Assembly (NCBI GenBank): GCA_020353355.1 | Contig: CP070694.1 | Location: forward strand, 4,206,744 to 4,248,843 | Direction of reading: 5' to 3' | Source of the DNA: Desulfobacterales bacterium | GTDB taxonomy: Bacteria; Desulfobacterota; Desulfobacteria; Desulfobacterales; JAHEIW01 | Length of the DNA: 42,100 nucleotides | In this document: positions 1-42,100 of the stretch, piece after piece | Layout: every line of letters starts with the position of its first letter | How positions within the stretch are numbered: the first letter of the stretch is position 1 | Notes under the pieces: model-generated | Database searches by the model: none | Seen by the model: only the letters and a program-made list of their open reading frames with translations | Told to the model about the DNA's origin: nothing | Program-made: the position numbers and the translations under genes

Positions 1-28
1 TGACGCGAGATAAAATATTTAGAGACAC

Positions 29-634
29 TTATAATTTTTTAAAGTTACGATAGTATTGTAAAACTCTTTGCACGTATTGTTCAGTTTCTCTGTAAGGCGG
101 GATGCTTTTGTTGTAATTATCTACGGTGGTAGGCCCGGCATTGTACGCCGCAAGTGATAAGGTTAATTTTCCCTCAAACCGATCATAAAGATATTTGAAA
201 TAGCGCGTGCCCCCCATAATGTTTTCCTTTGGATCAAATGGATTTTGGATATCCAGAAGTTGAAAATTTTCAGGCATAATTTGCATCAGTCCCACAGCTC
301 CTTTTTTAGAGACCGCTCGCGGGTTAAAATCTGATTCTGCCTTAATAATCGCCTTGACCAATCGAAAATCAACGCCGTAGATCTCGCATGCATTGGATAT
401 CAGATCATCATATTTGTCCGTGGAATAAAAGGTTACGGAATTGGAACGTTTTTCCCGTATATAGACCTTGTAATCGCGATCCGATTCGGTGGGGGCATTG
501 GTGAAATGCATGACACCGGCATGGTCGATATACATATAAATATCGGCATATGCGGTGGGTGTTGTTGAAATTAGAAAAGCAAGTGCAAAAATTACAAGAA
601 CATAAGATGATTGAATTCCGCTCCAGGGCTTCAT
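29..634 (-). CDS. Secreted lytic transglycosylase (SLT domain) with DUF4124-like N-terminus
   Basis: A 201-residue exported murein lytic transglycosylase that would cleave the glycan backbone of peptidoglycan in the periplasm. Residues 1-30 form a signal peptide with a cleavage-like site after TAYA. Residues 31-60 resemble the short DUF4124 domain often found before SLT domains. The SLT domain spans about 75-195. It carries the catalytic Glu100 in KAESDF, the GLMQIMP motif at about 115-121 and the AAYNAGP motif, all typical of the Slt70/MltE-like fold. The gene stands alone on the minus strand, 262 bp beyond the end of the helicase fusion. The family is clear; the exact subtype is not. Confidence 0.9.
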   Translation of the reverse strand: MKPWSGIQSSYVLVIFALAFLISTTPTAYADIYMYIDHAGVMHFTNAPTESDRDYKVYIREKRSNSVTFYSTDKYDDLISNACEIYGVDFRLVKAIIKAESDFNPRAVSKKGAVGLMQIMPENFQLLDIQNPFDPKENIMGGTRYFKYLYDRFEGKLTLSLAAYNAGPTTVDNYNKSIPPYRETEQYVQRVLQYYRNFKKL

Positions 635-896
635 ATTCTCAGAGGTATCCCCAAAATCTAATGTAAGAATTTAATAATATGCCCCCCCTACCTGTATCTT
701 TTTCTATTCACTGACGTATACTAAATTTTATCTCATTTTTTTATTAAAAACAAGCTCTTTATAGATATTGTTAATGATTTTAGAGTGTTGGAATGAATTT
801 CCACAATATTTTGTGTTGCCTAGATCAGCCAAACTCAATAACGTGTGCCTAGCACGCCTGAGATAGTTATCGCTCAAACGAACAAAAACTTAAATT

Positions 897-3800
897 TTAG
901 AAAAGGGAGCGCTGCGCTTGATCTGTCTTCTTCTTTTTCTTTTTTTTCTGCGGGCTTTCGTCTTTTTTGAGGCGGGCTTCGATATCGGCCACAAACGGCG
1001 ACAGGCAGCGGGATTCGACACGGCCGTATATCCGGCGTTTTTTGGCATACGTTAAATATAATCGTTCCATGGCTCGGGTCATGGCCACATAAAACAGCCT
1101 TCTTTCTTCCTGTAGATCCGAAATGCCATCAACTGACCGCTGCCAGGGAATGTAATCTTGCTCGCAACCACTAATAAACACAATCGGAAACTCAAGGCCT
1201 TTGGCGGCATGCATGGTCATCATTGAAACTTTCTCGACCCGGAACGCATAGGCATCCGTATCCGAATGGAGGGCCACATGCGCTAAAAAATCATCCGTAT
1301 TGGTGGCAAACCGTCTGGAAAATTCCACCAGATTATCCAGGTCCTCTTTCGATTTGGCATTATCTCTGAAAGTAGTCATCACGATGCTATTATCCGTTAG
1401 ATAGCGCATCTTTTCGGCTACCGACATGCCGTTTAACTTTGTTTGTAAATCTTGCAAATGATCCGAAAAATCATTGAACAATTGCTGGATGGATGGTTTT
1501 AATCCCGGGATCGGAAATCGTTTGGCCTGATTTAGGCCCTGGGGATATGAAAATTGGTTCTGATAGCACCAAAGCTTGAATACGGCAAACGCCTTCTTTG
1601 CGATCGCAGGGATTGAAAACATAAGAACTTTTTCATGGTCTCCATAGCCTGCGCACCCGCTAACCACCTTTAAAAAGGAAATGATTTCCGGCAACCCAGG
1701 CTGATTCAACGTATTTTCCCTGCTGGCGATTTGAAATGGTATTCCGGATTTCTCAAAAACATCGGCAATAACCCGATGCTGATCATTGATCCGATACAAC
1801 ACCGCAAAATCCGAATAACTTCGCGCTGTGGAAAGGTTGGCGTCATCGATTATTCCGGTATCAATGGAATGAAATCCGGTACCTCCAACCAGTTTTTCGA
1901 TGGTTCGGGCAATCGTTTCGGCTTCAGCTCTTTCATTGGCGAGTTCAAGAATGCTGATGGTTTTGGCACCATCAATTTGCGAATAGGTTCGCTTATCGGA
2001 AGTTTGGGCGTGCTGTTCTTTGATAACCTGGTATGACGCATCCAGGATGGTTCCCGTTGACCGGTAATTACGTGTCAGACGGATCACAACCGCATTGGGG
2101 TAATCCCTGACAAATTGTTTAAAATACTTGAAATCCGAGCCTCTAAATCCATAAATGGATTGATCGGGATCGCCGATAACACAAATATCATGGGAAAGAT
2201 TCTGTGGCGGTGCCAGGGCCCGAATTATTCGATACTGTCCCTGATTCAAATCCTGATATTCATCTACAAATATATGTTGGAAAATATTTTGATACCTTTT
2301 GCCTAAATACATGTCGGTTTCAAAAAGACAGACGACTTTAAAAATCAAATCTTCATAGTCATTTAATTCCTGAATCGCTAAAAGCTGCTGATATGTCCGA
2401 TAGGCGTCCACAAATTGGTCACGTTCGGGACCGTCAGCATTGCGTCCGGCAATCTCATCGGGTCCAAGAATCTGTTGTTTGGCGGCAATGATCCGATCTT
2501 GAATCTCTTGGGGTTTTAGGGAAATCGCTGTTCCCTTTTGCTCCAATAACCTCAGCGCTTCAATGATCAGGAGTTTACGGTTATTTTCATCGATAATCGA
2601 ATCTTTCTTTGCCAAACCTAGATCATTCAATAATTTTAAGCACAGGGCATGGAAGGTAGCCACCAGAGGAAGTTGAGACGTATCGCCCAATAAGCCCTGA
2701 AGTCGTTGGCGCATCTCCTCGGCCGCTTTATTGGTGAAGGTGACCGCCAGTATGTTCTGAAACGATACCCCTTGGTAATCTATCAAATATGCAATGCGGT
2801 GCGTCAGGGTGCGGGTTTTCCCGGTGCCAGGGCCTGCGACAATCATCAGAGGCCCGGCCGGGTGCTGAACAGCTTGAAGTTGTTCGCTGTTGAGTCGATT
2901 CAAAATACCGACGAGCTGCTTTGCGCCATCGGATTTTTCCGGATCCACTTTCCGAATAGGTCTTTGTAACGCAATCTTGTTTTCAGACAGCATCGGTTCT
3001 GTCTGTTTTGCATTTTCTTGAGATACTAACGGCGAAGGTATGTTAAATAGAGACTGTTGACCGATAATCTGTTCGCGTTCTTGAGCGCTGAATATTTTTA
3101 CCTGTCCGTATTCCCCATCATACCCGGGTTGAACTTCTATTTTTTTTTGGCGCATACGGATGACCGCTTCCCCCAGTAGCGGTATACCTGCCTCATCAAT
3201 GGCCTCTTGTTCCAGATGATGAAGAATGTCAAATTCCGATCCCAATTTTTGAATTGCGGATGCATAAGCGTGCTCAACTTTTTTGCTTTTCGAACCCACC
3301 CGAAAAATTTCGGCAAAAATATCGACCAATGGAATGACACTGTAATAGGGATGATATTTTTCCGGTTTTTGGCCATCTTCCCGATCCGCCAGCGCTTCGA
3401 CCCGGTACAGTACACCGAGGGTCAACGCTTTTCCGCATTCCGGACACTTACCGCCATAGTCGATGGTTTTCTTGGGCCACAATCGGACCTTGCAGTTTCG
3501 ATGGCCATCCAGATGATATTTACCCTCCTCAGGGTAGAATTCAAATGTTCCCAGGAATTGGTCGGGATCACCAGATTGAATGGCAGATCTTATGGCATCA
3601 TAGGAAAGCTCGGTATTAAAATAATTTGCTTCGCGTCCAATATTAGAGGGGGAATGGGCATCGGAGTTGGAAACCAGTGTCAAACCATCCAATCCGTAAA
3701 CACGCCAGTTCATCGGTGGATCGGAAGATAATCCGGTTTCCACAGCAAATATGTGGGAGCTGAGATCTTCAAAACATTCTTCAACGGAATCGAAGCCGGA

Positions 3801-4328
3801 TTTTGAGCCCAGCATTGAAAACCACGGGGTCCATATGTGGGCCGGTATTAAACACGCCTGGTCCGATGTTTCTAAAAGTATTTCAAGCAGATCACGGGCA
3901 TCCAATCCCAGGATGGGTCTGCCGTCGGATTTAATATTTCCGATCTTATCCAGTTTGGCCGAAAATTTCTGAGCGACTTCCAGACTGGGTGCCAAAACAA
4001 GATTATGATTTTTTCTGGTTTTTCCTTCTTTTTTATAAATATTGCTGATTTCAGTGGCTAAAATAAAGCGAACGGTGCCCCGGCAGGACATTGGAACGTG
4101 TTGGTTACATTTTTGTGCGAGTTCCTCTTTAAGTTTGAACAACCCGGGTTCAGCCGGACATAATTTATCGGTTATTTCGGAAAACCACTGCGGATAGGTA
4201 AAATCACCGGTCCCCACGACGGTTAAACCTTTGCATTGTGCGCCAATATATAAATTTTCAAGGTCAAGATTTTTGGCCGTGGCCCTTGAAAATTTGGAAT
4301 GAACATGAAGATCGGCAATAAATTTCAT
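897..4328 (-). CDS. EndoQ-like PHP nuclease fused to UvrD/Rep-type SF1 helicase
   Basis: A 1143-residue two-enzyme protein, probably for DNA repair. Residues 1 to about 400 match the EndoQ/TIGR00375 PHP family. Visible are DLHVHSKFSRAT, GTGDFTYP, the Glu/His segment near EISNIY, PAHIWTPW and SNSDAHSPSNIG, then a zinc-ribbon piece (Cys before KVRLWP, then CPECGK) and GVLYRVEALADRE. EndoQ cuts 5' of deaminated bases such as dU and hypoxanthine. After a linker, residues from about 480 hold an SF1A helicase: Walker A GPGTGKTRTL, VDEYQDLNQ, GDPDQSIYGFRGS, LTRNYRST, TMHAAKGLEFPIVF and FYVAMTRA. The tail is a poly-Lys stretch. I chose the ATG at 4328 because the family begins immediately before IADLHVHS; an in-frame ATG at 4346 is possible. 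Neither start has a strong ribosome site. Confidence 0.88.
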   Translation of the reverse strand: MKFIADLHVHSKFSRATAKNLDLENLYIGAQCKGLTVVGTGDFTYPQWFSEITDKLCPAEPGLFKLKEELAQKCNQHVPMSCRGTVRFILATEISNIYKKEGKTRKNHNLVLAPSLEVAQKFSAKLDKIGNIKSDGRPILGLDARDLLEILLETSDQACLIPAHIWTPWFSMLGSKSGFDSVEECFEDLSSHIFAVETGLSSDPPMNWRVYGLDGLTLVSNSDAHSPSNIGREANYFNTELSYDAIRSAIQSGDPDQFLGTFEFYPEEGKYHLDGHRNCKVRLWPKKTIDYGGKCPECGKALTLGVLYRVEALADREDGQKPEKYHPYYSVIPLVDIFAEIFRVGSKSKKVEHAYASAIQKLGSEFDILHHLEQEAIDEAGIPLLGEAVIRMRQKKIEVQPGYDGEYGQVKIFSAQEREQIIGQQSLFNIPSPLVSQENAKQTEPMLSENKIALQRPIRKVDPEKSDGAKQLVGILNRLNSEQLQAVQHPAGPLMIVAGPGTGKTRTLTHRIAYLIDYQGVSFQNILAVTFTNKAAEEMRQRLQGLLGDTSQLPLVATFHALCLKLLNDLGLAKKDSIIDENNRKLLIIEALRLLEQKGTAISLKPQEIQDRIIAAKQQILGPDEIAGRNADGPERDQFVDAYRTYQQLLAIQELNDYEDLIFKVVCLFETDMYLGKRYQNIFQHIFVDEYQDLNQGQYRIIRALAPPQNLSHDICVIGDPDQSIYGFRGSDFKYFKQFVRDYPNAVVIRLTRNYRSTGTILDASYQVIKEQHAQTSDKRTYSQIDGAKTISILELANERAEAETIARTIEKLVGGTGFHSIDTGIIDDANLSTARSYSDFAVLYRINDQHRVIADVFEKSGIPFQIASRENTLNQPGLPEIISFLKVVSGCAGYGDHEKVLMFSIPAIAKKAFAVFKLWCYQNQFSYPQGLNQAKRFPIPGLKPSIQQLFNDFSDHLQDLQTKLNGMSVAEKMRYLTDNSIVMTTFRDNAKSKEDLDNLVEFSRRFATNTDDFLAHVALHSDTDAYAFRVEKVSMMTMHAAKGLEFPIVFISGCEQDYIPWQRSVDGISDLQEERRLFYVAMTRAMERLYLTYAKKRRIYGRVESRCLSPFVADIEARLKKDESPQKKKKKKKTDQAQRSLF

Positions 4329-4853
4329 CTCAGGATACCCGCCCATCTATATCCATAAACATTGATCAAAACCCTTAAGCCGTTTTTACATACCTCTTTG
4401 TGAGTTGAGCGTCTTATACCTCGAAACGCGCAACTCGAAACGTGCATCTGTCGTTTTCGTATATCATGTTTAATTATTTTTTTTAACAAGAAAATTTGCT
4501 TGTAAACCATTCGCAAACACGCTATATATTAAACATTAATATATAAAACTACTATATATGGTGTTTTCCTAATTTTTCTATTTTGCGGCAGACTTTATTA
4601 ATTTTTTTTTATGAGATAAACTTATTAACTTTTTATTTCTGATATTTTAGTAAAATACTTCAATTTATAAACAATAAAATAAAAGCTGTCGGTACAGAGA
4701 TCGTTTTTAATATTTGTTAGCGAAGTTATGATCTGTCAAATTTAATAAAATAGTTATTAATACAGGTAATTTAAAAAGTTATTAGACTTTTTGACAATCC
4801 ATATTTATTATTTCCTATATATTTAATGTATAATATAAATTAAGGAAAATAGG
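4329..4853. other. AT-rich divergent intergenic region upstream of dnaN; candidate origin flank
   Basis: No gene is seen here. Genes on the left read leftward and dnaN-gyrB read rightward, so this is a divergence point. Positions 4450-4853 are extremely AT-rich with many A/T runs. I found no cluster of TTATCCACA-like DnaA boxes. A TTGACA (4791-4796) and a TATAAT (4829-4834) are present but 32 bp apart, so they are not one promoter. The sequence AAGGAAAATAGG just before the dnaN ATG gives it a ribosome site. A two-copy word repeat lies at 4420-4446. Confidence 0.5.
4420..4446. repeat. Two-copy 13-bp word repeat CTCGAAACGYGCA
   Basis: CTCGAAACGCGCA (4420-4432) and CTCGAAACGTGCA (4434-4446) repeat with a 14-bp period. 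An inverted partial copy, GAGTTGAGCG, lies just upstream at about 4403-4411. This is one of several intergenic degenerate word repeats in the window. Confidence 0.6.
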
Positions 4854-8416
<3,563 letters not shown>

Positions 8417-8490
8417 GCGTTTGGCGTAACGGGTTTCGCGATAATAAAACCCCGTAACCCGTACCGCGTAACTCGCACCTCGTAACGTCC
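8417..8490. repeat. Degenerate CGTAAC/CCCGTA word repeat after gyrB
   Basis: Between gyrB and the thymidylate-synthase-like gene, the word CGTAAC recurs four times: GGCGTAACGGG near 8423, then CCCGTAACCCGTA, CCGCGTAACTCG and CCTCGTAACG up to about 8487. A GGCGTAACGGGTTT arm faces an AAACCCCGTAACCC arm, giving an imperfect hairpin. There is no T-run, so a simple terminator is unlikely. Confidence 0.55.
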
Positions 8491-8529
8491 TCATCAAAAA
8501 ACTAATAAACAATTCATCCGAGATAGAAA

Positions 8530-9321
8530 ATGAACATTCACCGGATAAATGCCCGCGATTTACCGGATCTCTGGTTTCAGGCGGTTCACGATATTCTTGA
8601 TCACGGCAATCGGTTTGTCATCGACCGCGGATCCTATGCCGGCCAAACTCGTTTGGAATATGATTTCTTTATGGGACACGTAAAATATCCAGACACACAA
8701 CCGTTGATACCGGACATTCCACCATCCTGCGGTATTCCCAATCCAGTTGAGCATAACTATATCTATGGCGGTCCCGGATATGATCGGGCCTATATTGAAT
8801 ATTTGATGTCGCCTCGCAAGGAACCGGGTGAATCCTACACCTACGGAGAGCGTCTCACCAGAGTCCCCTTGACGGGTGAAAAACTGTCATGGTGGCAAGC
8901 AGCAAATACTGAAATCATTGACAAACGGGAGATGGACGGAAATGTGGTTTTTGAGGAAAACGGCCAGCTTTTTCTAAACCAAATTGAGTGGATTATCCAC
9001 ACCTATAAAAGCTACGGCCACCGGAATAACCAGCTGGTGTTGCAGGTTGCCCATCCTTCAGACCTAACCCTGTTGGACCCGCCCTGTCTTCGATCCATCG
9101 ATACTCGTATTCAGAATGATACCCTTCATTTTTTCGTATATTTTCGGTCCTGGGATCTTTGGAACGGATTTCCGGCCAATCTTGCTGCGATCCAAAATCT
9201 AAAAGAATATATGGCCGGGGAGATCGGTGTTAAAGATGGAGAAATGATCGTTGAAAGTAAAGGGCTTCATCTATACGGGTATGCGGAAGATCTTGCCAAA
9301 TTGAGATGTTTGAAAATCTAA
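8530..9321 (+). CDS. Thymidylate synthase family protein, methanogen-type
   Basis: A 263-residue protein with the core signatures of the thymidylate synthase/dCMP hydroxymethylase fold. LLDPPC carries the likely catalytic Cys (about residue 184). FRSWDLWNGFPANLAAIQNL corresponds to the RSxDxxxGxPxN motif of ThyA, and LHLYGYAEDL corresponds to the C-terminal HxY region. The N-terminal half diverges strongly from E. coli ThyA, as in the archaeal 'methanogen type' (TIGR03283-like) group. It probably methylates dUMP; the Asn of GxPxN favours dUMP over dCMP, but the activity is an inference. It lies 113 bp after gyrB on the same strand and converges on asnS. Confidence 0.75.
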   Translation: MNIHRINARDLPDLWFQAVHDILDHGNRFVIDRGSYAGQTRLEYDFFMGHVKYPDTQPLIPDIPPSCGIPNPVEHNYIYGGPGYDRAYIEYLMSPRKEPGESYTYGERLTRVPLTGEKLSWWQAANTEIIDKREMDGNVVFEENGQLFLNQIEWIIHTYKSYGHRNNQLVLQVAHPSDLTLLDPPCLRSIDTRIQNDTLHFFVYFRSWDLWNGFPANLAAIQNLKEYMAGEIGVKDGEMIVESKGLHLYGYAEDLAKLRCLKI

Positions 9322-9394
9322 ACGAAATTCATTAATTAAAGGCGAATTAAAATATTGACATAATATGGTAGAAAATGTATCAGTTTTAAAATTG

Positions 9395-9465
9395 TGAGCG
9401 CAAGGAAGTATGGAAAGGCTGGAATGCCCCCCGACGCCTTACGGTAGTCGGCTTCCTTGCGCTCA
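9395..9465. terminator. Large perfect hairpin between convergent genes; likely bidirectional terminator or short repeat element
   Basis: A perfect 14-bp inverted repeat, TGAGCGCAAGGAAG (9395-9408) against CTTCCTTGCGCTCA (9452-9465), encloses 43 nt that hold a smaller CCGAC...GTCGG hairpin. The right arm is followed by TTTAATTTTTAG, and the left side on the minus strand is followed by CAATTTTAAAA. The convergent genes end at 9321 (plus) and 9518 (minus), so a shared terminator fits. A small mobile-type palindromic element is the alternative. Confidence 0.6.
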
Positions 9466-9517
9466 TTTAATTTTTAGCCTAAATTAAAAGTTTTGTCAAG
9501 TTTTTCAAATAATTGAG

Positions 9518-10900
9518 CTAGAATTCAATACTGTTTGGTGTTCTCGGAAAAGGGATGACATCGCGAATATTACTGATACCGGTGATTAGCATCAACAGGC
9601 GCTCAAATCCCAAACCAAACCCGCTGTGGGGTACGCTACCATAGCGACGGGCATCCAGGTACCACCAATACGGAGTTTTATCCATCCCCACCTCGTCCAT
9701 CCGTGCTTCCAGCATCTCCAGGCGTTCCTCACGCTGGCTGCCGCCGATAATCTCGCCGATGTTGGGCACCAATACATCCATTGCCGCCACGGTTTCCCCG
9801 TCATCGTTTACCCGCATGTAAAACGGTTTAATTGCTTTGGGATAATCATAGACGATCACCGGTTTTTTAAAGTGCCGTTCGGTTAAATAGCGCTCATGTT
9901 CGGTTTGCAGGTCGCTGCCGAAGTGAACGTCGTATTCGAATTTCTGAGCGGACTTCTTCAAAATGTCGACAGCCTCCCGGTACGGCAGTCTGATATAGTC
10001 CGATGTGGCGGTGTTTTCCAAGGTAGATAGAAGATTTTTGTCCACCCATTTGGCAAAAAGCTCAAGATCCTCCGTACATTCTTGCATAACGTAGGTTGTC
10101 AGATGTTTTACAAGTTCTTCGCCGAGGTCCATATTGCCATCATTGTCACAGAATGCCATCTCAGGTTCGATCATCCAGAATTCAGCCGCATGCCGGCGGG
10201 TGTTTGAATTTTCAGCCCTGAAGGTCGGCCCGAAGGTATATACATCACCTAGACCCAGGCAAAACATCTCCGCCGATAGCTGTCCGGAGACAGTCAAATT
10301 GGCTTCTTTACCAAAAAAATCCTCTTGAAAGTCGATCTTTCCTTCTTTTACCGGCAGATTGTTCAGATCGAGCGCCGTCACTTGAAATAATTCACCGGCG
10401 CCCTCGCAATCGGATCCGGTAATGATGGGCGTGTGAATATAGCGAAAGCCGCGGTCTTTAAAGAATTTGTGAATCGCATAGGATACTTCGGATCGTATGC
10501 GAAAGGCGGCGCCGTATTTATTGGTTCTGGGTCTCAAGTGAGCAATGGTTCGTAAATACTCATCCGTGTGGCGTTTTTTTTGTAAGGGATAAGAATCCGG
10601 AGCCAAATGAACAATATCTATATTTTCTGCTTGAATTTCCCATCGTTGCCCGCCGCCTTTGGATTCCACCAGCTTCCCGCGGATAGCCACGGCCGAACCG
10701 GTGGTCAACTTCTTAATTTCTGAATAGTTATCCACGCTATCATTGACCACCACTTGCACATTTTTCAGAGAAGACCCGTCATTGACTTCGATAAAGGAAA
10801 ACCCTTTCGAGTCCCGGCGTGTGCGGACCCACCCCTTGATCAAAATCTGTTCTATAGGGGTTTCAGATTTTAACAGCTCAAAAATTTTGATTCGTTCCAT
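9518..10900 (-). CDS. asnS: Asparaginyl-tRNA synthetase
   Basis: A 460-residue class IIb aminoacyl-tRNA synthetase charging tRNA-Asn. The N-terminal OB-fold anticodon-binding domain (about 1-115) contains [22 protein letters not shown]. The catalytic domain shows class II motif 2 ([22 protein letters not shown]) and motif 3 ([29 protein letters not shown]). The sequence ends in RTPNSIEF, and the length matches bacterial AsnRS. GAGGAATTTCCC precedes the ATG at 10900. It lies downstream of htrA on the same strand, 252 bp away, with an inverted word repeat between them. Confidence 0.95.
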
Positions 10901-10930
10901 GGGAAATTCCTCTTTTATAAGTGTTCACGG

Positions 10931-11139
10931 GTTCAGAGGTTCAGGGTTCACAGCTCAGGGTCACATTTCCTCAGTTGACCGCGTGCGTAGGTCACCCAGT
11001 ACTGGATGAAACATCGAAATGCGGTGCGGCTTGTCAGATTCCTATGACCGAAAAAAGATGCGTTTGGCATGTAAACGTTAAAAAGACCTGGGATCAGCGT
11101 TCAGTTTTATCTGAACCTTTGAACCCTGAACCTCTGAAC
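10931..11139. repeat. 20-bp perfect inverted repeat built of GTTCAGRG words
   Basis: The left arm (10931-10950) GTTCAGAGGTTCAGGGTTCA is the exact reverse complement of the right arm at 11120-11139; 169 nt lie between. Each arm is itself a tandem of about 7-8-bp words (GTTCAGAG, GTTCAGGG, TTCA). A separate GTTCAG-TTTTAT-CTGAAC hairpin (11099-11116) sits just inside the right arm. The pair fills most of the gap between htrA and asnS. Confidence 0.85.
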
Positions 11140-11152
11140 GGTCACCTGATTT

Positions 11153-12571
11153 TTATCCGAGATTGACCGTGATGTAATATCCCTGGTCACCGCGTTGCAG
11201 CAACAGAACCACGGAGCTTTTCTGGCGATACTTCATGATGGCTTTATTAAATCCTTCCGTGTCTTCGATCGGAAAGTCGTCAATCTGTCGGATAACATCT
11301 CCCGGGCGAGCGCCAATGCGCGCCAGATATGAACTTTTGTCGATTTCATTGATGATGACACCTTTTCGGGCCGGTGTCTGGTAATATTTGCGATTTTGGG
11401 TCGTCAAATTTACAACCCTTATTCCCAATAACCGAAAAGCCAGATCTTCTGCCAATTCCATAGGAAATACCTTTGTCTTGACAGATACTGTTTTTGTCTG
11501 CCCGTCTGTCCAAACCTTGGCGCTTAGGGTGTCACCGGCCGCATAGGTTTTTTGAACCGACAAGTAATCACCCACCGAATCTATATTTTTATTTCCGATC
11601 GAAAGAATGATGTCACCTTCTTTCAGACCGGCTTCTTGCGCCGGGCTTTTAGGCTCCACCGCTTTCACCATTACCCCTTTTTTTCGCGGAACCCTCAGAT
11701 AGTCTGCCAGTCTTTCATCAAGATCCTGCACGATGATGCCAACCCAGGCCTGAATAACTTCACCGTATTGAATGAGATCCGCAATGATTTTTTTGGCCTT
11801 GTCGATCGGTATCGCAAACCCGATACCCTGGGCTTTGGCATAGATAGCCGTATTAATTCCGATGAGATCACCGTTGATGTTCAGCAGCGGCCCGCCGCTG
11901 TTGCCGGGATTAATGGACGCATCAATCTGAATAAAATCATGAAAAACCCGGTCTTCTGCGCGGATGCTCCGGTTGACAGCGCTGATGACACCGGTGGTAA
12001 CGGTGTGAGAAAAGCCGAACGGATTGCCAATCGCAATAACCGTCTCTCCGATCATAAGATCATCACTGCTTCCCATTTCGATGGCAGGCAGCGGTTCAGT
12101 GGAATCTATTTTTAACACAGATAAATCCGAATCAGGGTCGGCACCGATGATCTGTGCCTCAAATTCGCGTTCATCCTGCAGCACCACTTTTATACTTGCA
12201 GCCCGTTCGATCACATGCGCGTTGGTCAGAATGAAACCTCTTTTGCCGTCGATAATAACCCCGGATCCTAAGCTGGTGCTTTGCCGCCGTTGCTCGAAGC
12301 GGGGATCAAAAAAGTCTCTGAAAAAATTTTCAAAAAATGGATCCAGACCAAACCCCGAGAATGGATTGGTTCGCTTGCGGACTTCATAGGATGAGCTTAT
12401 ATTAACCACAGCCGGGCTAACTTTGCGCACCGCTTTGACGACGGGACTCTCGCGATCGTCTGGATGGGCTGAGGATGGCTGGACATCCACCTGAATTATA
12501 ACGCCAATTAAAAAAAGAGCCAGCAGGTTATGAAACAAAATCTTATTGATTTGAAAGCGTAGTTTTGACAT
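11153..12571 (-). CDS. DegP/HtrA-type periplasmic serine protease
   Basis: A 472-residue envelope quality-control protease. Residues 1-35 form an export signal. The trypsin-like domain (about 40-270) has the triad His119 (TNAHVIE), Asp149 (DSDLSVLKID) and Ser225 (INPGNSGGPLL). Two PDZ domains follow: one near 270-370 (AGLKEGDIILSIGNKNIDSVGDYL), one near 380-470 (ARIGARPGDVIRQIDDF). The segment FFENFFRDFFDPRFEQRR after the N-terminus resembles the LA loop of the DegP/DegQ group. It is expected to degrade or chaperone misfolded envelope proteins. Whether it equals DegP, DegQ or MucD cannot be decided from the sequence alone. Confidence 0.92.
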   Translation of the reverse strand: MSKLRFQINKILFHNLLALFLIGVIIQVDVQPSSAHPDDRESPVVKAVRKVSPAVVNISSSYEVRKRTNPFSGFGLDPFFENFFRDFFDPRFEQRRQSTSLGSGVIIDGKRGFILTNAHVIERAASIKVVLQDEREFEAQIIGADPDSDLSVLKIDSTEPLPAIEMGSSDDLMIGETVIAIGNPFGFSHTVTTGVISAVNRSIRAEDRVFHDFIQIDASINPGNSGGPLLNINGDLIGINTAIYAKAQGIGFAIPIDKAKKIIADLIQYGEVIQAWVGIIVQDLDERLADYLRVPRKKGVMVKAVEPKSPAQEAGLKEGDIILSIGNKNIDSVGDYLSVQKTYAAGDTLSAKVWTDGQTKTVSVKTKVFPMELAEDLAFRLLGIRVVNLTTQNRKYYQTPARKGVIINEIDKSSYLARIGARPGDVIRQIDDFPIEDTEGFNKAIMKYRQKSSVVLLLQRGDQGYYITVNLG

Positions 12572-12777
12572 TTGTGAAATTTAAATGATTGGCGATTGAA
12601 TTGTTCAAATATTCTTTCTCTCGTAATACGCCTATCGATTTTTATGATTTAACATAAACATCCACACCAGGCAATAAAGAGAGCACTTATATTTTTTCAT
12701 CGAAGAACCGGTCCTTTGGGATCATAAACCGCACCCTTTTGAGGTAAAGCCAGCGCCGGCCTCTCAGGGGTAAGATA

Positions 12778-15294
12778 TTGAATTCTTTACTGATGAGCTT
12801 TCAAGATCTTCACGATATTTTACCTTTTGTTGAAAAACCCAGCCGATATTTAGGCTCTGAAATAAATGCTATTAAAAAGGACCTGAATAATGTAAAGCTT
12901 CGTTTTGCGTTAGTCTTTCCGGACGTATATGAAATTGGTACATCTCACTTTGGATTGCAAATACTATATCATATTCTAAATAGCCAGGCGGACATTGCTG
13001 CTGAAAGAGTATTTGCTCCGGCAACGGATATGGAAGCCCTTCTGAGACGATCCAATCTTCCCCTGTTTACCCTGGAGTCCCATGCTCCCCTCAACGATTT
13101 TGATATTCTTGGGTTTAGCCTTCTCTACGAGTTGAATTATACCAACATCCTCACCATTTTAGATCTTGCCGGAATTCCCTTCCGGGCTGAACAGCGCGAT
13201 CGTTCTCACCCCTTCGTTATTGCCGGCGGCCCCTGCACCTGCAATCCGGAACCTATTGCCGAGATTTTTGATGCGGTCGTCGTCGGCGATGGCGAGCAGG
13301 CTGTCCTGGAGCTTTCAAATATCTGGCTTCAGTGGCAAGGAAACCCTCGGCGGGATAAATTCGATTTGCTGAAACAGTGGTCCAAAATAGAAGGCGTGTA
13401 CATTCCATCGTTTTTTGAGCCCGGGATGGACGTTAATGGGCTCCAATCCCTGACACCGCGTTTTCCGGACTATGCACGGGTTAAACGCGCCATTGTTGCA
13501 GATCTCAATCAAATGCCTTTTCCGGAAAATCCCGTTGTGCCGTGCGGGAAACCGGTACATGATCGTCTTCGAATTGAAGTATCCAGGGGATGCACCCGCG
13601 GCTGTCGCTTCTGCCAGGCGGGCATGATCTATCGTCCGGTTCGTGAACGTGCCCCGGATACATTGATATCGTTGGCGGATAAATCCATTACGGCCACCGG
13701 TTATGAAGATATGTCATTGCTTTCGTTGAGCACCGGCGATTATGGCTGTATTGCCCCTCTGATGGAGCGGTTGATGGCACGCTTTGCTTCCGGGCATGTT
13801 GCGATCTCATTGCCTTCCCTGCGTGCGGGTACCCTGACCCCGGAATTGATGCGGCTCATTAAGAAGGTCCGTAAGACCGGGTTTACCATTGCGCCGGAAG
13901 CCGGCAGTCAGCGATTAAGAGACGTCATCAACAAAAACATCAGTGAAAGCGAAATCGTTGAGACGGTTAAAGATGCGTTTAACCTGGGATGGCAGGTGAT
14001 TAAGCTCTATTTCATGATTGGTCTTCCAACCGAGACGATGGATGACTTGCATGCTCTGGTAGATTTGATAAAACAATTGCGTCACATCAAGGTTGCCAAT
14101 CAACGCAAAGGTAAAATTAATGTCAGCATTGCGACATTTATTCCCAAGCCCCATACCCCGTTTCAATGGGCTCCCCAGATTGGGCTGGCTGAATCCGAAG
14201 AAAAAATCATCTGGCTCAAGGATCAGCTAAAATTTCCAGGGGTTCAATTTAAATGGCAAAACCCAAAAGTCAGCCTACTTGAAGGCATCTGGGCTCGCGG
14301 GGACCGGCGATTAACCAATTTACTGATAAACGCCTATCAACAGGGATGTCGATTTGACGGCTGGAGCGATAAGTTTAAATTTCACATATGGCAGGAAGCG
14401 TTTACAGAACAAGGTGTTGATCCGGATTTCTACACGGTGCGACAAAGAGATATTGATGAGCCCCTGCCGTGGAATCATATCGACACCCAGGTCGACAAAG
14501 AATTTCTGCAGGCCGAGTGGCATAAATCCATCCGGGCGGCAATCACCGAAGATTGCCGTGAGGGTGACTGTCACCAATGCGGCGTATGCGATTTTGAAAT
14601 CATCGAACCAAGAACCTATCCAGATTTCAACGGCGAGGACCTTGATGATTCCTCTGAAACGAATGCTCGGGAAACCTTCTATAAGAAACTGACCCTATCG
14701 TATTCGAAATTGGGAGAAGCCAAATATTACGGCCATCTTGAATTGGTCAATTTTTTTCTCAGAGCGCTGAAGCGAGCCGGTATTGCCGTTAAGTTTACGG
14801 AGGGATTTCATCCCAAGCCAAAGGTTTCGTTCGATGATCCACTGCCCATTGGCCTGGAAAGTGAACATGAAAATATAACCGTAACCGTGCCGGTTGATGT
14901 CGATGCACAGTCCGTTGTGCAAGCGTTAAATGGCAACCTGCCGGCAGGCCTTAAGGTGTTTCGGGATGAATTGACACCCATACAGTCTGATCCGAAAGCA
15001 CCACAAGCAAGCACCTATCATGTTGCCCTCCACGAGGGAAAATTTGATAGCAACGCCCTGGCGTCATTTACTCGCTGTTCAGATTTCACTATTGAGATTG
15101 AAGATCGCAAAGGAAAGTTGAAAAAGATTGATTTAAAGGATATGGTATTAGATATAGATTTAATTGATTCCAAGCATTTACAGATGTTACTGAGATCGGA
15201 GCCGGGAAAAATGCTGCGGCCGGCGAATGTTCTTAGTCACGTTTTCAACTTCCCACAAAATCAGATTAAACAGGCAAGAATATTAAAAAAATAA
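12778..15294 (+). CDS. TIGR03960-type B12-binding/radical SAM protein with C-terminal DUF2344 domain
   Basis: An 838-residue protein of unknown substrate. The N-terminal part (about 25-200) looks like a cobalamin-binding-type Rossmann domain. The radical SAM centre is Cys272, Cys276 and Cys279 (CTRGCRFC), the canonical CX3CX2C that binds a 4Fe-4S cluster. A further cysteine group, CREGDCHQCGVCDFE, sits near 590. From about 635 a DUF2344 domain (TIGR03936-like; SKLGEAKYYGHLELVNFFLRAL, FTEGFHPKPKVSF) is fused on. The TTG start is preferred: AGGGG at 12766-12770 lies 7 nt upstream, whereas the in-frame ATG at 12793 has no ribosome site. In many deltaproteobacteria this protein precedes rng, as here; a role linked to translation or RNA is inferred only from that. 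Confidence 0.88.
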   Translation: MNSLLMSFQDLHDILPFVEKPSRYLGSEINAIKKDLNNVKLRFALVFPDVYEIGTSHFGLQILYHILNSQADIAAERVFAPATDMEALLRRSNLPLFTLESHAPLNDFDILGFSLLYELNYTNILTILDLAGIPFRAEQRDRSHPFVIAGGPCTCNPEPIAEIFDAVVVGDGEQAVLELSNIWLQWQGNPRRDKFDLLKQWSKIEGVYIPSFFEPGMDVNGLQSLTPRFPDYARVKRAIVADLNQMPFPENPVVPCGKPVHDRLRIEVSRGCTRGCRFCQAGMIYRPVRERAPDTLISLADKSITATGYEDMSLLSLSTGDYGCIAPLMERLMARFASGHVAISLPSLRAGTLTPELMRLIKKVRKTGFTIAPEAGSQRLRDVINKNISESEIVETVKDAFNLGWQVIKLYFMIGLPTETMDDLHALVDLIKQLRHIKVANQRKGKINVSIATFIPKPHTPFQWAPQIGLAESEEKIIWLKDQLKFPGVQFKWQNPKVSLLEGIWARGDRRLTNLLINAYQQGCRFDGWSDKFKFHIWQEAFTEQGVDPDFYTVRQRDIDEPLPWNHIDTQVDKEFLQAEWHKSIRAAITEDCREGDCHQCGVCDFEIIEPRTYPDFNGEDLDDSSETNARETFYKKLTLSYSKLGEAKYYGHLELVNFFLRALKRAGIAVKFTEGFHPKPKVSFDDPLPIGLESEHENITVTVPVDVDAQSVVQALNGNLPAGLKVFRDELTPIQSDPKAPQASTYHVALHEGKFDSNALASFTRCSDFTIEIEDRKGKLKKIDLKDMVLDIDLIDSKHLQMLLRSEPGKMLRPANVLSHVFNFPQNQIKQARILKK

Positions 15295-15298
15295 TTGA

Positions 15299-15360
15299 GA
15301 AATTAGGCAATTCAGGAAATTAATTGTTAATTCCTTAATTCCCAAATACCTAAATTCGCA
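15299..15360. repeat. AT-rich degenerate inverted word repeat before rng
   Basis: The words AATTAGG, AATTCAGG and AAATTAA on the left (15301-15323) face TTAATTCC, TTAATTCCC and ACCTAAATT on the right (15328-15353). The spacer between the radical SAM gene and rng therefore folds into an imperfect hairpin. It could attenuate or separate the two messages. Confidence 0.5.
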
Positions 15361-15379
15361 ATTGGAGTGAAGCGACAAG

Positions 15380-16912
15380 ATGTATAAACAACTGATCATT
15401 AATGTTACCGAGCATGAAACCCGGGTGGCGCTATTAGAGGATGGAACCATTGCCGAGCTTTATGTAGATCGGGGTGATGATTCCAACATCGCCGGCAATA
15501 TTTACAAAGGAAAAGTTTTACGCGTATTACCCGGAATGCAAGCGGCGTTTGTCGATATCGGGCTTAATCAAGCCGCCTTTATGTATGTAGATGATGTTTA
15601 TTGCAATGATCACAAGGAATATGAAAAATTGTTCAATATTGAAACCGATGATGAGGAGATATTACCGGAAGAGGTTTCCAGTCTGTCTATCGCCAAAAGA
15701 CGTGATATACAAATTGAGGAGTTGATCTCGGAAGGACAGGAAATTCTGGTTCAGGTTGCAAAATCACCGATGGGCACTAAAGGGGCACGAATTTCGTCCT
15801 ATATATCTCTACCCGGACGTTTTCTGGTTTTGATGCCCAATTCCAATCATATCGGTATTTCCCGTCGAATCGAAGATGAGGTTGAACGGGAGCGATTGAG
15901 GGGGTTAGTGAACTCGTTAAGAACACAAGATTATGGTTACATTGTCAGGACGGCTGCTGAAGGTGAACAGGAAGAAAAACTTGCCTATGAAATGAATTTT
16001 CTCAACAATTTGTGGGAGAATCTTCAAAAAAAAGTCCAAACCGCCCCGGCGTCATCGCTCTTACATCGGGAGTTATCCGTAAGTCTCCGCGCCGTGCGTG
16101 ATCTTCTGATCCATGAAGTCGAAAAACTGGTTATTGATTCAAAACCGACGTATGAGGCGGTATTATCATTTCTCGATACCTATATGCCAAGCCTGAAAGA
16201 CCACGTCGTTTTTTACGAGGGCTCCGAACCGGTTTTTGATGCCTATAATCTGGAAGGCGATATTTCGAGAGCATTAAAACGAAAAGTATGGCTTAAATCC
16301 GGTGGTTACATATTGTTAGAGCATACCGAAGCCTTGGTCGCCATTGATGTGAATACCGGTCGATATGTCGGAAAACATAATCTCGAGGAAACCATATTAA
16401 AGACCAATCTTGAAGCCGTAAAAGAAATCGCTTATCAAATTCGCCTCAGAGATATCGGTGGCATTATTATAATTGATTTCATTGATATGGAGAAGAAATC
16501 CAATCAGGAAAAAGTGTTCACCGCTCTAAGAGAGGCGTTGCAAAAGGATAAGAGCAAAACCCATGTGCTTCCCATGTCCGAGATGGGGATTATCCAAATG
16601 ACCCGCAAACGGACGCGTGAGCCGTTAACTCGAATTTTATGTGAGCCTTGCTTCTATTGTGATGGGGAGGGGTATTTATTTTCCAGACAATCCATTTGCT
16701 TCAATATTTATCGTGAAATTCTGCGGGATGCCTATGACCTGAACAAAGGAGGCTTAACACTGAGAGTGAATCCGCAAATTGCGGAATTTTTGCATGCTGA
16801 GGAAAGCGAAATTATAACATCTCTCGAGCACAAAATTGGCAAACAAATTGTTATCTATCCAAATCCCGAGTTCCACATGGAAGAATTCGATCTTTATGAG
16901 ACTCAGGAATGA
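15380..16912 (+). CDS. rng: Ribonuclease G/E family endoribonuclease
   Basis: A 510-residue RNase E/G-family enzyme for rRNA maturation and mRNA decay. The S1 RNA-binding domain (about 38-130) begins NIYKGKVLRVLPGMQAAFVDIG. The catalytic DNase I-like part holds Asp323 (VAIDVNTGRY) and Asp366 (IIIDFIDME), 43 residues apart as in E. coli RNase E (303/346). The Zn-link Cys424 and Cys427 (PCFYCDGEG) lie 58 residues after Asp366, again as in RNase E. There is no long C-terminal degradosome scaffold, so RNase G rather than full-length RNase E fits. GGAG lies about 12 nt before the ATG. The usual downstream rplU-rpmA pair is absent. Confidence 0.93.
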   Translation: MYKQLIINVTEHETRVALLEDGTIAELYVDRGDDSNIAGNIYKGKVLRVLPGMQAAFVDIGLNQAAFMYVDDVYCNDHKEYEKLFNIETDDEEILPEEVSSLSIAKRRDIQIEELISEGQEILVQVAKSPMGTKGARISSYISLPGRFLVLMPNSNHIGISRRIEDEVERERLRGLVNSLRTQDYGYIVRTAAEGEQEEKLAYEMNFLNNLWENLQKKVQTAPASSLLHRELSVSLRAVRDLLIHEVEKLVIDSKPTYEAVLSFLDTYMPSLKDHVVFYEGSEPVFDAYNLEGDISRALKRKVWLKSGGYILLEHTEALVAIDVNTGRYVGKHNLEETILKTNLEAVKEIAYQIRLRDIGGIIIIDFIDMEKKSNQEKVFTALREALQKDKSKTHVLPMSEMGIIQMTRKRTREPLTRILCEPCFYCDGEGYLFSRQSICFNIYREILRDAYDLNKGGLTLRVNPQIAEFLHAEESEIITSLEHKIGKQIVIYPNPEFHMEEFDLYETQE

Positions 16913-17011
16913 AGCTCCCCGGGCACGACTACGGCGAGCAGCTCACGCCGAGGGCTTAGGATCGAAGACAATCGCGTCGCTGCAGGGTATTCAATCAAAA
17001 TCGAATAGATC

Positions 17012-17040
17012 TTGACAGAATATGGTTCTTATGATTTATT
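17012..17040 (+). promoter_or_regulatory. Possible sigma70-type promoter for rpmH-rnpA
   Basis: TTGACA (17012-17017) is followed after 17 nt by TTTATT (17035-17040). The -35 is perfect and the -10 is weak (4 of 6). It lies about 110 bp before rpmH in a gap with no gene. Confidence 0.35.
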
Positions 17041-17148
17041 TCAAAAATTTGGGATTCTATTACATTTTTATGCCCGAAGGCGTCTGGCATTTGGATCATA
17101 TGGTTCTATAAATAAACTAATTTAATATACTGATGAAGGGTTTGTAAA

Positions 17149-17283
17149 ATGAAACGCACGTTTCAACCGAGCAGAATTAAAAGGGCTAGAAACCACGGAT
17201 TTCGCAAACGAATGTCCACTAAAGGAGGTCGACGAGTTATTAACCGGAGAAGAGCAAAAGGCAGAGTTCGATTGGCTGGCTAA
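17149..17283 (+). CDS. rpmH: 50S ribosomal protein L34
   Basis: A 44-residue basic protein beginning [20 protein letters not shown] and ending [12 protein letters not shown], which matches bacterial L34 along its whole length. L34 sits near the base of the large subunit, in contact with 23S rRNA. The order rpmH-rnpA-yidD-yidC-jag-mnmE is the classical origin-proximal cluster. It is short and easily missed. Confidence 0.97.
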
Positions 17284-17303
17284 GGTAATAATGAGAGGGA
17301 GGG

Positions 17304-17398
17304 CCAAAGGACCACGGCAGAGCGGTATGTTTGCGAATCATGCTTTATTTAGAAATAATATATAATATCAAATTGTTATAGGTTAGCTTGTCCTTTGG
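17304..17398. promoter_or_regulatory. Inverted repeat pairing the rpmH-rnpA spacer with the rnpA start codon
   Basis: CCAAAGGAC (17304-17312) is the reverse complement of GTCCTTTGG (17390-17398). The right arm contains the TTG start codon of rnpA (17395-17397). If formed in mRNA, the 9-bp stem would hide that start. The loop is 77 nt, so this is only a possibility. Confidence 0.3.
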
Positions 17399-17748
17399 AA
17401 TTTTCGTTTACAAAGGCAGACAGACTATTAAAGCGCAATGAGTTTATTCAGCTTTCCAAAGTCGGCCGCAAATTGCAAAATGATCATTTTATCGCGGTTT
17501 ATGCTCCCGGTCGTTTGGATCGATGTCGGCTGGGTGTTACTGTAACCAAAAAGGTTGGTCGAGCTGTGGAGCGCAACAGAATAAAACGCCTAATAAGGGA
17601 ATATTTTCGATTAAACCGGCATTTGATATTAGGTAAATGGGATATTAACGTAATAGCTAAAAAAGAGGCCGCAGATCTTTCATCAAAGGAGATATTTGGC
17701 TCGCTGCAAAATATCTTTGAAAGAATATCACGTCGTGTTGAACTATAA
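17395..17748 (+). CDS. rnpA: Ribonuclease P protein component
   Basis: A 117-residue basic protein that partners the RNase P RNA to trim the 5' leaders of pre-tRNAs. [15 protein letters not shown] near the start and [17 protein letters not shown] (the RNR motif, about residues 58-74) are diagnostic. The only plausible start in this frame is the TTG at 17395; a stop lies upstream at 17356 and no ATG or GTG intervenes. It is 111 bp after rpmH and overlaps yidD at its 3' end. Confidence 0.95.
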
Positions 17749-17965
17749 GAAACTGATTACATTACCATTTTTAAGCTTAATTAAGGCATACCAATATTTT
17801 TTATCCCCGGTTTTTGGTCTTTCGTGTCGCTTTTATCCATCCTGCTCGGAATATGCCTATCAAGCTATTCGACGTTACGGTCCACTTAAAGGCCTGTTTT
17901 TGGCTTTAAAGAGGCTTTTGCGATGTCATCCCTTCCATTCCGGAGGAGTTGATCCGGTACCTTAG
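17735..17965 (+). CDS. yidD: Membrane protein insertion efficiency factor YidD
   Basis: A small protein of about 76 residues that assists YidC-dependent membrane insertion. The family core is clear: a short hydrophobic/amphipathic N-terminus, then [30 protein letters not shown] and a C-terminal [13 protein letters not shown]. The start is uncertain. The open frame runs back to a TTG at 17696, but family length favours the adjacent GTG (17735) or TTG (17738), giving a short overlap with rnpA. Confidence 0.88.
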
Positions 17966-18208
17966 GATGTGGTTGTTTAAGGTCAGTTTCTGGTTATCAT
18001 ACGAAAGCTTTTCGAACCGTATACCAAAGGGAGTTGACCTATTCGTCTGGGCGCAACTGCAGGGTTTTCCATGTCAGCCTACCACGTTCAATTTCACAAC
18101 CTAAAAACATTTCGTAATTGCCCGAGTTTTGTTAGAGATGCCGGTTACGGTTTATGTTTTACGTTTATGACTTTTATTTTGTTAGGGAACATACTTTAGG
18201 AGAATGCA

Positions 18209-19879
18209 ATGGATGAAAAGCGGTTAATCATAGCGATAGTGCTTTCCGTGTTGGTGTTTGTGGTGTGGCAGTTTTTCTTTGTGGATAAACAAGCGGTGGA
18301 GAGGCCTGCCCAAAAGCAAGCGCCAGCTCCGCCAACACAAGAACAGCCGGTATCGGAAAAACCTTATATAACAGATAAACAAGGCCCCGAACTTGCCGAA
18401 AAATCCGTTACGCCGGTTGATGATCAGCGCGCACAAAAGATGGCCAAAACGATCACCGTCGACACACCCCTGTACCGGGTTAAGATTTCAGAAAAGGGGG
18501 CGGTGTTCAATAGCTTTTTGTTGAAAGACTATCGGGAAAAAGCAGAAAAAGATTCTCCCTTGAAACAACTCTTGGCCGCTGATAATTCCGTCGAATCCGT
18601 TATATTAGGATTTGCCGGAGAAAGCATTCCTGGTTTGGAAAACGCCATCTACTCAACCGAGCCTGCCCTTGAAACCGTGACGGTTTCTGAAAGTGCTCAA
18701 GAGCTCGCGTTTTTTTGGGATTCCGACAATGGGGTAAGAATAGAAAAAATCTTTAGATTTTCTCCGGACTCCTATTTGATCGACCTTATTGTTAAAATTA
18801 AAAACGGGTCGACTAAAACCATTCAGGACCAGTTGACCCTGGCGATTCAGGGGGCGACACCAAAAGATAAGCGCATGTACGGCTTTGAGGGCCCCAGTGC
18901 TTTGATCAACGACAAGTTGGAAGAAGTTAAGATTAAAGATATTGCCGAAAAAAGCACCTACAGCGGAGCGTTGAAATGGATGGCCATCCAAGGTCGCTAT
19001 TTTATAAGCAGTCTCATACCTCAAAATGTTGAGGAAGCGAGTATGAAGCTCTCTGTTACACCCGCTGATATGGTCGAATCCAAATATGTTCAGCCGGAGA
19101 CGATCATCCGGCCCGGTACCCAGCATCAATTCGATTACCATTTGTTTTTGGGTCCCAAGAGCATGAGAATTATAAACCGGGTGGGATATGATCTGAGTAA
19201 GGCCGTTGATTTCGGGTGGTTTGATTTTATTGCCAAACCGTGCCTCTGGTCGATGAATTTTTTATATGATTTTATACCGAATTATGGGCTTGCCATCATT
19301 ATCTTGACGATTCTGATCAAGATTATTCTGTGGCCGCTGGGATCAAAAAGCTATAAGTCGATGAGTGAGATGAAAAAGATCCAGCCGCTGATGAAAGAGA
19401 TTCGGGAAAAACATAAAGACGACAAGAAAAAAATGAACCAAGAGGTGATGGCCCTTTATCGAACCTACAAAATCAATCCTCTGGGGGGGTGTCTCCCGAT
19501 GGTTGTTCAAATACCGGTTTTCTTCGCGCTGTATCGAATGCTCTACCAGGCCATCGAGTTGCGGCATGCGCCGTTTTTCTTATGGATTAATGACCTGTCT
19601 GCTCCGGACCGATTGTTCCGGTTTGGCTTTTCGATCCCATTCATGGAGCCGCCCTATGGCATTCCTGTTTTGACCTTAGTGATGGGAGCTTCGATGCTGC
19701 TGCAGCAAAAAATGTCTCCTCCGATGGGCGATCCCACCCAGGCGAAAATGATGATGCTGATGCCGATTGTGTTTACGGTTATCTTTATTAATTTTTCCTC
19801 AGGGCTCGTTTTATACTGGCTGGTGAATAATATTTTATCGATTGCTCAACAATACTACATTCAAAAGAAATATGCGTAA
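18209..19879 (+). CDS. yidC: Membrane protein insertase YidC
   Basis: A 556-residue inner-membrane insertase of the Oxa1/YidC/Alb3 family. An N-terminal membrane anchor (about 5-24, IIAIVLSVLVFVVWQFFFV) is followed by a Pro/Gln-rich linker, a large periplasmic beta-rich domain (about 80-340) and the C-terminal Oxa1-like core. The core holds NYGLAIIILTILIKIILWPL, GGCLPMVVQIPVFFALYRML and SSGLVLYWLVNNILSIAQQYYI. The long periplasmic domain is the Gram-negative form. AGGAGAATGCA precedes the ATG. It lies 243 bp after yidD, a longer gap than usual. Confidence 0.96.
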   Translation: MDEKRLIIAIVLSVLVFVVWQFFFVDKQAVERPAQKQAPAPPTQEQPVSEKPYITDKQGPELAEKSVTPVDDQRAQKMAKTITVDTPLYRVKISEKGAVFNSFLLKDYREKAEKDSPLKQLLAADNSVESVILGFAGESIPGLENAIYSTEPALETVTVSESAQELAFFWDSDNGVRIEKIFRFSPDSYLIDLIVKIKNGSTKTIQDQLTLAIQGATPKDKRMYGFEGPSALINDKLEEVKIKDIAEKSTYSGALKWMAIQGRYFISSLIPQNVEEASMKLSVTPADMVESKYVQPETIIRPGTQHQFDYHLFLGPKSMRIINRVGYDLSKAVDFGWFDFIAKPCLWSMNFLYDFIPNYGLAIIILTILIKIILWPLGSKSYKSMSEMKKIQPLMKEIREKHKDDKKKMNQEVMALYRTYKINPLGGCLPMVVQIPVFFALYRMLYQAIELRHAPFFLWINDLSAPDRLFRFGFSIPFMEPPYGIPVLTLVMGASMLLQQKMSPPMGDPTQAKMMMLMPIVFTVIFINFSSGLVLYWLVNNILSIAQQYYIQKKYA

Positions 19880-19894
19880 AGACGGAGGTTATAT

Positions 19895-20692
19895 ATGACG
19901 ACGTCGTTTGAATTTGAGGGAAAAAACATTGAAAAAGCTCTCGAAAAAGCAAGTGAAGAATTCAACATACCCAAGGACCGGCTCCGATATGATATTCTGT
20001 CATATGGCTCCAGTGGTATTTTCGGATTAGCCGGCACCAAAAAGGCGAGGATACGGGTTAATTTAGCCCAAGAGTCAACCCCATTTGTATCGGAAAAAGG
20101 CACACCGGATAAAGAAGATCTGACATCTTCAGAAGTTGCTGATGAATCCCTAACGGTGAGCGAAGAGCTTTCTGATGATGTACCATCCAGCGATCAGCAG
20201 CTATATACATTTCCGGAGAATCCGTTAGATCTGGGCCGCGTTGTTCTGCAACGCATCGTCGATGCCATTACAACAGATGCGAAAATAGCAGTGGAAGAAG
20301 ATTCTGACCGAATTATGTTCAACGTGGTAGGTGGAAATGCCGCCATACTTATTGGTAAGCGTGGACAAACCCTGGAAGCGATTCAGTCCCGGGTAGAGAA
20401 GGTCGTCAATAAACACAATCATAATAATAGAATTCGGGTTGAGGTCGACATCCAAGGTTATTTAGAAACCCGGCGGGTCAACCTGGAAAGGATGGCCGCG
20501 CGCCTTGCTGAAAAATCAAAACGTATTCGAAAACCGATTTCACTGGGTCAGATGAGTGCCCATGATCGCCGAATTATTCATCTGGCGTTAAAGGACGATC
20601 CGGAGGTAAAAACCAAGAGCAGAGGGGAAGGGTATTTAAGAAAGCTTGTCATATTTCCCCAAAAAAGCAGTGGTAAAAGAACGTATCTATGA
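19895..20692 (+). CDS. jag: Jag/KhpB RNA-binding protein (Jag_N, KH, R3H)
   Basis: A 265-residue cytoplasmic RNA-binding protein. The Jag-N domain (about 1-52) has FEGKNIEKALEKASEEF and YGSSGIFGLAGTKKARI. An acidic linker (about 60-110) follows. The KH domain (about 115-190) contains the GxxG loop in ILIGKRGQTLEAIQ. The R3H domain near 195-265 shows MSAHDRRIIHLAL and SRGEGYLRKLVI. It binds RNA and in other bacteria affects envelope and division genes. ACGGAGG precedes the ATG, 15 bp after yidC, so it is cotranscribed. Confidence 0.94.
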   Translation: MTTSFEFEGKNIEKALEKASEEFNIPKDRLRYDILSYGSSGIFGLAGTKKARIRVNLAQESTPFVSEKGTPDKEDLTSSEVADESLTVSEELSDDVPSSDQQLYTFPENPLDLGRVVLQRIVDAITTDAKIAVEEDSDRIMFNVVGGNAAILIGKRGQTLEAIQSRVEKVVNKHNHNNRIRVEVDIQGYLETRRVNLERMAARLAEKSKRIRKPISLGQMSAHDRRIIHLALKDDPEVKTKSRGEGYLRKLVIFPQKSSGKRTYL

Positions 20693-20738
20693 TACCGTCC
20701 CCAATCATTGAATATTTTTTTAACGCGAGTTAAAAAAT

Positions 20739-22166
20739 ATGGATACTTCTACAATTGCCGCTATCGCTACCCCCAGTGGGCGGGGAGGTATAGGCATCAT
20801 CAAGATTTCTGGAGCACAAGCGATTTCGATCGCCACGGCCATTTTCAGGCCCCGTGATTCAGGCCGCCGCTTCCGAACCACGGTCCGTTCACTGTCTCCC
20901 GGAGAAAACGAAACATCATTTCCATCTCATAAATTGGTATACGGTCAGATTGTGGATCCTGAGAACGGGCATGTGTTGGATGAAGTCCTGGTTTCGGTGA
21001 TGAAAGCACCTCGAACCTATACCCGAGAAGACGTGGTTGAAATCAATGCCCATGGCGGAGCAGTGGCACTTCAATCAATTTTAGCCTCGGTATTAAAACA
21101 GGGAGCCCGGCTTGCCGAACCCGGAGAATTTACCAAAAGGGCTTTTCTAAATGGACGCATCGACCTCACTCAGGCGGAAGCGGTGATTGAGGTGATTAAT
21201 GCCAGGACAGCGAAATCACTTCAGATTGCCACATCCCAAATGGACGGTCATCTCAGAAAGGAGGTCGAATCGATTCGGGAGATACTTATCAATTTTATGG
21301 CCCGGCTCGAAGCCGCTATTGATTTTCCAGAGGATGTTGAAGACCTTGTCGATACGCGGCGCACGGCTGCTGAGATGCAAGGGCAGGTTGTCCAGCCATT
21401 ACAAAAGCTTATTCAAAGCCATTTCGATGCGCGTATCCTGCGAGACGGCCTTAAGGTTGCGGTGGTGGGCAAGCCCAATGTCGGCAAATCGAGTTTATTA
21501 AATCGTCTGGTTCAGAAAGATCGAGCCATTGTGACCTCGATACCGGGAACCACGCGAGATGTCATCGAGGAGACCGTCAATATTCAAGGGATTCCGGTAA
21601 TTTTGTCGGATACCGCCGGCCTGCACGACACCAGCGATCCTGTGGAAACCATCGGCATCGAAAAGACCCTCGAGCATGTTAACGGATCTGATCTGGTGCT
21701 TTTTTTAGTTGAAGCCCACCGTCCTTTTTCTGAAGAAGATTATCGTATTTACGATAACGTTAAAACCAAGCCGCTGATCATCGCGATAAACAAAATAGAT
21801 CTGGTCAGCCAAGGGAAACACATCGTAATTCCATATTCCTGGTCTGATTGCGAGCAGATCTGTATTTCGGCGCTCTATGGTCAAGGGATAGATATCCTTA
21901 AAGAAAAAATTTTCAACCTCGCCGCCGGTAAGAATCCCATTGAGCTTGATGACGTCATCGTTCCCAATTTGCGACATAAGGTGGCCCTTGAGAGAAGTCT
22001 AAATGCTGCCGAAGCCATTGTTTCGGAAATGCAAAACGGAACCGCCATCGATCTGGTGGCGATCACCACCCGGGAAGCCATTGACGCATTGGATGAAACA
22101 TTGGGAATTAATGTCAAGGTGGATATTTTGGAGCAGATTTTTAGTCAATTTTGTATCGGGAAATGA
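20739..22166 (+). CDS. mnmE: tRNA modification GTPase MnmE (TrmE)
   Basis: A 475-residue GTPase that works with MnmG to place the 5-carboxymethylaminomethyl group on U34 of certain tRNAs. The N-terminal tetrahydrofolate-binding domain opens DTSTIAAIATPSGRGGIGI, with the helical domain after it. The inserted G domain has the P-loop GKPNVGKSSLLNRL, the G3 DTAGLHD and the G4 NKID. The protein ends in FCIGK, the invariant C-terminal C(I/L)GK box needed for catalysis. The upstream spacer has no strong ribosome site. mnmG does not follow; parS sites and a YkgJ-type gene do. Confidence 0.96.
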   Translation: MDTSTIAAIATPSGRGGIGIIKISGAQAISIATAIFRPRDSGRRFRTTVRSLSPGENETSFPSHKLVYGQIVDPENGHVLDEVLVSVMKAPRTYTREDVVEINAHGGAVALQSILASVLKQGARLAEPGEFTKRAFLNGRIDLTQAEAVIEVINARTAKSLQIATSQMDGHLRKEVESIREILINFMARLEAAIDFPEDVEDLVDTRRTAAEMQGQVVQPLQKLIQSHFDARILRDGLKVAVVGKPNVGKSSLLNRLVQKDRAIVTSIPGTTRDVIEETVNIQGIPVILSDTAGLHDTSDPVETIGIEKTLEHVNGSDLVLFLVEAHRPFSEEDYRIYDNVKTKPLIIAINKIDLVSQGKHIVIPYSWSDCEQICISALYGQGIDILKEKIFNLAAGKNPIELDDVIVPNLRHKVALERSLNAAEAIVSEMQNGTAIDLVAITTREAIDALDETLGINVKVDILEQIFSQFCIGK

Positions 22167-22205
22167 CAGCGAAACACGATACATGATGTTCGATGATTGT
22201 GTCGT

Positions 22206-22221
22206 TGTTTCACGTGAAACG
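22206..22221. other. parS: parS chromosome-partitioning site 1
   Basis: TGTTTCACGTGAAACG matches the bacterial parS consensus TGTTTCACGTGAAACA at 15 of 16 positions, with a perfect 14-bp palindromic core. ParB binds such sites and spreads from them; they cluster near the origin. It lies 40 bp after the mnmE stop. No parA or parB is in the window. Confidence 0.93.
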
Positions 22222-22245
22222 ATGACGTGGGATGAGAGAATTGTT

Positions 22246-22261
22246 TGTTTCACGTGAAACA
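22246..22261. other. parS: parS chromosome-partitioning site 2
   Basis: TGTTTCACGTGAAACA is an exact 16-bp match to the parS consensus, 40 bp centre-to-centre from the first site, so the two lie on nearly the same helix face. It sits in the leader of the next gene. Read in that gene's frame it encodes FHVKH, which explains a spurious upstream TTG-started extension. Confidence 0.95.
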
Positions 22262-22280
22262 TTTGGAAGTGACTAAAACA

Positions 22281-22979
22281 ATGGAAATAAACCTGACGCC
22301 TTATTTTATAAAATATGAAGCCTTGGTTGAAAAAGCAGATCTCGCATTTAAGCGAGTGAGAGAAATACACGCCGACTGTGTCAAATGCAAAGAAAAATGT
22401 GCGGACTGCTGTTATGCGCTGTTTGATCTTACCCTGATTGAAGCGTTGTATTTGAATCATAAGCTTAATAAAAAAGTTAAAGGTTCGGAAAAAGTTGAAC
22501 TACTTGAAAAGGCTAATCGTGCCGATCGGAGAATTCACAAGCTTAAACGCCAAGCATTTAAAGATCTGCAGGACGGAAAAAGCGAAGCAGAAATTCTGGC
22601 CAAAATGGCTATGGAGCGCGTTCGCTGCCCGCTTTTAAATGAGAAGCAGTTGTGTGAATTATATGATTATCGTCCCTTAACATGCCGGTTTTACGGTATA
22701 CCCACGGCGATTGGCGGGCAGGGGCACACCTGCGGACTTTCCGGTTTTAAAAAAGGCGAGCGGTATCCGACGGTTAATCTTGATGCTGTCCACAGCCAGC
22801 TGCAACAAATTTCTGCCGAGCTTATCCGCGACATTAAGTCCCGAAATGTCAGATTGGCTGATTTGTTAGTTCCATTGTCCATGGCGTTAATAACGGATTA
22901 TGATGACGTTTACCTGGGAATCGGTAAGGAAAAATTGGAGGAAGTAGAATCCAAAAAGCATCGTAAGAGAAAAAGATAA
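22281..22979 (+). CDS. YkgJ-family cysteine-cluster protein
   Basis: A 232-residue protein with the CxxCxxxCxxCC-type cluster of the YkgJ/Fli-B-like family (CVKCKEKCADCC, about residues 33-44), plus CPLLNEKQLCELYDYRPLTCRFYG near 117-140 and a later Cys. The cysteines probably bind a metal or an Fe-S cluster. The function is unknown. The frame stays open to a TTG at 22245, but that is inside parS. The ATG at 22281 has GGAAGT about 10 nt upstream and is preferred. The C-terminus is strongly basic (SKKHRKRKR). Confidence 0.82.
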   Translation: MEINLTPYFIKYEALVEKADLAFKRVREIHADCVKCKEKCADCCYALFDLTLIEALYLNHKLNKKVKGSEKVELLEKANRADRRIHKLKRQAFKDLQDGKSEAEILAKMAMERVRCPLLNEKQLCELYDYRPLTCRFYGIPTAIGGQGHTCGLSGFKKGERYPTVNLDAVHSQLQQISAELIRDIKSRNVRLADLLVPLSMALITDYDDVYLGIGKEKLEEVESKKHRKRKR

Positions 22980-23000
22980 GGATGGGTTTGCGATAAAAAA

Positions 23001-23097
23001 ACCACGAATTTTTGCGAATTAAGACTAAAAAACCTCAATCATTTATCTATACGGTAAGCTTTAAAATTTCGTGAAAATTCGGGTTTATTCGAGGTTC
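23001..23097. repeat. Inverted CGAATT/CACGAA word repeat
   Basis: CGAATTTTTGCGAATT (23005-23020) pairs imperfectly with AATTTCGTGAAAATTCG (23065-23081). An outer pair, AACCTC (23031-23036) with GAGGTT (23091-23096), adds to the symmetry. It fills the 150-bp gap between the YkgJ-type gene and the next gene. Confidence 0.5.
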
Positions 23098-23129
23098 TAA
23101 ATTTTACAAGGAGCTTAAATCATACGGGC

Positions 23130-23480
23130 ATGAACGAGTTTTCTCCTGAAGAGACCCAAAGACGGAAAAAGGCCGTTTTTGACAGCATGTCGCCCAGGCG
23201 CCAAAAGCATATTTTAACTAAAATCGGCTACGACAAATGGGATCCCTTTCAAGAACCCAAGGACCCGATTGATATTCGTAAGGATAAAAGCAGGCGCACC
23301 ACCCAGATGCTGGTTCGCGAATTTTTACAATCCCAAGAATCGAAAGGTTACAGCAATGCTTATGCGAGAGGTGTCCTGGAAATGGCGCTGGGCATCGTCA
23401 ACCAAGAAGAGCGCTTTAAAGGCATGTATGAGTTTTCATGCTGGTATCGTGAGCTTTTGAGAAAAGAAGGGCACGAGTGA
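23130..23480 (+). CDS. Hypothetical protein, 116 aa
   Basis: I do not recognise this protein. It is a soluble, charged sequence with no signal peptide or membrane segment. The N-terminal part is rich in Lys/Arg and Pro (SPRRQKHILTKIGYDKWDPFQEPKDPIDIRKDKSRR); the C-terminal part is probably helical (RRTTQMLVREFLQSQE, AYARGVLEMALGIVNQEERFKGMYEFSCWYREL). Codon use looks like its neighbours, which supports a real gene. The nearest AAGGAG is about 16 nt from the ATG, longer than ideal, but no other start exists in the frame before a stop. Confidence 0.65.
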   Translation: MNEFSPEETQRRKKAVFDSMSPRRQKHILTKIGYDKWDPFQEPKDPIDIRKDKSRRTTQMLVREFLQSQESKGYSNAYARGVLEMALGIVNQEERFKGMYEFSCWYRELLRKEGHE

Positions 23481-23949
23481 GAACGATTTGGGATTTTAGA
23501 TTCCGGATTTCGGATTTACTTAAAAGACAGAAGACAGAAAGCAGAGATCAAAAACCAGTTGTTGGTTTCCAGTATCCTGTCCATTGCACCACCGATATAC
23601 AACCTCACAAAATAACGCAAACCATTAGATAAAAAACTCCAGAAAATTCCTGCGCAAATGGCCGAGCCGATAACGCCGAATGCTTCGTCCTTTTTCTTGT
23701 TTCAATTTTTTCATCACCATCCATCGCCGAACCCCTTTATCGATCTATGTTGCCGAAATAAATAAATTTCCTTTAATTTTCGTGTAACATCAAAATGCCA
23801 ATACAAACTCGGTGAATAAATAAATTGACTCCTTTGATCTTTAATGCTAGTTTTGCTCATTTTTATGAAATTCACAGAAAGTAAATTCGCGATAAGAGCA
23901 AATTAGAAATATTGGTAAGGGTAAAAGCCTAAGAGAAGGAGAGCTAAGA
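23481..23949. other. Gap before the decarboxylase genes: word repeats, possible gene remnant, candidate promoter
   Basis: No convincing gene. Positions 23491-23560 hold two word repeats (GGATTT/CCGGATTTCGGATTT and AGACAGAAGACAGAAAGCAGA). On the minus strand a frame is open from 23701 to 23516 (61 codons) with a hydrophobic start (GVIGSAICAGIFWSFLSNGLRYFV), but it has no ATG, GTG or TTG near its 5' end, so it may be a decayed small membrane-protein gene or chance. A candidate promoter lies at 23825-23853. Confidence 0.4.
23825..23853 (+). promoter_or_regulatory. Candidate promoter of the decarboxylase operon
   Basis: TTGACT (23825-23830), a 17-nt spacer and TAGTTT (23848-23853), about 97 bp before the first gene. 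The -35 is good and the -10 weak. Confidence 0.35.
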
Positions 23950-25098
23950 ATGTCCTGGGATTATGTATTGGAGCTCATTAAGAATATCCTCGTAACACAG
24001 ACAGGCATGCCGAACTTGCTTTTTAAGCAGGTCATCATGATGGCGGTTGCGTTTTTTTTCCTTTATTTGGCTGTTGCCAAGCGATATGAACCGCTGCTTC
24101 TGGTGCCTATTGGATTTGGTATTTTCCTTGTTAATTTCCCCCTTGCGCCGTTGATGGGGTATACCGAGCACGGCTATCCCGAACTCCTCAGGGCCTTCTA
24201 TAAATACGGCTTAGAGTGGGAAATAATTCCTCCGATGATCTTTCTCGGGCTGGGGGCGATGACCGACTTTGGTCCTTTGATCGCCAACCCAAAAACACTT
24301 ATTGTCGGTGCCGGAGCCCAGCTGGGCGTTTTTATCACCTATATCGGTACCCTATTTTTCGGCTTTACCCTCAAGGAGGCTGCTTCGGTGGCCATTATCG
24401 GCGGTGCGGACGGGCCCACCACAATTTATCTGACGGCCAAACTTGCACCCCAACTCCTCGGTGCCAACGCTCTGGCTGCTTACTCATACATGGCCATGGT
24501 GCCTCTCATCCAGCCGCCCATCATGCGCCTGATGACCTCTTCTGCCCAGCGTCGGATCAAAATGCGACAGCTCAGGCCGGTGTCGGCTCGGGAAAAATTG
24601 CTTTTTCCCTTGATCGCCGCCGTTCTGATTATTCTTCTGATCCCGGCCGTCGCGCCCCTGATGGGAATGTTTATGTTCGGCAATTTCATGCGTGAATGCG
24701 GCGTCGTCAAGCGTTTATCTGATACAGCCCAACAATCTCTCATGAATATTATCACCATCCTCTTAGGCCTTTCAGTGGGAGCTACGATGGAAGCCGAAGT
24801 TTTTCTTAGCTGGAAGCCTCTTCTTATTTTCGGATTTGGTCTTTTGGATTTTATCGTATGCACTTTTGGCGGGGTGTTAACGGTCCAAATTATGAATCTA
24901 TTTATAAAAGAAAAAATAAATCCCCTGATCGGATCCGCCGGCGTATCTGCGGTGCCGATGGCCGCCCGTGTTTCCAATACGGAAGGCCTTAAAGCCGATC
25001 CGACCAACTTTTTGTTGATGCACGCCATGGGGCCTAATCTGGCCGGAGTGATCGGCTCGGCTGCAGCGGCGGGCATGTTCATTGCGATGTTTCAATAG
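23950..25098 (+). CDS. Sodium ion-translocating decarboxylase, beta subunit
   Basis: A 382-residue polytopic membrane protein of the OadB/GcdB/MmdB family. It releases CO2 from carboxybiotin and couples this to Na+ export. Visible are about nine or more hydrophobic segments, the conserved [19 protein letters not shown] containing the key Asp of the Na+ site, [16 protein letters not shown], and [22 protein letters not shown] at the C-terminus. AGAAGGAGAGCTAAG precedes the ATG. Gamma-like and biotin-carrier genes follow within 1 kb, but no carboxyltransferase alpha subunit is here. The substrate (oxaloacetate, methylmalonyl-CoA or glutaconyl-CoA) therefore cannot be told. Confidence 0.93.
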
Positions 25099-25107
25099 GA
25101 GGAAGCC

Positions 25108-25476
25108 ATGAAGGTGAAATTTTTATCAACTATCATTGGGCTATGGCTTCTTTTTGAACTTTTCATGATGGTGCCGACACCATACATAGCTTGGGCAACA
25201 TTTGGTGAGGATCAGGAAAAACCGCGACCCGAATTCACTCGCGAGGGCGATATAATCACGGCGAAACTCCTTCCCCGGGCAAAAAGCACCAGCGTTTTTA
25301 TCAATTTCAAGGTTGCCGGCGCAGAGCTGATCAATGTTCAGGGAATGGACTTTGAGAAGGCCGACCGGCCCGAGGTCGACCTCAAAGATTTCAAATCAGC
25401 TCTTTTCGTGATTGAAATTGGGGCTCTTTCCCCAGGAGGCGAGGCCATGGTCTCGCTGACATCCGATTTTTTTTAA
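25108..25476 (+). CDS. N-terminal part of a probable decarboxylase-associated membrane protein, ended by a frameshift
   Basis: A 122-residue frame starting 9 bp after the beta subunit with GGAGGAAGCC before its ATG. Residues 1-30 form a signal or anchor (STIIGLWLLFELFMMVPTPYIAWA). The rest is a beta-rich, probably periplasmic domain with no family I recognise. It stops at TAA 25474-25476, right after a T8 run (25467-25474). Removing one T would read on as DFFNRSTRFWIFNEKLETPWMDS into the next frame without a stop. I therefore read it as the front half of one interrupted gene. Confidence 0.7.
   Translation: MKVKFLSTIIGLWLLFELFMMVPTPYIAWATFGEDQEKPRPEFTREGDIITAKLLPRAKSTSVFINFKVAGAELINVQGMDFEKADRPEVDLKDFKSALFVIEIGALSPGGEAMVSLTSDFF
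25467..25474 (+). other. T8 homopolymer at the frameshift site
   Basis: Eight T residues at 25467-25474. With seven, the frame of the 25108 gene joins the frame of the 25511 gene. This may be a sequencing error, a slippage-prone switch or a true mutation. Confidence 0.75.
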
Positions 25477-25510
25477 TCGGTCGACCCGATTCTGGATTTT
25501 CAATGAAAAG

Positions 25511-26038
25511 TTGGAAACACCATGGATGGATTCCATCGCCCAAAATTTGGATCGACCCGACCGGGTTCAGGAACTTGTAATTAAAGTAAAAGATGGCGGT
25601 TCGTTCGATTCGGATATGAATGAGAATGGCCGCATGATCATCATTGGTGGCCCAAAGGATTCATTTTGGGGTTATGCATTGGGAACCCTTTTTATCCGGT
25701 ATTTTGGCATATTTATTGTCCTCTCCATTCTCATGCTCGGTATGATTTTTTCCGGCAAAATTTTCCAGCACCTTGAGCACAAGAAGGCCAAATCCGCGAG
25801 TAAACCGGAATCACAAACCGTCCGGGCGGGAAAGGCTGAAACCCCGAACATTGCCGATAATGGTATCAATCCCGAGATGGCAACGGCTGTCGCTGTGGCC
25901 CTTCATTTGCATTTCTCCGGCTCACGCGCATCGGATTCGATGCACTTATCTTCTTTGCGGTCGACAGCTTGGAGTCAACAGGGACGTGCGCAGATCATGG
26001 GCGAACGGTCGCTGATGTATAATCGTCATAAACGTTAA
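25511..26038 (+). CDS. OadG-like gamma subunit (C-terminal part of the split gene)
   Basis: A frame of 175 residues whose nominal TTG start has no ribosome site. The frame is open back to 25475, which supports it being the back half of the gene starting at 25108. It contains DRVQELVIKVKDGGSFDSD, then GGPKDSFWGYALGTLFIRYFGIFIVLSILMLGMIFSGKIFQHLE with one membrane helix (about 62-82). A charged linker and INPEMATAVAVALHLHF follow, resembling the conserved tail of decarboxylase gamma subunits. OadG-type subunits anchor and assemble the complex. Expression depends on how the T8 break is resolved. Confidence 0.7.
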   Translation: METPWMDSIAQNLDRPDRVQELVIKVKDGGSFDSDMNENGRMIIIGGPKDSFWGYALGTLFIRYFGIFIVLSILMLGMIFSGKIFQHLEHKKAKSASKPESQTVRAGKAETPNIADNGINPEMATAVAVALHLHFSGSRASDSMHLSSLRSTAWSQQGRAQIMGERSLMYNRHKR

Positions 26039-26058
26039 GTATCATTGAGGTGCTTGAA

Positions 26059-26523
26059 ATGAAATATAAGATCGCCGTTGGCAAAAAGAAATTCGAGGTA
26101 GAAATAGGTCTCATCAAAGACGGATTGGCCCAGGTAATAGTGAATGATAAAACCTATGAGGTCAACATCGAAAACTTTGCCGAGGTGACAGGCAGGAGAG
26201 CAATCAGAGAAAGCAGCCCGCTGCCGGTCCTTTCCGGGACAAAAGCCCCGGCGCCGCCGGATACCTCCCCAGCGCAAAAGACCACATCGGTTTCTCTCGC
26301 TTCGACCGGCAGCGGTGTTGTCGCGGCACCTATCTCAGGCCGCATTTTAGAGGTCAAGGTCAAAGTGGTCGATACCATAAGCGTCGGACAGGGCCTGTTG
26401 GTCTTGGAAGCCATGAAAATGGAAAATAGCATTAACAGTGAGGTATCCGGCATATTACGTGAGATCAGAGTTCGAGTGGGAGACCAGGTATCCACCGGCG
26501 ATGTCCTGATGGTTATCGAATGA
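26059..26523 (+). CDS. Biotin carboxyl carrier subunit of the decarboxylase
   Basis: A 154-residue biotin carrier protein. The C-terminal biotinyl domain (about 80-154) holds the biotinylation motif VLEAMKMENS with Lys120 as the modified residue, 34 residues before the end. Residues 55-80 are an Ala/Pro-rich flexible linker (KAPAPPDTSPAQK). It carries the carboxyl group from the missing carboxyltransferase to the beta subunit. The frame opens at a GTG (26050), but the ATG at 26059 is preferred because GAGGTG (26048-26053) then sits at a usual distance. Confidence 0.92.
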   Translation: MKYKIAVGKKKFEVEIGLIKDGLAQVIVNDKTYEVNIENFAEVTGRRAIRESSPLPVLSGTKAPAPPDTSPAQKTTSVSLASTGSGVVAAPISGRILEVKVKVVDTISVGQGLLVLEAMKMENSINSEVSGILREIRVRVGDQVSTGDVLMVIE

Positions 26524-26611
26524 GGTTTAATCCGTTACGCAACGATGATTTATTTCACGTCAGAATAATATAAATTAATATAAAATTCAGATATTTAGTT
26601 AATTATTCATT

Positions 26612-26628
26612 TGACGTTAAACACGTCA
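26612..26628. promoter_or_regulatory. Palindrome TGACG-N7-CGTCA upstream of the first BMP gene
   Basis: TGACG (26612-26616) and CGTCA (26624-26628) form a perfect dyad with a 7-nt centre, followed closely by the palindrome CCATTAATGG (26634-26643). It is a possible operator; the regulator is unknown. Confidence 0.35.
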
Positions 26629-26650
26629 CCAACCCATTAATGGCAGCTAT

Positions 26651-26669
26651 GGATATTATGCCGATATCC
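26651..26669. promoter_or_regulatory. Palindrome GGATAT-N7-ATATCC next to the promoter
   Basis: GGATAT (26651-26656) and ATATCC (26664-26669) make a 6-bp dyad with a 7-nt spacer, ending 10 bp before the -35 box at 26680. The spacing suits an activator or a repressor. Confidence 0.4.
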
Positions 26670-26679
26670 GCTTTATTTC

Positions 26680-26708
26680 TTGACCGCGAGAGACCTTTTT
26701 CCTATATA
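26680..26708 (+). promoter_or_regulatory. Sigma70-type promoter of the BMP-family binding protein gene
   Basis: TTGACC (26680-26685), a 17-nt spacer and TATATA (26703-26708), 91 bp before the ATG. It is one of the best promoter matches in the window. Confidence 0.6.
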
Positions 26709-26799
26709 GGCTAAGACTTACTTTGTGAGATAAAATATGTGTCTAAGATGCTAAAAATTTAAGATGCCTGACGCTTGCGATTGATGAGGAGAAGATCTT

Positions 26800-28002
26800 A
26801 TGGATAAAAAAACATTATGGGCATCAACTATTATTTTATTATATTTCATACCCTTATCAATAGCTCTTGGGACTGCTTTTGCAGCCGATAAGCCTTACAT
26901 ATTTGGTTTGCTGTTGGTCGGACCCCACAATGACCACGGCAGGAGCCAGATGCACTTTGAAGGTGGTAAATATGTTGAAGAGAAATTACCCGGTACAAAA
27001 ATGATTTATATTGACAAGGTAAATCCCGCCGACCGCCCGGGTATGACTATTCCCTTATTGGTTGATGATATGGTGCAAAAAGGCGCTAAGGTGATTATTG
27101 CCAGTACCAATAATATGAAAGACGGTGTGCGGGAAGCAGCGTTACTGCATCCGGAAATCAAGTTTATTCATATTTCCGGAGATGATGTGCTCACAGGAAA
27201 GGCCCCTGACAATCTCAGCAATTTAATGGGCCGCATGGAGTACGGTAAAATGATGGCCGGTTTTGCTGCCGCAATGACCACCAAAACCGGAAAAGTCGGA
27301 TATCTTGGCCCTCTAATTAACGGAGAGACTCGCCGTCTGGCAGCATCAAGCTATCTTGGTGCAAAATACGCGTGGGAAAAGGTATTGAAAAAAGATATCA
27401 AAGAATTGAAATTTCAGGTCATGTGGATTGGCTGGTGGATCAATCTTCCCAACCAGACTGAGGATCCTACCAAAGTTGCTCAGAATTTTTTCAATACCGG
27501 TTTTGATGTGGTTATATCGGGCATTGATACAAATGAGATATTGTTTGCTGCAAACCAGAAGAAAAAAGAAGGCCAAAATGTTTGGTGCCTCCCTTTTTAC
27601 TATAGAGGCGATTGTGAGAGTGCTTCGGATGTCTGTCTCGGAGCACCCTACTACAATTGGGGACCCGGATATGTAAAATTGTTAAAATCAGCCATGTCAG
27701 GTAATTGGAAATCTGAATGGTTGCTTTTGGGTCCTGACTGGAAAGATATCAGCAATCCGGATACCAGCACTGTCGGGTTTGTGGCTGGTCCCGCACTGTC
27801 ACCATTTTCAAAAAACGCACTGGACACATTTATTAAAGATCTTGGTTCCGGCAAATTAGATTTATTCAAAGGCCCTCTGAATTACCAGGATGGCTCCCCC
27901 TTCATTAAAGCAGGTGAATCTGCCACTGTTGAGCAAATGTGGTACATGGAACAGCTTTTGGAGGGGATGTCGGGACAAAGCAAAGGAAATAAAACTGATT
28001 GA
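26800..28002 (+). CDS. BMP/PnrA-family ABC transporter substrate-binding protein 1
   Basis: A 400-residue periplasmic binding protein of the Bmp/Med/PnrA family, whose members bind nucleosides. A signal peptide covers about 1-30 (cleavage after TAFA); no lipobox Cys is present. Family-like segments include FGLLLVGPHNDHGRSQMHFEGGKYVEEKLPG, the MVQKGAKVIIASTNNM stretch, NLMGRMEYGKMMAGFAAAMTTKTGKVGYLGPLINGE and a C-terminal LDLFKGPLNYQDGSPFIKAGE. GAGGAGAAGATCTT precedes the ATG. It is more AT-rich by eye than the next binding protein, from which it is separated by 101 bp. The ligand is unproven. Confidence 0.86.
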   Translation: MDKKTLWASTIILLYFIPLSIALGTAFAADKPYIFGLLLVGPHNDHGRSQMHFEGGKYVEEKLPGTKMIYIDKVNPADRPGMTIPLLVDDMVQKGAKVIIASTNNMKDGVREAALLHPEIKFIHISGDDVLTGKAPDNLSNLMGRMEYGKMMAGFAAAMTTKTGKVGYLGPLINGETRRLAASSYLGAKYAWEKVLKKDIKELKFQVMWIGWWINLPNQTEDPTKVAQNFFNTGFDVVISGIDTNEILFAANQKKKEGQNVWCLPFYYRGDCESASDVCLGAPYYNWGPGYVKLLKSAMSGNWKSEWLLLGPDWKDISNPDTSTVGFVAGPALSPFSKNALDTFIKDLGSGKLDLFKGPLNYQDGSPFIKAGESATVEQMWYMEQLLEGMSGQSKGNKTD

Positions 28003-28103
28003 TTTACTAATAAATGCCTCAAACCATCTGGCACACACTTTTTCACGGTCATAATCATTATCTTGTTTAAATTTTAAACCATTCAGAAAAGGGGGGATTT
28101 CCT

Positions 28104-29195
28104 ATGAGAAAAAAATTTATTTTTTTAATGTTGATGGTTTTGGGCATCGGCTTACTGATTTCAGCGCCGGCCCTTGCCAAAACAAAGGTGGCCTTTGCCC
28201 TGCTTTGGACCATTGACGACATGGGTTGGACCACGGCCCATTACCGCGGAATCGAGTATCTGAAAGAACAGCTCGGGGATCAAATCGAGGTCTCGTACAC
28301 TGAAAAGGTTCTGGCAGCCAATGCCGAGCAGGTGCTTCGGGGCTATGCCAAGGCGGGATACAACATCATCTTCGCCACTACCTTTGAGCACATGGACCCC
28401 ACCATGATTGTGTCCCGGGACTTTCCTAACGTTGTCTTCGAGCACTGCTCCGGTTACAAGAAAAACGATAAAAACATGGGTAACTACTTTATGCGTATGT
28501 ATCAGGCCGAGTATCTGGCCGGTTACATGGCTGGACTAATGGGCTACAAGAATGTGGGGACTGTGGCTACCCAGCCCATTCCCGAGCCCATCCGCGGTAT
28601 CAATGCCTTCACCATCGGCCTGAAAAAAGGCCTCTCAGAGGCAGGCATTGACCACGACCCCCAGAAAGTCAACACCATAGTCTGGCTTAAAAGCTGGCGG
28701 GATGCCACCAACGAGACGCTTCTGGCGGAAACCCTTGCTGGCCGGGGTCACGACCTGATTCGTCAGATGGCTGATACACCGGAATCCGCTGCGGCTGCCT
28801 GCCGTAAGGGGGTTCCGTCTATCGGCTATGGTATTGATGTCGGCACCCAGGCACAGTGTGCCCTGATCTCCACGGAATGGAACTGGGGAGTTTATTATGT
28901 GGATGCTGTCAAGCGTTCCATGGCCGGGGCCTGGCAGCCCGCAGAAGTCTGGTGGGGATTTGAAAAGCAGGGCGTCAAGCTCGGCCCCTTTCACGCATCG
29001 GTGACCGATGAGGTGAGACAGAAAGTTTTGGCCGAAAAGGCCAAGCTTGAGATGGGTGTTGATAACATCTTCGCCGGCCCCATTAATAATCAGTTGGGTA
29101 AAGAAGTGATTGTCGCCGGTCAAAAGGCCAGCGATCAAGATCTTCTTACTATGAGGTGGTTGGTGGAAGGTGTTGCCGGAAAGATTCCCGACTAA
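28104..29195 (+). CDS. BMP/PnrA-family ABC transporter substrate-binding protein 2
   Basis: A 363-residue second binding protein of the same family, clearly divergent from the first. The signal peptide is residues 1-25 (cleavage after APALA). Family features include TIDDMGWTTAHYRGIEYLKEQLG, the MYQAEYLAGYMAGLMGYKNVGTVATQPIPEPIRGINAFTIGLKKG region and GVPSIGYGIDV. GGGGGGATTTCCT precedes the ATG. From here to 33541 the DNA looks richer in G and C at third codon positions than the neighbouring genes. It heads the set of phosphoribosyltransferase, ATPase and two permeases and is the more likely cognate binding protein. Confidence 0.9.
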   Translation: MRKKFIFLMLMVLGIGLLISAPALAKTKVAFALLWTIDDMGWTTAHYRGIEYLKEQLGDQIEVSYTEKVLAANAEQVLRGYAKAGYNIIFATTFEHMDPTMIVSRDFPNVVFEHCSGYKKNDKNMGNYFMRMYQAEYLAGYMAGLMGYKNVGTVATQPIPEPIRGINAFTIGLKKGLSEAGIDHDPQKVNTIVWLKSWRDATNETLLAETLAGRGHDLIRQMADTPESAAAACRKGVPSIGYGIDVGTQAQCALISTEWNWGVYYVDAVKRSMAGAWQPAEVWWGFEKQGVKLGPFHASVTDEVRQKVLAEKAKLEMGVDNIFAGPINNQLGKEVIVAGQKASDQDLLTMRWLVEGVAGKIPD

Positions 29196-29328
29196 AAACG
29201 TCTCTTACAACAGCAGAAGCTTGTGGCCGGAGCCGCCGGTGGTTGGCCCTTAGTTTGCGTGCTTTTCAGATGCTTGTGAGCTTATGCACAAGCCAAGATC
29301 ATGCCTGAGGCAGGAAAAGAAAAGCTCG

Positions 29329-30018
29329 ATGGAGATTCCCGTAAGCCCCTTGGAAACCGGAAAGAAATATTTGTTCAAGATCCCCGATCTTGACATCAGG
29401 GTCGAACTCCCCTACGTGCTCATCCCGACAGATGATGGGTTTTTGAAGATCGCCTCTCTCAATCTGGTTGGCATGATCGAATGGAACCGCATTTTCGGCC
29501 GAGCTCTGGCGCGGAAAATTCGAGAGACCATCCCTGACTTACAAGGGGTGGTCTTTCTGACCGCGGTGGAGAAATCCCTGCAGCTAAGCCAGGTCGTCGC
29601 CCAGGAACTGGGTATTCCGATGATGGCTATAGCTTACAACCGCCGCAAGCCGCATATGGAAATAGACACCGGACAGCGACGACCCTTTATCCAAGTTGGA
29701 GGCGAATCGGTAACCAGCGGCGATAAATTTTTGGTCGTCTACGAGCGGGACTTCAACCTATTGACTTCCGCCAAGCGGGGAGTGGTGATTGTCGATGATG
29801 TGGTCAGTACCGGAGGAACCATCGCCGCTCTGGCGACGATCCTGGATGAAATCACTGAGCACAAATCCTTGGACAAAAGCGTGTTGAAAATTTTAGGTAT
29901 CTTCTGTGTCGCCCGAGAGGGCAAAATGAAACCGCTTTATAAAGGCCTTTCCTACAAAGTCCATTGGCTCGGAAACCTTCCCGACCCCCAATTTTTACCT
30001 GCCAAACCAAAAGAATAG
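29329..30018 (+). CDS. Phosphoribosyltransferase (adenine PRT-like)
   Basis: A 229-residue type I phosphoribosyltransferase. The 13-residue PRPP-binding motif is plain in VVIVDDVVSTGGTIAAL. VVFLTAVEKSLQLSQVVAQELGIPMMAIAYNRRKP corresponds to the hood and pyrophosphate loop region of the APRT group. Such enzymes turn a nucleobase plus PRPP into a nucleotide, here probably a purine. It lies inside the transporter operon, 2 bp before the ATPase gene, which suggests capture of an imported base. The frame opens at 29284, but the ATG at 29329 with AGGAAAAG about 10 nt upstream is preferred. Confidence 0.83.
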   Translation: MEIPVSPLETGKKYLFKIPDLDIRVELPYVLIPTDDGFLKIASLNLVGMIEWNRIFGRALARKIRETIPDLQGVVFLTAVEKSLQLSQVVAQELGIPMMAIAYNRRKPHMEIDTGQRRPFIQVGGESVTSGDKFLVVYERDFNLLTSAKRGVVIVDDVVSTGGTIAALATILDEITEHKSLDKSVLKILGIFCVAREGKMKPLYKGLSYKVHWLGNLPDPQFLPAKPKE

Positions 30019-30020
30019 AA

Positions 30021-31544
30021 ATGTCAGTCCCCATTACGGAAAAGCAGTCGGCTGTATTCATGAAGGGCATTGTCAAGAGATTCCCTGGGGTTGTCGCCAA
30101 TCAGGGGATCGACTTCCAGATCTTGCGAGGGGAAATCCATAGTCTCTTGGGAGAAAACGGCGCAGGGAAAACCACTCTCATGAATCTGCTGTCCGGCGTC
30201 TACCGGCCTGATGCCGGTGAGATATTCGTGAACGGCCAGAAGGTTAACTTTTACTCACCCCGGGATGCTTTGGAGCTCGGGATCGGCATGATTCATCAAC
30301 ACTTTCAGCTGGTGACAAATTTCACGGTTGCCGAAAACATCGTGCTGGGCATGTTTGGTCCTGGTAAGCTCAACATGTTGACTATTGAAAAGAAAGTCGA
30401 CGAGTTGTCGTCCCTTTATGGCCTTGCCATCGACAGCCGGGCACGTATCTGGGAGCTTTCCGTAGGAGAACAGCAGCGAGTAGAGATTCTTCGCATGCTT
30501 TACAGAAATGTCGATGTTCTGATTATGGATGAGCCCACCGCCGTCTTGGCCCCCCAGGAAATCGAGAAGCTTTTTGAGGTCATGCGACGCATCAAGGCGG
30601 AAGGTCGTTCGGTGGTCTTCATAACCCACAAGCTTGAAGAGGTGCTGGCGATTTCCGACTACATCACGGTGCTGCGGCGGGGCAAGGTCATGAGCACCGT
30701 GCGGCCCGAAAAAATAAGAGAAAAAGACGGCGTGGTCAGCCGCGAGCTGGCGCGCATGATGGTGGGTCGGGAGGTGATCTTGGATGTGGGCAAGGAATCC
30801 CGCAAGACCGATCAACCGCTCTTGCGGGTAGAGAATTTATCAGTCAGGGGGGATCGCGGAGAGCTGGCAGTCAAAGATGTATCCTTCTCGGTCAATGTGG
30901 GAGAGATTTCTGCCATCCTGGGAGTGGCAGGCAACGGTCAGCGAGAGCTGGTAGAGGCTTTGGTGGGGCTGCGCCCCAAAGACAGCGGACGGATTCTGCT
31001 GGAAAATGATGACCTCACTGCCGTCCTGGACAGGGTGGCCTACATCCCAGAAGACCGGACCGGGCGTGGTAGCGTAGCCGACTTGCCCCTGCTGGAAAAT
31101 CTTGCCTTGACCGTCCGCGATCAGTTCACCCGAGGACCCCTGATCCACTGGAAAAATGTCGAGAAGAAGGCCCGCCAATTGATAGCGCAGTACAACATCG
31201 CAGCCCCCAGCTTAACGATGAAAGCGCGACAGCTTTCAGGAGGAAATCTGCAGAAACTTATCCTTGCGAGAGAGTTTTCACAGAACCCCCTTTTACTTAT
31301 CGCGGAGCAGCCCACCCGTGGCTTGGACATTGGTGCCACCCAAGAGATCTGGCATGCTATCCTCCGCCAGCGGGAGCAAGGGGGAATTTTATTGGTCTCT
31401 GGCGACCTGAAGGAAGTTCTCTCTCTGGCCGACAACATTTTGGTCATCTTCAGGGGGCAGATTATGGAAATCATCTCGTGTAAAGACGATAAAGGCCTGG
31501 AGGAAATCGGACCTCTTATGGCTGGCGTGGAGAGGAAGCGATGA
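30021..31544 (+). CDS. Nucleoside-type ABC transporter ATP-binding protein (double NBD)
   Basis: A 507-residue cytoplasmic ATPase with two nucleotide-binding halves, as in the NupO/YufO and RbsA-like group. The N-half has Walker A GENGAGKTTL, signature LSVGEQQRVEI and Walker B VLIMDEPTAVL. The C-half has the degenerate Walker A GVAGNGQRELVEAL, signature LSGGNLQKLIL and LLIAEQPTRGLD. The altered C-half Walker A is normal for this group. The ATG at 30021 lies 2 bp after the phosphoribosyltransferase stop; a longer frame back to 29964 overlaps that gene and is not preferred. Its stop overlaps the next start by 4 bp (ATGA). Confidence 0.93.
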   Translation: MSVPITEKQSAVFMKGIVKRFPGVVANQGIDFQILRGEIHSLLGENGAGKTTLMNLLSGVYRPDAGEIFVNGQKVNFYSPRDALELGIGMIHQHFQLVTNFTVAENIVLGMFGPGKLNMLTIEKKVDELSSLYGLAIDSRARIWELSVGEQQRVEILRMLYRNVDVLIMDEPTAVLAPQEIEKLFEVMRRIKAEGRSVVFITHKLEEVLAISDYITVLRRGKVMSTVRPEKIREKDGVVSRELARMMVGREVILDVGKESRKTDQPLLRVENLSVRGDRGELAVKDVSFSVNVGEISAILGVAGNGQRELVEALVGLRPKDSGRILLENDDLTAVLDRVAYIPEDRTGRGSVADLPLLENLALTVRDQFTRGPLIHWKNVEKKARQLIAQYNIAAPSLTMKARQLSGGNLQKLILAREFSQNPLLLIAEQPTRGLDIGATQEIWHAILRQREQGGILLVSGDLKEVLSLADNILVIFRGQIMEIISCKDDKGLEEIGPLMAGVERKR

Positions 31545-32608
31545 GAATTACTCTTAAAAAGCGCTTGCGCCCGCTGAACTGGGGCCGGTATTTGCTTATA
31601 CCGGCCGCCATTGTTCTGGCGCTTCTAGTGGGTGCGTTGTTGTTTCTTTGGGTGGGGGTCAACCCGGTTCGGGCGTACCTGGAGATACTCAAAGGCGCTT
31701 TCGGCAGTTTCTATAATTTCTCCGAGGTTCTGGTACGAGCCACTCCTCTGATCTTGTGCGGACTATCTGTGGGGCTGGCCGGAAAAATGCTCATCTGGAA
31801 CATCGGCGCCGAGGGCCAGCTGGTAGTAGGTGGTATTGCCGGTGCCGGTATAGCTCTGTTTTTTTCTGCATACATACCGGGGCCTCTGATCATTCCCGTT
31901 ATGCTGGCAGCTGGCTTTCTGGGGGGTGCCTGCTGGGGGTTGATACCCGGCTTTCTCAAGGCGCGATTTCAGGTCAATGAAATAATCACCTCCCTGATGC
32001 TGAACTACGTGGCCATCCTGTGGCTCGAGCACCTCTACTTCGGCCCCTGGAGGGATCCGGCTGGAAGGGGATTTCCGGGAACTGCCATGCTGCCGGATAT
32101 GGCCTGGTTTCCACGATTTTGGGGGACACGGGTACACCTGGGCCTGTTAATGGGTTTTGGCGCGGCTGTGGTCATTTGGTTTGTTTTAGCTTATACACGG
32201 TGGGGCTATGAGATCAGGGTTATTGGTACCAATTTACAGGCAGCCCAGTACGCCCGAATAGAAATTACTCGCAACATTCTCTTGGTGATGACGATCAGCG
32301 GGGGACTGGCGGGTTTGGCAGGGATTTGTGAAACGGCCGGCATTCACTACCGCCTCCAGCAGGGTCTAGCTGTCGGCAGTGGTTACGTGGGCATTGTTGT
32401 GGCCTGGCTGGGCAAACTCCGACCGGGGGCGATCGTGCTGATTTCCATACTTCTTGGAAGCCTCATGGTGGGAGGTGATCAAATTCAAATCTCCTTACAT
32501 GTACCCTCTGCCATCAGTCTTGTCCTTCAGGGGGCTATACTTTTCTGTGTGCTGGGAGGACAGATCTTTAAGGACTATGAACTGCAGGTTCAGGGCGGGA
32601 AGCATTAG
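31541..32608 (+). CDS. Nucleoside-type ABC transporter permease 1
   Basis: A 355-residue inner-membrane permease of the BPD_transp_2 family (NupP/YufP-like). Many hydrophobic helices are visible from about residue 16 on. GLSVGLAGKMLIWNIGAEGQLVVGGIAG and FQVNEIITSLMLNYVAILWLEHLYFGPWRDP are typical of this subfamily. GLAGICETAGIHYRLQQGLAVGSGYVGIVVAWLGKL forms the conserved cytoplasmic-loop region. Translational coupling with the ATPase (ATGA) and 3 bp to the next permease show one operon. Confidence 0.92.
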   Translation: MRITLKKRLRPLNWGRYLLIPAAIVLALLVGALLFLWVGVNPVRAYLEILKGAFGSFYNFSEVLVRATPLILCGLSVGLAGKMLIWNIGAEGQLVVGGIAGAGIALFFSAYIPGPLIIPVMLAAGFLGGACWGLIPGFLKARFQVNEIITSLMLNYVAILWLEHLYFGPWRDPAGRGFPGTAMLPDMAWFPRFWGTRVHLGLLMGFGAAVVIWFVLAYTRWGYEIRVIGTNLQAAQYARIEITRNILLVMTISGGLAGLAGICETAGIHYRLQQGLAVGSGYVGIVVAWLGKLRPGAIVLISILLGSLMVGGDQIQISLHVPSAISLVLQGAILFCVLGGQIFKDYELQVQGGKH

Positions 32609-32611
32609 ATC

Positions 32612-33541
32612 ATGGAATCAGCTGTTATCTTCGTTGCCAAAATTACTATCACTTCATCCATGGCAGTGCTTTATGCCACCATCGGCGAAATTTTTACAGA
32701 GCGTTCCGGTGTTCTCAATCTTGGCGTAGAAGGCATGATGCTTGTCGGTGCCCTGACCGCCTTTGCCGCCACCGACTGTTTTCAGAGCCTTTGGGTCGGG
32801 GTCTTGTTTGCGATGCTTATCAGTGGAATTTTTGCCTTGATCCACGGATTTTTTGCCATAACATTCCGGGTAAACCAAGTAGTTTCGGGGCTGGCACTGA
32901 CTTTGTTCGGCATTGGCTTGAGCGATTTTCTTGGAAGACCTTTCATCGGCAAGGTGTCTCTGAAATTCGAGCCCTTTGGCCTGTTTCCTCTGGACAAAAT
33001 TCCGGTGGTAGGCCAGATTCTCTTCACACACTCGGCCTTGGTCTATCCCGCTTACCTGCTAGTCCCCCTGGCCTATGTTTTTCTTTATAAAACCCGTTAT
33101 GGGTTGCAGCTGCGCGCCGTCGGCGAAAATCCGTCTGCCGCCGACACGGTTGGCATCCCCGTATTTCCCATGCGCTATCTCTATACTTTCATCGGCGGAG
33201 CCTTGGCGGGGTTAGGGGGAGCCTATCTTTCGCTGGCCTACACGCCTGGATGGAAAGAGCAGATGACCGGCGGCCAGGGCTGGATCGCCATCGCTCTGGT
33301 GATTTTTTCGATGTGGGATCCTCTCAAGGCTTTAGGCGGTGCGCTTCTGTTCGGCTTTATCAACGCCTTCCAGTTTTATTGTCAGGCCGCCGGCCTTACC
33401 CTGATTCCGAGTTACGTATTACGAATGCTTCCCTACCTGTTTACGATCGTGGTTCTTATAGTGATTACTCGCTGGGAAGCTGCCAAAAAAAGGGTGGGGG
33501 CACCGGCAGCGCTTGGGATACCATTTGAGCGGGAGCAGTAG
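32612..33541 (+). CDS. Nucleoside-type ABC transporter permease 2
   Basis: A 309-residue permease of the same family (NupQ/YufQ-like). ATIGEIFTERSGVLNLGVEGMMLVGAL is the standard start of this subunit. FRVNQVVSGLALTLFGIGLSDFLGR and GGALAGLGGAYLSLAYTPGWKEQMTGGQGWIAIALVIFSMWDPLKALGGALLFG are also typical. It pairs with permease 1 to form the translocation channel. It is the last gene of the operon; the next gene is convergent and ends 43 bp away. Confidence 0.93.
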   Translation: MESAVIFVAKITITSSMAVLYATIGEIFTERSGVLNLGVEGMMLVGALTAFAATDCFQSLWVGVLFAMLISGIFALIHGFFAITFRVNQVVSGLALTLFGIGLSDFLGRPFIGKVSLKFEPFGLFPLDKIPVVGQILFTHSALVYPAYLLVPLAYVFLYKTRYGLQLRAVGENPSAADTVGIPVFPMRYLYTFIGGALAGLGGAYLSLAYTPGWKEQMTGGQGWIAIALVIFSMWDPLKALGGALLFGFINAFQFYCQAAGLTLIPSYVLRMLPYLFTIVVLIVITRWEAAKKRVGAPAALGIPFEREQ

Positions 33542-33584
33542 CATGGTGTTCTTTTATTGATTATGCCGTTTGCCCAGAAAGAAT

Positions 33585-36500
33585 CTATAGTGCCTCTAAT
33601 TCCCTTTCAGCTTTTTTTGCCCAGCCATCGGCTGCGCATTCTTTGAAAATTTTGATGGCCTTTTTCAGATTTTCTTTGGCGTTGGCATTCTCTCCCGGGC
33701 GCTTCAATATTTCTGCGTAAACAACATAATTTCTGCCCAAACTAAACATCATACCATTTTTTTTATCAGCTTCGATGGCTTCTTCAATCCAGTGTTTCGC
33801 CTCTGAGATATGCTGATTATCCATGTTTAACAGAATTTCTGCGATAAATCGTCGCAGAATACATTCGCAATTTTTTTGTTTATTTGCCTTCACACATTCA
33901 AACAAGGATTTTAAATCGATATCTTTGTCTTTATGTTGCACCATTGCCCGAGTCAGTCCTAGTTTAAATAAATTCTGTGCGGATGGATATATTTTTTTAT
34001 TTTCAAAAATTCCAATTGCCTTATGATAACGCTCTAACGCTTGTTGGTAATCACCGGTTTGGAAATAGGTTTCAGCTAACCAGAACTGGGTTCCGGCACC
34101 CCAAGTAGGATCGTGCATTCTTTCACAAAGCTCTGCTCCCATCGAAAGATATTTTATGGCCTTATCGAATATCCCTTTGCCATACCAGGAAATGCCATGG
34201 TTGGTAAACGCCATGGCTTTTGAATAAATATCGCCGCTTTCTTCGGCTATTCGGATGGCTTCTTCACTGGTTCGAACGACCCGATCTACCTGTCCCTGTG
34301 AAAAATATACAAACTGACTGATTTGGCTTTTTAGAGTGGATATGCCCCATAGACTGTTGGCGGCAATATTGATTTCCAGAGCTTTTTCCATGTGGGCAAG
34401 CGCCTCTGGATATTCGCAATTATTCGATCGAACAGCGCCCAGAAAAAAATTAGCCAAAACCAATGAAACCAGATCGTTTATTTCCTCAGAAACCGCTAAA
34501 GCTTCTTCTAAGAATCCGACTGCTTTGGGGAAATTCTCGTCAACGGCGATATGATAAGAACCCAATATGGTATATATTTGAGAAAGCCACCTTTTGTAAT
34601 CGCTTTCTAGAGCTTTATCAATAATTGGCTCAACGGCTTCTTTGGCTTTCTCATAATGACTAATTTGAATACTGTACAGACCCAGGGCCGTGCGTGCATC
34701 GATGATCTCTTTTTCCACCTCATCGGTGTGTGGCGCCTTTTCCAGACAGGCTATTCTTTTTTCGGCAAATGCAATTGCCTCATATAGTGCAGCGGTTTTT
34801 TCGGCTCTCTTGCCCGCCAGTTTACAGTATTCAGCTCCTTTTTCGTAACTGTCACTTGCAATGAAATGCTCGGCCAATAATCCATAGTGTTCACTGATAT
34901 TTTCTACCAGTAACTGTTCGATGGCTTTCCCTATTTTGAAATGCAGGTTTTTTTTCTTGCGGCTTAACAGTGAATCATAGATCACCTCTCGGGTAAGCGC
35001 ATTTTTAAAAATGTACGTCGAGTCTGGATGAATACCCCTTTCATAGATAAGCTCTGAATTCTTTAAAATAGATAATTTGGCCAGCAATTCCGTTTCATTG
35101 ATACCCATCACCTTCTTGATCAATCCATATTTGAACTCTCTTTCAATCACGGATCCTGTTTGAAGCAACTCCTTTGCGCCTTTCGGTAGCGAATCAACCC
35201 GTGCCATGATGATATCCTGGATTGTCGAAGGGATAGTGACGGCCTGAATATCTTTTATTAAATGATATTTGCTATCTCTTCTCTCAATGATGTTCAGATC
35301 CTTGAGAGACTTCACAAACTCTTCAATGAAAAAAGGAATTCCCTCTGTTTTTTCCAAAATTAGATCCGCAAGCGCTTTGTCAATATCATCAGTTCCCAGA
35401 AGATGTGACACTAAAATCAGGCTTTCTCGATTAGAGAGCCTGTTGAGGTTCAATTGGCTGTGATATGATTTTGCGCCCCAGGTATGAACAAATTCGGGCC
35501 GGTAGGTAAATATAAGCAGAACCCTTGCTCCAGATATACTGATCAAGAGATCTTTTATTGACTCTTCCGAGACTTTATCAATCCAGTGAAGATCCTCAAA
35601 TGCCATGATTAATGGTCGAATCTGCGAGCCTTTTAATACAATTTTTTTCAACGCTTCCAGCGTCCGGTTTTTCTTTGCCTCAGCACTCATGGAAATCTGC
35701 TCGATTCCGCTATTTTTAACGGATAAAAGTTCCAAAAGGTACGGAAATGTTAATTCATCTTCAGCACTTAAAATTTTCAAGCCTTTTAAAACTTTTTCTC
35801 GAATCTTGGATTCGTCGTCATCTGCCTGAATGTTAAAGTTGGACTTCAGAATATCTATTACCGGGTGATAGGCAACCGCGCTGCTGTAGGAAAGACATTT
35901 TCCTTCCAGAAAGGTCACATTTTCATTAGCAACGGTCTTTCTGAACTCATATAATAGTCTGGATTTACCCACCCCTGCTTCAGATATGATAGACAGCGCT
36001 TGACCCCTGCCTTGCCTGGCTTGTTCAAAAGAATCCCATAAAATCTCCAATTCCCGTTCCCTTCCGACAAAGGGAGTGAGGCCCCGCTCGGCACAAACAT
36101 CAAATCGAGTTCTGCGAGTGCTGGGTGCAATTACACGAAATACGTTGACCGGTGCAGTTTTGCCCTTAACTTTTTTCTCACCCAATGCCTCAAACCGAAA
36201 CAGCCCTTCAGTCAGCTTAAACGTGTCCTCAGTAACATAAGTTGTTCCCGGCACTGCCATTCCTTCCATCCTGGATGCCAGATTGACTATATCGCCAACG
36301 GCTTTGAACTCTATTCTAAGATCATTACCCAGGGTTCCAACGACAACGGGTCCGGTGTGAATGCCGATACGTATCTTAAGCGGAAGAAAAATATCGTTTT
36401 CTTCCTTTATTTTATCGATGAATCTGGTCATTTCTCGGTGAATGGCAAGACTTGAACGAATTGCCCGCTGGGGTGCGTCCTCCAAAGCGATCGGTGCGCC

Positions 36501-36953
36501 AAATAAGGCCATAATTCCATTGCCTGTCATTTCGTTCACCGTACCCTCGTAGTCGTGGACTTTGCCGATAAGGATCTCATAGACCTGGTTCATGATTGCG
36601 TAAGCCTCTTCGATACCCAGTTTCCCAGATAATTCCGGAAATCCTTCCATATCGCAAAACATTACCGTAACTTGCTTGCGCTCACCTTCGATTCGATCTT
36701 TTTGAGACAGAATTTTCTCTGTGAGCCCTTTCGGGAGATATTTTTGGATTTTTTCAAGTTTCTCATCAAAGGAAAGGTCTCTTGGAGAGCTCTGCTGAGG
36801 TTGGATTAAACTATGGCCGCATTCATTACAGAATTTGCTGCCGGAAGGATTGATGTTCCCGCATTTGGAACAAGCGGCCTCCAGATCGTGACCGCAATAA
36901 CTGCAAAACCTGGCCCCTTCACGGGTTTCAGTTTGGCAATTTGGGCATTTCAT
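33585..36953 (-). CDS. Zinc-ribbon / class III cyclase-like / AAA ATPase / TPR regulator
   Basis: A 1122-residue multidomain signalling protein. Two zinc ribbons (CPNC...CSYC, CSKC...CNEC) occupy residues 3-46. A class III nucleotidyl cyclase domain spans about 92-275, with metal Asp101 (FCDMEGF), Asn224 and Arg228 (VNLASRM). The second metal Asp is replaced by Asn145 (TGNGIMALFGAP). The two substrate-specifying positions appear as Glu141 and Lys217, rather than the Lys/Asp of adenylyl cyclases. An AAA-type ATPase follows: FVGRERELE at about 295, Walker A SEAGVGKSR (324-332) and the Walker B-like LIMAFEDLHWID. About 400 residues of TPR-like helical repeats end the protein. It lies 11 bp after an MBL hydrolase gene in one operon. 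Confidence 0.88.
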   Translation of the reverse strand: MKCPNCQTETREGARFCSYCGHDLEAACSKCGNINPSGSKFCNECGHSLIQPQQSSPRDLSFDEKLEKIQKYLPKGLTEKILSQKDRIEGERKQVTVMFCDMEGFPELSGKLGIEEAYAIMNQVYEILIGKVHDYEGTVNEMTGNGIMALFGAPIALEDAPQRAIRSSLAIHREMTRFIDKIKEENDIFLPLKIRIGIHTGPVVVGTLGNDLRIEFKAVGDIVNLASRMEGMAVPGTTYVTEDTFKLTEGLFRFEALGEKKVKGKTAPVNVFRVIAPSTRRTRFDVCAERGLTPFVGRERELEILWDSFEQARQGRGQALSIISEAGVGKSRLLYEFRKTVANENVTFLEGKCLSYSSAVAYHPVIDILKSNFNIQADDDESKIREKVLKGLKILSAEDELTFPYLLELLSVKNSGIEQISMSAEAKKNRTLEALKKIVLKGSQIRPLIMAFEDLHWIDKVSEESIKDLLISISGARVLLIFTYRPEFVHTWGAKSYHSQLNLNRLSNRESLILVSHLLGTDDIDKALADLILEKTEGIPFFIEEFVKSLKDLNIIERRDSKYHLIKDIQAVTIPSTIQDIIMARVDSLPKGAKELLQTGSVIEREFKYGLIKKVMGINETELLAKLSILKNSELIYERGIHPDSTYIFKNALTREVIYDSLLSRKKKNLHFKIGKAIEQLLVENISEHYGLLAEHFIASDSYEKGAEYCKLAGKRAEKTAALYEAIAFAEKRIACLEKAPHTDEVEKEIIDARTALGLYSIQISHYEKAKEAVEPIIDKALESDYKRWLSQIYTILGSYHIAVDENFPKAVGFLEEALAVSEEINDLVSLVLANFFLGAVRSNNCEYPEALAHMEKALEINIAANSLWGISTLKSQISQFVYFSQGQVDRVVRTSEEAIRIAEESGDIYSKAMAFTNHGISWYGKGIFDKAIKYLSMGAELCERMHDPTWGAGTQFWLAETYFQTGDYQQALERYHKAIGIFENKKIYPSAQNLFKLGLTRAMVQHKDKDIDLKSLFECVKANKQKNCECILRRFIAEILLNMDNQHISEAKHWIEEAIEADKKNGMMFSLGRNYVVYAEILKRPGENANAKENLKKAIKIFKECAADGWAKKAERELEAL

Positions 36954-36964
36954 TTTTAAGTCTC

Positions 36965-37924
36965 TTAAACGGTTAAATTATATGTACGATAACCTTTCAC
37001 CAGCCATTCGACGATTCCTTGAAGCAGATGTTCATGCAGCGGCTTGGGTTCTTTGCGAAGAAGCTTGCTCAGCGCCGTTATCAGTCTATCCAAGAATTTT
37101 AATTTCAAGGAAACAATTTCGAGATTCGCTGCAGCCGGATTGATCTCTTTTAGAATAACACCCATCATATGATCAATATCATCCAGCTTATCGGCATTGT
37201 TATCAAATATCTGCCACCATGTTTCACATGTCTCAACGGCTTCACCTAAAATATGTTTGGCCTCATCACCATAGATATATCCGAAATGGGCCAGACAGAG
37301 ACTCTCATAATTAATCTGTTTCAATTTATCGATGGTCGCATGGAATGACGCTGTATCCCAGAAGGGCGGCATAAATGGGGGTAAAAAAGTATTATCTCCG
37401 ACTTTGTAACCGATACAATCACCGACAAAAATATTTTTATTTTTTTCATCCAGGATGGCGATATGATCCTTGTGGTGGCCGGGGACTTCGAATATTTGCA
37501 ACGTGGTTTTTCCAATAGCAATGCTATCGCCTTCTTTCAGCGGTGTCACGTCCCGTATGTTTTCATACGGCCCGGATTCAAATACATCGTTATAGGATTG
37601 ATCCTCCAGTAAGGGAATGGCAGTTTCAGAGGCCATTACCTCGATGGTTTTACCCGCCTTTTCGGCCTCCTTGCGCATGGCGGGAATGGCCTGGGTATGA
37701 TCATAATGGGAGTGGGTGACGATGACCATATCGGGCGGGAATGCCCTCCGCTCGTTGAGCATATTGATGATGCGTTTGGCTTCGGTCCGCGTCCCGCCGT
37801 CAATGAGGCATTTTTTTTCATCTTCGATTAAATAAATCGCTGTCGAACCTGAGACGCCGAACATGCCGATATCGATTAACGTGGTATTCTCATTAATTTT
37901 TCCGGTTTCTCGTATTGCTGCCAT
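36965..37924 (-). CDS. Metallo-beta-lactamase-fold hydrolase
   Basis: A 319-residue MBL-fold enzyme. The metal site is seen in THSHYDHTQAIPAM (HxHxDH, about 71-76), then GHHKDHIA, FVGDCIGYK and LAHFGYIYGD. A C-terminal helical extension of about 90 residues (from EAVETCETWWQIF) follows, as in several glyoxalase II/flavoprotein-type relatives. The substrate is unknown. GGAGGCTAAGTAA precedes the ATG. It sits between a small membrane protein gene (60 bp upstream) and the cyclase-like regulator (11 bp downstream), probably in one transcript. Confidence 0.87.
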   Translation of the reverse strand: MAAIRETGKINENTTLIDIGMFGVSGSTAIYLIEDEKKCLIDGGTRTEAKRIINMLNERRAFPPDMVIVTHSHYDHTQAIPAMRKEAEKAGKTIEVMASETAIPLLEDQSYNDVFESGPYENIRDVTPLKEGDSIAIGKTTLQIFEVPGHHKDHIAILDEKNKNIFVGDCIGYKVGDNTFLPPFMPPFWDTASFHATIDKLKQINYESLCLAHFGYIYGDEAKHILGEAVETCETWWQIFDNNADKLDDIDHMMGVILKEINPAAANLEIVSLKLKFLDRLITALSKLLRKEPKPLHEHLLQGIVEWLVKGYRTYNLTV

Positions 37925-37984
37925 TTACTTAGCCTCCAGCTTTTTCGTACTATTAGATGCGAATGCTTTCTCTCACAGAGCCAT

Positions 37985-38428
37985 TCATGATGTTTCCGTC
38001 ACAACCCCATAATCGGTTGTATCCATTTTTGAGAACACATAGGAAAAAGGGATGGCAATCAAATCACCGATAATAAACGATGCCATTACCACCACATGCA
38101 GGATGGCATACAATGGAAATTTTCCTGTGGCTAAAAGCGGAAATACAACACCGATGAACCATATCGACTTATAGCAAAGTTGCATCAGAAGAATCGGAAC
38201 AAATTTCAAAGGCGACCTCAGGCCTAAAATAGCAAGAAGTCCGAAAGCCATCCAAACACTGCCGGCAACACCGTATACAATGGGATCCTGAGTGTGCCAG
38301 CCAAATGTCGATCTCATTACATTTGGAATGACGATGATTACCAATCCAAAACCACCGGCTCCAAAAATGGTGTACCAATACATAATCTTCAGCCATCCCC
38401 AGCGAATGTTGATATTTTGATTGTTCAT
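37985..38428 (-). CDS. Small four-helix membrane protein of unknown function
   Basis: A 147-residue hydrophobic protein with about four transmembrane helices: near 17-36, 51-70, 76-97 and 105-130. There is no signal peptide and no recognised catalytic motif. CTAAGGAGGATAAACC precedes the ATG, a strong ribosome site, so this is a real gene and the first of the three-gene operon. Its function is unknown; a membrane partner for the downstream hydrolase is a guess from position only. Confidence 0.72.
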   Translation of the reverse strand: MNNQNINIRWGWLKIMYWYTIFGAGGFGLVIIVIPNVMRSTFGWHTQDPIVYGVAGSVWMAFGLLAILGLRSPLKFVPILLMQLCYKSIWFIGVVFPLLATGKFPLYAILHVVVMASFIIGDLIAIPFSYVFSKMDTTDYGVVTETS

Positions 38429-38470
38429 GGTTTATCCTCCTTAGCGGTTTTAGAGAGAAATACCTCATTG

Positions 38471-38489
38471 ATTGTCTGCGGTAGACAAT
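38471..38489. promoter_or_regulatory. Palindromic operator candidate ATTGTCT-N5-AGACAAT
   Basis: A perfect 7-bp dyad with a 5-nt centre, 43 bp upstream of the membrane-protein ATG on the minus strand. Size and symmetry resemble TetR-type operators. No regulator gene is adjacent. Confidence 0.5.
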
Positions 38490-38513
38490 AAAAAATATTA
38501 AATATCAATGACT

Positions 38514-38527
38514 TACAATTAATTGTA
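38514..38527. promoter_or_regulatory. 14-bp perfect palindrome TACAATTAATTGTA
   Basis: An uninterrupted 14-bp palindrome 25 bp upstream of the first dyad in the same promoter region. It could be a second regulator site; AT-rich chance is possible. Confidence 0.35.
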
Positions 38528-38659
38528 TTACACATTTAACTGATTTTATTGTTCAGAGGAGAAGTGGCTCAAATCAGAACTGTCATAAACTATGCAAGCG
38601 AGGCTATCTATATGAGGTCAACGTATCGCATATAAATCAGGATCTTTAAGAATATAATC

Positions 38660-39058
38660 CTAATATATTATTTTAAGATTTTTGAAATACTTTTTATAAA
38701 AACCGCGGTCTCTTGTCAGCAACCTTTCTGCGTGCATCTTGGCATGGGCACCGATTAAAAAATCGGCAAGCACACGATTGCGGGTTCCGCCAGATTCCCG
38801 ATATTTTTTCCATTTCGTTCCGGCCAGATAGGCCGTTTCACGATCCAATGAGATAACACGGATGCCTAAAACTTTTAACGTATTATCCAAGAGGTTTTGA
38901 CTGGCAAATTGCGGAGAAAGCTCGGCATAAATGATTTCATTTATTACCAGTGATCCTTCATTAAATGCTTGATCAAGAATTTTTTTCGACCCCTGACCCC
39001 ATTTGGGATCCGGCAAAAACACATCCAGCAGCACATTGGTGTCAACGAAAGTAATCAT
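38660..39058 (-). CDS. PIN-domain ribonuclease toxin (VapC-like)
   Basis: A 132-residue PIN-domain protein, the toxin of a type II toxin-antitoxin pair, which would cleave RNA (often tRNA or rRNA). The acidic metal-binding residues are visible: Asp6 in FVDTNVLLD, a Glu in NEIIYAELSPQF, Asp99 in LADFLIGAHA and Asp117 in TRDRGFY. The length is typical. Its start overlaps the antitoxin stop by 4 bp, so the two are translationally coupled with the antitoxin first. The pair is transcribed from its own promoter. Confidence 0.92.
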   Translation of the reverse strand: MITFVDTNVLLDVFLPDPKWGQGSKKILDQAFNEGSLVINEIIYAELSPQFASQNLLDNTLKVLGIRVISLDRETAYLAGTKWKKYRESGGTRNRVLADFLIGAHAKMHAERLLTRDRGFYKKYFKNLKIIY

Positions 39059-39270
39059 CTTCCCCTTATGGCTTCTAGATAGCGGTCGGTGTTTTCATTC
39101 TTTTTCAAAATACCGAATACCTTTTCCACCGGACTTTTGTCGTAATTCTTTTTCACAATCAGAACGCCGGTTTTCTCAGGAACAAATTCCACCTCGATGT
39201 TTGGTAGGAGTCCATATTTTTCGCGTATATGTTTAGGAATTGTTACCTGCCCGCGCTCACCGATTTTCAT
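39055..39270 (-). CDS. SpoVT/AbrB-type antitoxin (VapB-like)
   Basis: A 71-residue swapped-hairpin DNA-binding antitoxin. MKIGERGQVTIPKHIREKYGLLPNIEVEFV is the classic AbrB/MazE-like fold; the C-terminal part should bind and block the PIN toxin. The start at 39270 is preferred because AAGGAG lies 9 nt upstream. A longer frame from 39288 would place that ribosome site inside the gene. It probably represses its own promoter. Confidence 0.9.
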   Translation of the reverse strand: MKIGERGQVTIPKHIREKYGLLPNIEVEFVPEKTGVLIVKKNYDKSPVEKVFGILKKNENTDRYLEAIRGR

Positions 39271-39304
39271 ATTTTTTTTCTCCTTCATTCATATTTATTC
39301 TTTC

Positions 39305-39332
39305 ATATTACTATGTATACGTCATAAGTCAA
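39305..39332 (-). promoter_or_regulatory. Promoter of the toxin-antitoxin pair
   Basis: On the minus strand TTGACT (39332-39327), a 16-nt spacer and TAATAT (39310-39305), 34 bp before the antitoxin ATG. GTATAC (39315-39320) lies in the spacer and could be part of an autoregulatory operator. Confidence 0.55.
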
Positions 39333-39385
39333 GTCTGTATTTTGAACTATTGTACGGAGGTAATATATCAAAATAGTCGATAAAT

Positions 39386-40081
39386 TTATTCCCTAGCCTC
39401 TTTTGCCAAAGCCGCTGCAATGATTTCGGCGGAAAAAGCCCTGCCAGGGGAGGGATATATCATTTCTGCGCCCCGGTTTAAAAGCATTTGCCAGCTATCA
39501 AGTACTTTCGGCCAGTCTTCCGCATAAATGGGCAATCCGGGTGAAAGACGCAAGGGAAATTTGTTCATGGCCAGGTCTCCCACAAAGGCCTCACCGCTTT
39601 CCAGCAAAACACTGACCGATCCGGAGGAATGACCTGGGGTGTAAATTATATTTCCAGAAATGCCGTATTGTTCCAGGGAAAACTCATCGTCTTCAAGCAC
39701 GATATCCACGTCGGTTGGGCGAATATGAACAAACGGTACGATGGTCCAGCTAAATAGCTTGGTTGAAATTTTTCCCCAGGTGGATACCCCCGGAGGCATG
39801 GGTTTTAAAGACTCTTGCAGCCAGTGTTTTTCGTTTTGGTGCATGACCACTTTTGCGCCTGTCAGCTCTTTGATCTCTGCTGCCGAGCCGATATGATCCC
39901 AGTGTCCATGGGTCAAAATAATTAATTGAATCTCTTCGGGTTTTATTTCGGCCTTCACAAGGCCTTTTAAAAAGGCTTTTCCCTTTTTGGGATCTCCGCC
40001 ATCAATCATAACAGCCCCTTTATCTTTCACAATGTAGGCGTTATCAAAACCCAAAGGGATTGTATGAATTGTGTTTCCCAT
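39386..40081 (-). CDS. Metallo-beta-lactamase-fold hydrolase 2
   Basis: A 231-residue MBL-fold enzyme. THGHWDHIG gives HxHxDH, and YTPGHSSGSVSVLLESGEAFVGDLA gives the next His and Asp ligands. The core looks like a glyoxalase II-like or quorum-lactonase-like hydrolase, but the substrate is unknown. The ATG at 40081 is chosen because AAGGAG is correctly placed at 40094-40089; the open frame extends to 40135 without a better ribosome site. It is unrelated in detail to the MBL protein at 36965-37924, which has a longer C-terminus. Confidence 0.87.
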   Translation of the reverse strand: MGNTIHTIPLGFDNAYIVKDKGAVMIDGGDPKKGKAFLKGLVKAEIKPEEIQLIILTHGHWDHIGSAAEIKELTGAKVVMHQNEKHWLQESLKPMPPGVSTWGKISTKLFSWTIVPFVHIRPTDVDIVLEDDEFSLEQYGISGNIIYTPGHSSGSVSVLLESGEAFVGDLAMNKFPLRLSPGLPIYAEDWPKVLDSWQMLLNRGAEMIYPSPGRAFSAEIIAAALAKEARE

Positions 40082-40436
40082 CTTTTTTCTCCTTCTTATC
40101 AGAATTTCCGAATGAAAAGGCTGGGGGCATTTCATTAATTGAGAAAAGTTTTCAGGTGGAGAGGCACTTAAAATTATTGCTTCTGTGTTTTGAGTATTAC
40201 CTAATATTTTTCAATTAAGCTGTCAATAAAATAGATTTTATATGTAAAAGTCAATCATCATCCCATATATAAATTGACCCCGCCCGGCTGGATAATATAT
40301 ATGCTTATTTTAGTTTTTAAACCTTTCGAATTAGATTGGGTTACATCTGTCTCATCGGATTTGATCTTTCACTTCATTTTGCATGCCTTGTTTTCAGGAA
40401 ATTAAAAATATAACTACCAGATGAAAGGAGGCCAAC
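40082..40436. other. Divergent promoter region between the MBL gene and the acyl-CoA synthetase
   Basis: No gene seen. It holds an AT-rich dyad ATAAAAT-AG-ATTTTAT (40226-40241) and a plus-strand promoter (40274-40301). GAAAGGAGGCCAAC just before 40437 is the strong ribosome site of the synthetase. Confidence 0.5.
40274..40301 (+). promoter_or_regulatory. Candidate promoter of the acyl-CoA synthetase gene
   Basis: TTGACC (40274-40279), a 16-nt spacer and TATATA (40296-40301), 135 bp before the ATG. The hexamers are the same as those of the BMP gene promoter at 26680. Confidence 0.45.
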
Positions 40437-41951
40437 ATGAATCTTGTTCGATTGGGGGAAGAGCGTATCCAAAAATTCGGCGAGATCCTGTCCGTAGTCT
40501 TTGCAGAGGAAGAATATTCTAATGTTCGTATCAACAAAATGGGCTGCAGGCTGGCCTCGGGCCTAAAGGCTTTAGGCATTGGTCGGGGGGATCATGTCGT
40601 GGTTTCGTTATCAAATTCACCCGAGGTTTTTGCCTGTTTTCAGGCTATCTGGAGGATCGGGGCGGTGATCGTTCCGATCATGTTTCTGCTCGGGGAAAAC
40701 GAGACCCGCTATATTTTAGATCACTCCGATGCCAAAGCGGTGATTACCAGTCAGGACCTGTTTGAAAAAATTGAGAATGCACGCAAAGGGATCGCACACA
40801 TTCAGAATGTCATCGTGATTGGCGGCCAGGACAGCGGGAACTTGGTCGATTTCCATAGTCTTGTGGACAGGAGTTCGCCGGAGGAAAACATCGAGGAGAT
40901 GAAGGAAGACGATGTCGCCTTAATGATATATACATCCGGAACCACCGGACGACCCAAGGGCGTTATGCTTTCGCACAACAACCTTTATCAGAACGCTATT
41001 GGTTCATTTGACGCAACCGAAGCCGAAAAGGGAACAATTACCCTGCTTAGTCTTCCGCTGGCGCATTCATTTGGTGTCGTGGTTATGAATGCCGGTAATG
41101 TTGCGCCATTTAAAGAAGGCTTTTATGTTCTCATGCGCTGGTTTGACCCCGAAGAAGTCTTCCGGTTGATCGAAAAATATCGGGTCACTCAATTTGCGGG
41201 GGTACCGACCATGTATCAAATACTCTTAAACCATCCGACTGCAGACGATTATGATACCAGTTCTCTGGAACGCTGCACCATCAGTGCGGCCCCGGTGACC
41301 GAAGAGCTCTACCGGTCCTTTACCACCAAGTTCAACTGCAACATGTATGAAGGCTATGGGCTTACCGAAGCCTCGCCAACCGTGGCCTTATGCCGTCCCA
41401 GCATGCCCCGCAAAGAAGGATCCACCGGCGTGCCGATTCCCGGGGTTGAAGTAAAGATCGTCGATCTGGATGACAACGAACTGCCTGCGGGCGTGCAGGG
41501 AGAAATTGTCGTCAAAGGTCCCAATGTCATGCTGGGCTATTACAAAAGACCCGAGGAAACTGAAGAAACCCTGCGCGGCGGCTGGCTGCATACCGGCGAT
41601 GTGGGATATCTTGATGAAGAAGGCTATCTGTTTATTACCGACCGCATTAAAGACATGATCATCAAAGGCGGCTATAACATCTATCCGAGCGAAATCGAGG
41701 GTTATTTGGAAGAACATCCGGCTGTCGCCGAAGTGTCGGTGATCGGGATTGCGGATGAAAAATACGGCGAGGAAATTATGGCTTTCATTGTGCGGATGCC
41801 CGAACAGGACTCAAGCGAAGAAGAAATCATTGAATTTGCCAAATCGAAGATGACGCCATTCAAGGCGCCCTCAAAAGTGAAATTTGTGGATGGGCTACCG
41901 AAGTCACTGGTGGGGAAGGTACTTAAAAAAGAGCTCAGAAAAATGTTATAG
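40437..41951 (+). CDS. AMP-forming acyl-CoA synthetase (fatty-acid-CoA ligase-like)
   Basis: A 504-residue ANL-superfamily enzyme that activates a carboxylic acid as its adenylate and transfers it to CoA. The P-loop-like motif YTSGTTGRPKGVMLSH is near 162-177. YEGYGLTEASP (A5) is near 303, the WLHTGDVGYLDEEGYLFITDRIKDMIIKGGYNIYPSEIE hinge region is near 382-420, and the catalytic Lys lies in KSLVGKVLKKELR at the end. The length fits fatty-acyl or aryl-CoA ligases; the chain length of the substrate cannot be told. It has its own promoter and stands alone. Confidence 0.93.
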   Translation: MNLVRLGEERIQKFGEILSVVFAEEEYSNVRINKMGCRLASGLKALGIGRGDHVVVSLSNSPEVFACFQAIWRIGAVIVPIMFLLGENETRYILDHSDAKAVITSQDLFEKIENARKGIAHIQNVIVIGGQDSGNLVDFHSLVDRSSPEENIEEMKEDDVALMIYTSGTTGRPKGVMLSHNNLYQNAIGSFDATEAEKGTITLLSLPLAHSFGVVVMNAGNVAPFKEGFYVLMRWFDPEEVFRLIEKYRVTQFAGVPTMYQILLNHPTADDYDTSSLERCTISAAPVTEELYRSFTTKFNCNMYEGYGLTEASPTVALCRPSMPRKEGSTGVPIPGVEVKIVDLDDNELPAGVQGEIVVKGPNVMLGYYKRPEETEETLRGGWLHTGDVGYLDEEGYLFITDRIKDMIIKGGYNIYPSEIEGYLEEHPAVAEVSVIGIADEKYGEEIMAFIVRMPEQDSSEEEIIEFAKSKMTPFKAPSKVKFVDGLPKSLVGKVLKKELRKML

Positions 41952-41984
41952 ATTCTACGCGGAAATGGCTCTTTTTCCGAAGTG

Positions 41985-42060
41985 CTGCGTTCTCCGCAGG
42001 CCTAAAGCATAGCGCATAGCGTTAAAGGAAAAGTCTGTTGACATTGTGTTTGCGCTTTGC
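41985..42060. repeat. Degenerate GCATAGC/GCGC word repeat after the synthetase
   Basis: A CTGCG-N5-CGCAG hairpin (41985-41999) is followed by GCATAGCGCATAGCG on the left and TTTGCGCTTTGCCCTCTGCGCCATGCG on the right, which are inverted relatives of the same word. There is no T-run. The window ends shortly afterwards. Confidence 0.45.
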
Positions 42061-42100
42061 CCTCTGCGCCATGCGATTTTAACGTTTAGGTAAAATCCAC

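Follow-up and report, generated by a model that had tools for sequence, protein, structure and literature searches.

In oxaloacetate decarboxylase, the membrane part of the gamma subunit binds the beta subunit and its cytoplasmic tail binds the alpha subunit (PMC7274780). The locus described here resembles OadG, MmdD and GcdD (PF04277) in specifying an OAD_gamma-type helix and tail from a gene placed between those for the beta subunit and the biotin carrier, but differs in encoding ~310 aa that include an N-terminal signal segment and a choice-of-anchor U domain, in scoring below the TIGR01195 cut-off, and in having a broken frame. It is also comparable to the methylmalonyl-CoA decarboxylase operon (mmdA, beta, scaffold, carrier), whose order is the same in relatives (alpha, beta, scaffold, biotin carrier), except that in the window (the whole 42,100-nt stretch of DNA analysed) and in a same-genus relative alpha does not adjoin beta.

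Genes interrupted at a homopolymer can be rescued by transcription, as described for Citrobacter tssM with an A11 run (PMC4256274). E. coli RNA polymerase slips at T runs of at least 7, with ~10% rescue by one-base deletion at T8 (PMC6260861), and selection against slippage usually shows from nine-base runs onwards (PMC1088944). The scaffold gene of the window is like Citrobacter rodentium tssM, Shigella mxiE and the mboIIM2 +T mutant in having an A/T run at the premature stop and a frame that would be restored by the loss of one transcript base; the slippage-rescued genes have runs of 9-11 in place of T8 (the laboratory mutant of mboIIM2 is also T8), and the site in the window differs further in being unconserved.

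The scaffold frame is interrupted at a T8 run

The features of the locus, all on the forward strand, are as follows.
23950..25098, + strand: decarboxylase beta subunit (membrane Na+ pump), intact; PF03977, 499.8 bits
25108..25476, + strand: N-terminal piece, with a signal/membrane segment and the start of an extracytoplasmic-type domain, ending at the premature TAA; ORF of 122 aa
25463..25480 (repeats to 25491), + strand: inverted repeat CCGATT/AATCGG around the T run, a possible 6-bp hairpin with a U6 loop; sequence
25467..25474, + strand: T8 homopolymer in the codons of the conserved SDFF motif, site of the frame break; sequence
25474..25476, + strand: premature TAA stop codon; sequence
25475..26038, + strand: C-terminal piece in the +1 frame, with the remainder of the choice-of-anchor U domain, an OAD_gamma-type membrane helix and a cytoplasmic tail; ORF
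26050..26523, + strand: biotin carrier protein subunit, intact; PF00364, 63.1 bits

The frame from the ATG at 25108 runs for 122 codons and ends ...TSDFF* at the TAA. The initial annotation had placed this stop directly after eight Ts and a second open frame at exactly the break point, and both placements are exact: the T8 run occupies 25467-25474, the TAA occupies 25474-25476, and the +1 frame from 25475 reads NRSTRFWIFNEKLETPW... for 187 aa, its stop ending at 26038. The run is the longest homopolymer of the scaffold gene. Runs of this length are not rare in the window, where T8 or A8 occurs several times and T9 twice, and the beta gene carries its own in-frame T8 at 24052-24059.

In nearly all relatives the SDFF site lies in one frame

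When the two halves were used as queries in translated searches, both were matched in a single frame in 12 of 12 first-round relatives, and each is homologous, far beyond chance, to the corresponding half (N- or C-terminal) of a single protein. The same-genus relative (CP070746.1, the MAG Desulfobacterales bacterium bin36; loci L002/L016 of G001) shares 67% identity with the N-terminal half and 76% with the C-terminal half. At the aligned site, within well conserved flanking DNA, it reads GA-T7-ATTCG where the window reads GA-T8-AATCGG, and its T7 lies in one frame, which supports a single ancestral frame and bears out the earlier description of a split at this run.

We searched 389 genomes across the order and then read the SDFF site locus by locus. 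Forty-eight other copies of the same order pass through the site in one frame; the out-of-frame slip site is thus not conserved among them. The T run itself varies (TTT-TTC, TTC-TTC and TAT-TTC codons) and is in frame at any run length; one copy (L167 of G114) also has T8 at this site, but in frame. Homologues that are naturally two genes, which the initial annotation had regarded as decisive against a split, were looked for in this comparison and none was found, all 48 copies being single-frame. Widening the search to the class added no genomes beyond those of the order, and viral contigs contained no relatives.

That the two ORFs are separate genes by nature is therefore hardly credible: a TTG start with an open frame is present at 25511, but nearly all other copies are single and the break cuts through one domain, and this reading was rejected on the uninterrupted frame of the relatives. 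The alignments make it virtually certain that the scaffold gene is naturally single, with the frame of the window's copy broken by one base. For annotation, the two ORFs are best treated as a single scaffold gene whose frameshift is recent or apparent, and not as two proteins, and the split should not be taken as evidence of pump loss.

Identity of the scaffold subunit and its operon

In the intact relative, an N-terminal signal/membrane segment precedes a choice-of-anchor U domain (NF041766, 41.6 bits, cut-off 32, residues 97-184), which is followed in turn by an OAD_gamma segment (PF04277, 29.1 bits, cut-off 27, residues 204-271); the break falls at residue 124-125, within the choice-of-anchor U domain. 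The C-terminal frame of the window scores 28.1 bits against PF04277, above the cut-off of 27, while the narrower TIGR01195 model (oadG_fam) gives 22.8 and 21.1 bits against a cut-off of 36.05. The gamma-like identity proposed at the outset thus holds for the C-terminal half, but the protein is a long form of ~310 aa and not a short OadG; by these domain matches it is a divergent long form, distinct from the typical OadG of TIGR01195. Domain content and gene order identify the gene as a gamma/delta-type scaffold subunit of a biotin-dependent sodium-pumping decarboxylase that resembles methylmalonyl-CoA decarboxylase. In the order Desulfobacterales (window and loci L143-L200), this subunit has the long form in which OAD_gamma is preceded by a choice-of-anchor U domain. 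Solved structures searched by sequence gave no credible match, and an AlphaFold model of the same-genus protein, built with three alignment rows and of low confidence (mean pLDDT 46), suggests, as no more than a rough indication, a strand-rich domain with a long helix after it.

By analogy with oxaloacetate decarboxylase, the scaffold would bind alpha and beta and stabilise the complex, and a truncated piece without the membrane helix and tail would be expected to lose binding to both.

The order beta, scaffold, biotin carrier is found in the window and in nearly all relatives, and the beta subunit is 94% identical to that of the same-genus relative. Only one OAD_beta match and one OAD_gamma match over the cut-off occur in the window's genome. 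The best match of the relatives' alpha subunit is TIGR01117 (mmdA) at 797 bits, under the cut-off of 998.8 bits. The alpha (carboxyltransferase) gene, present in the operon in many other relatives, is gone from it in the window's genus (23950-26523); the best alpha-like gene of the window's genome lies at 2.125 Mb (L173) and is 57% identical to the alpha of another relative, G318. An ORF of 116 aa with no Pfam match lies 5′ of beta at 23130-23480, and 26800-29195 contains a tandem pair of PnrA-like (BMP family) substrate-binding proteins, with a phosphoribosyltransferase-like ORF and an ABC ATPase ORF behind them.

Purifying selection on the downstream half

Compared with the same-genus relative, the C-terminal half has codon-position differences of 27/23/61 over 187 codons, with dN 0.14, dS 0.69, dN/dS ~0.2 and 76% amino acid identity, and no further stop or indel; the N-terminal half has dN 0.20 and dS 0.50. 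By relative-rate counts, the window's copy has not evolved significantly faster than that of the same-genus genome. These substitution patterns indicate that the C-terminal half has been under purifying selection, and that the frame was held through most of the divergence from the same-genus relative. Because the downstream half has been kept under selection and is otherwise undamaged, the break is recent, artefactual (only apparent) or bypassed.

Consensus error or a real T8

We infer both the level of the break (error or DNA) and its effect on the protein, and the weights given here to all readings are judgements and were not computed. All four options named in the initial annotation (sequencing error, phase variation, transcript slippage and true loss of function) are among the readings weighed. 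One extra T (T8 in place of the T7 of the same-genus relative) shifts the frame of a single scaffold gene, and the frame ends within the choice-of-anchor U domain, short of the membrane helix that would bind beta and the tail that would bind alpha. In the reading that we prefer, the extra T would have arisen at the consensus level, as a homopolymer error left over in an assembly of one contig. This is the single most likely level of origin, at a probability somewhat short of even; it is favoured since a sole OAD_gamma match, a sole OAD_beta match, intact neighbours and a coding-like downstream half fit a working gene. Taken together, the readings that assume a real T8, formed by replication slippage, carry about the same weight. 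In kind, the break at the T run is ordinary, whether a very recent mutation or a leftover assembly error.

The assembly was assessed by comparing 1.2 Mb of the window's genome with 1.2 Mb of the same-genus genome, covering 49,030 orthologous codons (~147 kb), in which no true frame break was seen besides the scaffold gene. Seventy-six coding A/T runs of at least 7, 24 of them of at least 8, are frame-intact in the compared genes, and the assembly shows no overall surplus of frame breaks at homopolymers. A second apparent break, near 138773 in the window's own genome, was rejected as a conserved non-coding (promoter-like) region 5′ of a gene. The 95% upper bound on the residual error rate is ~one in every 50 kb of coding sequence, a rate that would allow for one such error here, and the scaffold T run was picked for being broken. 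The assembly is not generally error-prone, and a residual error is possible, though at any one run it would not be expected. Its estimated completeness is 84.7% despite the single contig, for which frame breaks in the sampled part are no explanation. The intact runs elsewhere, together with an independent break in G318, count against the consensus error.

Other broken copies among relatives

On contig 52 of G318 (L181:241-1193), a scaffold copy reads GATTTTTCAG, one T short of the relatives' GATTTTTTC, at the same FF codons; its run is T5 for T6, the frame carries on downstream of the break, and a second, intact scaffold copy is present in the same genome (L182). A copy on contig 303 of G386 (L197:1250-1460) is broken elsewhere, at a PRGKST motif, apparently because a base was lost from a G run. 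Two of the three breaks found among ~50 copies thus fall in the same T run, and those of the window and G318 are independent and of opposite sign, which fits slippage at a long homopolymer, although three cases are no proof of a switch. The G318 break favours a real mutational hot spot, with G318 being a draft assembly too.

A T run that toggles between in-frame and out-of-frame lengths within the population, that is, phase variation, could produce two such breaks of opposite sign at one site, which in the window is also the longest homopolymer of the gene. However, 5-8 bases is a short run for a contingency locus, the T run is not conserved among relatives, and a core energy-metabolism scaffold would be an unusual phase-variable target, so that we consider this improbable.

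Possible fates of a real T8

If the T8 is real, RNA polymerase slippage may yield some U7 transcripts and hence full-length subunit, enough for the complex. The run reaches the length at which bacterial RNA polymerase slips (T7 onward in E. coli), slippage of the E. coli enzyme on T8 goes in the direction needed (PMC6260861), and the downstream half is still selected. Coding T8 runs are also not avoided in the genome, with 11 seen against 6.0 expected from synonymous shuffling, and for coding T runs of T9 or longer 0 were seen against 1.6 expected. Against this, the slippage figures are for E. coli RNA polymerase and not for the enzyme of this lineage, and the out-of-frame site is not conserved in relatives, so that a programmed slippage device is not supported. 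By analogy with the E. coli data, a leaky gene is plausible, if on the unlikely side. Were the T8 real and the gene working, it would represent a small natural transcriptional rescue in an energy-coupling enzyme of Desulfobacterales.

Alternatively, a real T8 could be a fresh null, leaving this strain, or part of the population, with a complex that has no scaffold. The product would stop short of the membrane helix and tail of OAD_gamma, and alpha no longer adjoins beta in the window's genus; yet the downstream half is without decay, beta retains its close identity to the relative, the biotin carrier is intact and there is no spare copy. We regard a fresh null as distinctly less probable than a leaky gene.

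At prfB-type +1 sites, a stop codon stands in the next position. A ribosomal +1 frameshift at UUU UAA could likewise fuse both frames, as the Phe tRNA on UUU could re-pair one base on with the stop codon next. Inspection of the sequence revealed no Shine-Dalgarno-like element at the short prfB spacing, the local fold around the T run is unexceptional (z -1.47), and the site is not conserved in relatives. With the stimulatory element not seen, prfB-like recoding was rejected, and ribosomal frameshifting in general is very improbable here.

A homopolymer hot spot with leaky rescue at the scaffold T run is possible. A further reading, to which we give little credence, is that the T run at the SDFF codons would be a recurrent slip site of this scaffold family. 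Changes in its length would switch or tune the amount of full-length scaffold, and hence tune the sodium pump, by DNA slippage from cell to cell and by RNA polymerase slippage inside each cell.
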